Shown: positions 1 through 64,000 of the stretch, piece by piece
Position numbering within the stretch: the stretch's first letter is position 1
Layout: each line of letters starts with the position of its first letter
Assembly: GCA_030432565.1 (NCBI GenBank)
Contig: JAUIGV010000001.1
Span: 186,001-250,000 of the forward strand
Origin: Verrucomicrobiia bacterium
GTDB lineage: Bacteria; Verrucomicrobiota; Verrucomicrobiia; Verrucomicrobiales; Akkermansiaceae
Length of the DNA stretch: 64,000 nt
Reading direction: 5' to 3'
The notes under the pieces: model-generated
The model's database searches: none
Seen by the model: only the letters and a program-made list of their open reading frames with translations
Told to the model about the DNA's origin: nothing
Translations under genes and position numbers: made by a program

Positions 1-2
1 TC

Positions 3-419
3 CTCAAGGGGTGGACCCGGTGGGATCTGGACGCTGCCTTGAGGTGGGGATTTGAGGAGGTCGAGGCGAACGGTGCGGACGATCATCTGAACGAAGGTGA
101 CGTGATTCAGTCGATCCAAGATCAAGGCCGACTTATCGAATGGTTTGAGCAGAACCGTGATGAGGAGGTGGTGACTGACGAGCGGGTCATCACGCTTGCG
201 AATCGATTGATCCACGATTCTGGCACGGAGGATTTCCAACGCTTGCTCTCGCTGACGAAGGACTCCTCGACCAGGCTTTCGATTCTTGAGGTTGTTTTTC
301 AGGACTTTGGGGGGTGGAGGGGCTTCTCGAGGGCGGAGGCGAGTACTCTGATTGAGTCCGCCCAGTTGTCGGAAGAAGACGAGGCGAAATTTTTGCCGAA
401 GGTGGACCAGCTCAAGTAG
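3..419 (+). CDS. C-terminal end of an unrecognised protein (5' end outside window)
   Basis: The frame is open from the first bases of the window to the TAG at 417-419. The gene therefore almost certainly starts before the window, and the TTG at 39 is not a credible start. The visible 138 codons encode a soluble, acidic, helix-rich segment (many Asp and Glu, for example near 'QLSEEDEAKFLPK') with no signal peptide or membrane segment. I do not recognise the family. The repeated short helices could belong to a HEAT- or TPR-like protein, but that is a guess. It converges on the sulfatase operon with only 12 bases between the stop codons. Confidence 0.55.
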   Translation, partial: LKGWTRWDLDAALRWGFEEVEANGADDHLNEGDVIQSIQDQGRLIEWFEQNRDEEVVTDERVITLANRLIHDSGTEDFQRLLSLTKDSSTRLSILEVVFQDFGGWRGFSRAEASTLIESAQLSEEDEAKFLPKVDQLK

Positions 420-431
420 TCACGCTGGACC

Positions 432-1841
432 TCAGCGGTTCTTCTTTTTGGTCTTTTCACGTCTTTTACGCACGTCGGCGGGGACCACGGTGATGCGACC
501 AATAGATCGCTTGTTCTGATGGAGTTCCTGCTGGAAGGTCTTCTTGAGATTTGTGAGCTCTGCGACTTTTTCGGGGTGCTTCTTGGAGATGTCGGTGGTT
601 TCACCCACATCCTCTTTGAGATTGAAGAGCGAGCCGGCTGCGGCGGGAACCCGGTCGGTTTTGCCGAATTGATCGGCCTTGCTGCCGCCCGGAGTTTGGC
701 CTTTTACGAGGAGCTTCCAATCACCCTGCCGGATTGTGGAGCCCGGGACGATGAAGGTGTTGTGGATCGGTTCAGGCAATTTTTTTCCTTCCAGGTAGGG
801 CAGGATACTCCGCTCGTCGAGAAGCCGGTCGCTGGGCGGCTCGACTCCGGCGAGTTCACAGAAGGTCGGGAGGAGATCCATGATGCTGGTGATCTCGTCA
901 TTGGTGGAGCCGGCGGAAATGACGGCGGGCCAGCGCATGATGGTGGGCGAGCGGATGCCGCCTTCGAAGTTGGTCCACTTGCCATCGCGCAAGGGGCCGG
1001 AATTTCCATGGCCTTCGACATTGAGCTGAGGGCCGTTGTCGGAAGCGAAGACCACCAGGGTATTCTGGGTCAAGCCGAGCTCATCGAGGGTGTCCATCAG
1101 TCCACCGACCTGCCAGTCGATTTCCTGGATGACATCCCCGTAGGTTCCCTGCTTTGAGCTGCCTTTGAATTGCTCGTTCGGGATCCATTTCACGTGTGGC
1201 AGTGGGGAGGCGTAGTAGAGAAAGAAGGGGCGGTCCTTGTTTTTCCGGATGAAGTCGATGCCGGCTTGTCGCAGTCTGGGCGAGTATTGGCCATGAGTCT
1301 TGCCCGCTGACTTTTCCAGAAACCCGGTGTTGCGAAAGAGTCCTTTGATGCCCTCGTTTTCCCCGTCCTCGCCTCCGCATTGGAGAAAGCCGAAGAAAGA
1401 ATCAAAGCCATGTTTGACCGGGTTGAACTTTTGAAACTCGCCGAGGTGCCATTTGCCCACCATACCCGTGGTGTATCCGGCCTTTTTCATCAGTTCCGGC
1501 ACCGTGACTTCGTTCGGATGAATCCCCACCAGGCTGTGACGGTAGATGACTTTTGACCAACCCGCCCGCTCGGGCAGGGAGCCGGTCATGAAGGCAAGCC
1601 GCGTTGGCGAGCAGCGGTTGGTGACATAGAAGCTGGTGAACTTCATGCCTTCCTTGCAAAGGCGATCGATGTTTGGCGTGGAAATATTCTTTGCGCCAAA
1701 GCAGCCGAGGTCACCGTAACCCTGGTCGTCGGTCAGCATGACAATGATATTAGGCTTGGATCCTTCTGGAGCCGCGTGGAGGCTCGTGTGAGCCAGGATT
1801 GCGAAGAAGCAGGCTTGTAGGATTTTTCGGGAAATTTTCAT
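432..1841 (-). CDS. Secreted sulfatase (S1 family, type I)
   Basis: This 469-residue arylsulfatase-type enzyme should hydrolyse sulfate esters in the periplasm or outside the cell. It has a signal peptide (about residues 1-24, ending 'LHAA'), a metal-binding start of the fold ('LTDDQG', Asp38-Asp39) and the S1 signature C-x-P-x-R at Cys77 to Arg81 ('CSPTR'). That Cys is the one oxidised to formylglycine in this family. A 'SDNGP' metal-site segment follows in the second half. It is the last of four sulfatases in tandem, 9 bases after the previous gene. Its signal peptide is nearly the same as that of the next sulfatase upstream, although the catalytic parts differ. The substrate cannot be read from the sequence. 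No formylglycine-generating enzyme lies in the window. Confidence 0.93.
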   Translation of the reverse strand: MKISRKILQACFFAILAHTSLHAAPEGSKPNIIVMLTDDQGYGDLGCFGAKNISTPNIDRLCKEGMKFTSFYVTNRCSPTRLAFMTGSLPERAGWSKVIYRHSLVGIHPNEVTVPELMKKAGYTTGMVGKWHLGEFQKFNPVKHGFDSFFGFLQCGGEDGENEGIKGLFRNTGFLEKSAGKTHGQYSPRLRQAGIDFIRKNKDRPFFLYYASPLPHVKWIPNEQFKGSSKQGTYGDVIQEIDWQVGGLMDTLDELGLTQNTLVVFASDNGPQLNVEGHGNSGPLRDGKWTNFEGGIRSPTIMRWPAVISAGSTNDEITSIMDLLPTFCELAGVEPPSDRLLDERSILPYLEGKKLPEPIHNTFIVPGSTIRQGDWKLLVKGQTPGGSKADQFGKTDRVPAAAGSLFNLKEDVGETTDISKKHPEKVAELTNLKKTFQQELHQNKRSIGRITVVPADVRKRREKTKKKNR

Positions 1842-1850
1842 CGCTTTGAC

Positions 1851-3422
1851 TTACTTTTGTGTTGGCAACTCTTCATCTTCACCGAGTGAGCGACGTGCCT
1901 GGAAAGGGCCCCAGGCCTTCCGTTTCTCATATTCTTTGGCAGCCTTGTATTTTTCGGAATCGTAGTTGGGGTTTTTCTTGGGAAGGCGAGCGTTCACCTG
2001 TTTGAAGTAGTGCATCATTTCGTCAAAGAGTCGTTTGTGATCATCAGGCCGCTTTGAGGCAATGTTCTCAACCTCGCCCCGGTCCACTGAGAGGTCGAAG
2101 AGCATGGGGAGGTCCGGGCGTTCATAGAAATGCAACAACTTGAGATCGCCCGAGACCACTGCGGAGTGCGGCATGGTCGTGCGGTAATGCGGGTAGTGGA
2201 AATAGAGATTCCGTTTGAGAAAGGCGTCGGTCGGTGATTTTCCGTTCAGGTACCCGGCGAGACTGACCCCATCGATGTCTTTCAGTTGACCTGGATCGCC
2301 GCCGGCCCAGTCGACGAAGGTCGGTAGGAAGTCGTAGTTGACGACATTGCCATTGAAGACGGAGCCCGCCTTGATGCCAGGTCCTCTGACGATCATGGGA
2401 ACGCGAATGCCACCCTGCCAGACCCACCACTTGCTCGCATGGTGTGGTTGCTTGAGCCCCTTCGTGAGTTCGAGTTCTTTGTGCCGGTAGCCGTTATCCG
2501 AAACCAGAATGACATAGGTGTTGTTTGCAATTCCCAGCTCCTGGATTCGGTCGAGCACGGCGCCAATGCGTCCGTCGAGATCTTCACCCATGCCCAACCA
2601 GATTGCGGGATCGTCCTTGCGTTTTACGGTATCGGCAGTTTTCCCGGTCTTTCGGTAGTAGGCCTGCACGAGAGGATGCTTTACGTATTTCTCGCGCGTC
2701 GCCGGGAGACATTCACGGCCTTCGTGCATGGCATAGTGGGAAATCTGGAGATAGAATGGTTTCTTGGCTTTGGCCTGTTCACTCATGAAGCCTAGCGCCT
2801 TTTCCGTGACGCTGAACATTAGCTTGGGATCGGTGAGATGGTCAGGGAGCCGTTGGTTTGCTCCGGGCGGAAGCGTGTTGCCGGGTTTGTTACTGGTGTC
2901 GCCGTCGTGCAGGAGATAACCCTCGTCGCCGGGGTTACCACGCATGTGCCACTTGCCAATGTGAGCGCTGGCATAGCCAAGCGGTTTCAGGGCTTCCGGG
3001 ATCGTCACGGCCTTGGGATCGATTGTCATGTCGGAAACGCACGGGATGACCGGAAAGTCGGGGTAGCCCTTTTCATCGTAGTAATCCTGACCGCGATCAT
3101 TCATGAACACGGTAAAGCCGTTGCGCGGCGAGGATTGCCCGGTCTGCAGGCAGACTCGCGAGGGAGAGCACTGCGGTGACGCGTAGGCGTTGGTGAACTT
3201 CATTCCTTCGCGGGCGAGCCGCTCGACGTTCGGCATCTGCAGGACCGGCATGCGCGAATTTGGCATCGAGTCGTTCATCGCAACCGGAGACCCGTTCCAG
3301 GCCCAGTCATCGATAAAGAAAAGCACAATGTTGGGTTTTGAGTCCTTGGGTGCAGCGTGGAGTGATGTGTGAGCGAGGAGCGCGAAAAGGCAGCCCTGCA
3401 GGATGTTCCGGGAGATCGTCAT
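1851..3422 (-). CDS. Secreted sulfatase (S1 family)
   Basis: This 523-residue type I sulfatase has a signal peptide (about 1-24), the metal-site motif 'FFIDDW' near residue 37 and the formylglycine signature C-S-P-S-R at Cys85 to Arg89. The later 'LVSDNG' segment fits the second half of the active site. The region after the signature is longer than in the downstream sulfatase, so the substrate probably differs. The gene lies between two other sulfatases with 9-base gaps on both sides, which suggests one transcript. Family membership is certain; substrate and position of attack are unknown. Confidence 0.93.
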
Positions 3423-3431
3423 TTTGAGGAT

Positions 3432-4841
3432 TTACTTTTTGCCTTTGCCGGGTGGTTTCCACGTCGGTTTCAGTTTTTGGAAAGTGGGGTAGAGTTTCTG
3501 ATATTCCGGCATGTCCATCCAGGGTTTGCCTCTCTGGGGTTGGATGACTTTTCCTTCCGGGTAGTCTTTTCCTTCCGCGCTGGCATCGACGGAGGCGGTC
3601 ACCTTGTCTGCCGCAGCTTTGAGGGCTTCGAATTTTTCAGGATGATCGCCGGAAATGTCCTTTGTTTCACCGGGGTCTTTCGCGAGATCGAAGAGGGCCC
3701 ACTTGGCGCCTTTTCCTCTTCCGGTTTTGAGGAGTTTGAGATTCCCGTCGATAAAGGCGGTTCCTTTCATGGTGAAAGGAATGGGGTGGGCACGTTTGGG
3801 AGTCTTCCCGTCAAAGAGGGCGGTGATGCTTTCGCCATCGACGAGTGGCAACATGGAATCGTCAGGAAGATCGAGTAGATCCACGAGGGTGGGCATGATG
3901 TCCATGGTCGAGGCGGGAAAGTCGGTGATTGCAGGTTTGATTTTTGCGGGCCATTCGATGATGGCCGGGACCCGGATTCCTCCTTCGTGCAGGCTTCCCT
4001 TGAATCCTTGCAAGTGACCGGTGGAATCGGGATCGGTGGAAAGTCCGCCGTTGTCGCTGGTGTACCAAATGAGGGTTTCCTTTTCGATACCCAGATCTCT
4101 GAGGCCTTTTCGCAATTGGCCCACGCTTCGATCCATGGCCACGATCTCTCCAAGGTGGTCGCCATGCTTTCCTTCGGGGAATCCTTTCCGATCGGCAGGG
4201 GCGCATCGGAACGGGAAGTGGGGGGAGCCATACCAGATGACAGTGAAGGTGGGTTTCTCTTTGTGTTCCGTGATGAATTTCAAGGCCTCATGCACCATGA
4301 GTTCGGAGGACTCTCCTTTGGTGTATTCGAATTTCCCCATGCGGCTGAGGATGGGATCCATTTCGAAGAAATTGGTCATCGAGAGCCAGAAATCGAAGCC
4401 ATAGTGTCCGGGGTGATTGGGGTCGTCCGGAAGAATGGGCATGCCGGGTCCCTTGACGCCATTGAGGTGCCACTTTCCGAAATGGGCGGTGGCATAGCCT
4501 GCCTTCTTGAGAGCTTGCGGGAGGGTTTTCTCCTGAAGGCAAAGTCGTTTGTGGAGACCGGGCACTCCGGTGCGGGCGGGGATTCTTCCGGTCAAGACCG
4601 AGGCCCGCGTTGGTGAGCAAACCGGAGCGGCGGCATAGAAGCGGTTGAAGCGAAGGCCCGCCTTGGCCATAGCATCAAGGTTGGGCATGCGGCCCTTGAG
4701 GTAGGGATGATTCATGTATCCCATCTGGCCCCAGCCTTGGTCGTCCGCCATGACCAACACGATGTGGGGCCTTTCCGTGGCCTTGGTGAACGGCGCGAGC
4801 AGAAAGGCAAGAAGAAGGGTGATCGTTTTCAGCGGGTTCAT
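3432..4841 (-). CDS. Secreted sulfatase (S1 family)
   Basis: This 469-residue type I sulfatase starts with a signal peptide (hydrophobic run 'ITLLLAFLLAPF'). The first metal site is 'MADDQGWGQ' and the signature is C-S-P-T-R at Cys75 to Arg79. 'YTSDNGG' in the middle is the expected second metal-site motif. The C-terminal 50 residues are basic and Pro-rich and finish in Lys-rich sequence. It is the third gene from the end of the run and sits 9 bases from each neighbouring sulfatase. It probably acts with its neighbours on one sulfated glycan, but that link is inference from co-location. Confidence 0.93.
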   Translation of the reverse strand: MNPLKTITLLLAFLLAPFTKATERPHIVLVMADDQGWGQMGYMNHPYLKGRMPNLDAMAKAGLRFNRFYAAAPVCSPTRASVLTGRIPARTGVPGLHKRLCLQEKTLPQALKKAGYATAHFGKWHLNGVKGPGMPILPDDPNHPGHYGFDFWLSMTNFFEMDPILSRMGKFEYTKGESSELMVHEALKFITEHKEKPTFTVIWYGSPHFPFRCAPADRKGFPEGKHGDHLGEIVAMDRSVGQLRKGLRDLGIEKETLIWYTSDNGGLSTDPDSTGHLQGFKGSLHEGGIRVPAIIEWPAKIKPAITDFPASTMDIMPTLVDLLDLPDDSMLPLVDGESITALFDGKTPKRAHPIPFTMKGTAFIDGNLKLLKTGRGKGAKWALFDLAKDPGETKDISGDHPEKFEALKAAADKVTASVDASAEGKDYPEGKVIQPQRGKPWMDMPEYQKLYPTFQKLKPTWKPPGKGKK

Positions 4842-4850
4842 GAGCTCGGC

Positions 4851-6908
4851 TTATTTGTTGCGTTGAATGGGAGAAAGCGAAGTCTTTGCCGAGAGTGCAC
4901 GGAGGGCGACGTCATCCACCAAAAACTGACCTTTAAATCCCTCTCCGGGAAAAAAGCGGAGGGTCACGTCTTTGTGTTTTCCGCTGTGAAATCGCTTCGA
5001 GTAGCTCAACCATTCTCCATCCTGAGATGCATCCATGACGACCTGAGCGGTGTCGTCAAATCTGTCGAGCGTGTCAAAAACCACCCGGCCTTGTGATCCG
5101 GGGGCGAAGTAGATTCGATAGGACGCTTCGTACTTCGTTTCGGGTTCGATTGTGATTTGTTGGCGGACGGCTTTTCCGCGCTCCAGTCCTTGTTTCGAGC
5201 GAAGTGCACGTTTTCCATTTGCCTTTTCACTGGAAACGATTTCGTAGTTTCCTTTCTGAAGTTTCCAGACTGTTTGATCATCTTCTTCGAATGATCCGTT
5301 TCGAATCAAATTTGCTCCCGGCTTGAGTTTCGGCCGGGCTTTCTCAGGTTCAGGAGGATTGGTGTAGGGGAGATACTTCGGCGGCGGCGTGTAGTTTCCG
5401 GCTCCCTTTTCCCAGCGGTAGCTTTCTCCCTCGATTACGAGATCTCTCCGCGAATTGAAGCGTGGTTCCGGCTGGGCGAAGGTCTTTGGTGCAAAGTCGC
5501 GAAGTTGCGCCATGCGCGCCTCGTGCTCGGAGCGGGCGGCCAGGTTGTTCCACTCGTGCGGATCGTTCTGAACGTCGTAGAGCTCTTCTCCGTCTTCACC
5601 GTAGCAAATGTAGCGCCAGTCGCGGTTGATCACGGCAAATTCACCGGGCTTCATGTGGGGCAGAAACACGTTCCGGTCACTCGCTTGGGCCGGGTTTTTC
5701 AGTGTTGCAGCGATCGATCTACCCTCGAGTTTTTGCCGGGGTTGCGGCAGGCCGCACATTTCAACAAAAGTGGGATACATGTCGATTAAGCTCACTGTCA
5801 CGTCGGTCTTAGCGTCTTGGGCCACACCCGGGCCGGCCCAGATAAAGGGCACGTTCGAGGTTCTTTCCCACAGGGTATGCTTGCCCCAGTTTTTCTCGCC
5901 GAGATGATAGCCGTGATCGCTCCAGAGGACGACAATGGTGTTGTCGGCGTGAGGGCTCGATTCCAACGCGTCGAGCACGCGGCCCATCATCGCGTCGGCA
6001 TAACTAATGCAGGCGAGGTATCCGTGAATGGAGTCGTCCAAGGCTTCGATGTCTTCCAGCTTTCGGCGGATCTTCAGCCGGTTTGTTTGTGACTTCTCGA
6101 TCCTCGGAGGGAGGTCGGTTAGGTCATCGAACTTGTATTTCGGGAGCTCAATCTCGGCCGCGTCGTAGAGATCGAAGTATTTTTGCGGACAGTAATGCGG
6201 GTAATGCGGCGCGTAGATTCCGCAGGCGAGGAAGAATGGTTTATCGTGCTTCTTCTTGAGTTGTTCGACCGCCCAATTGACACGCCGGGTGTCTGCCATT
6301 TCCTCTTCCCGCTCGTTGGGAAGAGCGGCCCATTCGAGAAACATTCCGCCAGTGATCTGCTGTCCTTTGTTGTAAAGGCTGGCCGGAAACGGTTTTGGAA
6401 AGGGTGTCCCTTTACTCCATGAATCGAGCGCCCAACCGTTCTCGCGTTGAGCCCTGTTACGCAGAAAGAACTCCGTCCACCCGCGCTGATCGATCGCGCC
6501 TACCGGATGATGGTAGAGTTTTCCTGTTCCAAGCGTGGTGTAGCCGGCTTTGGCAAAGCTGGTTTGCAGGCTTTCGATTTCCGGCCGATTGACAAAGTAG
6601 TTGGCGGAATCGTAGCAACCGGTCGTTGAGGCAAACTGTCCCGAAAAGATCGCCGCCCGGCTCGGCGCACAAAAGACGCCTGCGGTGTGGGCGTTGGTGA
6701 AATTTACCCCGCGTGCGGCGAGCTTGTCGAGATTCGGGGTAATCGCGCGCGGTCCCTCGCCCGGAGCCGATCCCGCAAGACAACCGATCCAGTCGTTCAT
6801 GTCATCGACGGCGAGGAAAAGGACGTTTGGTTTGGTATCAGCAGTCGTCGACGACAGGCCAAAAATGAAGGCGGCAGAAAATGAGAGGAAGGCTTTCATG
6901 TCGATCAA
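4851..6908 (-). CDS. Secreted sulfatase with C-terminal carbohydrate-binding-like domain
   Basis: This 685-residue protein resembles iduronate-2-sulfatase or choline-sulfatase type enzymes. It has a signal peptide (about 1-24), 'AVDDMNDW' as the first metal site and the signature C-A-P-S-R at Cys80 to Arg84. '[10 protein letters not shown]' further on is typical of this subgroup. After the catalytic part (about residue 480) comes a Pro-rich linker, then a domain from about 545 to 675 beginning '[10 protein letters not shown]' and ending with a 'FLVDDVAL' strand, as in CBM4/9-like jelly-roll modules. The start at 6908 overlaps the stop of the upstream gene as ATGA, indicating translational coupling. 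It is the first sulfatase of the run and the only one with an obvious added binding domain. Confidence 0.92.
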
Positions 6909-9900
6909 TGCAGGCTTTGGAGGTAATCGATGAGGGAGGCGAATTCTTGAACAGTCAGTGAATTGACGAGACCGGGAGGCATCATGCTGGTTTTCAGAAC
7001 CTCCTCCTTGGTTAAGTCGGCAGCGCTGAGCTTTTGAATTGCGCCGGCGACATTTCTGAGTTCGATGGTTCTTTCATCGCGAGCGGTGACGAAGCCCGAG
7101 GTAGCGGTGCCGTCTTTGAGTTGGAAGGTGTAGGTCTGAAACCCTTGCGCGACTTCAGCGCCGGGGTCGATGACGTGTTTGATCAATTGCTCGCGGTTGA
7201 ATAGGTTTCCCACTGAACCGAGGTAGGGGCCTTTCTGAGGTTCATCGGGAAAGATGGAGTGACAGGCGTTGCAGCTTTGACGGGTGAAGAGTTTTTTTCC
7301 GAGGGCTGCGTCGCCATCCATTCTCAGGACGGCGGCCGAGGCTTCCTTGACGCTCATCTCTCCGACGAGTTTTTTGTTCGGGTCTTGCTTGAAGGAAGCG
7401 AGGATGGCTTCGGCGTGCTCTTTGAACTTGGGGTCCTTTGCCGCTTTCTTGAGGAGAGGCGCGAATGCGGTGGTCCGATGATTCTTGATGCTTTCGAGCA
7501 ACTCCTCGGATGGAGTGCTCATTCCTTTCAACAGCTTGCTACGGTCTGCAACCGAGGTTAGCGGGCTCTGAACAAGGCTGCAGACCATGTCATAGAAGAG
7601 CGCCTTCTGAGCTGGCTTCAGTTTCTTCATCTTTGATTCCGCCTTTGGGACGCGCTGGATCATGGAGAAGCGATGCGAGGGGCTCCGAACGAAGTCACGA
7701 CTCAACACTTCATGCAGCTCGGTCTCCGCTTCGATCGCAGCGAGGGCCTTCAAGTTTTCCACACACCATTCCGCATAGGTGAATCCCGTCACCTCAAGCG
7801 CTGCCCGAAAGGCATCGATCCGGATCGGCTTTGGCCGAGCGGGATCCGTCACGATCGAGAGGAGGTCGGCCTGTTGCTCGAAGGTATGACTCGGCTGCTC
7901 CAGCAACTGCTCGAGCGGGTCGACTTCGATGGGCAGATTCAATTCCTCCAGGGAAAGATTGTGACGCCGCACCTGGAACAGGGTTTCCTTCTGCGCTGCT
8001 TCGCTCATCGTTTCCACAGCGGATCGCAGTGCTTTCGCAATGTTCCCGGATTCCTCCCAACTTACTCCCTGGTAGTAGGGGCCGGCACTGTTCGGCCGGG
8101 TGCCCCAAAACGACTCGCCGTCCCATTCCTTCTCACGATGGTAAAGCCGCAACAGCGCGGCCACGAGGTCTAGTGCCTCGTCCTTTTTTTCTGTTTCCTC
8201 GAGAGCTGCAATCATGGCCGCGACATTCCCGGAGGAATGAATCTGGCGCAGAGCCGCAAGCGCCGACTCCCGAAGATCAGGATTCGCGAGGGAGGCATGG
8301 AGTTCCTTTAACGGAGCCATCGTGATCAAGGCTCGCCGGGCAGTATGGGGAATGGCTTCGTGAACATGAGCCACATTCTGAATCAGAGGCTTGCGTTCTT
8401 CTTCGATCGAAAGCTTCAAGAGCGAGTCCGTCACGCCCGCCATGCCAAGACGAGCCGCTCCCACGACGGCCTGCAATCGCACGCGAGGATTTTCGTGATC
8501 GAGAAACGATTCGATGACCGATCCAAGTCCGAGTTGCTCCCGGTCTTCGCGATCGAGGAGCGCGCGCAGGGCATACTCCGCCAGTTGCGGATCATCCAAC
8601 CCTTCCTTGAGCCACGCCGTGCTGTTGGCTCCCTCTCGCAAATTGATCGCGTAGAGAGCCGCAATGCGTGACTCCAGAGACGCCGCCTCATTCTTCACCG
8701 CTGCCTGCAACTTCTCTCCAATTCCCTGAGCCCCGGATTCGATCAGTGTCCATTGGGCCTGTTGTCGAAGAACCGCCGAACCCGCGTCCAGGTGTCCAAT
8801 CAGCTCATCCACGCTCGCGCTCTCCATTTTGGGGAATGGCCGATCGGTCCATCCCTTAGGCTTGGCCTGGACGATGTGTCCCACAACCGCTCCGGGTTCG
8901 ATCCGCGCACCGCCGCCTTCAAAGTTGGCGAAGTAGAGCCGGGAACTGCCATCCACGTCGAGATCGACCAGCTTGTTGATCGACAGGTTCACCTTGTCCG
9001 AGTTCACCAAGGTGGCTTCGTGCGGCTCGAGGTTATGGGTGTATAACTTTCCCCAGCTGATCGTGTGGATGCGGTGATTGAACCAATCCGGGAAACCGGG
9101 CTCTTCCAGGTAGAGAGCCCCGCAGCCGGAACCACCTCCGTAGGTGAAGAGCGGTGGCATGGCATCCTCGCTAAAATTCTTGTAAAGAATTGGATATCCC
9201 ATGTGAGCGAGAGGCGTGAGATGATGCAGACGCATATCCCAGCCATCGCCGTCGTTGGTGTTATCCATCGCGATGATGTCGAGACGATGATTGATGGCGA
9301 GATCATAGGTATTCCGTGTCCCCCGGGCATAGACCTCGAGATCACTGCCATCGAGGCGCATCCGAATCACTCCGCCGGTCATGAGGGTGGCGGTCGAGCC
9401 ATCGGATCCCACGGCACTCGCACCAAAATCACCGACGGCAATGTAGATCCAGCCGTCGATACCAATCTTGAGATCATTTGTGGAATGATCACCGCCTCGC
9501 TTCCAAGTCAGATCGTGGGCAAACCCACTTGCCAGCACCTTCCGTTCATCGGCGATGCCGTCCCCGTCGGTATCACGACAGGCGGAGATGAAGGGCGGAT
9601 GAGCAAGGTAGAGCGTGTTGTTGAGAAACTGCCCGCCGCGTGGCGTGTCGATGTTGGGAAGATAGGCCGTGGCAAAATCCGCTTTCCCGTCATCATCTTC
9701 ATCGATCAATCTCCAGACCGATCCCTGGTTTGGCAGACGCCCCAAGCCGGCATTTCCGTCGCACAGGGCATAGACCGCTCCACTTGGCTCCGCGACGACG
9801 GATACCGGGCAATTGATTTCCGGTGCCATCGCGAAGAAGCTCAGCTTATGGTCCGCAAACTTCGGGAGGGCCCGGAAGGGTTTTTCGGGGCCTTGGTGTT

Positions 9901-10651
9901 TTAAGAAAATCTTCTTTGAAGGGGCCTTGCTTTCGGATGGCTTGGCAGGGGCTTTCTCTGTCGTGAGTCGTCGAAGGCGAATCTTCCGCCATGCCACTTC
10001 GAAGGGCCCCGTTCCGTCTTTGATGCCATGGATTTGCAGCCCGATGAACCCGCTCGAATGAGTTGCGTGACGGTCGGCCGGGATCGTGGTCGTGATGATC
10101 TTGTTGCCGTTGATCCAAGTCGTGACCTGGTCACCTTGTGCGAGGACTCGAAAGTGATTCCATTCTCCGCCTTTGACGAAGGTATGGCTTCGAATCTCAT
10201 TCTTCGGAGTGAGCCATCCTCCCCAACCCTGACCGTAAAGATTGCCGGAGCGGGTTCCTCTGGTCGGATTCTTAGCGGCGAATTCGACTTGAGGGCCCTC
10301 CACGGGGCCGACTTTTTGTTTGCCTTTTGGCTTTCGGTTTGCCGAGCGAATCTGGACCCCGCTGTTGAGTTCCGGGTCGATCAGCTTGGTCTCGAACTCG
10401 AGTTCGAAGTCGTCATACTCCGTGTTCGTGCAGAGGAAGGTGGTTCCGAGGCCTTCTTTGGCGGTTCCGATGATGGTGCCGTTTTTGACGCGAAATGAGC
10501 CGCTCTTGTTGCGTTCGGCCCAGCCATCAAGGTTTTTGCCGTTGAAGAGATCGACCCATTCCCCTGCCAAGGCAGAAAGCGGGGAGAGAAGAAGTACGGC
10601 GACTGCCGTAGCAGAGGCAGTCCGGGTGCTTTTGAAGAGGTTCAAGGTCAT
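6905..10651 (-). CDS. DUF1080 + PVC-type propeller + HEAT + cytochrome c fusion protein
   Basis: This very large secreted protein (1248 residues) combines four parts. A signal peptide ending 'LSALAG' is followed by a DUF1080 (3-keto-disaccharide hydrolase type, concanavalin-like) domain at about 30-230. Next is a PVC-type six-bladed propeller at about 270-590 (with calcium-loop-like '[11 protein letters not shown]'). HEAT-like helices span about 620-1050. A C-terminal cytochrome c domain carries 'CNACH' and a late Met-rich 'MMPPG' ligand segment. The start is taken at 10651 because a clean signal peptide begins there and the upstream anti-sigma gene ends 13 bases before; the frame stays open further upstream but encodes non-protein-like sequence. 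It lies between the regulatory pair and four sulfatases, suggesting oxidation or hydrolysis of the desulfated sugar. The exact reaction is unknown. Confidence 0.88.
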
Positions 10652-10664
10652 TGAAGCAATGAGT

Positions 10665-11606
10665 TTATTCGCTGGTGGCCGGGCTTTCGACCAAGCGGAA
10701 GCGGATGGCGTCAAGGTAGTGTTCGGAGTTCGTGGAATCGCGGCCAACATCTGCGACGGCCAGAGAAACCACGACGCTTCGTGCGCCGGGAGGGATCTCG
10801 ACCGAGGCACGCAGTTTATGCCAATCGTTTTCGGAGGATTCTGTGATGTGGTTTTTGCCCACGTGGCGCAGGACGCGATCAAAAAGGACCGACTCATCAT
10901 TCCAAATGGGTCGGACGTCCTCTGGTTCTTCACTGAAGACAGCCAGTCGGATTTGATATTTGGTCGGGCGATCGGTGTCTAAGGAGAAGAATGAAGCCTG
11001 GACCTCGACCTCGCGACGCTTTCCTTCCCGGGCAGGGGGCAGGCTGCGTAAGTCCAAAATTCGGCGCGCATAGGAAAACTTGCGTTCGGGAACCGGCAAC
11101 ATCCGGGCGACAAAATCTCCGCGCATTGGTTGGACACCCTTGCTTGGAGGCACCGTCTTCATGTCCCCACACCAGACCCCGGCCTCTTTGGGGAATCGGG
11201 CGGGGTATTCAACGGAAGGATCTTCAAAGCTCTCAAAAAGGATCTCAGTCGTTTCGCGCTTCGACTGCTTGTTGGAAGGAGCCTTGTAGGCCCACACAAG
11301 TGAGGCGCTCAGAATTCCAATGGCGATCCCGGCGGCCATCTCGGTGATTTTCGGCCATGAGAGAATTCTTCTCAATTGGCTCTTCGGTGCCACGAATTCT
11401 TCCCCGGTCACTGCTTTCAAAGAGGCGTTCTGCATCGACTGCTCGATCATTCCGTGGACCGAGGCTACCTCCCAGTAGCGTCGACGGGCTTCGCGAGATT
11501 CTTCGATCCATTGGCTCAACCTTTCGGCCTCGGCTTCGCTCAAACGGCTGTCCAAACAGGCGTCAATCAGGGCGTCGAGTTCACTGAGCTTACTCTTTTC
11601 GATCAT
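10665..11606 (-). CDS. Anti-sigma-like membrane protein with C-terminal extracytoplasmic domain
   Basis: This 313-residue protein has an acidic, helical N-terminal cytoplasmic part ('SELDALIDACLDSRLSEAE'), one membrane segment at about 92-110 ('AAGIAIGILSASLVWAY') and a periplasmic beta-rich domain. That topology matches FecR or anti-sigma regulators of PVC ECF sigma factors. The ATG at 11604-11606 overlaps the stop of the sigma gene as ATGA, so the two are coupled, and this decides the start even though the frame runs on to 11750. It probably holds the sigma factor inactive and senses an envelope or substrate signal. The C-terminal domain resembles a carbohydrate-binding or LamG-like fold, but I cannot name it. 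Confidence 0.75.
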   Translation of the reverse strand: MIEKSKLSELDALIDACLDSRLSEAEAERLSQWIEESREARRRYWEVASVHGMIEQSMQNASLKAVTGEEFVAPKSQLRRILSWPKITEMAAGIAIGILSASLVWAYKAPSNKQSKRETTEILFESFEDPSVEYPARFPKEAGVWCGDMKTVPPSKGVQPMRGDFVARMLPVPERKFSYARRILDLRSLPPAREGKRREVEVQASFFSLDTDRPTKYQIRLAVFSEEPEDVRPIWNDESVLFDRVLRHVGKNHITESSENDWHKLRASVEIPPGARSVVVSLAVADVGRDSTNSEHYLDAIRFRLVESPATSE

Positions 11607-12145
11607 GGCTGTGTTTGCTGAAGGTGAGTGTTGATGCAATCGCGGAGGGTCTTCCGAGCCTTGGTGAGAGCGACCCGGACAGCGGTTGAGGTCATCCCGG
11701 CGGCAGCCGCCATTTCGGTCGAACTTTGCCGCCGCGAGTAGCGCCGCCAAAGGAGGTCGCGCACTTTTGGAGTCAGCTTTTCAAGGCATCCTTCGAGAGC
11801 GTTTTCCTTCTCGCGCAGAGATTCCGGTGAGGGTGCGTCCTCGGTGAGTGCGATGATGGCGGCTTCACTGAGGATATTGGCGCGCTTCCGTTGACGAAAA
11901 TTTTCCAGGACCTTGAAGCGGGCAATTCCACAGGCCCAGGCTAGAAAATTGGAGCCCGGCTCGAAGGTGGAGGACTTTCGAGAAATCGTCAGGAAAGTCT
12001 CCTGCATGACATCGTCGGCATCAGCGAGAGAAGGTTGCAGGGATCTCACAAAAGCCCGGATCGAGTTCTCGTGACGAACAAAAAGCAACTGAACACTCTC
12101 GGTCGCATCAGGAGCTCCATCATCATCGTCGTATTCACCCATCAT
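11603..12145 (-). CDS. ECF RNA polymerase sigma factor (PVC type)
   Basis: This 180-residue sigma-70 family factor has region 2 at about 20-85 ('DADDVMQETFLTI', 'FLAWACGIAR') and region 4 at about 120-170 (helix-turn-helix 'STEMAAAAGMTSTAVRVAL'). The composition fits the Rhodopirellula/Verrucomicrobium ECF group. I place the start at the ATG at 12143-12145. A TTG 11 codons upstream (12176-12178) is possible; neither has a clear Shine-Dalgarno sequence. The gene heads the sulfatase operon and overlaps the anti-sigma-like gene. It presumably directs expression of its own operon in response to a glycan or envelope cue. Confidence 0.88.
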   Translation of the reverse strand: MMGEYDDDDGAPDATESVQLLFVRHENSIRAFVRSLQPSLADADDVMQETFLTISRKSSTFEPGSNFLAWACGIARFKVLENFRQRKRANILSEAAIIALTEDAPSPESLREKENALEGCLEKLTPKVRDLLWRRYSRRQSSTEMAAAAGMTSTAVRVALTKARKTLRDCINTHLQQTQP

Positions 12146-12235
12146 TAGTAATGACAGAGAGGCTACGATTGTTTCCAAAAAAATTTATCCGACCTCATGT
12201 GATCCACTGGGCCAAGGTGAACTTCGGAGAATATC

Positions 12236-13567
12236 CTAAAGCCGGCCACCGCCTGTGGCTTTGATGAGGTTAATGCGGGCGGAGAGCATGGCTTGGCGAA
12301 GAGAGGCCTGGCTGCGTTTGGCGGCGAGCCATTGGCGCTCGGTATCCAGCAGTTCGATTTGTGAGGTGAGACCAGCGCTAAATTGTTCGCGAGCATTTTT
12401 GCGGGTGCGGGCGAGGGCGGAAGTTTCGCGTTTTGCGGTGGCGAGTTGGGCTTGCCGGCTGGCGAGGTTGATGCGGGCGCGGTCAATTTCGGCCAGGACA
12501 TCGAGGACGGTTTGGCGATAGTTTGCGGAGGCGATCCTGGCCTGGGCTTGGCGTGATTTTAAAGCCGCGATGCGGGTGGGGTCATAGATCGGAATGTTGA
12601 GCGATGGCCCGGCCTGGGCGGCCCAGACGCGGAAGCGGTCGGAGAGGTTTTTCTGCGCTCCGTTGGCGAGAAGATTGATTTGGAACGAGGGAAGAAGGTC
12701 GAGCCGGGCGGAGGTGGCAAGTTGGAAGGCTGAACGGACGCGGGCTTCGGCGGCGAGAAGTTCGGGGTGGGAGGCAAGAAGCTGATCAAGCGGGCGGGCG
12801 GAAAGTGAGGAGGGAGTTGGGAAGGTTTCGCGATCAGCTTGGGCGGGATTGCCGCCTCCGCGGAGGGTGCGGAGTTGGACGAGGGTGAGGTCGCGGAGTC
12901 GTTCGAGGTCAAGTTTGGTTCGGTGAAGTCTTTCGTCTTCGGCGCGTTGTTTGTCGAGGGTGGCATCGGGGATGAGTCCGGCATTGGAGCGCTCGGTGAG
13001 GGAATTGAGAGTGCCTTGGTTGGCGGCGAGGGCTTCATTGAGGTTCGCGATTTCGGCATTGAAACGATAGAGGTTCATTCGTGTCGAAGCGAGGCGACTG
13101 GCAAGGAGAAGTCGTGCGGCGTGGTAATCCCAGACGGCGGCGTTTCGGCTTTCGTTGGCGGAGTTCTTTGCCGCACGAAGTTTTCCGGTGACGTCAATCT
13201 CCCACGAAAGACCGGCACTACTTTGCCAGGTGGGAAGGTCATAGGGGCCGACATCGAATTCTCTTCGGCGGCCGGTACGGGGGCCGATTCCGAGGTTCAG
13301 ACGGGGGAGAAGCGAGGCGCGGGCTTGGGCGACCGAAGCGTCGGCTTTTTGAATCCGAAGAGCGACGCTGCGCAGGCCGGGGTTGGCTGCGAGAGCGGTA
13401 GTGATGTCTTGATTCAGGGCGGGATCGTTCAGTTGTCGCCACCATGGCAGATTAGCACGCTTCTCCGCGAAGGCCTGTGGCGCGGCCGGGTCGGTCGATG
13501 GCGGGGTGTTCGAGCATGACGCGAAGATGGCGGCTGCGAGAGCGATGACGACAACTGATTTGATCAT
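12236..13567 (-). CDS. TolC/NodT-type outer-membrane efflux lipoprotein
   Basis: This 443-residue outer-membrane factor forms the exit duct of a tripartite pump. It has a lipoprotein signal with lipobox 'IFASC' (Cys17), the 'WWRQLNDPALNQDI' motif typical of NodT-family proteins, and two long alpha-helical hairpin repeats rich in Ala, Arg and Gln with 'L..SHPEL.AAEARV' in the middle. Length fits the family. It is the last gene of an operon encoding an adaptor, an ATPase and two permeases, and starts only 3 bases after the OB-fold lipoprotein gene ends. The transported compound is unknown. Confidence 0.9.
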   Translation of the reverse strand: MIKSVVVIALAAAIFASCSNTPPSTDPAAPQAFAEKRANLPWWRQLNDPALNQDITTALAANPGLRSVALRIQKADASVAQARASLLPRLNLGIGPRTGRRREFDVGPYDLPTWQSSAGLSWEIDVTGKLRAAKNSANESRNAAVWDYHAARLLLASRLASTRMNLYRFNAEIANLNEALAANQGTLNSLTERSNAGLIPDATLDKQRAEDERLHRTKLDLERLRDLTLVQLRTLRGGGNPAQADRETFPTPSSLSARPLDQLLASHPELLAAEARVRSAFQLATSARLDLLPSFQINLLANGAQKNLSDRFRVWAAQAGPSLNIPIYDPTRIAALKSRQAQARIASANYRQTVLDVLAEIDRARINLASRQAQLATAKRETSALARTRKNAREQFSAGLTSQIELLDTERQWLAAKRSQASLRQAMLSARINLIKATGGGRL

Positions 13568-13570
13568 GAA

Positions 13571-14179
13571 TCAGACCTTGGTTTTTGTTTCAGCCTCGCC
13601 TGACTCTTCCGGAGAGGGAGTGTCACTGCCAGCAGGTTTGGCGGGCGGTCCGCCTGGGTGAACGAAGAGGCCGGTGGCGTTGATGATCATGTTTTTATCG
13701 TTCGATGACTTGGCGACTTTTCCGGTGACGGTGACGGCACTGAGTTCGGCAACGCCGCCAATCCCCTTGAGGCCGGACTTGAGCGGCTTGCCGGATTCGT
13801 CGACGACTTGAACGGTGACGATGGAGGCGGTGATGACATCGGGGTCGTCGCAGCAAACGTCCCAAGGGGTTTCGCATTCGTCTCCCGGGATGCGATTGCA
13901 GGGAGTGATTTTGTGAGGGTCGCCCATGATCATGACGGCGCGTCCGTCCATGAAGACGTCGTAGCTCCCGATGACTTCGCCGGTGAAGGTCACGGTGTCG
14001 CCGGGTTTTGCTGATTTCCGAAGCTCCGATATTTGGATGGGATTGGCCGGAGCGGCGTCGAGAACGACTTGTTCAAGCGGGCCTTTCGGCGTGCTGTCTT
14101 GTTTCCTGGTTTCTTTGTCATCCGAGCACGCTGCCATGACGAAGGCGAGTCCAAGGGGGAGGAGTATTGTTTTTTTCAT
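13571..14179 (-). CDS. Cys-containing OB-fold-like lipoprotein of the efflux operon
   Basis: This 202-residue lipoprotein has signal 'MKKTILLPLGLAFVMAAC' (lipobox Cys18). A central segment begins 'KPGDTVTFTGEVIG' and looks like a small OB-fold ('tRNA_anti-like') domain, split by a Cys-rich loop with 'PCNRIPGDECETPWDVCCDD' (four Cys). It ends in a Pro-rich acidic tail. The start at 14179 is clear from the signal peptide, although the frame is open far upstream. It sits between a permease gene and the TolC-type gene. The Cys loop could bind a metal or form disulfides. I cannot name a characterised homologue. Confidence 0.8.
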   Translation of the reverse strand: MKKTILLPLGLAFVMAACSDDKETRKQDSTPKGPLEQVVLDAAPANPIQISELRKSAKPGDTVTFTGEVIGSYDVFMDGRAVMIMGDPHKITPCNRIPGDECETPWDVCCDDPDVITASIVTVQVVDESGKPLKSGLKGIGGVAELSAVTVTGKVAKSSNDKNMIINATGLFVHPGGPPAKPAGSDTPSPEESGEAETKTKV

Positions 14180-14202
14180 TCTGTTTTTTTGGTTTGAGAT
14201 TT

Positions 14203-15351
14203 TCAGGAGGAGCGGAGAGCTTTTGGGAGTGAAGGTAGGAGGCATCGGAGGGCGGGAGGCAGAGTCCCAAGGGAGCCAAGGAGGATCCCGGTCACGAGTC
14301 CGGCCAGAATGACAGAGGGAGTGAGAGTCAGGGTGAAGGTTCCAATCGAGAAGGGGACGGTGCGGCCGTCGAGCAGGAGGTAGGCGAGGAAGAATGCGAT
14401 GAGCGTCCCGGTGAGCGTGGCAAGGAGGCTTTCCTGAATAATGGAGATGAAAAGGGCAGTGCGGGTGTAGCCGATGGATTGCAGGGTTCCCATTTCCTTG
14501 ATGCGGGCTGCAAAGGCGGCGTAGAGGGTGTTGAGTCCTCCGAAGATGGCCCCGGCACCTACCAAGGCGGCGGTGACCCAGGTCATGATCTGGATGGGTT
14601 GGTAAAAAATGCTGAGTTTTTCGTAATACCGGTCTTCCCGGATGGCGGCGAGTTCGAGGTCGTTGCGTTGAAAGGCGAAGAGCTCGGCTTCCTCGACATT
14701 GGCCTCTTTCATCCTCAAGACGATGGCCGAAAGAGAGTCGCGCTGGGTGAGTGAGGCGAGGTCGTTCCGGTCGAACCAAATCTCTGATTCCAGAACTGTT
14801 CCGGGGGCGGAAAAGCGACCGGAAATGATGAATGGGGAGTCTCCGAAGTAGAGTTTCTTTCCGAGTCCGAGTTCCTCAATCCCAACTCCGAGTTTGCGAT
14901 GGGCAAGATGTCCGACCATGACTTCGCCGGGACCGGGAAAGGTTCCTTCGAGGAGGCGGACGGTGGTGTGGACGAGAAGCGCTTGTTCCAGAACGCCTCG
15001 CAAGAGGGAAGGCTCGGCATTTCCGGAGGCGGTGCGGATGGGAGCCTGGTAGATGATTTCGCCGGAAATCGCGGCAACGCCGAGAGGAGTTTTGATTCCG
15101 TAGATGGAAGTAGCCGCCGCAGATTCGGCGGCGATTTTGACCTCGGATCGTTCGATGGATTCTTCCGACCCTTTGCCGACGAGGATGACATTGTTTGGAG
15201 ATCCGGAGCTCGAAAGAACCCGGTCCATTCCTTGATTCAAAGCGACTGCGGCGATGAGAAGGAGGACCACCAGAGCCGAGCCCCCCACGGTTTGGATGAG
15301 GCGGGACGGGTCGCGAAAGAGGTTTCGGAGAGCGTAGGAAAAAGGGAGCAT
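14203..15351 (-). CDS. ABC transporter permease, FtsX/MacB type
   Basis: This 382-residue inner-membrane protein has one N-terminal membrane segment ('VVLLLIAAVALNQG'), a periplasmic domain of about 200 residues and three C-terminal membrane segments (for example 'AALVGAGAIFGGLNTLYAAF'). This is the FtsX/MacB topology. It contains 'NLFRDPSRLIQTVGG' at the N-terminus, typical of these permeases. It follows a second, related permease by 3 bases, so the transporter is probably a heterodimer. Proteins of this class often act as mechanotransducers for lipoproteins or small molecules rather than as channels. Confidence 0.88.
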   Translation of the reverse strand: MLPFSYALRNLFRDPSRLIQTVGGSALVVLLLIAAVALNQGMDRVLSSSGSPNNVILVGKGSEESIERSEVKIAAESAAATSIYGIKTPLGVAAISGEIIYQAPIRTASGNAEPSLLRGVLEQALLVHTTVRLLEGTFPGPGEVMVGHLAHRKLGVGIEELGLGKKLYFGDSPFIISGRFSAPGTVLESEIWFDRNDLASLTQRDSLSAIVLRMKEANVEEAELFAFQRNDLELAAIREDRYYEKLSIFYQPIQIMTWVTAALVGAGAIFGGLNTLYAAFAARIKEMGTLQSIGYTRTALFISIIQESLLATLTGTLIAFFLAYLLLDGRTVPFSIGTFTLTLTPSVILAGLVTGILLGSLGTLPPALRCLLPSLPKALRSS

Positions 15352-15354
15352 GAT

Positions 15355-16491
15355 TTAAGCATTGAGAGATTGCACCAGCGGGCGGGAGGTTGCCTTCCAG
15401 GCGGGATAAAGGGAGGCGAGGAGGCCGAGGGCCACCGCCACCCCAAGGCCGGTGAGGGTGACGCTGAGCGAGGGGGTGAGGGCAAGGGTCAGGCCCTCAT
15501 TGCCCAGTGTGAAGGACTTGAGGTGGAAAAAGGTCATTGCTCCAAAAACTCCCAGAAGGCCCCCGATCAGTCCAAGAAGGATGCCTTCGAAAACGACCAT
15601 GGTGCCAATGGCAAGGCGGGAGTATCCAAGGGTCTGAAAGATTGCGGTTTCCTTTACGCGTCCGCGGACGATGAGTAGGACGGCATTGGCAACGAGTCCG
15701 AGAACCGCAAACACGGCTCCCAGTCCAAGCCAACGGGTGAAACCAATGAGCTCGATCATCTGCTTGGCGGTTTCAGCGAAGAAGGCTTTTTCCGGCCTCG
15801 TGTTGGTGGGTTGTTGGTCGGATTTGAAGGTTTCATCGATCTGGTCGGCGACACGCTGGAGTTGGTCGGCGCTTTCGACTTTGACATTGAATTGAGTGAC
15901 GACGCCGAGACCGATGCGCGAGGCTTGTTGAAGAAAAGGGAGGTGGACGTAGGCCACGTTTTCATCCTGGGGGGAGTCGGATGAAATGATGCCGGCGACG
16001 GTGACATTGACACCGACGGCTTCGAACTTGTCGCCGGGAGAAAGAGATCGACGTTCGGCGAAGTGTTGCCCGACGAGAGCGGCATCGTTGCGAGCGAGAA
16101 AGTCTTCGTACGAGCCTTCTACGACTTTGATATTTGGGTTGTATTTTTGAAGCGTCTCCGCAGGGACACCGCGGAAGGTGATGACGTCAAGCGAAGCACC
16201 GCAGTTGTTGACAGCGATCTGGATGGGGATGACTTCGCGTACCCCTTTGATCCGTTCGATTGTGGGAAGGTAGTGTTCGGGAAGGCGGGAGGTTGAGGGG
16301 CAGAAGCGGTTCTCCCGGTATACGACCAGGGTGGTATCGGCGGCGCTCGATTCGGTGGCTCGCGAAAGCGAGTGCTGCATCGTTTGGACCGCCGAGTAGA
16401 GGAACATTCCGGCGGCCACTCCGAGGATGGTGAGGAGTGAGCGCAGCCGGTTACGGGTGAGGTTTTTGAGAGCAAGAATGGCGAGCTTCAT
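15355..16491 (-). CDS. ABC transporter permease, FtsX/MacB type
   Basis: This 378-residue permease has the classic start 'LALKNLTRNRLRSLLTILGVAAG', a periplasmic domain at about 45-240 and three C-terminal membrane segments ('GAVFAVLGLVANAVLLIV' and following). The start ATG at 16489-16491 overlaps the ATPase stop as ATGA, indicating coupled translation. It probably pairs with the permease encoded just downstream. The family is MacB-like; there is no fused ATPase, which is supplied by the separate upstream gene. Confidence 0.88.
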   Translation of the reverse strand: MKLAILALKNLTRNRLRSLLTILGVAAGMFLYSAVQTMQHSLSRATESSAADTTLVVYRENRFCPSTSRLPEHYLPTIERIKGVREVIPIQIAVNNCGASLDVITFRGVPAETLQKYNPNIKVVEGSYEDFLARNDAALVGQHFAERRSLSPGDKFEAVGVNVTVAGIISSDSPQDENVAYVHLPFLQQASRIGLGVVTQFNVKVESADQLQRVADQIDETFKSDQQPTNTRPEKAFFAETAKQMIELIGFTRWLGLGAVFAVLGLVANAVLLIVRGRVKETAIFQTLGYSRLAIGTMVVFEGILLGLIGGLLGVFGAMTFFHLKSFTLGNEGLTLALTPSLSVTLTGLGVAVALGLLASLYPAWKATSRPLVQSLNA

Positions 16492-17195
16492 GACGGGGAT
16501 TGGTGGGTAAGAAGGTGGCCTTCTTCGGTGAAGCGGCCTTTCTCAAGTTGCAGGGCGCGGTGGGCGGCAGCGGAAGCCTTTGGGTCGTGGGTAACCATGA
16601 TGATGGTCTTCCCGTGGTCGCTTGCGAGGGAGTTGAGCAGACTGAGGATGGAGTCGGCAGATTCGCGATCAAGGTCGCCGGTGGGTTCATCGGCGACGAG
16701 GAGTTCGGGGTCGTGGACGATGGCGCGGGCGATCGCTACGCGTTGTTCTTGTCCGCCCGAGAGTTCGGACGGCCGGTGATCTGCGCGGTCGGAAAGGCCA
16801 ACGAGATCGAGGGCGGCATGGATTTTTTTCTTGCGCTCGGCCTTGCTGAATTTGCCCAACAGGAGTGGGAGTTCGATATTTTCATAGGCCGATAAAATGG
16901 GGACGAGGTGGTAGAGCTGGAAGATGTATCCGACGTGGACCGAGCGCCACTTGGTGAGCTGGGCGCGGGAAAGCTTTGAGATGTCTTGTCCGTCGATGAC
17001 GATTTCACCCGAAGTGGGAGTGTCGATCCCGGCGATGAGGTTGAGCAGGGTGGTTTTTCCGGAGCCGGAGGGGCCCATGAGGGAGAGGAATTCGCCACGC
17101 GGGACTTCGAGTGAGAGGTCTTCGAGGGGCTTGATGGTGGTCTTTCCCTTGGTGAAGGTTTTGGTGACAGACTTGATGGAGATGAGATTGCTCAT
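16488..17195 (-). CDS. ABC transporter ATP-binding protein, MacB/LolD type
   Basis: This 235-residue ATPase energises the two adjacent FtsX-type permeases. Walker A is 'GPSGSGKTT' (41-49), followed by the Q-loop region, signature 'LSGGQEQRVAIARA' and Walker B 'LLVADEP' with the D-loop 'GDLDRES' and 'VTHD' switch His. Every motif needed for ATP hydrolysis is present. It lies 6 bases downstream of the HlyD adaptor gene and overlaps the first permease gene, placing it in the middle of the efflux operon. Confidence 0.93.
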   Translation of the reverse strand: MSNLISIKSVTKTFTKGKTTIKPLEDLSLEVPRGEFLSLMGPSGSGKTTLLNLIAGIDTPTSGEIVIDGQDISKLSRAQLTKWRSVHVGYIFQLYHLVPILSAYENIELPLLLGKFSKAERKKKIHAALDLVGLSDRADHRPSELSGGQEQRVAIARAIVHDPELLVADEPTGDLDRESADSILSLLNSLASDHGKTIIMVTHDPKASAAAHRALQLEKGRFTEEGHLLTHQSPS

Positions 17196-17201
17196 GGGAA
17201 A

Positions 17202-18614
17202 TTATTGGCTGGGGTTGCTGACTTCAACGCGTGTGCCTTCTTCGAGTTGGTCGTGTGGTGGGAGGATGACGGATTCGCCGGAGCGAAGTCCTTCGAGGAC
17301 GAGGCGATGGTCCTCGCGGGTTGCTTTGCCGAGTGTGATACTGCGTTTTTGGGCTCGTGAGTCGGACGAGACGACCCAAACCTCGCTTTCGTTGACGAGG
17401 GCGGACTCGGGAACGTAGAGGGAGAGCCGGCCGGAGGCGGTGGAGGTTGAGTTTTGGGATGTGCCGGAGGCGAAGAATTTGGCGCGGACGAGCATTTCGG
17501 GCCGGAGACGTGGGTCGGGGTTTGCGATTTCGACTTTGGCTTGAAGGGTGTTTCGCTGAAGGTCGGCCTGCCCGGTGATGCGGGTGACTTTACCGGTGAA
17601 AGTTCGGTCGGGAAGGAGGTCGGAAACGAGCTCGACGGCTTGTCCGACAGAGAGCGAGGCAGCTTCATTCAGAGGGACATCGATGCGGGCCTGAAGTTTT
17701 TCGGGGGCGTAAAGTTCGACGATCGTTGCTGATTTTGGGTCGTCCATGTTAAGCATGCGCTTTTTGCCCGGGGCAGCGTGCAGGTGGAGGACGACGCCGT
17801 CGATGGGAGCGCTGATACGGGTGCGGTCAAGAGCCAGTTGGGCGCGGTCGCGATCGGTTTCAAGAACGGCGAGTTGGGCTTCCATGGCGTCTTTTCCGGC
17901 AGAGAGTTGAGCTTTCCGGGCCAAGAGTCGCGGGATCTCTGCTTCTGCTTCTGCAAGTTTGGCTTGCTGGCGTTCGTGGGCGAGGCGGGCCTGCACAATT
18001 TCTTGTTGCGAGACGGTTCCGCTGCTGAGTTCTTTAAGCCGCGAAAGGGTGTCTTCGGTTTCGGCCACGAGGGTGGCAAGAGCTGCAATCTTTTTCCGAC
18101 TTGAGGTGATGTCCGCCTCGATGAGTTTGAATCCGGTACAATGAGCGATGATTTGTTTCTGGAGGCTTTCGAAGTTTCGCTCGGCAGTCTGGAGGTCGAG
18201 CAGTTCGTCTTCATCGACGAGGGTGGCAAGAAGGTCCCCTTGTTTGACGGTCTGACCTTCAAGGGCATGGACCTCTTCGATCACGCCATTGATCAGGGTT
18301 GGCACGTAGGTGATGAAGGGATCCGGCTCAATCCATCCGGAGGCCTGGAAAACAAGGGGACCTTTGTCATCTTTCGGTGAATTTGAAGCTGGCAGTGTTT
18401 TCTTGGTCGGCGCGTCTGATTCGCCTGACCGAATTGTAATGACCGGAGCGGTTTCAACAGCGAGGGCCGGGATCAAACGTGGACCAAAAAGAAGTCCGAA
18501 AATGAGCAGGAAGCCCGAAATCAGGCCTGTCGGGAGAAGCCAGGAGAGGGACTGTTTTTTTCGAGAGGGGGGGCTGCTTTCAGAAGATGAAGTTCTAAGG
18601 TCGTCGAGAGACAT
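17202..18614 (-). CDS. HlyD/MacA-type periplasmic adaptor (membrane fusion protein)
   Basis: This 470-residue adaptor links inner-membrane permease and outer-membrane duct. It has a cytoplasmic Ser-rich N-terminus, one membrane anchor at about 24-45 ('LLPTGLISGFLLIFGLLFG'), a lipoyl/barrel-sandwich half ('GQTVKQGDLLATL'), a long coiled coil at about 145-275 and the returning half ('RTRISAPIDGVVL'). A beta-barrel part follows with 'VGQAVELVSD'. The start at 18614 is chosen over an in-frame ATG 21 codons upstream because the sequence from there is protein-like and the upstream part is not. It is the first canonical pump component of the operon. Confidence 0.88.
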   Translation of the reverse strand: MSLDDLRTSSSESSPPSRKKQSLSWLLPTGLISGFLLIFGLLFGPRLIPALAVETAPVITIRSGESDAPTKKTLPASNSPKDDKGPLVFQASGWIEPDPFITYVPTLINGVIEEVHALEGQTVKQGDLLATLVDEDELLDLQTAERNFESLQKQIIAHCTGFKLIEADITSSRKKIAALATLVAETEDTLSRLKELSSGTVSQQEIVQARLAHERQQAKLAEAEAEIPRLLARKAQLSAGKDAMEAQLAVLETDRDRAQLALDRTRISAPIDGVVLHLHAAPGKKRMLNMDDPKSATIVELYAPEKLQARIDVPLNEAASLSVGQAVELVSDLLPDRTFTGKVTRITGQADLQRNTLQAKVEIANPDPRLRPEMLVRAKFFASGTSQNSTSTASGRLSLYVPESALVNESEVWVVSSDSRAQKRSITLGKATREDHRLVLEGLRSGESVILPPHDQLEEGTRVEVSNPSQ

Positions 18615-18758
18615 TGAGGTTGGATTCTTTGAGTTCGGAGACAAGCACGAGTTCCCGGATGGAGAATTCATGAGCAAAACGGATCACCACTTCCAGAGTG
18701 TGGGATCGACGTCAGTCGGCATGGTCGCAAAAGGTGCGCTCATGCCCAGGTCTACCAA

Positions 18759-19226
18759 TCAAAGGAGAAAGGCCGAGTGCCTCAGGAATAGAGGCATTGA
18801 AGGCCCAATTCGGAGTGGAGGCGGGGGGCCTCGAACATCATGATCAAAATCCCGAACTACTTTTGAGGGGGGCAGCGAGGCCCTGGGTAGTTGCGCAGGC
18901 GGATTAAGAGTGTTTTCCGATTTATTTGACGATTCTGAAGGGGAAGGAATTGAGAATTCATCCAAGTGGAGAAATAAGTCGACGGAACACCCTCTCGACA
19001 GAGCGCAGGCTTCATGCCCCGGCCCGGGAGGCTGCGATGATTCGCACTCTCCGCATTCGCAAGAGCATGAGGGTGGGGTGGGATTCGTCGAATCTGGTTT
19101 GGAACACCAGCACTCACCGAGGTAGATTTCATGGGCACAGAGGCAATACCGCAGACCTGGCTGGGCCATGACGACAGTCATGGACATCATCCAAAGTAAA
19201 AGTGCAGCAGTGAGTTTCCGTATCAT
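18759..19226 (-). CDS. Cysteine-rich secreted protein heading the efflux operon
   Basis: This 155-residue protein has a signal peptide ending 'VVMAQPG'. A dense Cys region at about 28-80 follows, with C-x-C and C-x-C-x2-C spacings ('CLCAHEIYLGECWC', 'CSCECGEC'). The second half is Pro- and Ser-rich, low in complexity and ends with His and hydrophobic residues. No enzyme family is recognisable. It lies 144 bases upstream of the HlyD gene on the same strand, and the divergent gene on the plus strand starts 125 bases away. The Cys pattern suggests metal binding or a disulfide-stabilised small fold. If it binds metal, the pump downstream may export metal or thiol compounds; that is inference. Confidence 0.65.
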   Translation of the reverse strand: MIRKLTAALLLWMMSMTVVMAQPGLRYCLCAHEIYLGECWCSKPDSTNPTPPSCSCECGECESSQPPGPGHEACALSRGCSVDLFLHLDEFSIPSPSESSNKSENTLNPPAQLPRASLPPSKVVRDFDHDVRGPPPPLRIGPSMPLFLRHSAFLL

Positions 19227-19351
19227 TTCCTCGCTCGAGCATACGATGGGTCCGGATTTATTTCATGTAAAATTAAAAATTCCTCGCTGAGGGGGCCTTT
19301 TGTTTTGGATTTTACACTGTTGTGGTGGGAAAACTCCGTTAGTATTCCTTC

Positions 19352-20512
19352 GTGAATATCTTGAATCGAATTGTTCTTTTTGGTGCAGGAATGGTGGGTG
19401 CGACCTTTGCCGATGAGTCGGTGATTCGGGAAATTCTGCCTTCAAAAGAGGAGTCGGCATGGCTGGAAATCGATTGGAAAACGGATCTTTGGGAGGCGCG
19501 GAAGGAAGCGGCTCAAAGTGGTAAACCGATTTATCTTTGGGAGATGGACGGGCATCCGCTCGGATGCGTCTGAAACAACGGAGTGGCCGACAGGTTGTTG
19601 GTCTTTGCAAACGAGGAAGTGCAAGAACTCCTGAAGGAAAAGTTCGTCCCGGTGGCTGCGGATGACTGGTATCAGCGGCGGCGAAAGGACAGGGTTGGCG
19701 AGTTCTTTGCGAAAGTGGTCGATCAGAGTCCAAGGAAAGGGAATCACACCAAGCAGGGGCACTATGTTTTTACCGCAACCGGAAAACTGCTAGGGTTCAA
19801 TAATAACAGGGGGCCTGAGAGGCGGTTGAAGATGATGAGGGATGCGCTCACTGCGTGGGAGGAGCTCCCCGTAAGCGAGAGGACGATGGTGGTTCCCGCA
19901 CCTGGAAAGAATGACGAGGGATTTCATCGTGAACTTCCGGAAGGCGGGCAAATCGTGAAGGTTTTCACGCGCTGCCTGGAGGAAAGAGAAGGTCGCTTGC
20001 AAAAGCTGTCGGCGGAAAAAATTGGAAACCTTTCCGCAGTGGATCACTTGTGGTTGCGCAAGGAAGAGATCATGAAACTGGAAGGACTGATCGAATCGGG
20101 AGGGGGGGAGATTTCAAAAGACCTTTCGCTGCGAATCGCAAGATTTCATCTTCGGGACAATACGAGGGGGGAGCCGCGCGACTGGAAGAAAGACGAAGTT
20201 CGTGGATGTTCCTTAAAGGTTGATGGAAGGGGGATTGTGACGGGCAACTTCTTGATTGAGTCCGGCGATGGAAAGATGGGATATCAGGGAAAGATTGAGG
20301 GCGTGATTGCGGTGAAGGAAGGGCGGTTGACGAAGTTTGACACCCTGGTGATTGGTGATCACTGGGGACACAGCCGATACACCGGAGGGGCGAGACCGGG
20401 GCGGAATCCGATGGGGCAGGTTTTTCGACTCTCAGAGGGCAAAAAAGAAAGTGACCGAATTCCGCCCCAGGCGATCCGTTGGGCACCCGGATATTGGGAG
20501 CCGGAGAAGTGA
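19352..20512 (+). CDS. Candidate selenoprotein: secreted thioredoxin-like protein (Sec at codon 74)
   Basis: The gene is read through an in-frame TGA at 19571-19573, giving 386 residues with selenocysteine at position 74. It starts at GTG 19352 with a signal peptide (about 1-20). A thioredoxin-like domain follows ('AQSGKPIYLWEMDG', then G-C-V-U-N-N-G) and continues in the same frame with 'EEVQELLKEKFVPVAADDW' and 'GHYVFTATGKLLG', the expected helix and strands. The C-terminal 180 residues form a second domain I do not recognise. Codons after the TGA are clearly coding and stay in frame to 20512. A hairpin 11 bases after the TGA fits a bacterial SECIS. Without Sec decoding the product would stop at 73 residues, so a nonsense pseudogene is the alternative. 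Confidence 0.75.
19585..19603 (+). promoter_or_regulatory. Putative bacterial SECIS hairpin, selenoprotein 1
   Basis: Starting 11 bases after the TGA, GGCCGAC pairs with GTTGGTC (7 bp, two of them G-U) around a 5-base loop AGGTT with G at loop position 2. The known E. coli fdhF element also begins about 11 bases after its UGA and has G residues in the loop. The hairpin lies within the coding sequence, as bacterial SECIS elements do. Pairing was found by eye; folding energy was not computed. Confidence 0.65.
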
Positions 20513-20535
20513 AACAGCAATGTCCACGCTCCTAG

Positions 20536-21111
20536 TTAAAAAAGGACTCCGATGGCGGATCCTTCTTTGAAAAGGATCTGGTGTGATCTCTTCGCGAGAA
20601 ATTTCGGGAAGGGATCGAGAGGTTCGTTGACCAGGATAATATCGCCCTGATGCTCGTCCATGAAGGCATTCATGGCATGATAGGTGTCGTCATTATAGAC
20701 GAGGAAGCTTGCGATGATGAGATCGACTTCGGGAAGGTCAAGTTGTTCGTAACGGCCGGCCAATGAGGTGAAATTTTGAATGTCATTCCAGGCAAGTTGC
20801 TCCCGGCAGAGGGCAAGGGCGGTGGGGGAGAGGTCATTGATCCAAATGTGCCTGGCATGACGGCCCAGGATGAGGGTTTCAGCTCCGACACCGGCTCCGA
20901 GGATCAAGACGCGTTTGTCTTTGAAGAGTTCGATGTTTTTGGACAACCAGCCGGTGAGGACTTCGGTGATGTCCCAGCGGACGTCGTAGTAGACTTCCAC
21001 CCCGGAGCTCATTTCGTCCATGATTTCTTTCTCCACCCGTGGGTGGGTGAGATCCATCAGAGCAAAGGTTTCTTGCCCGATGGTGAAGGGTTGAAAGAGG
21101 GAAGAGGGCAT
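20536..21111 (-). CDS. Class I SAM-dependent methyltransferase (METTL21/Nnt1-like)
   Basis: This 191-residue cytoplasmic methyltransferase has motif I 'VLILGAGVGAETLILG', a motif II-type acidic 'INDLSPTAL' and 'PEVDLIIASFLVYND' near the position of the catalytic or post-I motifs. The arrangement resembles lysine or nicotinamide N-methyltransferases of the METTL21/Nnt1 group. The start at 21111 (ATG, before 'PSSLFQPF') is supported by the paralogous remnant at 22915-23061, which begins to align at the same Ser-Leu-Phe. It converges on the selenoprotein gene with 23 bases between stops. The substrate is unknown. Confidence 0.75.
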   Translation of the reverse strand: MPSSLFQPFTIGQETFALMDLTHPRVEKEIMDEMSSGVEVYYDVRWDITEVLTGWLSKNIELFKDKRVLILGAGVGAETLILGRHARHIWINDLSPTALALCREQLAWNDIQNFTSLAGRYEQLDLPEVDLIIASFLVYNDDTYHAMNAFMDEHQGDIILVNEPLDPFPKFLAKRSHQILFKEGSAIGVLF

Positions 21112-21307
21112 ACTGGAACGGGAGGAGAGTGGATGTTGTGGTTGGGGAATGCAAGGGTGGGGCGAGAAAATGAGCGCATGGGCAAAGATGATTTCAGTGG
21201 CGACATTCTGCCTGATTTGAAAATGGAAGATTGAACCTGTTCGCTGAAGGGGCGGTTCCGTCGATCCGCCTTGCGTTTTTCCGGGCGCACCTGAGACTGC
21301 GCGGGCC

Positions 21308-22903
21308 ATGGTTGAACTTCAGGTAATCCAAACCTCGGGGATTGAGGTGATGATCCGCAATGTTGTCGAGTCTGACATCCCGGGGATGATCGCGCTCCAT
21401 CGGCGGTGCTTTCCGGCCATGATGGAGTCGGATGAAGCGTGGCGCGAGGATCAGCTTTTGAGTCATCTTGAGGTTTTTCCCGAAGGGCAGGTGGTGCTGG
21501 AAGTGGAGGGGCAGGTGGTGGCGGTTGCTTCCAGCCTGATCGTCGATCTTGGTCAAAATCCACTCCGCCATCACACCTACTATGGAGTGACGGACGATGG
21601 TTATTTTTACAACCACGACCCGGAGGGCGACACCCTTTACGGGGCTGATGTTTATGTTGATCCAGCGTTTCAGGGAAAGGGGCTCGGGAGGCTGCTTTAC
21701 CAGGTGCGGCGGGACTTATGCCGCCGCCTGAATCTGCGTCGGATTCTCGGAGGGGGACGTCTATGGCGGTATTCCGAGTATGTCGATCTCCTGACTCCGC
21801 AGGAATATGTCGCGCAGGTGAAAGAGGGCGAAATCGCTGATCCGGTGCTTGGGTTCCAGCTGCGGGAGGGTTTTGTGGTGCGGGGAATCATGAAGAATTA
21901 CATTCGCGATCCCAAGAGCTGCAATCATGCTTCTTTGATCGAGTGGCTGAATCCCGACTACCAGGTCGACCCTGATGAGGAGCGCAATGTCAGGGTGGCC
22001 TGTGTGCAGTATCAGATGCGACGGATCGCTGATTTTGATGAGTTCGCGGCGCAAGTTCGCTATTTTGCGGAAACGGCCGGGGAAGACTACGGGGCCGAGT
22101 TTGTTGTGTTCCCTGAATTTCTTTCGGTCCAGTTACTTTCCGCGCTTGAGCCGATGGGATCGCGCGAGGGGATTCGCAAGCTATCCGGGTTTACCGGGCA
22201 ATTTGTTGAGTTGATGGCATCGCTGGCCAAGGAGCAGGGGCTTTACCTGATTGCGGGATCACATCCGGTGGCCCAGGAGGATGGTTCCCTTCACAACGTT
22301 GCCATGATTTTTCGCCCCGATGGATCCTATGTGAGTCAGCCCAAGTTGCACATCACCCCGAGCGAGCGGACCTGGTGGGGCATCACCGGGGGGGATTCCT
22401 TGATCGTGGTGCAAACTCCAAAAGCCAGGATCGGGGTTCTCATTTGTTACGACGTGGAGTTTCCCGAAGCGGCAAGGTATCTTGCTGACCAGGGGGTTGA
22501 AATTCTGATTGTGCCTTATTGCACCGACAACCGTCAGGGCTATCTACGGGTCAATACTTGCGCGGCGGCGCGGGCGATTGAAAACCAGATTTATGTCGCA
22601 ACGGCTGGCGTGGTGGGAAACCTTCCCGACGTTCCAGCGATGGATATTCACTACGGGCGGGCTGCGGTTTACACTCCGTCGGACTTTGAGTTTGCACGGG
22701 ATGGAATTCAGGCCGAAGCCGACCCCAACATTGAGACCCTGCTGGTGACCGATTTGAATATTTCGGATCTTTACCGCTCGCGCGCAAGTGGTTCGGTGAC
22801 GCCAATGAATGATCGTCGCCACGATCTTTTTGAGTTCGTGAGCCATCTGCACAGCGAATATCAATCGCCCGGCGTGCAGGAATCGACAACCTCCGAAGAG
22901 TAA
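21308..22903 (+). CDS. GNAT acetyltransferase fused to nitrilase-family amidohydrolase
   Basis: This 531-residue protein has two domains. An N-terminal GNAT domain spans about 13-210 with the acetyl-CoA motif 'VDPAFQGKGLGRLL' (117-130). A C-terminal carbon-nitrogen hydrolase domain spans about 225-510 with the full catalytic triad: Glu270 ('VFPEF'), Lys346 ('QPKLHIT') and Cys380 ('LICYDVEFPE'). The fusion is a known bacterial architecture thought to act on amide- or amine-containing metabolites. There is no signal peptide, so it is cytoplasmic. It is divergent from the methyltransferase gene with 196 bases between. The substrate is unknown. Confidence 0.9.
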   Translation: MVELQVIQTSGIEVMIRNVVESDIPGMIALHRRCFPAMMESDEAWREDQLLSHLEVFPEGQVVLEVEGQVVAVASSLIVDLGQNPLRHHTYYGVTDDGYFYNHDPEGDTLYGADVYVDPAFQGKGLGRLLYQVRRDLCRRLNLRRILGGGRLWRYSEYVDLLTPQEYVAQVKEGEIADPVLGFQLREGFVVRGIMKNYIRDPKSCNHASLIEWLNPDYQVDPDEERNVRVACVQYQMRRIADFDEFAAQVRYFAETAGEDYGAEFVVFPEFLSVQLLSALEPMGSREGIRKLSGFTGQFVELMASLAKEQGLYLIAGSHPVAQEDGSLHNVAMIFRPDGSYVSQPKLHITPSERTWWGITGGDSLIVVQTPKARIGVLICYDVEFPEAARYLADQGVEILIVPYCTDNRQGYLRVNTCAAARAIENQIYVATAGVVGNLPDVPAMDIHYGRAAVYTPSDFEFARDGIQAEADPNIETLLVTDLNISDLYRSRASGSVTPMNDRRHDLFEFVSHLHSEYQSPGVQESTTSEE

Positions 22904-22914
22904 CGCGACTTTGC

Positions 22915-23061
22915 TTATTGGAAGATAAGGGGCCAATGGACGTCGCCGCAGACGTCCCCGCTCCGGCTCATTTCGTCCATGATTTCTTTCCCGGCCCGAG
23001 GGCGGGAGAGTTTCGTCAGGGCAAACGTTTCTTCGTCGACGCGGGCGTTTCCAAAGAGGGA
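22915..23061 (-). pseudogene. Remnant of a paralogue of the methyltransferase at 20536-21111
   Basis: Read on the minus strand, this stretch encodes about 48 residues that align with the N-terminus of the nearby methyltransferase. Shared are the initial 'SLF', 'ETFAL', 'PR', the block 'KEIMDEMS' and 'DV.W'. The similarity also shows at DNA level ('catttcgtccatgatttctt' occurs in both). It stops at a TGA at 22915-22917 before the SAM-binding part, so it cannot be functional. It lies directly downstream of the ABC-F gene. It is a decayed partial duplication, in the same orientation as the intact gene. Confidence 0.75.
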
Positions 23062-23066
23062 TTTGA

Positions 23067-25043
<1,977 letters not shown>

Positions 25044-25170
25044 GCGGGAGGGTTAGTCGAGACGAGCGGGATTTAGAATCAAAAACCGACGATGAAAGCC
25101 GGTGAATGGAGTGCTTTTCGCAATGGGGTGGTTGGGGGAGGGGAATCTCCCTCGCTTTCACAGACGATAA

Positions 25171-25779
25171 TTAGTTTTGCCGATGAAGTGGCTTGATCCG
25201 CATTTTGCGGAACTTCACCCAACCGGCGTGGCCTTCGGCGCCGTAGGTCTGGATGGCGAGGTGGCCGGGAGCAAGGTGCTTTGCGAGGCGTCTGGCGTCC
25301 TGGTAGTCGACAATTTTTTGGCCGTTGAGCCAGACCTGGATATGAGGGCCGATTGCTCTGATCCGGAGGGAATTCCAGACCTTGGGCTTACGGAATTGGT
25401 CCTTGGCATCTCCCTTGTCGAGCCAGTCGCTGAGATAGAGTCCGACCGGTTCCCCGGCAGCTCCACGACCGATATTAACTTGAAGACGATCGCCCTTCTG
25501 TTCCGGATGGTAGCGAAGATAGATGCCGCTATTGTATTTGCCGTGTTCGTCGATCTTAAAGTCCAAGATGACTTCAAAGTCCTGAAACGTCGCTTTTGAC
25601 AAGAGGAGGCCCGAGCGCTTGGGGTCGCCGTCCTGACCACCGGAAAGGACACCCTTCTGATAAGACCATTTGGCACTCCCTTTCGAGGTCCAATCATCAA
25701 GGGAGTTGGAAGGAAAAAGAGAGAGTTCTTCCGCGTGAAGAATAGAGCCGGCGAAGAAAAAAAGGAGAACGCGAATCAT
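25171..25779 (-). CDS. Secreted DUF1080 domain protein
   Basis: This 202-residue secreted protein has a signal peptide ('VLLFFFAGSILHA') and a single DUF1080 domain (concanavalin-like; 3-keto-disaccharide hydrolase or binding family) over nearly the whole length. Family features seen are 'NSLDDWTSKGSAKWSYQKG', 'FEVILDFKIDEHGKYNSGIYLRY' and 'IQVWLNGQKIVDYQD'. The start at 25779 is set by the signal peptide; the frame runs on upstream but is not protein-like. It probably belongs to the minus-strand operon with the oxidoreductase (164 bases away) and the CxxCH protein upstream. Confidence 0.85.
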   Translation of the reverse strand: MIRVLLFFFAGSILHAEELSLFPSNSLDDWTSKGSAKWSYQKGVLSGGQDGDPKRSGLLLSKATFQDFEVILDFKIDEHGKYNSGIYLRYHPEQKGDRLQVNIGRGAAGEPVGLYLSDWLDKGDAKDQFRKPKVWNSLRIRAIGPHIQVWLNGQKIVDYQDARRLAKHLAPGHLAIQTYGAEGHAGWVKFRKMRIKPLHRQN

Positions 25780-25943
25780 GGGATGATAAATTTTGGAAGG
25801 GTTTGAGAATGAGGCAATCAAATTGAGTGCTGCCGGGTGATGTTGTGAGATCGTCGAAGTGAATCTCACGAGGGTGGATTGACAGATGATCTGGTGACGA
25901 TGAGGGCGGGAAATCATTCGATTGGAGCGGTCATGCTGCGCGT

Positions 25944-26915
25944 CTATTTTGCCATAGCCTTGGCGAGAACCTCCTTGAGTGTCACGGGTTTGCCTCCACG
26001 GCGTTTACTTTCGTCGGCGGCTTCCATGAAGGTGAACAATTCGATGGTCTCAGTCGCTGAGACAGGCGGGCTTTTGGTCTGAAAAAACTTAACGACTTCC
26101 ACAACCAAAGGGGCGTATCCGTCATAGGCTCCGACGGCGACCTCTTCCCCCTTTGCATTGCGGGCGATGCCTGAGTAGCCTTTGCCTTCTCTGAAAATTC
26201 CGGTTCGTCCATCTTCCCAGGTGCCTTCCACCTCGATCAAGCCGTCTGAGGTCGTTCTCCGGATGACGGACTGGCATCCGGTTCCCATGACGGTGATGAG
26301 TGACTCGCAACCGTGCACGCCATACCAATAGAGATCAGGGTGGTGGGGCTCGATTTTTGCGGGACTGGAACACAGAGCGTAGGTGACTTTACCAATCGAT
26401 CCTCCCCGGACGGCCTGGGTGCTTTTGCCATAGCGGAGTGATGACGATGAAAAAACGGGAACACCTGCTTCCTTGGCAAGCTTGTAGATTTCAAGCGCGT
26501 CGCTCAGGCTGCCGGCGACAGGCTTGTCGAGAAAAAGGGGCAGGCCTGCCGCGATCACTGGCTTTGCTTGTGAGAGATGGGGCCGGCCGTCGACACTTTC
26601 AATCATGACTGCGTCGACCTTGCTGCAGAGGTCTTCGATGGTTTCACAAATCTCGACGCCGAAGTCTTCTTTCAGGGTCTTGGTATAATCATCTACTCTA
26701 GAAATACTCGTTTCGATGTCAGGGCTTCCTCCTTTAAAGGCCGCAACGACTTTGGCTCCTGAAACATGATTCTTTGATTTAGGGTCATTGATGATTTTGG
26801 TGAAGGCTGTGACATGAGAGGTATCCAGTCCAATCATGCCAATACGAATAGGGTCTTTTGCGGTGAGGGATGAGAGTCCCAGCAGCGAGGAGAAGAGAAT
26901 GAGGAGTTTTTTCAT
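25944..26915 (-). CDS. Secreted Gfo/Idh/MocA-type oxidoreductase
   Basis: This 323-residue NAD(P)-dependent sugar dehydrogenase-type protein has an N-terminal signal-like segment ('LLILFSSLLGLSSLTA') followed by 'IRIGMIGLDTSHVTAF'. The Rossmann fold glycine motif is therefore degenerate. 'PLFLDKPVAGS' matches the conserved 'EKP' motif of the family with Asp in place of Glu. Export is unusual for an NAD-dependent enzyme but common in PVC homologues. The start overlaps the stop of the upstream CxxCH gene as ATGA. The role is probably oxidation of a sugar or inositol-like compound; the degenerate motif makes catalytic activity uncertain. Confidence 0.85.
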   Translation of the reverse strand: MKKLLILFSSLLGLSSLTAKDPIRIGMIGLDTSHVTAFTKIINDPKSKNHVSGAKVVAAFKGGSPDIETSISRVDDYTKTLKEDFGVEICETIEDLCSKVDAVMIESVDGRPHLSQAKPVIAAGLPLFLDKPVAGSLSDALEIYKLAKEAGVPVFSSSSLRYGKSTQAVRGGSIGKVTYALCSSPAKIEPHHPDLYWYGVHGCESLITVMGTGCQSVIRRTTSDGLIEVEGTWEDGRTGIFREGKGYSGIARNAKGEEVAVGAYDGYAPLVVEVVKFFQTKSPPVSATETIELFTFMEAADESKRRGGKPVTLKEVLAKAMAK

Positions 26916-29900
26916 TTGGTAATGGGTTGGGAGATTCGAAGATAAGCGAAGAGATTTTGAAGTTCGGTGTCGTTGAGCCCATTGAGGAGGCCGGCCGGCA
27001 TGAGGCTGCGGCCCGCCGGCTTGATGAGCTTGATGTCTTTTCGTGAAACCGTGATGTCGGCACCATCGAAGCCCCGAATGACGATGCTGTTTTGGTGTTC
27101 ATCGGAAAGAAAGCCGCTTAAAATTTGCTTGTCGGTGGTTGTGACTACGACGTTTTCATACCCCTCCCGGATCTCGGCACTAGGGTCCAGAATACTCACT
27201 AACATGGTTCCGAGATCGTCCCGTTGGTAGCGTGTGAGATCCGGCCCGACGTCGCCACCTTTAAAGAAGAGTTTGTGGCAGCTGGCGCATCGTGCGGTAA
27301 AGATGCTCTCGCCCGCGTATGGGTCGCCGGGACGATTTGCGAGAATTTTTCGCAAAACATCTGCTCGGAGTGAAGGTGTCTTTTTTTCCTCACCGGGAAA
27401 ATATTTGGCGAGAAGTGAATGGATCGTGTCATCCCCGTGAAGTGCGATTCGAGCGATGAGATCCTGATCAATGTCATCGGGTGGAATTGTGTCAGGGCCG
27501 ATGTTCTCCAGGAGGGTCTTGCTCCAGATGGCGCGCGAGGCGAGGAGATTACGAATGGAGGCTTGCAGAGTGGCGGAAAGCTTTGGGTAGGATTTTACAA
27601 GTGATTCTCCGATGGTCTCGTCGTCGTATCTCTGGAGCGAAATGATCGCGGCCCGGCTTAATTCGATATTTGTTCCCGAAGTCGCGAGATCAAGAAGCTT
27701 TGTCCTGACTTTGGCTTCGCCTTGATGACTTCCGAAAGCCCTGATGGCCGCAAGTCGATCAGCCGGATTTGCTTTGGGGTCGGAGAGTAGTGTCAGACCT
27801 TCAGTGAGAGCTAGGGGATCGCCTCTTCGAATCCGCATGGAGAGAGAGGAATGGTCCAACTTGCTCGATAGTTCATCCGGCAGGGGTGGGATAATTCTCC
27901 CCTCGAAAGCCTTTTCAAATCCCTTCATCAGGGCGGCGCGGCCAGCGTCATTCGGCGCGAGCTTCAATAGGCGGGCGCAATCTAGGAAATTGCTAAGAGA
28001 TCCTGCTTCCGCGAACCGTCTCATAAGACGCGGGGCGATGTGTTTCAAAAAGAATGCAGATGACCAAAGCCTGGTGTCATCAAACATGGCGAGCACTGCT
28101 TCCGCGTTGTTTTCACAATGTGCTTCCACGGCATGCCAGGCCATCAGGGGAATGAAAGGGTCGTGAAGGTGCTCGGGACGCCAGATAATTTCCCTGACCA
28201 GAGCGAGACTTTGCTCGTGCTTCAGGCGACATGCGGTGGAGAGAATCTGGCATTGGACTTCTGCTGTCTCCCGATTGGCCCGTTTTTTGATTTGTTCAAA
28301 AATTTCCGGCCCAAGGTTTTTCTTGTCACCGGAGAGTCTGATGGTCCAGGCACGAACCATCGGCGCCGGGTGAGCGAGTGTTCGAAGAGCGGTTTCGGGA
28401 TCTAGTTTATCCAGCTGATGGAGGACCCAAAGCGCTTCAAGGGCCGGGTGAGAACCTGCCTTTCTGAGGAGATTCTTGATCTCAGGCACGAGTGTTGAGT
28501 CCGCCCTCTGGGCTAACAAACGAACTGCGGTTTGCCGCTGCCAAAGGTTGTCGTGACTGAGGAGCGCGATGAGTTCCCGCGAGGATTTTGTCTCCAAATT
28601 ACGATCCTTGATCAAGGATGCCTCTCTTCCCCGAAGCCGATAAATCCGCCCGCTGTCGGGATCGATTTGCCCTTGGTAGTTCTGTCCGTGGGCGATGTAT
28701 TGTTCGCGGAAATCGGACAAGATCACACCTCCGCATGGAGCATGGGCCAAATAGACCGGTCGGAAAGTGAGGTCATCGCTGCGAAGGGGAAATCCGGTGT
28801 CAGAGGTTTTGAAGCTGCTGCCAGTCGCGGTCCGGGTTGAGGAAACGAGATAGTGATGCAAGGGATCGACACTCAAAAGTTGCCCCTGAAGCCGCGGCGG
28901 CAGGGCTGTGGCATTCACGCAAATTCCAAAATGGGAAAAGCGGGAAATGGGATTGGTGGTCGCCATCATTGAGAGCTCACCAAATGAGAAGGGATTTGGG
29001 GGCGGGCCAAATTTTCCAGGGTTTTTCCCCTGCTTGAGATACTGTCCATTTTGCACAAAGTGAAAGCCCCGGGTATTGCCCCCATTGTGCCCGCTGAAGA
29101 GCCTTCCCTCGGCATCAAAACCAAGGCCGAAGGTGTTTCCTCCGCCATCGGCAAAGACCTCGAATTCTTTTCTGAGTGGGTGGTAGCGCCAAACAATGGG
29201 GCCCTCGTTGTAGATGGGCGCATCATCAAAACCCGGCCGGGTCACCCGGCTGGTTGTCGTGCTTCCCTGTCCTCCATAAAGCCAGCCATCCGGACCCCAT
29301 GTCAGTCCGTTGGCAACACTATGGGTGTCTTCGAGGCCGAAGCCGGCGAGTCGAATTTCAGGATCTCCTTCGGGAATGTCGTCACCGTCGTCGTCCCTGT
29401 AAAAAAGAAGATAGGGAGTGTGCATGACCCAAATGCCGCCCCAGCCATGGACGACGGAGTTTGCCATATTCAATCCCTCCAGGACATTCTTGCTCGTCTC
29501 GTAGGTGCCGTCTCCATCGAGATCTTCATGAACGCTAATGATATCGGCTCCCTGTTCATGATCCGGTGGAGCCGGAGGAATACGATCATACTTCGAGCGA
29601 TAGTATTGGTCCCGCCCAATCATTCTGAGTCCGGCGGGATAGGGATACTGGCGATATTGGGCGACCCACAGTCGTCCCCGGGTGTCAAAACTGAAGTGAG
29701 TGGGCTGTGCGATTTTCGGTTCGCTGAGCAAGGCATCGATGACGAGATCATCATCGGTTTTCAACAAGACGAGGTCCTCACCAGGTGGAACCTGCTTTCC
29801 ACGAATGGGTTCAATGGTGCGGGCCAGAGGGCGGCTTGAGAGTTTAAACTGACTTGCCGGGTATGCGGCGAAGGCAGGCTTTTCAGCTCGGGGTTGAAGT

Positions 29901-30376
29901 TCGATTGCCGTGGGCTTCGTGGTCGTTGATTCCCATTCACTTCCCAGAGTCAACTCGTGGAAGTAGTCGAGTAGAACTGGAGATGAACTCATCATCTCCC
30001 CGTCGACTTCACTGCCAATCCGGATGACCAGGTTGTTGAACTTTGTTTTTTCGAGAACACCTTTGGGCACCTTAAAGCGCTGCTCTTTGCCAAAGGGCAC
30101 TCCGGTGGAATTGATGATACTTTGACCATTTAGAAAAATCTCAAACTGTCCTGGAATATTTGAGATCGCGAAGACCGTTGAGCTTCGCCACAGATCACGT
30201 TCATCTCCTGCTGAGTTGACCAGCCGATCCGGGACTTGAAAAAAACAACGCAACCAAAGGTGTGTGGGAACGGAATCTTTTTTGACAGGGAGCGTGATTC
30301 GGTTCCAGCTTGGCTCGCTGGCATTTGCCAGAGAGAGCAAACTGAAGCAAGCAGTGGCAAGAAAAGCGCGAACCAT
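26912..30376 (-). CDS. PVC-type haem-binding CxxCH protein (propeller + HEAT + cytochrome c)
   Basis: This 1154-residue secreted protein has a signal peptide (about 1-19) and an N-terminal jelly-roll-like part at about 22-130. A PVC-type propeller with 'DLDGDGTYETSKNVLEGLNMAN' style calcium repeats spans about 190-560. HEAT-like helices span about 590-1000. A C-terminal cytochrome c domain carries 'CASCH' and the later 'RSLMPAGLLNGL'. It shares the latter three parts with the protein at 6905-10651 but lacks DUF1080. It is the first gene of the operon with the oxidoreductase and probably the DUF1080 gene. It likely takes electrons from periplasmic sugar oxidation. The partner and substrate are inferred. 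Confidence 0.88.
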   Translation of the reverse strand: MVRAFLATACFSLLSLANASEPSWNRITLPVKKDSVPTHLWLRCFFQVPDRLVNSAGDERDLWRSSTVFAISNIPGQFEIFLNGQSIINSTGVPFGKEQRFKVPKGVLEKTKFNNLVIRIGSEVDGEMMSSSPVLLDYFHELTLGSEWESTTTKPTAIELQPRAEKPAFAAYPASQFKLSSRPLARTIEPIRGKQVPPGEDLVLLKTDDDLVIDALLSEPKIAQPTHFSFDTRGRLWVAQYRQYPYPAGLRMIGRDQYYRSKYDRIPPAPPDHEQGADIISVHEDLDGDGTYETSKNVLEGLNMANSVVHGWGGIWVMHTPYLLFYRDDDGDDIPEGDPEIRLAGFGLEDTHSVANGLTWGPDGWLYGGQGSTTTSRVTRPGFDDAPIYNEGPIVWRYHPLRKEFEVFADGGGNTFGLGFDAEGRLFSGHNGGNTRGFHFVQNGQYLKQGKNPGKFGPPPNPFSFGELSMMATTNPISRFSHFGICVNATALPPRLQGQLLSVDPLHHYLVSSTRTATGSSFKTSDTGFPLRSDDLTFRPVYLAHAPCGGVILSDFREQYIAHGQNYQGQIDPDSGRIYRLRGREASLIKDRNLETKSSRELIALLSHDNLWQRQTAVRLLAQRADSTLVPEIKNLLRKAGSHPALEALWVLHQLDKLDPETALRTLAHPAPMVRAWTIRLSGDKKNLGPEIFEQIKKRANRETAEVQCQILSTACRLKHEQSLALVREIIWRPEHLHDPFIPLMAWHAVEAHCENNAEAVLAMFDDTRLWSSAFFLKHIAPRLMRRFAEAGSLSNFLDCARLLKLAPNDAGRAALMKGFEKAFEGRIIPPLPDELSSKLDHSSLSMRIRRGDPLALTEGLTLLSDPKANPADRLAAIRAFGSHQGEAKVRTKLLDLATSGTNIELSRAAIISLQRYDDETIGESLVKSYPKLSATLQASIRNLLASRAIWSKTLLENIGPDTIPPDDIDQDLIARIALHGDDTIHSLLAKYFPGEEKKTPSLRADVLRKILANRPGDPYAGESIFTARCASCHKLFFKGGDVGPDLTRYQRDDLGTMLVSILDPSAEIREGYENVVVTTTDKQILSGFLSDEHQNSIVIRGFDGADITVSRKDIKLIKPAGRSLMPAGLLNGLNDTELQNLFAYLRISQPITK

Positions 30377-30493
30377 CCTCCGATCATGTCAATCTGTCAT
30401 CTCGATAGAAGTAAAATCCGTGTTTATGAAACGCGACGATGCTCGCCAAATGGGCCTTGAGCATAACTTGGTGATTGTCTGGGAGGATCTTTT

Positions 30494-32419
30494 GTGGAAT
30501 TTGATGCAATGAATTGCAGGTTTGCCACTCTGATCACGCTCTTGATTCTGCTGTCAACAGCTCTCCTGACAGCATTGAGAGGTGATGAAATCGGAGATCA
30601 GGTGAATGCCCGCGTGGTGGATGGTGTGGCGATCACCGAAGGAGTGATCCGGGTTCGTCGACGGCATGAGAACGATATGGATTTCTCGAAATACAATCCG
30701 TTTTATTGGGAGGGCAGAAGGGCGTGGTTCAAGGTGGAAGACTATACACCGCGTGGTGAGAAGAAGATGGTCTTCACGCTTCGCACGGAGTGGCCTCAGG
30801 ATTACACCCCTAATCGAGGGGCTGACTTTTCGGCGATTTATAAGGGGGATCCACTCGGTGACGAGACCGGGCGAAGCAAGTTTGCGATGAACACCCGCAT
30901 GCGCCATCTTGGTGGCTTCACTCATTTCGAGCAGGAACTCGGGGAACTTTCGTTTCGCCAAAATCCGGAAGACTTGAAAGTGGGAAAGCAACTGACTTTT
31001 GAGTTTCGATTTTTCAATACCGAATCGCATCCGGGTTGGGCGAAGCAGAAGAAGCACAACCCGCACAATCTCTTCGCTTATTACTCTGAGTTCTTTCGCA
31101 TTAAAATTGGTGAGCCGGGTCTGCTGATCGACAATTTTGAATCACCAACCGATCCTGCATCGGCCAAGAGTTATGCCGGTGGGCGAACCACCATCCCCAC
31201 CGTTCGGGTTGAGCCTTGGGCTGCCTTGCAACAGCACGCGCTGAACTTAAAGCCGGAGAATGCGCAGGCCTTCCTCAGCGGGCGGGCTTGGTTTCACACC
31301 GACATGGTGAGTGGTAAACACCTGAGCGATCCGGCAGATGACAAGCCCTCGATCTTCTTTGATGAAATGCAGGCTGCGAGGAAGGGGCTGGCCGGAGAAG
31401 CCTATAATACCTGGTCGTGTAATAGCTGCCACATCCATAATGCCGGAGCACTTTTGCCGGCTCTTGGTGAACCTGTTCACACAACCGTACTAAGGCTTGC
31501 CGATCCGGATTCGCCGCACGGCAAGCAGCTGCAAACCGATGGGTCGGGTCGCGAAGGCACAGTGACGATTGGCAGGTATGAAACACATGAAGTGACGCTT
31601 GAAGATGGAACAGCGGTCGAACTCTCCAAGCCAATTTTTTTGATTGCTGGTGCCCGGGCGGTTGAGGTTTCACCCCGGACTCCGCCGGCTATTATCGGAG
31701 CTGGTTTGCTCGAAGCGGTCCCCGATGAAACCATTGTGGGATTGGCGAAATTCTCATCCGGCGAAATTCGCCGCGTTGGAAATAAAATTGGTCGATTTGG
31801 CTGGAAGGCGGGGCAGCCTACTGTGAATGATCAAAACAGGAGCGCCCTTCTTGAAGATATGGGAGTCGTAAAACTGGGGCCTTCAGCAATGGTCGAGCTA
31901 GAAGCTTACGTTTCTTTGCTGGGTGTGCCGCCGCGCACCAATCCCAGGCGGCCTGATGTCGTTCTGGGCGAGAAGATTTTCTTCGATCTCAATTGCCAGC
32001 AATGTCACTCGCCAAGCTTGCGGACCGGGAAATCCAGATTTCCCGAGCTGAGCGAGCAAACAATTCACCCCTTTACTGATCTGTTACTTCACGACATGGG
32101 TGAGGGCTTAAGTGACGGGAGTTCTTCGCCGCTCGCCAGCAAGTGGCGGACGGCGCCGCTTTGGGCGCTTAAGAACAAACGTCATGCTGCCGACGATCAG
32201 GTAGGCAGGTTCCGCTCCGGAGACATTCAGGTGACCTATCTCGATACGCAGAAGGCCGCCAACCAAAATCCCATTCAGCTCCTTCACGATGGCCGTGCCC
32301 GTAGTCTCGCAGAAGCAATCCTTTGGCACGGGGGAGAAGCGGGAGGTTCTGTGAAAGCTTACAAGGCACTGTCGCAAAAAGAGCGATCCTTGCTGGAATC
32401 CTACTTGTGGGATCTTTGA
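30494..32419 (+). CDS. Di-haem cytochrome c oxidoreductase (DHOR/thiol oxidoreductase-like)
   Basis: This 641-residue secreted protein has a hydrophobic signal ('LITLLILLSTALLTAL') and two haem c motifs, 'CNSCH' at 309-313 and 'CQQCH' near residue 500. The architecture fits the di-haem oxidoreductase family distantly related to cytochrome c peroxidases. The N-terminal 220 residues are a separate beta-rich domain. The GTG at 30494 has a well-spaced GGGAGGA (30481-30487) 6 bases upstream. The next ATG at 30509 lacks one, so the GTG start is preferred. It is divergent from the CxxCH protein gene, with 117 bases that must hold both promoters. Confidence 0.82.
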   Translation: MEFDAMNCRFATLITLLILLSTALLTALRGDEIGDQVNARVVDGVAITEGVIRVRRRHENDMDFSKYNPFYWEGRRAWFKVEDYTPRGEKKMVFTLRTEWPQDYTPNRGADFSAIYKGDPLGDETGRSKFAMNTRMRHLGGFTHFEQELGELSFRQNPEDLKVGKQLTFEFRFFNTESHPGWAKQKKHNPHNLFAYYSEFFRIKIGEPGLLIDNFESPTDPASAKSYAGGRTTIPTVRVEPWAALQQHALNLKPENAQAFLSGRAWFHTDMVSGKHLSDPADDKPSIFFDEMQAARKGLAGEAYNTWSCNSCHIHNAGALLPALGEPVHTTVLRLADPDSPHGKQLQTDGSGREGTVTIGRYETHEVTLEDGTAVELSKPIFLIAGARAVEVSPRTPPAIIGAGLLEAVPDETIVGLAKFSSGEIRRVGNKIGRFGWKAGQPTVNDQNRSALLEDMGVVKLGPSAMVELEAYVSLLGVPPRTNPRRPDVVLGEKIFFDLNCQQCHSPSLRTGKSRFPELSEQTIHPFTDLLLHDMGEGLSDGSSSPLASKWRTAPLWALKNKRHAADDQVGRFRSGDIQVTYLDTQKAANQNPIQLLHDGRARSLAEAILWHGGEAGGSVKAYKALSQKERSLLESYLWDL

Positions 32420-32445
32420 CCTGAAGCATGGTCGTCCTCTTTAGG

Positions 32446-32519
32446 CACCAGAGCTTGCCCGAATGTCTGGTCGACGCCAAAGTTTCTTTACCGTTCCGAT
32501 CGCCGATCAAGCTCTGGTG
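32446..32519. repeat. 12-bp perfect inverted repeat between convergent genes
   Basis: CACCAGAGCTTG at 32446-32457 and its exact reverse complement CAAGCTCTGGTG at 32508-32519 are separated by 50 bases. They lie between the ends of the di-haem gene and the beta-helix gene. No T-run follows either arm. It could be a bidirectional terminator or the relic of a small mobile element; the sequence does not decide between them. Confidence 0.45.
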
Positions 32520-32576
32520 TGGATCGGAAAATCCAATTTGGAACCTTTTCTTTGATCGAGCTCCAAAAGGCGAGGG

Positions 32577-34457
32577 TCACCCACCCGAGAAATAGTTCGT
32601 GCGATAGAATCGGAGGGGCGGGGAGGTAGAACCGGAGAGGAGTTCCAGGGTGAGGGTTGTTCGGACTCCTGTGGTGCTGGAACCCGAATTTGAGGTGTTG
32701 TAGTCGGTGCCTTCGATCATTTGTGACCAGTTGAGAAGGTCCGTTGATGTTTGAAATTCCACAGAAACATCCGCAGCGTTATTTCGGAAAGAGAGGGTCA
32801 GGGTGTGATCGTTGATTTTGGGGAGTAGCGACGGGTCATTTGGAGCGGTGGGGTCACCGCCAGCGGCATAGTCTCCGTAGTTGGTGACGCCGTTGTTGTT
32901 GTCGTCGCCACTTGGATTGGTGAAGCCAAGGGAGGTAAAAGTGACAAAGCCGCCTTCGTAGGCACCGAGGTCAATGGTGCCTATTTTTCGAGGATTGCCA
33001 GCCAGATCAGTCGCTGAAGAGTTGGAGTTGTTATCGCCGACATTGAGTGCGGGTGATCCGGTAAGGAGCCTCAGGTTCCCTCCAATGGTGGGCGCGGAAG
33101 CTGGATCGATTTCGCTGGTAAATAGAGGATCGGAAGGATCAAAGTTGGTTTTGGGGCTGGGGTCGGAGTCGAGACTTGCCTTCGAAAGGTTTGCAATGAG
33201 GCAATAGCTGTAAGTGGGATTACTATTATCATTGAAGATTGAGGAATCCTCGGTGGTGGTGCCAGAGCTGTCCCGGTTGTTCCAGATGATGCAGTTGTTG
33301 AGAATAGGGGAGGCTGCTGTGTTGAAGATTCCGCCACCGTTCAAGTCGGCGTTATTACCCTGGAAGGAGCAATTATTCAAAGTGGGTGAAGAGAAGGTGT
33401 TAAAAATCCCGCCGCCAAAGCTAGCGCTATTCCCCTGGAAAGAGCAGTTGTTGAGAGTGGGTGAAGAGAAGGAGAAATTGTAGATTCCCCCGCCACTGTT
33501 GGCGCTATTGCCACGGAAAGAGCAGTTGCTGAGAGTAGGAGACGAATTCGACGTATTGTAAATTGCGCCTCCGACGTCGCTCGTACTATTGCCCTCGAAG
33601 GTGCAGTTGTTTAGTGCGGGCGAGGAATTTGAGGTGTTGTAAATTGCACCGCCAAGAAAGCCGGCGTAATTGGTCAGGAAGGAACATTCGCTAAGAGTGG
33701 GCGAGGAGGAGGTGTTGTAAATTGTGCCGCCACTGGAGTCAGCGAAATTGTCCCGGAAAGAGCAGTTGTGGAGAGTAAGTGAGGAGGAGGAACTGTAGAT
33801 CCCGCCTCCCAGGCTGGCATTGTTTCCCTTGAAGGAGCAGTTGTTGAGAGTGGGCGAGGAGGATGAACTGTAAATTCCGCCGCCAAAGTTGGCGGAATTA
33901 CCCTGGAAGGTGCAGTTGTTGAGAGTGGGTGATGCTGAGTTGCAGCGCATGCCTCCTCCTCTTTCATTGGGGAAATCACTGTTTGCATTCCCCCCCTTGA
34001 TGATGAGTCCGTCAAGAACGGTGGCTGTTGTGACGGCTGTCGAGGTGCCATCGGCGAAGAGGACATTGAAGGCGTTGTCGGTATTTTTGATGAAGTCAGC
34101 CTGGTCGTTTTGTCGCAGATCTCCGGACAAGATTGTGGGATTTGTGAACGGGTCACGGGGCCCCCCTCCGACTGGGTAACCTCCATTAATGGTGATCCCT
34201 TCGATTAGCCTGAAGGTGGAGTTGCGGTTGTTGTTTTTCTGCCCTGCACCCTCGTCGGGATAGTATGCGCCTCGTGCGACACGGATTTCATCGCCGGTGG
34301 TGGCGATGGCGAGAGCGTCTTGCAAGGTAACGAAAGCCCGGGTCCATGAGTTTCCATCCGGAGTTGCGGAACTTGCATTGGCGTCAACGAAAATGGTTTT
34401 AGCGTTGAGCGAGGCCAAAGTGAGTGAAATCAGAAAAAGTCGCAGGATTCTTTTCAC
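32577..34457 (-). CDS. Secreted right-handed beta-helix repeat protein
   Basis: This 626-residue protein starts with a signal peptide (about 1-19) and 'DANASSATPDGNSWTRAF', typical of pectate-lyase-like or polymorphic-membrane-protein-like parallel beta-helix proteins. Eight imperfect repeats of 25-27 residues follow at about 181-388, each with N-C-S/T-F and G-G-G/A-I-Y/F-N. The C-terminal 130 residues contain 'FQTSTDLLNWSQ' and end 'LRFYRTNYFSGG', a domain often seen at the ends of secreted Verrucomicrobial proteins. It is likely outer-surface or extracellular, as an adhesin or glycan-binding protein. No catalytic residues are evident. Confidence 0.85.
   Translation of the reverse strand: MKRILRLFLISLTLASLNAKTIFVDANASSATPDGNSWTRAFVTLQDALAIATTGDEIRVARGAYYPDEGAGQKNNNRNSTFRLIEGITINGGYPVGGGPRDPFTNPTILSGDLRQNDQADFIKNTDNAFNVLFADGTSTAVTTATVLDGLIIKGGNANSDFPNERGGGMRCNSASPTLNNCTFQGNSANFGGGIYSSSSSPTLNNCSFKGNNASLGGGIYSSSSSLTLHNCSFRDNFADSSGGTIYNTSSSPTLSECSFLTNYAGFLGGAIYNTSNSSPALNNCTFEGNSTSDVGGAIYNTSNSSPTLSNCSFRGNSANSGGGIYNFSFSSPTLNNCSFQGNSASFGGGIFNTFSSPTLNNCSFQGNNADLNGGGIFNTAASPILNNCIIWNNRDSSGTTTEDSSIFNDNSNPTYSYCLIANLSKASLDSDPSPKTNFDPSDPLFTSEIDPASAPTIGGNLRLLTGSPALNVGDNNSNSSATDLAGNPRKIGTIDLGAYEGGFVTFTSLGFTNPSGDDNNNGVTNYGDYAAGGDPTAPNDPSLLPKINDHTLTLSFRNNAADVSVEFQTSTDLLNWSQMIEGTDYNTSNSGSSTTGVRTTLTLELLSGSTSPPLRFYRTNYFSGG
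33294..33917 (-). repeat. Coding tandem repeats, 8 units of 75-81 bp
   Basis: Eight imperfect direct repeats within the beta-helix gene encode the N-C-S-F ... G-G-I-Y-N unit. Units differ by single codons and by short Ser/Asn insertions, so they remain in frame and the coil length stays near 25 residues. Such arrays can expand or shrink by recombination. Confidence 0.8.
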
Positions 34458-34534
34458 GAAACCATTCTAGACGCAGACCATGGAAAGGTCACGGTGAATC
34501 TCGGCCCTGAGTAGGCGTTCTGACATCTTCTCTC

Positions 34535-35194
34535 TTACTTGCCCCAAAGCTTGACGTCGTCAAAATCGTTCATGTCGTCGAACGAGCCAATGCCGATCCG
34601 GCCATTCCCAAAGGTCTTGTCGGTAGTCGTCATCACCGGCTTCTTCATGTCATCGAAGAAGATCTCGATCGTTCCCTTTGTGGAATCGCGCCGGACCTTG
34701 ACCTGGTGCCATTCGTTGTCCCATGGAATCTTATTTTTATTTTCGGTGAGTGCCTTTCGTGGTGCGTCATTGACGATCATGATCTGGCCGCTGTGGGGGT
34801 CGGGGCGTGCTCCGAGATGGACGTAGTAGAAGTGAGTTGAATCCTGATGATTGAAGAAGACGCAGCAGTCGCGATGGTTTCCGGTATCCTTCGTACTACG
34901 AACACGGAAAATGAGGATGAAGTCACTGAGTTTAATATCCTTGATTAAGGCAATGTGGAAGGGGCTGCGAACTTTTGGCCTGTAGTTATTCTTGCGGGAG
35001 TTGATTCCGAAGACGTGGTTCTTATCCACTTCCCGATGAGTCCAGCCCTTAGGGTCGGTGAGTTCCCAACGTTTGAATCCCTTTTCGAAGTCTTCGCTGA
35101 AGACAAGTGGAAGGTTCGTTAGGGGCTCGTCGGCCGGGATGGGTGCGAGAGCAAGTGTGATTAGTACAAGGATGGTTGAGAGCTTGGTTTTCAC
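34535..35194 (-). CDS. Secreted concanavalin-like (DUF1080-related) protein
   Basis: This 219-residue protein has a signal peptide (about 1-22, ending 'APIPADE') and one beta-sandwich domain. Features are 'FSEDFEKGFKRWELTDPKGW', 'LSDFILIFRVRSTKDTGNHRD', 'FYYVHLGARPDPHSGQIMIV' and 'NEWHQVKVRRDSTKGTIEIFFDD', all typical of the DUF1080/LamG-like family. It may bind or hydrolyse a disaccharide derivative. It stands apart from its neighbours (77 and 169 bases), so it is probably transcribed alone. Confidence 0.75.
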   Translation of the reverse strand: MKTKLSTILVLITLALAPIPADEPLTNLPLVFSEDFEKGFKRWELTDPKGWTHREVDKNHVFGINSRKNNYRPKVRSPFHIALIKDIKLSDFILIFRVRSTKDTGNHRDCCVFFNHQDSTHFYYVHLGARPDPHSGQIMIVNDAPRKALTENKNKIPWDNEWHQVKVRRDSTKGTIEIFFDDMKKPVMTTTDKTFGNGRIGIGSFDDMNDFDDVKLWGK

Positions 35195-35363
35195 GTGGAG
35201 TTGGAGCGTTTGGGTGGATTTGAGCCGGTTGATCGTGAACCTTCCGGAACTTTAGCTGTAGAATTGCTAAACCAACAAAGATTTATTGTGCACGAAAAAC
35301 TCAGCTGAGCCCAAGTCCGGAACAGGGTAGCCATTTAATCTCCACGAGACTGTGAGATTTTGG

Positions 35364-36979
35364 CTATGGCGTGGTGGCGCTTGAACCCAGGACACGGAAG
35401 AATCGCTTAGCGTAAGGACCGGGTGAGAGGGGCAGAGTTGTCCCGGTTAGGCCGTTATCTTTCTCCTGCCAGGTTTGCAGATCGGCTGAGTCTTCAAGGA
35501 GATAGGTTGATCCCGGGAGGCCCGGTTTCCATGACAGGGTTTGATCATCGAGTACAAGGACCGGCGCGCGGGACAGGGGATTGAGTATTACCTCAAAAAC
35601 GCGCCCTGATGCTCCGGTGTTCCCATGATTGCCGGCATCGGCCACGATTCCGCCAAAGATGTGTCCGATGACCATCTCCCGGGTGACGATAGCGAGATCG
35701 AGCACCTTGTGGGCAAGTTGGGGGATTTGAGCGGAAGGGTAGAATTCCGCATTGGTGCCAAAGCGCAACTCTCGTCCGTTTGATTGGAGTAGCGGGAATC
35801 GGGTCGGTAGCCAATACTGGCGGAACTTTCCCGTGGCATCCCGCACCACCAGCGAGCATTGGTTGGTGAAGGGAGCCTGGTCGTCACGGATAAAATCTCC
35901 GCTGGCGGAGTCCCGTTCGAGAATCGTAATTCCGCCAAAGAGGAGGAAGTGGCTTTCGTCGGTGACACGATTATGAAGTGAAGCCTTGGCAGAGTGATAG
36001 ACCTGAAAGCCTTGCTTAAGAGTGTCACCGGCGAGTGGCGCATCCATCGAAATCCTCCCCCCGCTTTCGATCATGACGGGGACGGTCCACACCCCGTTCT
36101 CAGGCGTAAACACGCCTGAGAGCACCACCGCTTTTTCTTCAAATTGGTTGAGCCCGGTCCGTTCCACCAGCGGGAGCACATTCAGATCCCGGCGACGGAA
36201 AGCATCGTTCCGGGCGGTCGAGAGCTTGGAGGCAGCCGGAACCACGGGAGTTCCTTCGGGACTGAAGTTCACCTGGAAACGTCTCACCTGACGGGTGTAG
36301 ACTCCGTTAAAGTTGGGGCGGTAGCGGCCTTCGTAATCTTGCCCGAAGATCAGTTGGTATTCGTCGCCGATCTTTTCGAGGCTCCCTCCGGTTACTTGAA
36401 AATAGGGATCTCGGATTTGCTTGATGTGCGTGCTTGCCAGACTGGTTTCGCTCCCCGGGGGTTGCTTGACCCACTGAATGAGTTCCGGAAGATGAATCGC
36501 CGTCAAGGTGTCGTAGGTGCGGTGATCGCCTACTGATCTTTTGTAACCATATCCGCCAACGACCAGTAGTGTTGCTCCGTCCTGGTGAAACTGGCAGTTG
36601 ACTGAAGAGAGACTGTCCACCTGGTCCCGGGTGAGACCGCTGGCGTTGGAGCTCTCGAGAGATTTGTGCCACGACTTCTTACCGATCGGGTCAACCACCC
36701 AGACTTCGCGGTTTTCAAAAAGAGGGTCAAAGGCTCCCCGGCCGGTCATTCCGTGCAAGCCATTGGTCCTTCCGGCAAGAAAGATCCAATGCCCATCCCA
36801 CTCTCCCGCAGCCACCGAGTGAATATTGGGCAATTCGGCCGGAGCAAAAGAGACTTCGCGAATGTCGACGGAATACGGGATGGAGCCACCAACAAGGGGG
36901 GATTAAAGGTGGCGGTTTGATGTTGGGCGAAAGCCAACAGCCCTCCGGCTGCGAAGGAAAAGATCAACCTGATCATCAT
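35364..36979 (-). pseudogene. Frameshifted secreted protein with Verrucomicrobial C-terminal domain
   Basis: The reading frame from the ATG at 36977-36979 (signal peptide 'RLIFSFAAGGLLAFA') is joined to the long downstream frame only by a one-base shift. The break is at a run of six G on the plus strand (36896-36901). One extra C on the coding strand would give 'FNPPLVGGSIPYSVDIREV', a natural sequence that continues into 'AELPNIHSVAAGEWDGHW'. The protein would be about 538 residues, beta-rich, ending with 'YLLEDSADLQTW', a common Verrucomicrobial C-terminal domain. It may be a pseudogene, a sequencing error in the homopolymer, or a phase-variable or slippage-dependent gene. The function is not recognised; the middle may be a propeller. 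Confidence 0.7.
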
Positions 36980-37060
36980 CACTTTCTCTGCCATTTCCTG
37001 CCACAAACGGGAAGGATATCTTTTCCGACGTGAATGCCCGCCCGACCCAATCGGAACGAC

Positions 37061-37699
37061 CTACGCCGGGCATTCGCTTGCTTTTGGCACACACAAGAGG
37101 ATGATCCGATAAGACGATGAAAAGGGAGTTGGCTCGTCCGATAGGACCTCGTACTTTTGTCCGCCTGCAATCTCCTCAAAGCTTCGGTTGATGTCGGTTC
37201 CGAAGACGCGCGTGAGGATGTTTAGAATCCGGCGGAGGCAGGAAGGCCGTCTTTTACCGGCGGGCAGAAATTTATCAAAGACAGCGACGTGACCGCCAGG
37301 CCGTAAGACCCGCAGGGCTTCCGCAAGACAGCGTCGAGGCTCGGGCACGACGCTGAGAATGAGAGTGAGAATCACCGCATCGAACTGCCTGTCAGCGAAG
37401 GGCAGCGACCGCGCATCGCCTTGTCGCAGATTGGCAACCTTGCCAAGTTGCCCGGCCGTTCTTCGGGCTCGGGAAAGCATGGCATCACTCAGGTCGATTC
37501 CGGCAATCTCCACTCCTTCAGGCACCAGAGGTAGATCTGCTCCTGTTCCAACCCCAATCAGGAGAACCTTCTGACCCGGTTTGAGTTTCAGGGCTTCAAT
37601 GGTGCGCCTCCGGGCGGCCCCGAAGGGTGCCATCGCCACCATCCGGTCATAGATCGGCGCCCAAAAGGCATAGATGATCCGGTTCCATTGGTTGGTCAT
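37061..37699 (-). CDS. Class I SAM-dependent methyltransferase, UbiE/PmtA-like
   Basis: This 212-residue cytoplasmic methyltransferase begins 'NQWNRIIYAFWAPIYDRMV', the start typical of UbiE-like and phosphatidylethanolamine N-methyltransferases. Motif I is 'VLLIGVGTGADLPLVP', followed by 'IAGIDLSDAML' and 'FDAVILTLILSVVPEPRRC'. Every SAM-binding motif is intact. The substrate is probably a lipid or quinone precursor, but the sequence alone does not decide. It does not appear to be part of an operon. Confidence 0.82.
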   Translation of the reverse strand: MTNQWNRIIYAFWAPIYDRMVAMAPFGAARRRTIEALKLKPGQKVLLIGVGTGADLPLVPEGVEIAGIDLSDAMLSRARRTAGQLGKVANLRQGDARSLPFADRQFDAVILTLILSVVPEPRRCLAEALRVLRPGGHVAVFDKFLPAGKRRPSCLRRILNILTRVFGTDINRSFEEIAGGQKYEVLSDEPTPFSSSYRIILLCVPKASECPA

Positions 37700-38137
37700 T
37701 TCGTGCGAAGGATCGTCTCTTTTTTATCCGATGGCCAGAGCGATTCCCTGCCCTGGCGGGCCCTCCTGGCGGCCAGCGAGATAAGCGAATCGAGGAGCAC
37801 GGTGAAAACCGAAGGAAATGGATTCCAGCCGCCGATTTGTGAAGTCAGAGGACGAGTGGCTTGAAAAATTCCGGGTTATCCAAAGCGGGAAGCCTTGGGA
37901 ACAGTTGCCCGGTTTGCTCGTCGATGCGCTCGGAGGCAGCCAAAACATCCGGGGTTGAACTCCCAGACAAAGACGGGCGAGGCAGGGTGAACTGGAAAGG
38001 CGGAGTGGAACGCTCGACAGCGACGGGGTAGGTGAAGCCAGTCACACGCACGCACGAACCATTGGATTGATCTGTATAAAGCTACAGGGTTTTCGTCTCG
38101 AATGGCCTTTGCAGACCAAAGTTCTATGCCCTCAAAA
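37700..38137. other. Intergenic stretch with no supported gene
   Basis: These 438 bases lie between the methyltransferase start and the DUF1552 gene end. Short frames exist on the minus strand. One at 37845-38051 ends 'LPALDNPEFFKPLVL' and looks protein-like over its last 30 residues, so a decayed gene end is possible. It has no start signal and no recognisable family. I see no RNA gene or repeat. Confidence 0.5.
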
Positions 38138-39532
38138 CTACACCCTCGCGAGGCCGCCTTGGTGGCCGGCGAACTCGTCTGTTTCGACTCCAAGTCTTTT
38201 TAAAATAGTGACGAAGAGGTGGGCGAGGGGGAGCTCCTGGTGTTCGGGGTCGCTTCGCCAGCCGACGTCGCTCGCGATACCAGCGTGAGCCTGGTTGTCT
38301 TCATTTCCTTTGCCGAACTTGAGATAGCGGCCATTTTGAAAGCCGAGATTTTTGCCGCCGGCAGAGATGATGGGGTAGTTTCGTGAGAGGTGGAAGCTGC
38401 TCGAAGCGGAGCCGTGCATGGCGAAGGTGTTGTCGAGAAGGCTGCCGCTGCCGTTGGGCTCGCGGGTGTCCTTGAGCTTTTGGATGAAGCGCCCAAACTC
38501 CTCCGCTTGAAAGCGGTTGTAGGTTCCGAGATTCCGCCAGCCGTTGGGCTTCTTGACGTCGTGAGTGAGGCTGTGGGCATTGTTTAGCCCGACGGCCCGG
38601 GCTAGGAGGTCCTGGGGGCCGCCTGTGTTTTCGCGGCCCATCATGTAGGTGGCTACGCGGGTGGAATCGCTGAGGAAGGCGAGATAGGTCAGTTCGTAGA
38701 TGGTCTGGATGTAGGCACGGCTGTCACGGACGGTGACATCGAGATTCAAGTGGCTGGAATCGACCTTGGGAAGCGGGGCATCGATCCATTGTTCGGCCTT
38801 GAGCAACTTGACTTCGGTATCGCGAACCGCGTCGAGGTATTGCTCGAGGGTCTCCCGGTCGTGGCGGGAGAGCTTGCGATTGAGCGAGCGGACATTACCA
38901 ACGAGGAGATCGAGGGCGCTCTTGCTCCGGGCGAGTTTGTCGCGGGTTTCCCGGCCTTGGGTGACAAAGAGGAGATCGAAGATTTTTTTAGGCCGGTTCA
39001 ACGAAGGAATCGGACGGCCTTGGTGGTCGAAGGAGGAGGTGTGGGTGGCCCGGGGTGCTCCGGTTCCGGCATTGGTGGACATGACCAGCGAGGAGTGGCG
39101 GGTGTGCCGGCCCACGTGAGCAGCGATCACCTGGTCGAGAGAGACGGAGTTCTTGTAAGGCCCGCTGCTGCCGGTATCGGCTCCGGTGAGGTATTGATCG
39201 GCATTGGCATGTCCGATGACCTTTCGGACAGCCGGGTGCGAGAGGCCGGAGTAGATGGTAATGTCACCGCGCAGTGGTTCGAGCACATCGAGAACCTTGC
39301 TGAGGCGAAAGTCCCTTTCACCTCCCTGGGGGAACCAGCTCCAGTCTTCCCATGCCGGATCATCCCGCCGAGGCAGGCCGACTCCGTCCGGATGGTAGAT
39401 GCTTACAAAGCGGGCCATTTTTTCCCGAGCTTCGTCTCTGGCGGCAAAGGTTTCCATCCAGGGCAAGGCGAGCCCGATGCCGGCGCACCGAAGAAAGTTC
39501 CGTCGTTTTATCATTGGAGTGCGTTTAGTCAT
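38138..39532 (-). CDS. DUF1552 family secreted protein
   Basis: This 464-residue member of the DUF1552 family starts with a Tat-like signal ('KRRNFLRCAGIGLALPWME'). It contains family landmarks 'VSIYHPDGVGLPR', 'TIYSGLSHP' and 'SLDQVIAAHVG'. In PVC bacteria it is nearly always encoded with a DUF1592/DUF1588 cytochrome protein. Here its start overlaps the end of that gene by 8 bases. The pair is thought to act in the periplasm in degradation of complex organic matter, but no reaction is established. Related alkaline-phosphatase-like folds (DUF1501) play a similar part at 55769-57118. Confidence 0.88.
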   Translation of the reverse strand: MTKRTPMIKRRNFLRCAGIGLALPWMETFAARDEAREKMARFVSIYHPDGVGLPRRDDPAWEDWSWFPQGGERDFRLSKVLDVLEPLRGDITIYSGLSHPAVRKVIGHANADQYLTGADTGSSGPYKNSVSLDQVIAAHVGRHTRHSSLVMSTNAGTGAPRATHTSSFDHQGRPIPSLNRPKKIFDLLFVTQGRETRDKLARSKSALDLLVGNVRSLNRKLSRHDRETLEQYLDAVRDTEVKLLKAEQWIDAPLPKVDSSHLNLDVTVRDSRAYIQTIYELTYLAFLSDSTRVATYMMGRENTGGPQDLLARAVGLNNAHSLTHDVKKPNGWRNLGTYNRFQAEEFGRFIQKLKDTREPNGSGSLLDNTFAMHGSASSSFHLSRNYPIISAGGKNLGFQNGRYLKFGKGNEDNQAHAGIASDVGWRSDPEHQELPLAHLFVTILKRLGVETDEFAGHQGGLARV

Positions 39533-42137
39533 CTTCGTTTTCCTTCCGTATTTTTGTGCTGAACAGTTTGCCGTGAATGATGATGGAAACGAGGTCCCTC
39601 AATCCGTCCCCCTGTTTTCTCAGCTCCTTCGCCGTTTTTTCAATCTCACCCCGGTCGGCAAAGGACATCGGGCGACCAAGCGCATAGGAGCTCATCTTGT
39701 GCACCATTGCCTTGGCGAATTGATCCTGCCTTTTGGTCATGAGGTAATCCTTCAAGCCGCCAGCGCCATTGAGGCTTTGCTTGTTGTATAAAATAGCGGT
39801 GGCATCGATTGGCCTGTCCTTGAGGCTTGTCCGAAAGCGGCCTATCGCATCGTAGTTTTCCAGGGCGAGTCCCCAAGGGTCGATCTTGGCGTGGCAGGAC
39901 CGGCAGGCGGCCTGATTGCGATGATCAGCCATTCTTTCTTTTGGAGTCATCTTGAGAATCCGGGGATCGGTCAGGTCCACTTCCGGAACGTTGGGCGGTG
40001 GTGGTGGCGGAGGGTCGTGGAGCATGTTTTCCAAAAGCCAAACACCACGTTTGAGGGGATTGGAATCGACGCCGTTCGAGTTCATTGTCAGGACGGCAGC
40101 GGTGGTGAAAAGACCTCCCCGATTGGCCTCCGGGCCGACATTTACTTTTCGAAAGTCCGGGCCGTGGACGCCGGGGATTCCGTAATGTCGGGCCAAACTT
40201 TCGTTGATGACAAGATAGTCGGAATCAAGGAAATCCATGATGCTGGAATTGGTCTTCAACACGTGATCGAAAAAGGCGAGAGGCTCCTCAAAGAGAACTT
40301 CCTGAAGACTTTCGTCATAGTTTGGGAATTTTTTTTGATCGACGACGAGGTTTTTGATTGCGTCGAGCCCCAGCCATTGTTCGACAAAGTGCCGGGTGAA
40401 TCGCTGCGACCTCGGATCGGCCAGCATGCGCGCAATTTGAGTATCCAGAACTTGCGGTGATCGTAGCTTTCCTGCAAAGGCAAGATCGAGCAATGGTGCG
40501 TCCGGGATGCTGGACCATAGAAAGAAGGACAGCCGGTTTGCCAGTTCGAGATTGCTGATCGCGTTGGAGTCCGGGGTTGGTTCGGACTCGGTTTGAATGA
40601 GATAGAGGAACTCCGGTGAGGCCAGCACGGTGGCGAGGACTTCGATCACGGTTTCTTGAAATCCGGGAAAGCCCGGGCGGTATTTTTTGAAAAGTTCGAA
40701 ATAGGGTGCCAAATCCTCTTCTTCGATGGGGCGGCGCCAGGCCCGCTGCATGAACCGTTGCAGGATCTCGCGGCAATACTCGTCTTCATTATTTTGATTC
40801 GGACTCTCGAAGAAGATCGCGGTATGGGATTCCGGAGGCCAGCTCTCGTAAAGGCCGGCTTCGACCTCAACGTAGTCGATCTCAAGATTCACCGGATCTC
40901 CTTCTCCCCGTTTTACGGTCGAGGAAATGTTGTGGATTTCAAGATACTCGGTGCAGTTGGGTGCTTCTCCCACTTCGTGTTTTCTCCGGAAGGGGTTTCG
41001 CGGAATTTCATTGAGGGGCACTTCAAAGGTGTAGAATTCCGGCTCGGTGGCGGAGGCGGTCACTTCGACGTCCCGTTGGTTGATGCGGGCCGACATCTTT
41101 CCTTCATTGTTGGTTTGAAAACCGAAGACCAGCCTGAGGCTTGCCGACTGACCTTCTTTGCGGGCGCTGGATCCAGCCCGCACCCGCACCCGCATGATCC
41201 CTTCGTCGGGAACGGAGTTTCCCAGATCCAGACGAATCATGCGCGATGGAGGAAGGACCGCTACGACCTCCGAAACCGGAGGCGTCGGTGTGATCTCCCT
41301 GTCCGGTCCAAGATTCCAGATGCCGTAGTGGGCGCGATCCAGAACGACGTAGTAAGTCCATCGGTAAAGTAAGCCCTCGCCGGTTTCTTTGTTGAAAATA
41401 TGGGTGTTGCGGCTCTTGCCCTCATAATCGGAATCGTCTCGATTGATGGCCTTGGGTTTTAAGGTCGCGGCCTTGTCCATGGCCTCCTGCATGGGGATCT
41501 GCCAGGTCACCACCGCGGGACGATCGCCTTCGACGGTGGCCTTTTGTAAAGCATCGATTGCAGTCTCACGGTAGTTCTCGAACTGCATGGTCGACATCTG
41601 CAGGAACTTGGAGCTGTTTTTAAAACCATCCTCCGAAACGTTGTCAGGCGGCAGCGAGTCGGCAAAATTCAGATTGAGACCGAGCAGGTCCTGGAGGGCG
41701 TGGTTATACTCGTAGTTCGCCATGCGACGAAACGAGCCATGACCGCCCGCATTTCGGCGAACGAGGCTGGCCTTCTCCATTTCACCACCCAGCCATTCAA
41801 CAATCCTGCCCCGGTCCTCTTCGTTGAGGTGGTAGTCCGGCTCGTCATCCGGTGGCATTTCGCTCTGACTAAGCACGTCATAAACTTCGACCCATCGATC
41901 CACATCTCCCCCGGTTAGAAGATTCGGATCAAGTTCATCTGCCCGAAATCCTCCTTTTGATTTTTTCGGGCCATGGCAATCGAGGCAGGACTTTGCAAAG
42001 AGTGGCGCCACAAAATCCTCGAACCCGGCGAGATTGGCCTCCGGCAAAGGTTCTTCCGAAAACGCCGGAAGGAGGGTAGCCGCGAGCGCCACGATCGTCA
42101 GGGTTCGCGCTGGTTTCAGTCGAAGACAGTCAGACAT
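39525..42137 (-). CDS. DUF1587/1595/1592/1588/1585 cytochrome c protein
   Basis: This 870-residue secreted protein has the usual domain order of this family. After a signal peptide (about 1-28) comes an N-terminal cytochrome part with 'CLDCHGPKKSKGG', then 'RRMANYEYNHALQDLLG' (DUF1587). A long beta-rich insert at about 250-440 follows, then DUF1595 and DUF1592 ('ELANRLSFFLWSSIPD'), DUF1588 with 'CRSCHAKIDPWGLALENYD', and DUF1585 at the end. It has two CxxCH motifs. It lies between the metallopeptidase gene (8 bases upstream) and the overlapping DUF1552 gene, forming a three-gene operon. Confidence 0.9.
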   Translation of the reverse strand: MSDCLRLKPARTLTIVALAATLLPAFSEEPLPEANLAGFEDFVAPLFAKSCLDCHGPKKSKGGFRADELDPNLLTGGDVDRWVEVYDVLSQSEMPPDDEPDYHLNEEDRGRIVEWLGGEMEKASLVRRNAGGHGSFRRMANYEYNHALQDLLGLNLNFADSLPPDNVSEDGFKNSSKFLQMSTMQFENYRETAIDALQKATVEGDRPAVVTWQIPMQEAMDKAATLKPKAINRDDSDYEGKSRNTHIFNKETGEGLLYRWTYYVVLDRAHYGIWNLGPDREITPTPPVSEVVAVLPPSRMIRLDLGNSVPDEGIMRVRVRAGSSARKEGQSASLRLVFGFQTNNEGKMSARINQRDVEVTASATEPEFYTFEVPLNEIPRNPFRRKHEVGEAPNCTEYLEIHNISSTVKRGEGDPVNLEIDYVEVEAGLYESWPPESHTAIFFESPNQNNEDEYCREILQRFMQRAWRRPIEEEDLAPYFELFKKYRPGFPGFQETVIEVLATVLASPEFLYLIQTESEPTPDSNAISNLELANRLSFFLWSSIPDAPLLDLAFAGKLRSPQVLDTQIARMLADPRSQRFTRHFVEQWLGLDAIKNLVVDQKKFPNYDESLQEVLFEEPLAFFDHVLKTNSSIMDFLDSDYLVINESLARHYGIPGVHGPDFRKVNVGPEANRGGLFTTAAVLTMNSNGVDSNPLKRGVWLLENMLHDPPPPPPPNVPEVDLTDPRILKMTPKERMADHRNQAACRSCHAKIDPWGLALENYDAIGRFRTSLKDRPIDATAILYNKQSLNGAGGLKDYLMTKRQDQFAKAMVHKMSSYALGRPMSFADRGEIEKTAKELRKQGDGLRDLVSIIIHGKLFSTKIRKENEDD

Positions 42138-42145
42138 TACTGGGA

Positions 42146-42910
42146 TTATTTCTTGATCCCCCAGATCTCCTCGAGGAGATCGTGAAGCACCGGATCGTGT
42201 TCCTTGAGTTCCGCCCGGACGAATGGGAAGAAATCGTTGCGATCGAAGTAGGCTTCTGTTCCTTCCGCGAAATATTCCATGGGAGTGGTGGCCGCGTAGG
42301 CTTGCGCCTTTCGGCCGGTATGGGTGAGAACCCGATCGTAGAGGCCGGCTTTCATGGCATTCTCATAGGCAGCGAGAATGCGCGGTTCGTCATAGCCGCC
42401 AAGAATTTGATCGTGATAGGCGTGGCTCAATTCGTGGAAGATGACCGAGGGGTGCTTCGCCAGTTGCTTGCGATCGAGAAGCGATGCGGCGCGGGTGATG
42501 TGAACTTTTTTGGCGAGACGAGGGTCGTAACCCCGTTCCGTGAGCCAACCGACCCCGGGGTGGTAGGGACCCGGTTCGACATTAATCTCCGGATGATCGT
42601 GTTCAATCCAGATCTCGAGAGTCTGTAATTGTTTAAGCCGGTCTTCCGGCACCATAATCGCGATTCTCTGCAAGTGGCTTGCCAGCATCTGTAGAGCTCT
42701 TCCTCCCTCCTTGGCGTGTTCGCCATGAAGTATCTTCGGGTCGATATGGACTTTCCAACCCTCGATCTCACGAATGATGGGGTCGAAATGCTCCTTCGTT
42801 GGCACTTTTTTCCGAGTGTCCGGTTCCGCCTTCGCCGCAAAAATCGCGATCGACACCGTCACCAGGGTTGCGAGGAAAAGTTGGATTTTGATTTGATGTC
42901 GATTGATCAT
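42146..42910 (-). CDS. Secreted zinc metallopeptidase-like protein (HExxH)
   Basis: This 254-residue protein has an N-terminal signal or anchor (about 9-28) and the zinc motif H-E-L-S-H at His159 to His163, within 'PSVIFHELSHAYHDQ'. 'YFAEGTEAYF', about 50 residues later, supplies the probable third ligand Glu of a gluzincin. The family is known mainly from PVC genomes and has no assigned substrate. It is the first gene of the operon with the DUF1592 and DUF1552 genes. It may trim or activate one of them, but this is inference from position. Confidence 0.75.
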   Translation of the reverse strand: MINRHQIKIQLFLATLVTVSIAIFAAKAEPDTRKKVPTKEHFDPIIREIEGWKVHIDPKILHGEHAKEGGRALQMLASHLQRIAIMVPEDRLKQLQTLEIWIEHDHPEINVEPGPYHPGVGWLTERGYDPRLAKKVHITRAASLLDRKQLAKHPSVIFHELSHAYHDQILGGYDEPRILAAYENAMKAGLYDRVLTHTGRKAQAYAATTPMEYFAEGTEAYFDRNDFFPFVRAELKEHDPVLHDLLEEIWGIKK

Positions 42911-42970
42911 CGCACTCCCTGATACTCTCTCTTCCCCCGGGATCTTCAGTCTAAGTTTGTGAAGAATCCA

Positions 42971-43129
42971 TTAGCTTTTTTCATTACCGAAAATCCCGGT
43001 CCGCACCGCTTCGGTCACGAATTGGGCCAGTTCGTCCCCGCGCACCCACTCGCGCGGGTCCGGCGGCAAAAGCGTCGGTGGGTCACGGTCTACGAGACAA
43101 ACCTTGCGGGCATGAATTGATGCCAGCAT
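42971..43129 (-). pseudogene. Remnant of a transposase N-terminus
   Basis: A 52-codon frame on the minus strand contains 'LLPPDPREWVRGDELAQFV' followed by 'TEAV'. This closely matches the conserved N-terminal pattern (L-P-P-D-x-R-E-W-x-x-x-D-x-L-A-x-F-V-x-E-A-V) of IS1182/IS5-like transposases. It then stops at a TAA where a full transposase would continue for 400 residues. No inverted repeats or catalytic DDE part remain. It sits in the 309-base gap between two genes and marks an old insertion. Confidence 0.6.
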
Positions 43130-43219
43130 AGCCAGGCCGTCCAAGGGATAGGAATTTGGGACTACCCAACCGTCTCTTTACGAAAGTCCGGAAGCCATTA
43201 GTGGGTTGATCCGGCTTCC

Positions 43220-44008
43220 TTACTTCTTTCCTTTTCCACTCTGCTCAAATTCACGAAGCATTTTTTGCATATCGAGAACCGACTTCTTAAAATCAGCCGG
43301 AAGATTGGGAGCATCAAGGACGGCTTTGAAAGCCGAGCTGATTTCAGCCCCGTTCGCTGAGACATCCACGCTCTTTACGGAATTGTTTCCAAAGCCCTCG
43401 GTGAGATTATCGGGAACGTCTCCTTCTTTTTGTGAAGGAGGTTCTCCCAATTTGATGCCGACGGTGCCACGCTTACCCTTTCGCATGATCGTCGCGTTGA
43501 CCGTATCCCCGACTTTCCGGGAACGGAGCACCGTTGAAAGCTCCCTGGAGGTCGCTAGGTGTTTTTCAGCAAGAGCCAGGAGAAGATCGCCGGCCCGAAT
43601 TCCGGCCTTCTCGGCCGGTCCATCGCCAGCCACCAATTCAACCAATAATCCCTCGTCCTCGGCGAGATTGAGATGATCTCGCAAGACTTTGGAAATCTCC
43701 TTCACCCGAATCCCAATCCAGGGATGTGGAGATTTTTCTTCGATTGTACCACCGCTTTTCTGGCGGGTGATTTTTCCGTTCTCATCAGTCGTTTCGGTGA
43801 CGACGCTTTCAACGCCATCGATGACGGTCACAATACGTTTCACCGTTGTCTTGCCATCCGAAGTAATCGTTACTGACTCTTTCCGGTTGGATGAATGGGT
43901 TTCCGCAGCCGGGGCATCGGGATCAGGAATCAATTTCTGGGCTTCACACGGGGACCAGGTCATCAGCAACAAAAGGGTGATGACAAATGTCAGGGAATAG
44001 GAGTTCAT
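43220..44008 (-). CDS. Secreted PDZ-domain protein
   Basis: This 262-residue protein has a signal peptide (about 1-23, ending 'PCEAQ') and a beta-rich segment at about 40-90. One PDZ domain spans about 95-190 ('HPWIGIRVKEI', 'AEKAGIRAGDLLLALAEKHL'), followed by a helical Lys-rich tail. There is no protease domain, so it is a PDZ adaptor rather than a DegP-like protease. It follows the sigma/anti-sigma pair by 33 bases. Periplasmic PDZ proteins next to ECF systems often regulate the anti-sigma factor; that role is suggested only by location. Confidence 0.8.
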   Translation of the reverse strand: MNSYSLTFVITLLLLMTWSPCEAQKLIPDPDAPAAETHSSNRKESVTITSDGKTTVKRIVTVIDGVESVVTETTDENGKITRQKSGGTIEEKSPHPWIGIRVKEISKVLRDHLNLAEDEGLLVELVAGDGPAEKAGIRAGDLLLALAEKHLATSRELSTVLRSRKVGDTVNATIMRKGKRGTVGIKLGEPPSQKEGDVPDNLTEGFGNNSVKSVDVSANGAEISSAFKAVLDAPNLPADFKKSVLDMQKMLREFEQSGKGKK

Positions 44009-44041
44009 TGAATATGGTAGGTTGGATATTTACGGCGGCTG

Positions 44042-44470
44042 CTATTGAAATTCGACGGGAGAACAGACGACTTCCCGCCGGATGACCGTTGAGTTTAGTT
44101 TGGTCGGACCTACGGAGCAAAGAGCCAGGGTGTCATCCTGCCACTCCTCTTCGGAGACCTCCCACAATTGGCCATTGTGTTCTTTGATTGCGAGCGTGCG
44201 GCTATTTAAGAGGGTGGAATCTTTTTTGATAACGCTCACAGGGGACTCCAGGTCGGAGGAAACAGTCTCCGCAGAGCGGTCGGGTCGCATAAAAGTGGTT
44301 ACCGTAATCACGCCGACAAGAACTGCGGCAGCTGCCGCAATAAAAAGCTGCCGACGAGCTCCGGTCACTTTGGGCCGCATGGGTTCAGCGGACATCCGTG
44401 CTTTCAGATCCCCAGGAAGGGGGCTCGGTTTAAGGCTGCGGATCAGGTTTTCAAGATCGTTGTCATTCAT
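44042..44470 (-). CDS. Anti-sigma-like membrane protein
   Basis: This 142-residue protein has a short acidic or helical N-terminus ('NDNDLENLIRSLKPSPLPGD'), one membrane segment at about 40-58 ('LFIAAAAAVLVGVITVTTF') and a small periplasmic domain. The ATG at 44468-44470 overlaps the sigma stop as ATGA, which fixes the start. No zinc-binding anti-sigma (HxxxCxxC) motif is visible. The pairing and topology make it the likely partner of the adjacent ECF factor. Confidence 0.7.
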   Translation of the reverse strand: MNDNDLENLIRSLKPSPLPGDLKARMSAEPMRPKVTGARRQLFIAAAAAVLVGVITVTTFMRPDRSAETVSSDLESPVSVIKKDSTLLNSRTLAIKEHNGQLWEVSEEEWQDDTLALCSVGPTKLNSTVIRREVVCSPVEFQ

Positions 44471-44961
44471 GGCATGAGTTCGGTGAGGGTGGTGCACTCA
44501 CGGAGGCGTTCGAGTGCATAACGGTATCGGGAGGTTGCGGTGGCTACGGGAATATTGATGAGTTTGGAGATTGCCGGAAAAGTAAGGTCTCCCCAAATTT
44601 TGAGAAAGAGAACCTCGCTGAGAGTCTCAGGGAGAGTCTCGATGGCAGAGGCCAATTGATGCCTAACATCGTTTGCCGAGAAGTCAGGAACGAACCAATT
44701 CGGGCTGTCGTCGGCAAACTTAATTTCGCGCTTGGATCGGCGGTCAATGCTGCGGCCACAGTCAATGGCGCGCCGCCGGATCGTGGCAAAAACGAGCGAT
44801 CGTTCGGGAAGACCCTCGCTGGTCCTTCTCCAGGCTTCGGTGAGTGCATCCTGTAAAACATCCTTGGCATCAGATTCTGAACGGGTTTTTTGTCTGGCGT
44901 AGAGGAAAAAGGCTTCGCCGTTTTCAGCGATCCAGGAAGACCATAGACCCTCGGTATTCAT
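44467..44961 (-). CDS. ECF RNA polymerase sigma factor
   Basis: This 164-residue sigma factor has region 2 'SDAKDVLQDALTEAWRRTSE' and 'FATIRRRAIDCGRS', and region 4 'TLPETLSEVLFLKIWGDLTF' with helix-turn-helix 'PAISKLINIPVATATSRY'. The start is placed at the ATG at 44961. The frame continues 18 codons further upstream, but that part is not protein-like. It is followed by its anti-sigma-like gene and a PDZ gene. The upstream gene, 103 bases away on the same strand, is the second candidate selenoprotein. Confidence 0.85.
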   Translation of the reverse strand: MNTEGLWSSWIAENGEAFFLYARQKTRSESDAKDVLQDALTEAWRRTSEGLPERSLVFATIRRRAIDCGRSIDRRSKREIKFADDSPNWFVPDFSANDVRHQLASAIETLPETLSEVLFLKIWGDLTFPAISKLINIPVATATSRYRYALERLRECTTLTELMP

Positions 44962-45064
44962 AGGTATGTGAAGTTGGCCCCGGCTAACAGAAGTTTGAAG
45001 GAGTGGTGGCGGCAAGGCAGAACGCTTTCACTTTGCATCGCAAGCTGCCGTCCCTGATAACAGA

Positions 45065-46243
45065 TTATTGATTCTTTGGGAATCCATCCGGAAGAATTGG
45101 AATGCCGCGAGGCAGGTCCAATGCCCTGTTGTCAGACTCCTTGCCATCAGGAGAGTCATCCTGATTTGTCGATCGTCTTTCAGGGGTGACGCCATCGGAT
45201 CGCGTTGAGACAAAGGCTGATTTTCCCTTGCCAACCAATGGGGTTGGATCTTTTTCAAACTTTCGGTAGTCCATCATCGGGTGCTTGATCGAAAAGGCAT
45301 TCCCCATCAGGATCTCTCTCTTGGTTTTGCCCGCAAAAATGTCTCCCGGCTCGATTTCCGTCATCATCCCAAACGTTCCCAAAGGGCGATCGGATACCGC
45401 AGCTTCGATTTGGCTGTTGTCATATCCAAGCTCTTTGAGACGGTTACGGTGAGCGCGGCGGACGACTTCATTGACCGCCCCCGCAGAGTTTCCCATTTCG
45501 GCAAAGAGATCTCTGGCAAACTGTATTTCCTCGAGGAGGTCGTCCGGAGATAGAAAACCATTGGCCGCATGAAAAATTTCCCCCTTGGGCGTCATAAACA
45601 GGGTCTGGACATTCTGACCACCGACTCCACGGGCGCAACTTCCGGGCAAGTCATCGGGATCATGCCAGATCGACTTCCCGGCAGTCGGGTCACCGGTGGT
45701 ATTGGAAAAGGTATTTACGAAGTCTTTTTTTAGAAGCCTGCGAACGTCATTATTTGAGAACGACACGGTTCTCATGGTGTGACCCGCACTTCACATGCCG
45801 CCGTCCAATTTGCCGAGGACGCGGAACCACATCACGGGGCGGTCATCGATTGGTGTGGCCTTCCCTGACGCGAGTGTTAAGGCATCTTCCACCTCGGGCT
45901 GCCAGGTGATCCCGTAGAGCTTGACTGCTTGGCCGGAGTCTCTTTTCGGGGAGAACTTTGGCGCCTGCTCTTTGACGAAAGCTTGATCGGCTGCGCTCAA
46001 TTTTGCGAGCGGCACTTCGACGATCGTTAAGTCCTGTTTCTTGAGAGTGACTCGCTTGGTGTTTGGGTTGAAGGAACTGAATGAGGCCTCAATGGAATAG
46101 TTTCCATTTTCACTTTTCCATTCCCTGACGAGAGATCCGGAAATCTCATCGGCGGCGGAAAAAGGGAAAATAAGACAAAGGGCGGCTCCGCCCAAGACAA
46201 CTGCTTTCAGTCTGCTTGTTGTTGGTAACGATCTTGGTTTCAT
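45065..46243 (-). CDS. Candidate selenoprotein: SHD1 + thioredoxin-like protein (Sec at codon 151)
   Basis: The gene is read through an in-frame TGA at 45791-45793, giving 392 residues with Sec at position 151. It has a signal peptide (about 1-31) and an SHD1-type domain at about 38-95 ('REWKSENGNYSIEASF', 'VPLAKLSAADQAFV'). 'VMWFRVLGKLDGGM-U-S-A-G-H' begins a thioredoxin-like domain that continues with 'NNDVRRLLKKDFVNTF' and 'NVQTLFMTPKGEIFHAANGF'. The last 100 residues are a separate, unrecognised region. The part before the TGA ends in the middle of a fold and the part after starts without its first strand, so neither half makes sense alone. A SECIS-like hairpin follows the TGA. A split pseudogene is the alternative. 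Confidence 0.75.
45755..45774 (-). promoter_or_regulatory. Putative bacterial SECIS hairpin, selenoprotein 2
   Basis: On the coding strand, 16 bases after the TGA, TGAGAAC pairs perfectly with GTTCTCA around the 6-base loop CGTGTC. The loop begins 23 bases after the TGA and has G at position 2. These values fit the general bacterial SECIS pattern of a short stem-loop in the coding region just after the UGA. Folding energy was not computed. Confidence 0.6.
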
Positions 46244-46564
46244 AGGTTTTCGGGTTAAAAGAGCTTCGGACTTTCCACTCTCACAGAAGGAAGCGGCACG
46301 CTCTGGATAGTCGATCTGTCACCCGGTCTCATTCGTGGATCTTTTTTAAGCCCTTTTGATTTTTGATTGGAAAATGGAGCAAGTCCCTTCAACGATTCTT
46401 CTAAGCGGGTTGATAAGATCGAACTGAAAACCAATATGATTGGTCTTCGCAACTGCGTTTCCGGGATGCACCCAAACAACAAGCCCACGTTATTCGTCCT
46501 TGTCGGGTTCTTGGGCAAACTTTAAAGTCCGAACAAGAAATGAGCGAATCGACCCACCCGAACT
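46244..46564. other. Intergenic stretch between divergent genes
   Basis: These 321 bases separate the second candidate selenoprotein (minus) from the ZIP transporter (plus). The stretch must hold promoters for both. I see no convincing small gene, RNA gene, repeat or riboswitch in it. Confidence 0.5.
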
Positions 46565-47404
46565 GTGAGTGAGCTTGCAACAATCGCGCTGTGGACGCTC
46601 ATCGCAGGAATAGCGATGCCGATCGGAGCTGCGTTTGCGTGTTTCGAACGGATCAGACCGGCATGGCTGGAAGAGGAGTTCCGGCACTTTCTAACTGCTT
46701 TTGGCGGTGGGATTCTTCTGGCAGCGGTTGCGCTTGTTCTAATTCCGGAGGGGGGCAAAAATCTCTCGATCGGAGTGACTGCAGTCTGTTTCACCCTGGG
46801 AGGCCTTGTCTTTATGGGAATAGACATGCTTCTCAACGCCGCCCGTCGTCCGGCCGGACAAGCCGCTGCGATGTTGGCCGACTTCGTGCCCGAGGCTCTT
46901 GCCCTCGGCGCGGTGTTTACTACCCAGCCATCCCTCGCTCCCCTCCTCGCATCAATGATCTGTCTGCAGAATTTACCTGAAGGTTTCAACGCTTTCCGGG
47001 AACTTGCGGCGTCTTCGAACTACCGACCGCGAAGTATCGTGCTGTCCTTTCTCTGTTTGGCGTTATTAGGGCCGGTGTGTGGCTTTGCGGGCTACTTTTT
47101 CTTGTCGTCACACGAGACGGCGCTCTCCGCAATCATGGTTTTTAGCGCCGGCGGAATTCTCTACCTCATCTTCCAGGATATCGCACCGCAGGCGAGACTG
47201 GAGAAACACTGGGCTCCGCCGCTGGGAGCAGTTCTGGGATTTCTTCTTGGCCTCGTGACCCAGAGCGCAACCCAGGCTACGGATAACCAGGAGGAAGACA
47301 CCAAGCAGAGTCCCAACGCGGAGTTGACGCGGCCCCGCCTTTCGCAAACGAGAGTCCCCGGCGACCTTGGTCTCAGGCGGATCACCTATGACATTCAGGT
47401 ATAA
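46565..47404 (+). CDS. ZIP-family divalent metal transporter
   Basis: This 279-residue inner-membrane protein has about eight membrane segments and the ZIP/GufA landmarks 'FLTAFGGGILLAAVALVLIPEG', 'MLADFVPEALALGAVF' and 'NLPEGFNAFRE'. The family moves zinc or iron into the cytoplasm. The start is GTG at 46565. A cytoplasmic tail of about 40 hydrophilic residues follows the last membrane segment. The next gene begins 14 bases later, so both are probably co-transcribed. Confidence 0.85.
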   Translation: MSELATIALWTLIAGIAMPIGAAFACFERIRPAWLEEEFRHFLTAFGGGILLAAVALVLIPEGGKNLSIGVTAVCFTLGGLVFMGIDMLLNAARRPAGQAAAMLADFVPEALALGAVFTTQPSLAPLLASMICLQNLPEGFNAFRELAASSNYRPRSIVLSFLCLALLGPVCGFAGYFFLSSHETALSAIMVFSAGGILYLIFQDIAPQARLEKHWAPPLGAVLGFLLGLVTQSATQATDNQEEDTKQSPNAELTRPRLSQTRVPGDLGLRRITYDIQV

Positions 47405-47418
47405 ACGAACAATTAAGG

Positions 47419-48024
47419 ATGAACGAATACATACAAGCGTTTGTAACAATTGTTGCGCTGGTGAATCCAGCGATCTGCGCACAGATGTTCTCCAAGTGCG
47501 TTGAAGGCATTCCGAAAGAACAAAGAACTGCGGCAGCCATAAAGTCTGTCGTTGCGATTAGTTTCATTTTACTTCTCGCTGCGGTCGCTGGAATCTCCGT
47601 TCTAAACATCTTTGGAATTTCTCTGAATGCGTTTTCCTGCGCGGGTGGCGGAATCCTTGTATGGATTGGAGCCAGCATGATCAATTCGGCACAGAAGGAG
47701 CCCGAATCGTCGTCCGGGCAAACCAAAAGCAAGACGGTCTCATTAGCTCCCTTGATCTTGTTTGGTGCGAGTCCGGGGACAATCACAGGAGTGATCACTG
47801 TATCAGCGTTTCACGGCCATCAGCTGTTACCAATTCCTGCAATTCTAGGCGTTCTTACAACTTCAATGGTTCTGGGGATTGTTTTGGTTCTGTGTGCGAG
47901 ATTCTCTAAAAATACCCAAAAGCCCTCAATGGCAAAAAGGATGATTTCCAGTTATATGGGGGTGATTGTCATCGCAATGGGGGTACAGTTTATTCTCTCA
48001 GGAATTAAGGCTTTCCTGACGTAG
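47419..48024 (+). CDS. MarC-family integral membrane protein
   Basis: This 201-residue protein has six predicted membrane segments. It starts 'NEYIQAFVTIVALVNPAICA' and continues with 'FSCAGGGILVWIGASMINSAQ' and 'FGASPGTITGVITVSAFHGH', the conserved pattern of the MarC/UPF0056 family. The biochemical role of MarC proteins is not established. It follows the ZIP gene by 14 bases in an apparent two-gene operon. Confidence 0.8.
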   Translation: MNEYIQAFVTIVALVNPAICAQMFSKCVEGIPKEQRTAAAIKSVVAISFILLLAAVAGISVLNIFGISLNAFSCAGGGILVWIGASMINSAQKEPESSSGQTKSKTVSLAPLILFGASPGTITGVITVSAFHGHQLLPIPAILGVLTTSMVLGIVLVLCARFSKNTQKPSMAKRMISSYMGVIVIAMGVQFILSGIKAFLT

Positions 48025-48176
48025 CCTAACACGTTTCGAGAGAGCCAGCCTGTTTGCAGACTCTGCATCTGCGTGTCCAAAAAAATAATTTGGCCCTTGT
48101 TAACCTTTGCTCTATTTTTGAATCCTTCCGGCTGAAAATTCTCGGCCGACGAACCTCCTCCAAAAATCTCTTTATC

Positions 48177-48455
48177 ATGAACGCCAAATCGAGACGTCTT
48201 TCCACCATCCTTGCAGTTGCTCTTCCAGTTCTTTTCAGCGGCTGCGCCGTTGTTGAGGTCCCTGAATCCAACACCAACACGGGGTCGGCAGCAGGCACTC
48301 CCGCCGGCTACGACCTGGGCTACCAAAAGGGCAGGGAAGATGGGGAGGGCGGACTGTCCCGCACCCCTGCCCGCTATGGCTATCTCTACTCCCAAGCGGA
48401 CCGCACAGACTTCTTACGCGGATATGAAGCCGGCTATAACGCGGGCATCCGCTGA
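48177..48455 (+). CDS. Small lipoprotein
   Basis: This 92-residue lipoprotein has the signal 'RLSTILAVALPVLFSGC' (lipobox Cys). The mature part is Gly/Tyr-rich with two related segments, 'GYDLGYQKGREDG' and 'FLRGYEAGYNAGI', a Tyr-x-x-Gly-Tyr pattern seen in small envelope lipoproteins. The start at 48177 is chosen because the signal begins there, although the frame is open upstream. The function is unknown. Confidence 0.65.
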   Translation: MNAKSRRLSTILAVALPVLFSGCAVVEVPESNTNTGSAAGTPAGYDLGYQKGREDGEGGLSRTPARYGYLYSQADRTDFLRGYEAGYNAGIR

Positions 48456-48498
48456 TCCTACAAGTTCGATCGACCAACCCATCTGCACCTAAAGAAGT

Positions 48499-48780
48499 AT
48501 GCGCGCGACCCCAACCATTCTCGGATTGATCATGGCCTTTCTCGTGGCTTCCTGCACCACCAAGGAGGACATTTGGAATGCCTCCGATCTGGAGGTGTGG
48601 GTGAGAGATCAGGCGGTGGAAAAGGGATACCGGAAAGAGTCAATCCAACTGGAGGATTGGTATCGCAAAGAAGGCGAGCAACTTTTTTGGCACGGGGAGG
48701 GCGTCGAGGCTTCGAGCGGAAAGAAGAGTTCCTTTAGCATCCGTGTCGATAAAGTCTGGACCCCTTCCGGATCCAACTGA
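48499..48780 (+). CDS. Small lipoprotein
   Basis: This 93-residue protein has a lipoprotein signal with lipobox 'LVASC' (Cys19). A short, charged mature domain follows with Trp-rich 'DIWNASDLEVWV' and 'LFWHGEGVEASSGKK'. I do not recognise a family. It lies 43 bases after another small lipoprotein gene on the same strand and may share its transcript. Confidence 0.65.
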   Translation: MRATPTILGLIMAFLVASCTTKEDIWNASDLEVWVRDQAVEKGYRKESIQLEDWYRKEGEQLFWHGEGVEASSGKKSSFSIRVDKVWTPSGSN

Positions 48781-48999
48781 CCAACTTCCCACCGTTTCGA
48801 GCAGGTCCCAATCCTGCGCCTTGAGTTACCGGGCGCCATGTGATGGCGAGGGTGCTCCAGTCGTTCGACTTACCTTAATCGGTCAAGCAACCAACGTGGT
48901 TCGTCCGACATGTAGCAAAGTGTGGTGTTATCGATGGAATTCCGACCAGACTTCCGCATTTTGATCAGGAGATGGACTCTGTCGTCGATCAAGGACGGA

Positions 49000-51225
49000 T
49001 TATTTGGGGAAGGTGTGGACGACTTTTCGGTCGTGGGCGGTCCAGATGCGGAGGGTTCCCGACTCGCCGGCGGCGATGATGAGGGATCCGTCGGGAGTTG
49101 AGGAGGCGGAGAGGATGCTGTCCTCGATGCCGGGAAGGTTTTGGTTGTTCGCTTTGAGATCCCGGGCGGAGGCGGTGAGGAGTTGGTTGCTGTGGCCCAG
49201 GAAGGAAATTGTGGCCAGTTCGTCGGGGAAGCCGCCCTGCGACTTCGTTTCCTTCCCGGTTTCTGGGTTCCAGAGTTTGTAGAGGCGGTCGGCTCCGGCG
49301 GACGCAAGGGTGGAGTCGTCGGGACTCCAGGCGAGGGAGAGAATGTGGTGGTTATGGCCCTCGAGTGTGTGCTCGAGAGAGGGAGGGTCGAGGTGATGGA
49401 TCTTGATGGTGCGGTCGGTGGAGGCCGAAGCCAGGCGGGTGCCGTCGGGCGAGTAGCTGAGGGCGGTGATGGTGTCGAGATGGGCCTTGGGAAGGGTGGT
49501 TGTGGGTGTGTCGCTGTCTAGGGACAGCAGTTGGATGAGGGCGTGTCGGGAAGGGATGCCGGAGGCTGCGGCAAGTTGCTGACCGTTCGGATGAAAGGCT
49601 AGGGCAAGAACGCGGTCGGGGAAGGGGGTGGCTTTTTGGTGGTCGCCCCATTGGCGTTTGATGCTCCAGGTGGGAGTGGTGGGGAAGGTGAAAACGGAGC
49701 TATCGGGAAGGAGGGCGAGGAGGGTGGTGTCGTTCGAAAAGGTGAGACCGGTGGGGGTGTTTGGCGTGTTCAGGGTGTCGAGGTCTTTTCCGGTGTGGGC
49801 ATTCCAAAGGCGGAGGGGGCCGGTTTCGCTTGCGATGGCGAGAGTGTTGCCGTCTGGTGAAAAGGCAAGGGCCTTGATGGACGGGAGTTTGGTCGCAGCC
49901 GTTTTGTTTTGCTGGGCTTTGAGGGCTTCTTCAGCAGCGAGGAACCGGGCTTCAGTTTCGGAGACGCGGGCCTGGATGGAGAGGAGATTGCTGGCGGCAA
50001 CTGTGCCGTCTTTGAGGGTGAGCTGACTGGTGTGACGTGCGTCACGGAGTTGGGTGCGGGCGGTATCGCGGTCCTTGCGAAGATTGGAAAGAGCTTCAGA
50101 GATTTTTGTGATCTCGGCCGCGGCTTTTTTTGAGGCTTGGGCGGAGTCGAGAGCTTGCTGTTGAATTTGGAGAGCGTGCTCCTTTTGATCGAGGCCAGTC
50201 CGGGCTTTCGCAAGGGCCTGGGCGTCACTCTTCGTTTTATTGGATAGGTCGGTCCATTGTTTTTCGGCGTTCGCTAGTTTGCTTTTGGCTTGGTCGTGGA
50301 CTTTCCGGGCGAGGTTGCGTTTGAATTGGAGCTGTTTGGTTTCGCGGACAATCGCGGGGTCGTTTGTGATTTCGAGGAGGAGTTTGCCATCCCGGGCACT
50401 CCAGATCCGGGTGTGGCCGTTGGGGTGGCCGGTAGCGATTCGTTGGGTTTCCTGATGAAGGACGAGTGTGGTGATGGGTTCCTTGAGCCCCTGAAGGGGA
50501 ACCGGGGGAGAGGCTGGGTCGATTGGCGGAATCTCGGGAAAGGGAGTGTCGGTTTTGCTGCCGGGCGGGAGGTGGCGATGCCAGAGTTTGAGGGAGCGAT
50601 AACCTCCGGAGGCGAGGAGTTGATATTGATTGAAGGCGAGGGTGTGGACGAAGTCACGATGGGCGGAGTGGGTGAGGGCGGGGTCGATGAGTTCGGCATC
50701 GAGCTTGCCGCGATGGAGGTCGTAGACAAAGAGGCGGCTTCCGCGGGAGACGGCGGCAAAGCGGGCCTCGGGAGTGATCGCGGTGGCGTAGCTGGATGGG
50801 ACCCCGTCGAGGTTGGACCATTCGGTGGGGCTGGACAGGGTGGCTGACGAGCCTTGCGCGCCCTGGGTGATCCAAAGTTTAAGCAGAGCGAGCTCTGAGG
50901 GCGTGAGATTGCGGGCGTTGGACTTATTTTTCGCAGGCGGCATGGGGTCTTCCTCGAGGTGGGCGGCGTAGGTAAAGACGAGGCTTTCCTCGGGCTTGCC
51001 GGGAACGAGGGAGGGACCGGAGTCGCCACCGGCGATCATGTCCTGGGGAGATTCGAGGTTGAGGTCGGCTTTGGCCTTTTTGGCATTGTGGCAGGCGAGG
51101 CAGTTCTGTTTGAGAAAGGGGACAATCTCTTTTGCAAAGTCGACCTGGGTGTTTCGTTGCAGTTCGGCCACCGGGAGAGCGGCTTGAAGCAAGGTGGGAA
51201 AGAATGCGAGGAGGAGCAATCTCAT
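49000..51225 (-). CDS. Secreted cytochrome c / WD40 repeat protein
   Basis: This 741-residue protein has a signal peptide (about 1-16) and an N-terminal planctomycete-type cytochrome domain with 'CLACH' at 42-46 and 'GGDSGPSLVPGKPEESLV'. WD40 repeats at about 140-290 and 430-740 flank a long coiled coil (about 300-430, Lys/Ala/Gln-rich). 'LAFSPDGNTLAIASETGPLRL' and 'LSYSPDGTRLASASTDRTIK' are typical WD40 blades. It is the last gene of the four-gene operon starting at 57118 and overlaps the upstream PPC gene by ATGA. It is probably a surface scaffold in electron transfer or substrate binding. Confidence 0.88.
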   Translation of the reverse strand: MRLLLLAFFPTLLQAALPVAELQRNTQVDFAKEIVPFLKQNCLACHNAKKAKADLNLESPQDMIAGGDSGPSLVPGKPEESLVFTYAAHLEEDPMPPAKNKSNARNLTPSELALLKLWITQGAQGSSATLSSPTEWSNLDGVPSSYATAITPEARFAAVSRGSRLFVYDLHRGKLDAELIDPALTHSAHRDFVHTLAFNQYQLLASGGYRSLKLWHRHLPPGSKTDTPFPEIPPIDPASPPVPLQGLKEPITTLVLHQETQRIATGHPNGHTRIWSARDGKLLLEITNDPAIVRETKQLQFKRNLARKVHDQAKSKLANAEKQWTDLSNKTKSDAQALAKARTGLDQKEHALQIQQQALDSAQASKKAAAEITKISEALSNLRKDRDTARTQLRDARHTSQLTLKDGTVAASNLLSIQARVSETEARFLAAEEALKAQQNKTAATKLPSIKALAFSPDGNTLAIASETGPLRLWNAHTGKDLDTLNTPNTPTGLTFSNDTTLLALLPDSSVFTFPTTPTWSIKRQWGDHQKATPFPDRVLALAFHPNGQQLAAASGIPSRHALIQLLSLDSDTPTTTLPKAHLDTITALSYSPDGTRLASASTDRTIKIHHLDPPSLEHTLEGHNHHILSLAWSPDDSTLASAGADRLYKLWNPETGKETKSQGGFPDELATISFLGHSNQLLTASARDLKANNQNLPGIEDSILSASSTPDGSLIIAAGESGTLRIWTAHDRKVVHTFPK

Positions 51226-53249
51226 GGCGCGATGGTGAGCGTGAGGTAGGGGGAATGAAACGAGTGGGTGAGGTCGCGCGGTTTGGAACGCTCGGTTTGT
51301 TGGCGGAGGTGGTCGGCGGCTTTCTTTTTGGCTTCTGTGAGAGCGGGAGGGATGGGTTTGGATTCGGCCTTGAGTGATTTTTCGAGATCTTCGAGTCGTT
51401 TGAGGTCGGCCTTGGCGCGTTCGAGGGCAGGGAGGTTGTTTTGGTGAGTGAGGGTGAAGTTGGCCTGAAGGGAGAAGGAGTGGGTTTGATTTGGGGCGAT
51501 CTTGAGTTCGTTGGAAGGTGTGAGGGCGAGGGTGAATTTTCCTTCAGTGGCGTCGGGTTTGATTTTGAGTTGGGGTGGTTTGGTATGAGGGAAATTGGTC
51601 AGAGTGACCGTGAGGTCGCCTTTGATTTGGGCGTTTTTGGCGAGGGTAAAGGGGATCTCGAGGGTTTCTCCGACTTTGTGGGTGAAGGAAGTGGCGGCGG
51701 GGGTGAGAACGAGGGGGGCTTTTTCCGCGTGGGTGATAGTGAGAGGGAGGAGTTGGGCAAGGCGGGTGTGGTGGCGTTCGACGTCCCAGTTTCCGACATG
51801 CCACGATGAGGTTGCGGGTTGTGCGACGGTTTGCTTTCCCTTGGTGGTGCCTTTGATGGTGAGGAAGGTATGCGCGGGTGGGGTGTCCGCTTGCGAGGTG
51901 AGAATGAGAGTGACGCTGGTTTCGTGAGGGGCGATGGTTTTGGGTTGGAAGTCGATGCCGGGAGGGAGGTTTTCGATGGCGAGAGTGATGGCTTCGTCGA
52001 GGCCGGATTCCCGGATGACAAAGAGCTGGATGCGGGCGGTGCCGCCCTGGCGGATGATGGTCGTTTGGCGGGGGAGGGTTTTATCCTTTTGATGCGAGTG
52101 CCAGGGGACGGCGATGAGCCGGTAGCCGGAAGCCGGAGGTTGAACGCGGAGCTTGGCCGGGGAGGGATGACTGAATTGATTGAGGAGGGTGAGGCGGTAT
52201 GGACCGTCGGCGGGCGGGTAGAAGCGGATGGCGGAGTCTGCGGTGCGCGCGGGGAAGTGGCGACCGCCGTTGGGAAGAGGAAAGTCATCGTTGGCGGCGA
52301 TCTCTTTGTATTGCGGAGTGCCGTTTTGATCGTTGGTGACTTGCTCGATGATCAGGAGGGAGTCGGAAGGATTACCGAGGCGGGCCGACAGGAGTTCGAT
52401 CCAGAGCGGTTGATCTTTTTTGGCTTCGAAGGAATGGTAGGTGGGAGATTTGGAAAGAGTGAGTGGGATGTCTTCCGGGCGTTCCTGAACGGGAAGGAGC
52501 GGGGCGGAGTTCGGTGGAATGGCTTTGGTGGAAGCGATGAGGCGGTAGGGATGTTCGCCGCCGCCGGTGAAGGTGAAGTCGTGGACTTTAAGGAGGTAAG
52601 TGCCGGGTGCGGGGGCTTTGAAAGTGAGTGCGGCGTCGCGGTCGAGGGAAGAGAGGTCGTGGGCCCGTGCGAGTTCGGCACCATCGGGGGAAAGAAGGAC
52701 GAGTGTCGGGTCGAGGCGCGAGTCGATGGCTTGGGCCTGGCAGTGAAGGTGGATGGTTTGATCCTGAGCGAGGGTGAGCTTGTAGTGGTCGATGGCAGCG
52801 TTGTCGGCATGGCCATTGATGATGGTGTCGAGGGGGAGGTCTTCAGCGGTTTCGGGAGAGTGGTTGGCCCCGTGTTGTTTTTCGGGAAGGTGACTGACCA
52901 CGAAGGCCCGGGGAGCGGTGAGGCCGAGGCGGGCTTGGGCTGAGACCTCATAAATGCCGGGGGGGATCTCGGAGGTGGCAGTGATGCGGAAGCGGAGAGG
53001 GTTGGCTTTAGCAGGGACGTAATCGGTCGCAGGAAGAGTGACGGGCTCGGCGGTGAGGCCCGGGTGGGAGAAACGAAGATTGGTGGTTTCCTCAAGTTCG
53101 GTTCCGCCGATGGTAGCTTCAATGGAGGTGCCCGCCTGGATTCCCTGGGGAAAGATGGTCTTCAGGTCCGGTTTGGGGAGTTGGGCATGCAGGATGGACG
53201 AACACGCGATCGTGAACGTAAAGAGGGTGCAGAAGCGGAAAGGTGACAC
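51222..53249 (-). CDS. Secreted pre-peptidase-C-like domain protein
   Basis: This protein of about 675 residues has a signal-like start ('FRFCTLFTFTIACSSILHA'), an IPT-like segment ('IFPQGIQAGTSIEATIGG') and pre-peptidase C-type domains at about 130-240 ('DHYKLTLAQDQTIHLHCQA', 'PGTYLLKVHDFTF'). Further beta-sandwich repeats and a C-terminal charged helix follow. The GTG at 53247-53249 is taken as start because the frame upstream overlaps the previous gene and is not protein-like. It has no protease motif. It is encoded between the DUF1549/DUF1553 gene and the WD40 cytochrome gene, a common PVC order. Confidence 0.78.
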   Translation of the reverse strand: MSPFRFCTLFTFTIACSSILHAQLPKPDLKTIFPQGIQAGTSIEATIGGTELEETTNLRFSHPGLTAEPVTLPATDYVPAKANPLRFRITATSEIPPGIYEVSAQARLGLTAPRAFVVSHLPEKQHGANHSPETAEDLPLDTIINGHADNAAIDHYKLTLAQDQTIHLHCQAQAIDSRLDPTLVLLSPDGAELARAHDLSSLDRDAALTFKAPAPGTYLLKVHDFTFTGGGEHPYRLIASTKAIPPNSAPLLPVQERPEDIPLTLSKSPTYHSFEAKKDQPLWIELLSARLGNPSDSLLIIEQVTNDQNGTPQYKEIAANDDFPLPNGGRHFPARTADSAIRFYPPADGPYRLTLLNQFSHPSPAKLRVQPPASGYRLIAVPWHSHQKDKTLPRQTTIIRQGGTARIQLFVIRESGLDEAITLAIENLPPGIDFQPKTIAPHETSVTLILTSQADTPPAHTFLTIKGTTKGKQTVAQPATSSWHVGNWDVERHHTRLAQLLPLTITHAEKAPLVLTPAATSFTHKVGETLEIPFTLAKNAQIKGDLTVTLTNFPHTKPPQLKIKPDATEGKFTLALTPSNELKIAPNQTHSFSLQANFTLTHQNNLPALERAKADLKRLEDLEKSLKAESKPIPPALTEAKKKAADHLRQQTERSKPRDLTHSFHSPYLTLTIAP

Positions 53250-53260
53250 CGGTGGTGGCT

Positions 53261-55744
53261 TCAGTGGTTGAAGAGAAACTCCTTGGTATTGAGGAGGGCC
53301 CAGATGAAATCTTCGTAGGCTTGGCGGGTCGGGAGAAGTGGGTCGACGGGTTTGGCCTGCTCGCCTTCTTTCAGGGGAGCGGGTGTCGGGGGGGGCTGGT
53401 TTTGTTTCCCCTGTAGATAATCGAGAGCGGTGGCGAGTTCTTCGGCCCGGGGCGGGCGGGAAAGGGCGTGGAGGTAAAGTTGGGTGAGGAGGTCTTCGGG
53501 CCTGGCCTCTTTTTGTTTGGCGAGATGAGCCGGCCGCGATTGGTCGGAGGAAAGCTTGAGGCGAATGTTGTTCGAGTTCACGAGGTGGAGAGCCTGCGCG
53601 AGATTGACGTCGGCACTGCGTTCGCATTCGCAGGCGCTGTTCATGTCCGGTCGTCCGAAGACGGAGAGGAAATAGGATGACTTGGAAAAGGTGTCATCGG
53701 GGAGTTGGATCGCGCGGGTGCCGGCCGGTTGACCGACGAATGATTCCTTTGATCCGGTAATGGTGTTGATGCCATCGAGGAGAATTTCGGCGGGGAGTCG
53801 TCGAGGGTAGAAGCGGGAGTAGTTTTGGGTATCGAGGGCGTTGTGTTGATTGGGTATGGCGGATAATTGGTAGGTGCGGGAATTGGTGATGGTGCGGATG
53901 AGGTGTTTGAGGTCGTATCCGCTGGTAATGAAATCTGAGGCGAGTTTTTCCAATAACTCGGGATGAGTGGCGGGGTTGGTGACGCGCAGGTCATCCTCGG
54001 GTTCAACGAGTCCGCGCCCGAAAAAGTGTTTCCAGTATCGGTTGACGAGCATCCTGGCGAAGAAGGGATTTTTGGGGTCGACCATCCAGTCGGCGAGGTG
54101 CTCGCGGGGATCTTCGTGGGAAGGGATACTGAGTTCTTCTCCACCTAGGTTTTTGGGTTTGAGCGTTCTTCCGGTGCGGGGGTTTCTCGAAGTGGCCTGG
54201 CCGCGATTGTGAAGAACGATTTCTTCTCCGGGTTGGAGACCGGTCTTGCGGGTGATTCTTGAGAAGAAGGCCTGCAGGCCGTAGTAGTCGTCCTCACTCC
54301 ACTTTTCGTAGGGATGGTGGTGGCACTGGGCGCATTGCATGCGGACGCCGAGGAAGACCTGGGCGACGTTTTCGAGTTGGTCCTTGCTGTCCCGAACGGT
54401 GCGATACCAGACGACGGGTGGATTGGTGCCGGTTTCCCCCGAGGCGGTGAGGAAGTCGCGGGCGATCTCGTTGTAAGGGCGGTTGCGGTGGATGGCATCG
54501 CGAAGCCATTGGTGGAAGGCGACGGATCCGCGGGCGTGTTCGGGTTTGGCGCGTTTGTTGCGAAGAATGGCGGCCCACTTTCCGGCGAAGTAGTCGGCGT
54601 GATCGGACGAGGCGAGGAGCTGCTCGATTTTCCGCGCCCGTTTGTCGGGGGCGTTGTTGGAGAGGAAGGAATTGGTCTCGTCGATACCGGGAAGTCGTCC
54701 GGCGATGTCGATGGTGACGCGTCGGAGGAAGGTGGCATCATCGCTGTTTTCGGACGGAGGCAGGCCGAGGGTCTTGAGTTGGGCAAAGATTTGCTGGTCG
54801 ATGAAGTTGGCCGCCGGCGGAAGATTTTCGACGGGTGCACCGAGGGGGAGGATGGCGCGGAAGACGTCGACGTGTTCCTGGAAGCGTATCATGATGGAAG
54901 CGGAGCCGGGAGTGTCGCCCATGGTCACGTGGCCGGCCATGCTGACGTGGGCGCGTTCTTCATCGTTGGATTCGTACTGCGCGAGGTGGGTGATGTCGCG
55001 TGTTGTGTTGTCCGAGAAATGGGCGGTGACGCGAAGTTGTTGTTTTGCGTGCGCCTGGGTCAGACGTTCCTTGGGGTAAACTGAGATCGAGGTGGCTTTT
55101 GGGAACTCCTTGGGGTCGTTTGGGAGCCCCTGTTTGATCCACCGGACAATGGTTTGGTAGTCGGCAGAGCTTTTTTTTAAACGGGATCCTCCCTGGTGGG
55201 GGATTTCTCCAGTGGCTTTGAGGAGGAGGAGCGAGTGTTCCGGCGCTGCGCGGAAGATGCGGCGACCGCGGGAATCACGAACGAGGTAATCGTGATCGTT
55301 CCAGGGTTCATAGCCGAAGAGGGAAAGCTTGAAACCGTTTTGGCCGTCGGCTTTTCCGTGGCAGCCTCCGCCATTGCAACCGTATTTGGAGAGGATGGGG
55401 ACGAAGTCGTTGGTGAACGAAATGGGAGCGGCTTCGGCCGAGGTGACCTTGACTGCTTTTGAGGTGCTGAGCTCGCCATGGGTGGCGGTGAGGGTGGTTT
55501 CGCCCGGCGCGAGGACAGTGATGAGTCCGGTGTCGGAGATCGCAATGACGTTGGGAGGGTCGCTGGTGTAGGTTGCGGTGTGGGTGAGGTCGGTTGGAGT
55601 TCGATCTTCCGCAGTGAGGACCAGTTGGTGGCTGTCGTGCAGGTGGGTGAGGGAAAGGGGAGAGTCGGTTTGGAAGGAGAGTTTTGAGGCAAAGGTCGAC
55701 GAGGCGAGGAGGGCAAATGCCGCGATGATGGTGAAGGTGGGCAT
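53261..55744 (-). CDS. Bacterial Ig-like + DUF1549/DUF1553 cytochrome-type protein
   Basis: This 827-residue secreted protein has a signal peptide (about 1-19) and a BIG2-type Ig domain at about 25-105 ('VIAISDTGLITVLAPGETTL'). A haem-binding-type segment 'KYGCNGGGCHGKADGQNGF' follows; it has the CxxxxCH spacing usual in this family, not CxxCH. A second Ig-like region, DUF1549 ('FLRRVTIDIAGRLPG', 'MQCAQCHHHPYEKWSEDDYY') and DUF1553 ('FARMLVNRYWKHFFGRGLVE') complete it. The whole architecture is intact. It lies 24 bases downstream of the DUF1501 gene, its constant partner in PVC genomes. A role in periplasmic oxidation of complex substrates is assumed. Confidence 0.9.
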   Translation of the reverse strand: MPTFTIIAAFALLASSTFASKLSFQTDSPLSLTHLHDSHQLVLTAEDRTPTDLTHTATYTSDPPNVIAISDTGLITVLAPGETTLTATHGELSTSKAVKVTSAEAAPISFTNDFVPILSKYGCNGGGCHGKADGQNGFKLSLFGYEPWNDHDYLVRDSRGRRIFRAAPEHSLLLLKATGEIPHQGGSRLKKSSADYQTIVRWIKQGLPNDPKEFPKATSISVYPKERLTQAHAKQQLRVTAHFSDNTTRDITHLAQYESNDEERAHVSMAGHVTMGDTPGSASIMIRFQEHVDVFRAILPLGAPVENLPPAANFIDQQIFAQLKTLGLPPSENSDDATFLRRVTIDIAGRLPGIDETNSFLSNNAPDKRARKIEQLLASSDHADYFAGKWAAILRNKRAKPEHARGSVAFHQWLRDAIHRNRPYNEIARDFLTASGETGTNPPVVWYRTVRDSKDQLENVAQVFLGVRMQCAQCHHHPYEKWSEDDYYGLQAFFSRITRKTGLQPGEEIVLHNRGQATSRNPRTGRTLKPKNLGGEELSIPSHEDPREHLADWMVDPKNPFFARMLVNRYWKHFFGRGLVEPEDDLRVTNPATHPELLEKLASDFITSGYDLKHLIRTITNSRTYQLSAIPNQHNALDTQNYSRFYPRRLPAEILLDGINTITGSKESFVGQPAGTRAIQLPDDTFSKSSYFLSVFGRPDMNSACECERSADVNLAQALHLVNSNNIRLKLSSDQSRPAHLAKQKEARPEDLLTQLYLHALSRPPRAEELATALDYLQGKQNQPPPTPAPLKEGEQAKPVDPLLPTRQAYEDFIWALLNTKEFLFNH

Positions 55745-55768
55745 GGGCTCGATCGGGGTGGTGTGCGC

Positions 55769-57118
55769 TTATCCGACGAGTTCGCTCATGGGCGCGTATT
55801 GGGAGTCGACAAGGAAGCGGGGTCGGCCGGACAGGTCATCGATGGTGGTGCGTCGGGCGTCGATGCCAAGGTTGTGGTAGAGCGTGGAAAAGACCTCCTG
55901 GAATTCGACGGGCCGGTCGTCGGCTTCGCCGCCGTCGCGGGTGGTGGATCCGATGACCTGGCCATGATTCATGCCGCCGCCGGCGAGCAAGGCGGTGGAG
56001 ACTTTGGGCCAATGATCGCGACCGCCCTGGGCATTGATTTTGGGAGTGCGGCCGAATTCGCCCCAGACGACGACCGAGACGTCATCTGAGAGACCGCGGT
56101 CGTGGAGGTCCTGAACGAGGGCGGTGATGCCTTGGTCGAGAAGAGGGAAGTCGGTGCGGGCGCGGCCAAAGTTGTTGCCATGCCAGTCCCAGCGGGAAAA
56201 GCCGAGAGTGACACAGCGGGCGCCGGCTTCGACGAGGCGGCGCGCCATGAGGAATTGATCGAGCCGTTTCCAGGGGCCGTCGGCGGTGAGTTTCTCGGTG
56301 CCTTTGCCGTAACGTTCGACGATTTTGGGATCTTCCTTGGAGAGGTCGAAAGCTTCGGCGAGGCGGGAGGAAGTCAGGACGCCGAAGGCTTGTTCGGTGA
56401 AGGTGTCCATTCCGGCCATGGATCCGGAGGCATCGACGTCGCGGCGGAAGGTATCGAAGGACCTGAGGAGGGCCTTGCGGTCGGCGAGTCGTTCGATGGA
56501 GATGTCCTTGAGGATCATGTCATCTTTGCCACCGCCGCGGAAAGGGGCGAAGGCGGCGTGCGAGGGTCCGAGGAAGCCGGGTTTACCGGGGTCACCCCAT
56601 TGGTCGTGTCCGCATTTGGGGGACAGTCCGAGGAAGGACGGGACGCCGGGGGTGACCTGTCCCTGGAGTTTGGACAGGACGGAGCCGATGGAGGGCCAAC
56701 CTCCGGGAGGCTGGGGGCCCTGGGGTTTGCGGCCGGTGAGGCATTGAACGGCATCGTGTCCGCCTCCGGCACCGACCATGGAGCGAATGACCGAAAACTT
56801 GTCCATCATGCGGGCCATTTTCGGGAAGAGTTCGCCGATCTGGATTCCCGGGACGTTGGTGGAGATGGGGTTAAATTCACCGCGAATGCCGGAGGGAGCT
56901 TCCGTTTTGATGTCCCACATGTCCTGGTGCGGAGGGCCACCGGCGAGGAAGATCATGATGACTGCCTTGTGATCGAGCTTTTTGGGGGAGGAGGCTTCGG
57001 CTTGCAGAAGCTGGGGGAGGGAGGCGCCGCCGAGGCCGAGGCCGCCAATGCGAAGGAAACCCCGGCGGGTCATACCGTCGCAGAAGGTTTCACCTTTGGA
57101 TCCTGAAATTGTGAGCAT
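55769..57118 (-). CDS. DUF1501 family secreted protein
   Basis: This 449-residue protein has a Tat-type signal ('[19 protein letters not shown]' from residue 16). The DUF1501 fold (alkaline phosphatase/sulfatase superfamily) follows, with '[20 protein letters not shown]', '[17 protein letters not shown]' and '[20 protein letters not shown]'. It lacks the sulfatase C-x-P-x-R signature, as is usual for DUF1501. It heads the four-gene operon running to 49000. The enzymatic activity of the family is not established. Confidence 0.9.
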
Positions 57119-57675
57119 GGTGCGTGTTTGGCTTAATAAGAACCATACGGGGGGAAAGAAGAGTTTCTTTCCGGGGAGAATTAGGGGTGGCTTCGGGCCA
57201 GAAATCTAAAGCAGATGCGCACCGCCTGTGGGGCGGGTGATGAAGAGAAAGGGTTCGATCCCGGATTCAGTCTGATGGCGTTCGTGCATTGGTTATTGGA
57301 GAGTGGCCGATTGTATGGCGGTTGTTCTTCAGCGTTTTGTGGCGGGGATCTCTCGTCTCGAGGATGTGTGAGGGATCTCAAAGGATGTCGCCAAGATTCA
57401 GGTTGCTTGTATCTGCATTCTCTTCCTCCGATTTTTTGGGTTTCGAGGTCCTGTTGCATCAGATGTTATTTTTCTCAGGTGAAGAGTCTGTAATAGCGGA
57501 CGGTTTGCTGCCCCAAGTATTCCGGGCAGGGTGAATCTGTGTCAGCTGTGCAATCAGCCTTTCGTCGGAACCATTTCTAAATGATAGATCAGCAATTCGG
57601 GCATTAAACCCAGTTCACCTCCTGGGTTTTTTGGCGTGCTGTGAAAGAAGGATTATCGTTTGTTTGCTGCGACTT
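57119..57675. other. Intergenic stretch holding a galK tail remnant
   Basis: These 557 bases lie between the DUF1501 start (minus) and the propeller protein start (plus). The only recognisable content is the galactokinase remnant at 57206-57289. The rest (57290-57675) is relatively T-rich on the plus strand and shows no gene, RNA or repeat that I can support. It presumably contains the promoters of both flanking genes. Confidence 0.5.
57206..57289 (-). pseudogene. Remnant of a galactokinase 3' end
   Basis: Read on the minus strand this encodes 27 residues from 'MHER' through 'IEPFLFITRP' to 'GAHL' and a TAG stop. It matches the last 27 residues of the galactokinase at 59912-61084 at 18 positions without gaps ('MHER', 'IEP.LFITRP', 'GAHL'). 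The similarity ends sharply upstream of the Met. It is therefore a fragment, in the same orientation as the intact gene and about 2.6 kb away. Confidence 0.8.
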
Positions 57676-59703
57676 ATGCTCCGCTTCTTTCTTACAAGCT
57701 TGTTACTTACCAAATCGCTCGTTGCCGAAAGACTCGAGTTGCAGTTTTTCACGACCTTGCCCCAAGAGTTTGCATGGTCATCCGATAGCGAACTACTTGC
57801 GACAGCTGATCTCGGCGGCGGCCTTTCACTTTGGGATCTCAAAACGGCCACCAGAATTTCGACCAAGCGGCTGACTTCGGGGCGGCCCGAACACATCTCT
57901 TTCTCGCCTTCCACTCAAGCAATTGCGCTTGCGGGGTCTGTAAATTCCTACCTTATCGAAACATCCTCTTTCAAGACGACGTGGGAGGAGCCAGTCGGAG
58001 ATCTTCAATTCATCGATGAAGACCGCCTTCTCTACCTCAAGGATAACACCGTTTGCCTCCTCGATAGGGCTTCTGACGCAATCACTCACAGGTGGGAAAA
58101 CCCAGATAAAGAGCACTTTCCTCGCCATCTCATTCAGGGACCAGACAGCATCGTTTACGTGGTCATGCACAACCGGGATATCGTGCTTCTTGATCGCGAT
58201 TCTCTTAAAAGAATAAGAACCCACAAAAGTTCAATTGGCTCAAAGCCGTTCTACCACGCCTACGGAAGCCCTAACTTTGCCGGAGTAGTCATTCATGCAT
58301 TTGACGGCTACCATAGCATTCAGCTCCTTCGAGATACTGAGGAACCTATTGCTAGATCCTTTCCTTGGGGAGGAGCGTCAGCCTCCGCAATTATCGATCC
58401 CGCACAGTTCATCACTTGGAGAGGCAAAAAACTCTCGCTTCAATCTCTGCTCAACGACAACACGCTGACTTCCCAGCCCTTTCCTACGGAACCATTTTCC
58501 GCATCCGTTTCCCCGGACGGCTCCCTTCTCGCTACTTCTTCTTTCGACGGAATTTCGCTCACCAAAACTCAGGGCTTTGAGCATCTCGTAACTTTCGGAA
58601 AACCGACACTCTATGATATGTGGCCAAGTCCGATCCCAGCAAGCCTTAGCCCGAATGGGAAGGATCTCTTCTGGAGTGACGACGAAGGCATCACCCGCCA
58701 TTTTCAATTCGGAGAGGAGTTATCATTCTCTATTTTGGAATTCAAAACCCCGCTACACGCTACTCTGCAGGCAACAAATAATAGCCAACTCCGAGTATTC
58801 TCAAGCGAATCAATCCGAATCATCGATTTGCAAGATCAACTGGATTCCAAGTATCGCTTCAACAACGATTTTAATATTGACCCAATCAGCGCAAATCGAG
58901 CTGTGATTAGGAAAAACTCAAACATAAAATTTTTTGATCTCAATAGTGACCCTCCAGGTGCAATTGCTGACATACCTTGGAGCGTCGGGCATCAAAATAT
59001 CTTCTCGTCCGACGGCAGATTCATTCTACGGGAAGTCCAAGAAGACAACTTCGTCCTCTGGAGTATCGATGAGAATAAACAAATCACCGAAGTCCCGGAG
59101 GCTTTCAGGCCTCATCCATCGACATCATTGACAATAACCAAAAAACGCAACTCTCTTTCATGGCTTTCAAAACAAGGATCGCTGATCGGATACTCTTTCC
59201 AGACGAATCGTTTTGCAGAAACAGGGGTTCCAGAGATTCCGAGAATCGGAGGCAAGGATCTTTCCTCCATGGGCACCTTTCGCCATCCTCATCTCAGCGT
59301 CTATCATGTTGGTGGCCGAGTCTATCATTTCATGTCTGCCGACACACAAAATATCATCAGTTCAATTCAAACTGATTCCAAATGGCTCGGGAGTGAACCC
59401 TTTAGTCGGTTTCTCGATTTTTGTCCAAATCCCAACTTTGCGTGGTTCCTCCTAGGAGATGGCAGGCTTGTTTTATTTAACCTCTCCGAATCCGTACCAT
59501 TGCTCCGAATTTCTACTTGGGACGATGGAGCTTTCACGGTCGAACTTGCCGACGGAGGAATTACTGGCAATGCAAAGGCCTTAAACAGGATTCGCGTGAT
59601 CCGCGATGATCCGCATAGGACATGGCCATTCGAGAATTGGCCGAAAGCCAAAGAATTGAGAAATCGAATACTTGAAATCTGGAGCCAAACCCTGGCGGGC
59701 TGA
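57676..59703 (+). CDS. Secreted beta-propeller (WD40-like) protein
   Basis: This 675-residue protein has a signal peptide ('LRFFLTSLLLTKSLVAE') and about ten degenerate WD40-like blades, for example 'FAWSSDSELLATADLGGGLS', 'ASVSPDGSLLATSSFDGISL' and 'SLSPNGKDLFWSDDEGITR'. No haem or catalytic motif is seen. The ATG at 57676 is preferred; a TTG at 57631 in frame is possible but gives no better signal. Codon use is more A/T-rich than in the flanking operons. It stands alone on the plus strand between a galK tail remnant and galK itself. Confidence 0.78.
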   Translation: MLRFFLTSLLLTKSLVAERLELQFFTTLPQEFAWSSDSELLATADLGGGLSLWDLKTATRISTKRLTSGRPEHISFSPSTQAIALAGSVNSYLIETSSFKTTWEEPVGDLQFIDEDRLLYLKDNTVCLLDRASDAITHRWENPDKEHFPRHLIQGPDSIVYVVMHNRDIVLLDRDSLKRIRTHKSSIGSKPFYHAYGSPNFAGVVIHAFDGYHSIQLLRDTEEPIARSFPWGGASASAIIDPAQFITWRGKKLSLQSLLNDNTLTSQPFPTEPFSASVSPDGSLLATSSFDGISLTKTQGFEHLVTFGKPTLYDMWPSPIPASLSPNGKDLFWSDDEGITRHFQFGEELSFSILEFKTPLHATLQATNNSQLRVFSSESIRIIDLQDQLDSKYRFNNDFNIDPISANRAVIRKNSNIKFFDLNSDPPGAIADIPWSVGHQNIFSSDGRFILREVQEDNFVLWSIDENKQITEVPEAFRPHPSTSLTITKKRNSLSWLSKQGSLIGYSFQTNRFAETGVPEIPRIGGKDLSSMGTFRHPHLSVYHVGGRVYHFMSADTQNIISSIQTDSKWLGSEPFSRFLDFCPNPNFAWFLLGDGRLVLFNLSESVPLLRISTWDDGAFTVELADGGITGNAKALNRIRVIRDDPHRTWPFENWPKAKELRNRILEIWSQTLAG

Positions 59704-59911
59704 GAGTTTAATCCTTACCGACTGCCGGGAATTTGCTTTGGGCTGCTCAGGAGTGACCGGATTTGATTGAAGATCACGCCACTATTGTTCTCCATCCAAA
59801 TCGTTCCGCGCTTCGAGCGAGCGTGTGGAAAATAGCCAGACGCTCCTCCTTTTGACTCCGGTGGCGACGTGATCAAAAGCCAAGATATCGGCTGCGAGTT
59901 AGGACGCCCGA

Positions 59912-61084
59912 CTAAGCAAGGTGAGCGCCGGCGGCGGGGCGGGTGATGAAGAGAAGGGGTTCTATATCTGTTTCGGCCAGGTAGCGTTCGTGCATGCGCC
60001 TCGCGATGTCTTCGGCATCGACAGAGCGGCAAAGGGTGACGGTGGATCCTCCGAAGCCGCCACCGGTCATGCGGGCTCCAAGGACGCCTCCTTCGAAGCC
60101 GATTTCCTGTGCGAGGGCGACCATGAGGTCGAGCTCGTCACAGGAGACTTCAAAGTCATCGCGCAGGGAACGATGGGATCCTTCCATGAGGGCGCCGATG
60201 TTGGAAAAATCTCCGGATTTGAAGGCCTCGACGGCTTCGATGGTTCGGGCGATCTCGGTGACGACGTGGCGGGAGCGGCGAAAGATACGGTCACCCATTT
60301 TTTCCTGTGCGGCATAGACGTCCTTCATGGTGACGTCGCGCCAGCTTTCTTTTCCGGTAAGAGCGAGTCCGTCTTTGGTGTCCTTGCGGCGGGCGCCGTA
60401 TCCTCCATCCGAGAGGTCGTGTGAGACGTTGGTGTTGGCGACGATGATGGAGAGGCTGGGATCGGAAAAGGGCACCATTTCAGGCTCGCCGGTGCGGCAG
60501 TCGATGAGGATGAGTTGGTCCTTCATTCCGAAGGCGGAGGCAAATTGATCCATGATTCCGCAGGGAACTCCGGCAAAGTCATGTTCGGCTTTTTGGGCAA
60601 GGAGGGCTTTGTCTGCGGTGGGAAGGACGGTGTCGACCAGTCCTTCCAGGAGGGTTGCGAAGGCGCATTCGAGAGCGGCGGATGAGGAGAGGCCAGCGCC
60701 CAGCGGGACGGAGGAAATAATAGCGGCATCGAATCCGGGGAGGCGATAGTGCAGGTCCTGAAATCCGCGGATAATACCCCGCAGATAGTTTGACCATTTG
60801 GGTTCCCCCACCTTTTGTTCGTTTGCGAGATTGATCTCAACAGGGGCTTCGCCGGTGGTGACAATGCGGGCGGTTTGGGAATCGTTGGGCCGCGCGGCGA
60901 CAACAACGTAACGTTCGATTGCGAGGGGGAGAACAAATCCGTCGCAGTAGTCAATGTGTTCGCCGATCAGGTTGACCCGCCCCGGGGCTGCGGCGACGAA
61001 GGTGGATTCCACCCCGAAGGTCGATTTCAATTCCGTCCTCGCCTCTGAGGCGAGTTCGGAAAGGGCGATATTCGATTCAAGCAT
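59912..61084 (-). CDS. galK: Galactokinase
   Basis: This 390-residue GHMP kinase phosphorylates galactose at C1 with ATP, the entry step of the Leloir pathway. The galactokinase signature 'PGRVNLIGEHIDYCDGFVLP', the ATP-loop 'VPLGAGLSSSAALE' and the third motif 'MTGGGFGGSTV' are all intact. The start at 61084 is chosen because the next codons match the family; the frame is open 24 codons further upstream but is not protein-like there. It lies 114 bases downstream of a sodium/solute symporter on the same strand, a likely galactose uptake partner. No galT or galE is in the window. Confidence 0.92.
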   Translation of the reverse strand: MLESNIALSELASEARTELKSTFGVESTFVAAAPGRVNLIGEHIDYCDGFVLPLAIERYVVVAARPNDSQTARIVTTGEAPVEINLANEQKVGEPKWSNYLRGIIRGFQDLHYRLPGFDAAIISSVPLGAGLSSSAALECAFATLLEGLVDTVLPTADKALLAQKAEHDFAGVPCGIMDQFASAFGMKDQLILIDCRTGEPEMVPFSDPSLSIIVANTNVSHDLSDGGYGARRKDTKDGLALTGKESWRDVTMKDVYAAQEKMGDRIFRRSRHVVTEIARTIEAVEAFKSGDFSNIGALMEGSHRSLRDDFEVSCDELDLMVALAQEIGFEGGVLGARMTGGGFGGSTVTLCRSVDAEDIARRMHERYLAETDIEPLLFITRPAAGAHLA

Positions 61085-61198
61085 GTCGTTTGTGTGCTGT
61101 CTCGGTAGCGGTTCGTGGGAAAGCGGGAAAGAAGATGGGATCAAAATGCCCCGCACATGAGGTGGCGGGGCTTTTTGGGAACATGGGGTGGGTTTGCG

Positions 61199-62788
61199 CT
61201 ACTTTGAGAAACTGACGTAGATGATGACCACGATGGCGGCCAAAATGAGCGCTGCCCACTTGGCACCCTTCCATGGGGTCATGTCGATGGAGGTGTTGGT
61301 CTCAATGGTCCATGGTTCGGAGCGGGGAGAGACCCTGGACATGACGAGGAGGTAAATGACGAGGGCTGCGAAAACGACGCCCATGAAGTGGAATTTATGC
61401 ATTCCGAGGATTTCGCCGTCCTCGATGAGTCCGAAGAGGCCGATGCAGAGCAGGGCGACTCCGGCGATCATGGCGATGCTGGCGGCCTTGCCCGGGACGT
61501 TGCGGTTGAGCATTCCCACCGCAACGACCGAGAAGATAGGAATGAAGTAAATGGAATTCATGTCCTGGAGGTAGGCGAAGATGGACTCATTGGCGGCGAG
61601 GAAGGGCGCTCCGATCATGGCCGCGATGGCAATCACAACGACAAAGAGTTTGGCGGCCTTGACGGTTTGCTCCTCGGTGCCCTCGGGGTTGATCCGGTGC
61701 TTGTAGAGTCCAAGTGAAAAGAGGGCCGAGGTCGAATTGAGTGCTGCATTGAAGGAACTCAGGATGGCACCGACCATAACGGCGGCGAAGAATCCGGTGA
61801 GGTGGTCGGGGAGAAGATTGCGAACGAGGGTTCCATAGGCCTGATCGTTACTAATGCCATCGCTGGCATAAAGGTGGTAGGCGACGATGCCGGGGAGAAC
61901 GAGGTAGAGCGGCCCGAGGAGTTTGAGGCCGCCGGTGAGGAGGACTCCTTTTTGGCCTTCGGCAAGGCTGCTGGCTCCGAAGGTGCGCTGAATGATCTGT
62001 TGGTTGGTGCACCAATAAAAGAGGTTGAGAAGGGCGACGCCGGTGAAGAGGGTGCCAAAGGGGAGGCCAAAGTCTTTGTCGCCGGTGGAGTCGAGTCGCT
62101 CGGGATGGACTTCGTTGAGGGTTTTCCAGCCCTCTCCTATGCCGTTGTTGCCACCGACGGCATTGATGGAAAGCCAGGCAATGGTAAAGCCCCCGATGAG
62201 GAGGCCGACGCCGTTGATGGTGTCGAGGACGGCGAGGGTGCGGAGCCCGCCAAATCGCGCGTAGAGGAGGCCGCCGATGCCGATGATGATCGTGGTAAGG
62301 CGCAGAAGGGTGGTGTCACTTTCGATCCCGGTAAGAGAGGAAAGATCCATCATGTCGATGAGACCGCGGGCCCCTGAGTAGAGGATCAGGGGGATGAGAA
62401 TGAGGGCATAAGCCAGGAGGAAGATGGTGTTGGCGATACTCTGGGTTGTTGTGTTGTAGCGTTGCTCAAGGAATTGCGGAACGGTGGTAATCCCGGTGCG
62501 GAGAAAGCGCGGCAGGAAAAAGAGCGCCATGATGATGAGGGCAATGACGGCATTGACTTCCCAGGCCATGACGCTGAGGCCATCCTTAAAGGCTGCTCCA
62601 TTCAATCCGACCATCTGTTCGGTCGAGAGGTTGGTAAGGAGGAGGGAGCCGGCGATGATGGGGAAGGTAAGGCTGCGACCACCGAGAAAGAAGCCGTCGG
62701 AGCTATCCCGCTCGTCCTTTCGGGTGATCCAAATGGTGAGCGCGGAAGCGGCGGCGGTGAAGAGAAGGAAGGAGATGACAGTGAGCAT
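61199..62788 (-). CDS. Sodium/solute symporter (SSS family), probably sugar
   Basis: This 529-residue inner-membrane transporter has about 14 membrane segments. It starts with a hydrophobic helix, then 'DGFFLGGRSLTFPIIAGSLL' and 'NLSTEQMVGLNGAAF', the sodium-site helix 1 pattern of SSS proteins. 'GITTVPQFLEQRYN' and 'LYARFGGLRTLAVLDTINGV' are also typical of the SGLT-like group. Pairing with galactokinase suggests galactose or a galactoside as substrate. That is inference from the neighbour. Confidence 0.88.
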   Translation of the reverse strand: MLTVISFLLFTAAASALTIWITRKDERDSSDGFFLGGRSLTFPIIAGSLLLTNLSTEQMVGLNGAAFKDGLSVMAWEVNAVIALIIMALFFLPRFLRTGITTVPQFLEQRYNTTTQSIANTIFLLAYALILIPLILYSGARGLIDMMDLSSLTGIESDTTLLRLTTIIIGIGGLLYARFGGLRTLAVLDTINGVGLLIGGFTIAWLSINAVGGNNGIGEGWKTLNEVHPERLDSTGDKDFGLPFGTLFTGVALLNLFYWCTNQQIIQRTFGASSLAEGQKGVLLTGGLKLLGPLYLVLPGIVAYHLYASDGISNDQAYGTLVRNLLPDHLTGFFAAVMVGAILSSFNAALNSTSALFSLGLYKHRINPEGTEEQTVKAAKLFVVVIAIAAMIGAPFLAANESIFAYLQDMNSIYFIPIFSVVAVGMLNRNVPGKAASIAMIAGVALLCIGLFGLIEDGEILGMHKFHFMGVVFAALVIYLLVMSRVSPRSEPWTIETNTSIDMTPWKGAKWAALILAAIVVIIYVSFSK

Positions 62789-62924
62789 GCCTTGAAGTTT
62801 GTTTTGGTTGTGTGAGGCCGGAAACCGACCGTGGAGGGGAGACTAGGTTTCCGCTCCCAAGGTGACAAGGAAACAAGGGGGGCGAGAACCTAAGAGTTTT
62901 GCGGATTCAAGCGTTGAAGAAGAA

Positions 62925-63497
62925 ATGAAGAGTATTCTGGTCTGTTTGTTGGTGTTGAGCGGGGTGTTGCAGGGGCAGGAGGATCAGCGGGAAAAGAAGA
63001 AGTTGATTTGCGGGTTGGAGCTTGAGAAGCATGATCGGGGGCCGGAAGGCACGCCGGGATATCGGCTCAAGGTGACCCTGACCTACAACTGGTTCAGGCA
63101 AAAGATGGTGAGGGGCGACAAGGGCTTGCAGTTGATGGTGGTGAAGAAGGACGGGGAAGAAGTCGCGACGGAGCTTTGGGGGGCGGATGGCACGAGGGAG
63201 GCGGGGCTATCCGATTTTCATATGTTGAGGTCGGGAGGCGGAGTGATTTTCAACTTCGGGATGCGGGCTTATGAGAAGGAGGGAAAATGGTTTTTGAGTT
63301 GGACTGATGCTCTGGGGAACTATCACGGCTGCAAGCTGAAGACCTTGGAGGGAATCAAGTTGGTGATGAAATACGCCAATGAAGCGAACGAGGATTTCAA
63401 GTTGAAGCTCTCGGAGACTTCAACCTTGGAGGTGAAGAAGGAGGAGATCTGGAGTGGTGAAGTGAGATCGGAGGCTGTCGAGCTGCCTTCCAAATAA
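62925..63497 (+). CDS. Small secreted protein of unknown function
   Basis: This 190-residue protein has a signal peptide ('SILVCLLVLSGVLQGQ'). The mature part is mostly beta-rich and Lys/Glu-rich with two Cys residues. I do not recognise a family. The start is ATG 62925, preceded by purine-rich 'GAAGAAGAA'. It is followed after 9 bases by a strong hairpin terminator and is divergent from the symporter gene (136 bases). Confidence 0.65.
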   Translation: MKSILVCLLVLSGVLQGQEDQREKKKLICGLELEKHDRGPEGTPGYRLKVTLTYNWFRQKMVRGDKGLQLMVVKKDGEEVATELWGADGTREAGLSDFHMLRSGGGVIFNFGMRAYEKEGKWFLSWTDALGNYHGCKLKTLEGIKLVMKYANEANEDFKLKLSETSTLEVKKEEIWSGEVRSEAVELPSK

Positions 63498-63506
63498 GCA
63501 AAGAAA

Positions 63507-63530
63507 AAGGCCACCCGGAGGGGTGGCCTT
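63507..63530. terminator. Bidirectional rho-independent terminator
   Basis: AAGGCCACCC (63507-63516) pairs perfectly with GGGTGGCCTT (63521-63530) around the loop GGAG. It is preceded by an A-run and followed by T residues, so it works for both strands. It lies between the small secreted gene (ending 63497) and the convergent gene ending at 63567. Confidence 0.85.
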
Positions 63531-63566
63531 TTGGAGACGACGGGGTCAGAAAGCAGGAGCTTTCTG

Positions 63567-64000
63567 CTACCTTTTGTCCTTGGTGCGGACGATGGCGACC
63601 CAGTTGCTTGTGTCCGGACAGCTGATCTCAGTGGAGGTAAGCGGGGCGGCCTTTTGGGATTCACCGGTGCGCGGGTTGAACCACTGGATGGTATCGAGTG
63701 ATTTGCTCCGCGGCAGCGCGAGCTTGCACGAGCCGCCATCGGGGAAGGCAAGAACGTAGAGGTCATCTCCGGCGAGGCAGTAGGTGCCGTTTCCTTTTTC
63801 AGGGTTTCCGACTAGCTCGGGTTGCGGGGTCATTTTCCAGAAGGGGACTTTTTGGTCGTGGAAGAAGTCGAGAGCATACTTGGCATACGTCCACGATTGA
63901 TCGCGGGAACGCCAGTCTTCGCAGACGAGATCGTTTTGCGGGAGCTTGTAGCCGAAGTAGTATTCGACGCCCCAGCCACCGCCGAGGAGGTTGCCCCAGA
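63567..64000 (-). CDS. C-terminal end of a probable secreted glycoside hydrolase (5' end outside window)
   Basis: The minus-strand frame is open to the edge of the window and encodes 143 residues. 'GGGGWGVEYYFGYKLPQNDL', 'WTYAKYALDFFHDQKVPFWK' and 'YVLAFPDGGSCKLALP' resemble the end of DUF5060/collagenase-type putative glycoside hydrolases (catalytic barrel end plus small beta-sandwich). The ATG at 63833 is internal. Its function rests on family resemblance only. Confidence 0.6.
   Translation of the reverse strand, partial: WGNLLGGGWGVEYYFGYKLPQNDLVCEDWRSRDQSWTYAKYALDFFHDQKVPFWKMTPQPELVGNPEKGNGTYCLAGDDLYVLAFPDGGSCKLALPRSKSLDTIQWFNPRTGESQKAAPLTSTEISCPDTSNWVAIVRTKDKR

Follow-up and report, generated by a model that had tools for sequence, protein, structure and literature searches.

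Does the TGA codon within this gene end translation, or does it specify selenocysteine (Sec)? The window, by which we mean the whole 64,000-nucleotide stretch analyzed here, comes from a Verrucomicrobiia genome of 5.93 Mb that is 97% complete. It contains a frame that opens with GTG, reaches a TGA after 73 codons, and continues in phase for 312 more codons with zero further stops until a terminal TGA (Table 1). The residues that flank the internal TGA read GHPLGC-V-U-NNG. An earlier sequence-only reading had described this arrangement, which agrees with the sequence in every element, and had proposed a secreted thioredoxin-like selenoprotein. The explanation preferred here, an intact gene with Sec at codon 74 that encodes an exported redox enzyme, has as a whole a probability of about 0.92.

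Table 1. Features of the candidate selenoprotein gene (positions in the window).
Feature	Positions	Strand	Remarks
Complete predicted selenoprotein gene	19352-20512	+	GTG start; 386 residues including Sec74; one internal TGA in frame; TGA terminator
Probable signal peptide	19352-19411	+	VNILNRIVLFGAGMVGATFA; cleavage at about residue 20; recognized by eye; N-terminus of the model of low confidence
Thioredoxin-like domain, residues 35-175	19454-19876	+	AlphaFold2 model; VIA-align match to 3f9u
Cys72 codon, putative Sec partner in C-x-U	19565-19567	+	Cys at U-2 in 95 of 99 distinct motifs
TGA predicted to be read as selenocysteine 74	19571-19573	+	TGA in 98 and Cys in 1 of 99 distinct relatives; Sec machinery in the genome
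SECIS-like hairpin	19585-19603	+	Starts 11 bases 3' of the TGA; fold and covariation
C-terminal beta-rich domain, residues 190-386	19919-20509	+	Conserved DNTRGEP motif; separate model
Terminal TGA, normal stop	20510-20512	+	Same stop in a 97%-identical relative (L021)

A single sequence is insufficient to settle the question. In a crude codon-usage score of the window, the internal TGA falls outside the top 20; the same scan lists a candidate TGA at 56087. The hairpin downstream of the codon forms when folded singly, but its stability is unexceptional (z -0.4 to -1.6). Because neither the lone fold nor the codon usage is remarkable, the case for Sec rests on comparison, and it is decided by the retention of the TGA among relatives, the covariation of the hairpin, and dN/dS values well under 1 for both parts of the gene.

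Relatives of the protein are numerous and almost uniform at the site. Within the same order, matches were found in 41 of 189 genomes, and nearly all of those that span the site have exactly one internal stop, a TGA, at the same codon. A scan of a species-level genome collection returned about 300 related stretches, the best 80 of which all belong to Verrucomicrobiota or Planctomycetota. A phylum-wide draw around the source genome added few members, whereas the Planctomycetota draw added many; in the latter phylum, 103 of 392 sampled genomes have matches, and the site-spanning ones again carry one TGA with few exceptions. Relatives align from residue 1 onward and contain one TGA apiece. Once duplicates were removed and a recognizable motif was required, 99 distinct relatives from the two phyla could be compared at the equivalent of codon 74, where 98 have TGA and a single one has Cys, the two states that the sequence-only reading had advised looking for in homologues. 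The TGA recurs in relatives down to about 27-40% identity.

These comparisons bear directly on the possibility that the TGA is a true stop or a sequencing error, leaving two broken ORFs or a pseudogene. The downstream piece, 309 residues beginning with GTG at 19583, does appear as an ordinary ORF in the ORF list, and standard annotation would split the gene there. However, a broken gene would have to carry the same TGA in 98 distinct relatives, across genera and two phyla, and to retain a conserved hairpin, while the window gene has no other disabling change. Selection speaks against it as well: in comparisons with relatives of 97% and about 68-76% protein identity, the computable dN/dS values span 0.04-0.17 for the part 5' of the TGA and 0.05-0.21 for the part 3' of it; synonymous sites were saturated in two of the comparisons. 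Such low values on both sides indicate that both halves are under purifying selection as protein. A broken gene is thus highly improbable.

The source genome possesses the complete machinery for Sec incorporation, with selA, selB, selC, and selD all present. It encodes a tRNA-Sec with the anticodon UCA (54.4 bits; gathering score 47), SelB (315.6 bits; cut-off 242), SelA (489 bits), and SelD (387 bits). SelD is itself of the TGA (Sec) form, with the motif SCGGUASK (L054:1501-2430, contig C73 of the same genome), and is a built-in positive control for Sec decoding in this organism. The association extends to the relatives. Each of the 41 genomes of the order in which the family occurs encodes SelB or SelA. 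SelB at E <1e-60 occurs in 35 of these 41 genomes compared to 18 of the 148 others in the order (Fisher p 8.7e-19, a value that overstates independence, as the genomes are those of related species), and the six family genomes below this SelB threshold all have SelA. Full SelA was found in nine of ten TGA-bearing genomes tested; the tenth (L098, genome G535) has no SelA match in its assembly, possibly or even probably owing to assembly incompleteness. The sole Cys form (L118; GHPLGSACGNG) belongs to a Gemmataceae MAG in which SelA-like matches are weak and sub-threshold only.

Reading of the TGA by near-cognate suppression, or its reassignment to an ordinary amino acid in this lineage, would keep the frame open equally well. 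Nevertheless, the gene and its close relative both end in TGA, so the codon still stops translation and has undergone no general reassignment. The strong co-occurrence with SelB and the confinement of the Cys form to a genome without a convincing selA likewise favor Sec, and suppression or reassignment can be assigned only a minimal probability.

Further support for Sec comes from the RNA. The SECIS of E. coli fdhF is a hairpin located shortly 3' of the UGA, with a G in its apical loop. At the level of this general description, the window hairpin is similar, as it also lies just 3' of the UGA and presents an apical-loop G. It consists of a 7-bp stem (GGCCGAC/GTTGGTC) closed by the loop AGGTT (AGGUU in the RNA; 19592-19596), as the sequence-only reading had it, and its position is where a bacterial SECIS is expected. 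The loop G, the second loop base, falls in an invariant Arg codon, and its conservation is not independent evidence because that codon forces it. An Rfam scan of the window returned zero matches.

Covariation was assessed in 94 distinct sequences that have the TGA and gap-free downstream bases. The four stem pairs nearest the loop are formed in 91, 91, 91, and 92 of these; the fifth forms in 87, and the two outermost form in 63 and 54. Among pairs that join two third codon bases, the one between columns 17 and 29 (counting the T of TGA as 0) is C-G in 46 sequences and G-C in 36, and takes the forms U-A and A-U as well; the one between columns 20 and 26 is C-G in 89 sequences and U-A in 2. When the partners are shifted by 1 to 6 columns, pairing falls from 86% to 33-57%. 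On average, 6.05 pairs form per sequence, as opposed to 4.22 under a gene-wide synonymous codon null and 5.45 (sd 0.08; maximum 5.68 in 200 runs) under the strictest null, in which sequences exchange codons only at matching sites where they share the amino acid and relatedness is not modelled. A set of 22 sequences gave 94% of cells paired, with changes on both sides in six of seven pairs, but it was hand-picked for diversity after the folds had been seen, and the unselected count of 94 is the fair one. Judged from these alignments, the hairpin is conserved by compensatory changes beyond those that synonymous codon shuffles produce. The gene accordingly shows the marks of a selenoprotein gene: TGA/Cys conservation at the site, the four sel genes in the genome, and a SECIS-type hairpin with an apical G. 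With TGA conservation, machinery, RNA covariation, and purifying selection all read from sequence, the TGA is almost certainly decoded as Sec, as had been proposed.

Variation around the site reveals which part of the motif is fixed. In the four distinct motifs that lack Cys at the second residue before U, it lies three or four residues before U or is missing; Cys72 is missing or shifted, for example, in L048, L138, and a paralogue in the source genome. Since this Cys varies in 4 of 99 motifs, the fixed feature is Sec rather than the Cys, and a C-x-U mechanism is not universal in the family. The paralogue (L052:7442-9109, contig C34) is a second predicted selenoprotein of the family with the motif GHPCGETUNNG. 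It carries about 200 additional residues at the N-terminus and lacks a Cys at U-2. Multiple family copies per genome, some adjacent and each with its own TGA, also occur elsewhere (L092; contig C42 of genome G583).

Homologues with neither Cys nor Sec, together with disabling mutations, had been named in advance as evidence against Sec. Near relatives provide none. A few distant Planctomycetota paralogues do replace the residue: eight full-length, stop-free sequences (L184-L191) have Ser (six), Asp (one), or Pro (one) at the Sec site, in a motif so altered that the exact residue alignment is less certain. Three genomes with such paralogues (G651, G702, and G711) have TGA copies too, on the same contig in G651 and G702. 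Because these few distant paralogues carry Ser, Asp, or Pro, part of the family seems to work without Sec or Cys. According to PMC12013277, every selenoprotein known so far appears to have homologues with Cys, whereas the Cys form is extremely rare in this family. A tentative and rather doubtful suggestion is that the family is nearly Sec-only, performing a chemistry not readily done by Cys, and that loss of Sec tends to lead instead to Ser, Asp, or Pro and to loss of the motif, yielding non-redox paralogues.

The predicted architecture is that of a two-domain protein behind a signal peptide. An AlphaFold2 model of the full protein (mean pLDDT 86.8, pTM 0.86) contains a thioredoxin-like domain, whose fold is recognized by comparison of the predicted model with solved structures. 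VIA-align matches this domain to 3f9u (Z 13.8; 1.9 A over 110 residues), 1sen (Z 12.7), and DsbD C-terminal domains (Z 9), with 29 chains at Z >=8. In addition, weak, sub-threshold Pfam matches agree with the thioredoxin-like assignment made originally. The model places Sec74 immediately before helix 75-83, the usual place of the first Cys of CxxC, unlike the profile alignment, which places it at the second Cys of the canonical CxxC. The C-terminal domain, folded separately, is also modelled well (pLDDT 84.8, pTM 0.84). It has no Pfam match above cut-off and no clear match in Foldseek and VIA-align searches of the PDB (best Z 5.3), which does not by itself establish a new fold; a PDB sequence search with the family profile returned nothing usable. 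Regarding secretion, the hydrophobic N-terminus recurs in relatives L058, L062, L063, and L065, in line with the original claim, while export is a step that we infer, along with the presence of Sec in the protein and its chemistry.

On this basis, a mechanism can be proposed. SelB and Sec-tRNA-Sec would bind the mRNA hairpin 11 bases past the UGA, allowing insertion of Sec at codon 74 in place of termination. The full 386-residue protein would then be exported via its signal peptide. In its thioredoxin-like domain, Sec74 and the Cys72 that precedes it by two residues may form a selenol/thiol redox center, which would probably act through a selenenyl-sulfide to reduce an oxidized substrate (a peroxide, a disulfide, or another), and the C-terminal beta-rich domain would probably position the substrate or a partner. 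Fold, motif, and signal peptide make a secreted selenol/thiol redox enzyme the likely function. Sec could instead be a binding site for a metal or metalloid (for example, mercury, copper, or arsenic) rather than serve thiol or peroxide redox chemistry. In favor of this, the inventory in PMC13188914 includes some families related to metals or mercury, strict conservation of Cys72 is lacking, and the family has no redox partner gene as a regular neighbor. However, redox domains such as DsbD-C and the AGR/ERp18 proteins have closely similar folds, 95 of 99 motifs place C-x-U directly before the active-site helix, and no metal-resistance cluster recurs nearby, making metal binding an unlikely role, albeit one with an appreciable chance. 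Across the family, gene neighborhoods show no conserved neighbor and only near-relative synteny with an ABC-F ATPase gene. This gene adjoins the selenoprotein gene in relatives; in the window, a methyltransferase gene (20536-21309) and a gene for a GNAT acetyltransferase-carbon-nitrogen hydrolase fusion (21308-22903) lie between them.

How does this protein relate to known selenoproteins? None of the models in the June 2026 release of NCBIfam reaches its cut-off, and none of the 119 families listed in PMC13188914 is recognizable as this one by domain or motif. The family motif strings are also absent from the literature searched. Thus, this appears to be a new, undescribed selenoprotein family that is large and spans two phyla, although absence from NCBIfam, PMC13188914, and the literature searched is no proof of absence elsewhere.

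The closest likeness is to the VPGUxxT selenoproteins (NF041382/NF041383, hypothetical protein OS_HP5), which share the thioredoxin-like character and the location of Sec in the active-site loop. Residues 39-103 align profile to profile with these proteins, weakly but plausibly (hhalign probability 85, E 5.8e-6), suggesting that the two families are distantly related. Several differences separate them. The VPGUxxT cut-offs are missed by far (12.4 vs 350 bits and 12.5 vs 275 bits), the VPGUxxT motif test is negative, with G-C-x-U-NNG (GHPLGCVUNNG) here in contrast to VPG-U, and the alignment sets Sec74 three residues past the VPGUxxT Sec and does not include the C-terminal domain. The source genome also encodes a short VPGU selenoprotein candidate (L153; contig C41:220441-220854, minus strand) with the motif FQEVPGUGGC, a signal-peptide-like start, and a TAG end, which is shorter than the NF041383 model. 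Among Pfam families, the best relatives are Thioredoxin_7 (PF13899) and Thioredox_DsbH (PF03190), which share the thioredoxin-like fold; the best family members reach E 0.0003 and 0.001 to them, respectively, and the window protein misses the PF13899 gathering score (17.8 vs 27 bits). Trx7/PDZ (NF041199) and Sec.1 (PF13192) are thioredoxin-like selenoproteins too. Sec.1 is listed with C-x-U spacing, as here, and Trx7/PDZ with C-x-x-U, unlike here (PMC13188914); scans against NCBIfam and Pfam gave no match to NF041199 or PF13192.

The family is probably annotated at present as broken or hypothetical genes, and the covarying SECIS model could be used to find further genes of this kind. If the nearly Sec-only reading is true, search methods that depend on Cys/TGA pairs would tend to miss the family altogether. 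More broadly, the family would enlarge the known set of bacterial selenoproteins in two phyla from the environment whose selenium biology has been little explored, and would offer a near-Sec-only test case for the use of selenium versus sulfur.

Follow-up and report, generated by a model that had tools for sequence, protein, structure and literature searches.

Does the TGA codon at 45791-45793 separate two genes, disable a single gene or encode selenocysteine (Sec) within one protein? The question was raised by two open reading frames on the minus strand of the window, the 64,000-nucleotide stretch of DNA analysed here, which forms part of contig C30 of a genome of 5.93 Mb that is 97% complete. 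Frame 1 covers 45791-46243 and gives 150 amino acids, and frame 2 covers 45065-45775 and gives 236 amino acids counted from its first ATG. An earlier sequence-only reading had described the two frames as sharing one phase with the TGA as the sole separator, and the same coordinates and phase were obtained here.

Reading frames and domains of the locus

Taking the TGA as Sec gave a protein of 392 residues, with U151 contained within the sequence G-M-U-S-A-G and U-S-A-G forming a UxxG motif. The features of the locus and its neighbours are listed below.

45065..46243, minus strand: predicted selenoprotein gene, 392 amino acids with one Sec (U151), comprising a probable signal peptide, SHD1, a thioredoxin fold and a helical/disordered tail
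46151..46243, minus strand: hydrophobic N-terminus and probable signal peptide, about residues 1-31 (N-terminal sequence only, no signal-peptide program)
45965..46132, minus strand: SHD1 domain, residues 38-93 (Pfam PF03983)
45494..45931, minus strand: thioredoxin-fold domain including Sec, residues 105-250 (structure model and fold searches)
45791..45793, minus strand: TGA read as selenocysteine, in the place of the first Cys of CxxC enzymes
45755..45774, minus strand: bacterial SECIS-type hairpin, 7-bp stem, loop CGUGUC
45635..45637, minus strand: Cys203, sole Cys of the predicted mature protein and candidate resolving residue (inferred)
44467..44961, minus strand: ECF-like sigma factor (Sigma70_r4_2), downstream neighbour, 66% identity to its sister
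44042..44497, minus strand: anti-sigma-like membrane protein, downstream, assigned by position and a hydrophobic segment, 48% identity to its sister
43220..44008, minus strand: PDZ-domain protein, downstream neighbour, 49-57% identity to its sister

The SHD1 domain previously proposed for the first frame was recovered with PF03983 at 33-36 bits (35.5), above the Pfam cut-off of 23.7. The thioredoxin domain gave a structure model with a pLDDT of 81.2 and a pTM of 0.79, in which the Sec (model residue 47) is positioned directly before the catalytic helix (residues 48-57), placing the TGA at the N-terminus of this helix. The full-length model was of low confidence (pLDDT 57.9) and was not used. 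Frame 1 had been thought to end at the start of the thioredoxin fold, with frame 2 supplying the rest; frame 2 does hold the rest of the fold, but the first strands and helix are already present in frame 1.

The same SHD1-thioredoxin protein, with a TGA at the same place, was identified in one congeneric MAG (G365, record JALQTQ010000100.1, Akkermansiaceae DAH.28; loci L020 and L049). The thioredoxin domains of the window protein and this sister are 74% identical, PF03983 scored 30.3 bits in L020 (cut-off 23.7), and both Cys203 and the hairpin are conserved. Synonymous sites are saturated between the two genes (pS about 0.7-0.8), and pN in the thioredoxin parts was 0.22 before the TGA and 0.14 after it, with dN well under dS on either side. 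The low pN relative to pS on both sides of the TGA indicates that the two halves have been selected as one protein. The downstream sigma factor, anti-sigma-like and PDZ genes are also conserved in both species; the anti-sigma-like protein at 44042..44497 had no Pfam match.

These comparisons bear on whether the locus contains two genes, in which a 150-residue SHD1 protein would stop at the TGA and a 236-residue protein would restart through translational coupling at the ATG at 45773-45775. This ATG lies 15 nt past the TGA and opens a long downstream frame, but under such an arrangement the TGA would split the thioredoxin fold at its catalytic helix. The residues from the TGA to Met157 are identical in L020, Met157 itself is not conserved across the wider family, and 82 sequences conserve both sides of the TGA as one domain, leaving the two-gene arrangement very improbable.

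Homologues and selenocysteine machinery in Verrucomicrobiales

A genome lacking Sec decoding genes would have refuted a single selenoprotein, but the complete set is present in the genome of the window: tRNA-Sec(UCA) (54.4 bits, gathering threshold 47; assigned by Aragorn as SeC, anticodon TCA), SelB (315.6 bits), SelA (489.1 bits) and SelD (386.7 bits; L177, G000:C73:16415-17344). The SelD gene has its own in-frame TGA (CGG-TGA-ASK, giving CGGUASK) at the position where SelD is known to carry Sec, UxxK (PMC13188914); UGA is thus already in use for Sec in a textbook gene of this genome.

A profile of the thioredoxin domain was run against 387 genomes of the order. At E<1e-9 this gave 89 matches, of which 84 contained exactly one TGA and five were stop-free, TAA and TAG being absent, and 82 distinct thioredoxin-domain sequences with TGA at the site were extracted from the fetched loci. 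A chance TGA is excluded because the same TGA occurs in 82 distinct homologous domains. Homologues that end or start at this point as separate proteins would likewise have counted against one protein; instead the homologues run through the same TGA. The Sec position is invariant in an alignment of 25 sequences (A5), with W, P and R nearby, and 77 of the 82 members have Gly at U+3, the other five having Ala. The main motifs are GHPLGC[TV]UNNG, [FY]CUANG, NCUQNG and GETUNNG, with GMUSAG in the SHD1 type. Homologues in PVC bacteria with Cys at the Sec site had been expected. A few do exist, with the motifs SCANS and CCANS (L115, L117, L150), but they are rare and most relatives keep the TGA; the genome of one Cys-form relative (G028) gave no SelA hit.

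Could the TGA instead be a sequencing error, or the nonsense mutation of a pseudogene derived from a normal Cys or Trp gene? The genome is a draft and the TGA stands alone in an otherwise open frame, as either would predict, but the same TGA is present in many genomes, including another MAG of the genus, purifying selection is strong downstream of it, and strong matches carry only TGA, never TAA or TAG. Almost no credence is left for a pseudogene or error.

Family members were found in 69 of the 387 sampled genomes, with up to several copies in each. SelA was identified in 118 of the 387, comprising 65 of the 69 genomes in which a strong TGA member was found compared to 53 of the 318 others (Fisher p 9e-36, a value that is overstated since the genomes are related). 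Among the four SelA-less exceptions, Aragorn confirmed a tRNA-Sec in G005 and G200; in G055 and G218, which are 77% and 59% complete, neither SelA nor tRNA-Sec was seen alongside the TGA members. When the profile search was extended to the phylum, all strong TGA members listed belonged to this order, and the best match outside it, among the matches listed, had an E of 7e-11 and no stop. Within this sample the family looks restricted to Verrucomicrobiales. The TGA matches at L057-L059 were rejected as members, being either plain SHD1 proteins or gene ends read through by chance.

Several further thioredoxin-like candidates were observed. One is a paralogue in the window itself, which belongs to the largest branch of the family and is probably selenoprotein 1 of the sequence-only reading:

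19352..20512, plus strand: thioredoxin-like selenoprotein candidate, TGA at 19571-19573, motif GHPLGCVUNNG

A third member in the same genome (L154, G000:C34:294080-294508) has the motif GHPCGETUNNG and a long N-terminal extension. Another thioredoxin-like frame with an in-frame TGA (L176:448-1695, G000:C74; GVFUPGYTAT) resembles the VPGUxxT theme and gave no NCBIfam hit at E 0.001. A further branch with the motif GHCUATATQVRG is represented in two families of the order (L048, L056), whose thioredoxin domains are 63% identical and share the same TGA. The SHD1 type is most closely related to selenoproteins that combine HEAT repeats and thioredoxin with the motif CUANG (L021, L022, L062, L074), which have the same hairpin sequence.

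The hairpin following the TGA

A perfect 7-bp hairpin with the loop CGTGTC, reported earlier at 16 bases 3' of the TGA, was found as described. The hairpin, UGAGAAC-CGUGUC-GUUCUCA, starts 16 nt past the TGA with its loop 23 nt past it. Published limits for a bSECIS are a loop of 3-9 nt, a stem of 4-16 bp, a G in loop positions 1-2, a spacing of 16-37 nt and an MFE of -7.5 or lower (PMC13188914), all of which are met (7 bp, CGUGUC, 23 nt, -12.2 to -14.6 kcal/mol). The stability is unexceptional, with a z of about -1.2 to -1.8, and 21 of 200 shuffled sequences folded equally well. Stability alone was rejected as evidence, and the window hairpin becomes convincing only through comparison with its relatives.

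Qualifying bSECIS hairpins follow the TGA in 59 of the 82 members compared to 21% of in-gene control positions, and with the stricter loop G[GU] the values are 57 of 82 and 7.9%; the simple SECIS rules are failed by 23 of the 82. The loop word CCGTG occurs 18-32 nt past the TGA in 39 of the 82 members and 1.3% of controls. Within the UNNG subfamily, the largest with 54 distinct sequences, 89% of stem cells pair compared to 27-47% in slid versions, a level reached by none of 500 shuffles, and double (compensatory) changes were seen at five of the seven pairs. The sequence GAGA[AG]CCGTG[AT]CGTTCTC is common to the six genes of the SHD1 and HEAT-thioredoxin branches, a set in which variation is too low for informative covariation. 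When the window gene was compared with its sister, identical residues were encoded by identical codons at seven of the seven degenerate codons in the hairpin but at 77 of 184 (42%) elsewhere, and the eight hairpin codons (156-163) form the longest identical-codon run of the gene. All of these SECIS comparisons are limited by sequence relatedness and coding constraint.

Leaky decoding or a code change, with UGA read as another residue such as Trp, would in principle hold the frame open in the same way as any readthrough. Such a reading is very unlikely given that the rare stop-free relatives have Cys at this position, as DUF255 relatives have the Cys of CxxC, that the trait tracks SelA, and that the TGA is followed by a SECIS-type hairpin in a genome with a full Sec system. 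The single 392-residue selenoprotein with Sec in G-M-U-S-A-G put forward in the sequence-only reading is supported by the Sec machinery and by the homologues continuing through the TGA. One protein with a Sec-decoded UGA and a thioredoxin fold is accordingly held with high confidence, and Sec decoding of UGA 45791-45793 is near certain; both conclusions are computational, with no protein or RNA data.

Fold, proposed chemistry and relation to known families

Structural comparison using Foldseek and VIA-align gave Thioredox_DsbH (7tkv, 3ira), DsbD-gamma, AGR2/3, the ER thioredoxin-like protein 1sen and the Bacteroides cytochrome-c-biogenesis domain 3f9u as the nearest folds. Thioredoxin-fold chains were aligned by VIA-align with Z values of 12-15, the 3f9u alignment having a Z of 15.2 over 118 residues at 2.4 A. 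Thioredox_DsbH/DUF255 (PF03190) is among the closest by both fold and profile, and U falls on the first Cys of the CHWC motif of DUF255 relatives; in contrast, DUF255 proteins contain CxxC and no TGA. The PF03190 match of the window protein spans the TGA but is sub-threshold at 11.8 bits (Pfam cut-off 27), as is a second score of 16.7 bits. AGR2 and AGR3 (9i3u, 3ph9) share a secretory thioredoxin fold (Foldseek E 1.4e-4 for AGR2, VIA Z about 12) and have a single-cysteine CxxS motif, but they are animal proteins with Cys instead of Sec and are only about 15-18% identical.

Among known selenoproteins, the VPGUxxT thioredoxin-like (seleno)protein family (NF041382/NF041383) is also thioredoxin-like and carries Sec close to where the catalytic helix begins, and several relatives of the window protein match it weakly (E 0.001-0.09). 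These matches reach 12-19 bits against curated cut-offs of 350/275, and the window protein itself gave no hit to either model at E up to 1. The family studied here differs in having UxxG (GMUSAG in the window protein) rather than VPGUxxT, and the VPGUxxT family lacks SHD1. The Trx7/PDZ domain (seleno)protein NF041199 is a further thioredoxin-like selenoprotein, but it has a CxxU motif and a PDZ domain in the same chain, and only one relative gave a match, which was sub-threshold.

On the computational evidence SelB and tRNA-Sec decode UGA 45791-45793 as Sec, guided by the downstream hairpin; the rest of the proposed mechanism is inferred. The protein would be exported, an inference from its N-terminal sequence alone. 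The selenol of U151 in UxxG could then act as a one-centre oxidoreductase outside the cytoplasm by way of a selenenylsulfide cycle, although this chemistry has not been shown. A resolving Cys is missing from its usual position in the UxxG motif. A Cys is located 1-4 residues before Sec in 79 of the 82 members and may resolve the intermediate in most relatives; none is found there in the SHD1 type, where Cys203 is the only Cys outside the signal peptide and might take this role. The partnership of Cys203 with U151 has not been shown, and its assignment as resolving residue is a tentative inference. SHD1 may tether the protein to a partner or substrate, and the linked sigma/anti-sigma/PDZ cluster may control the gene or respond to envelope stress, but neither this role nor this link has been shown.

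A redox role for the U151 protein is considered reasonably probable, as an inference without activity data. The absence from UxxG of the second Cys of dithiol oxidoreductases, together with the conserved ECF-like sigma/anti-sigma/PDZ cluster adjoining the gene, would also fit a non-redox selenoprotein in which Sec serves to bind a metal or a sulfur/selenium species for storage, sensing or delivery, the sigma cluster being the output. The nearest folds, however, are mostly thiol-disulfide oxidoreductases, no metal-binding motif was seen and the nearby Cys in 79 of 82 members fits a selenenylsulfide, so that a binding function appears unlikely without being excluded.

No NCBIfam (June 2026) or Pfam model matched the thioredoxin part at cut-off in the window protein or the relatives tested. 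Many thioredoxin-fold selenoproteins appear in the 2026 catalogue of 119 prokaryotic selenoprotein families, but its Table 1 contains no SHD1-thioredoxin family and no thioredoxin-like UxxG family, UxxG being given only for arsenite methyltransferases, a methyltransferase double selenoprotein and rhodaneses (PMC13188914). The hypothetical selenoprotein GOS_C was ruled out as an earlier description of the family, as its motif is UxxC (PMC2398784). No such family is named in the main-text passages available from the Planctomycetes selenoprotein paper, whose supplement was outside the scope (PMC4807772), and no description was found in the literature on Verrucomicrobia or Akkermansiaceae and selenocysteine, a search that excluded most subscription papers and preprints. 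What appears to be new is the family together with its UxxG centre and SHD1 architecture, whereas a bacterial selenoprotein with a thioredoxin fold is known as a kind.

Apparently, this is a large and hitherto unrecognised selenoprotein family in Verrucomicrobia. On balance we favour an order-wide superfamily of exported UxxG thioredoxin-fold selenoproteins, often several per genome, that may carry out selenium-requiring redox chemistry and has an SHD1 branch in which the vicinal Cys was swapped for a distant resolving Cys. Since Cys so seldom takes the place of Sec, methods that depend on Cys homologues would have overlooked the family, and standard gene calling would leave its members split or truncated. 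The family exposes a blind spot of such detection, and the authors of deep-Sep state that their filter may lose selenoproteins without Cys homologues (PMC12013277). The rarity of Cys at the Sec position also lets the family serve as a direct test of why selenium is needed by some enzymes, and the family suggests that annotation greatly understates selenium use in Verrucomicrobia, most of which would take place outside the cytoplasm.
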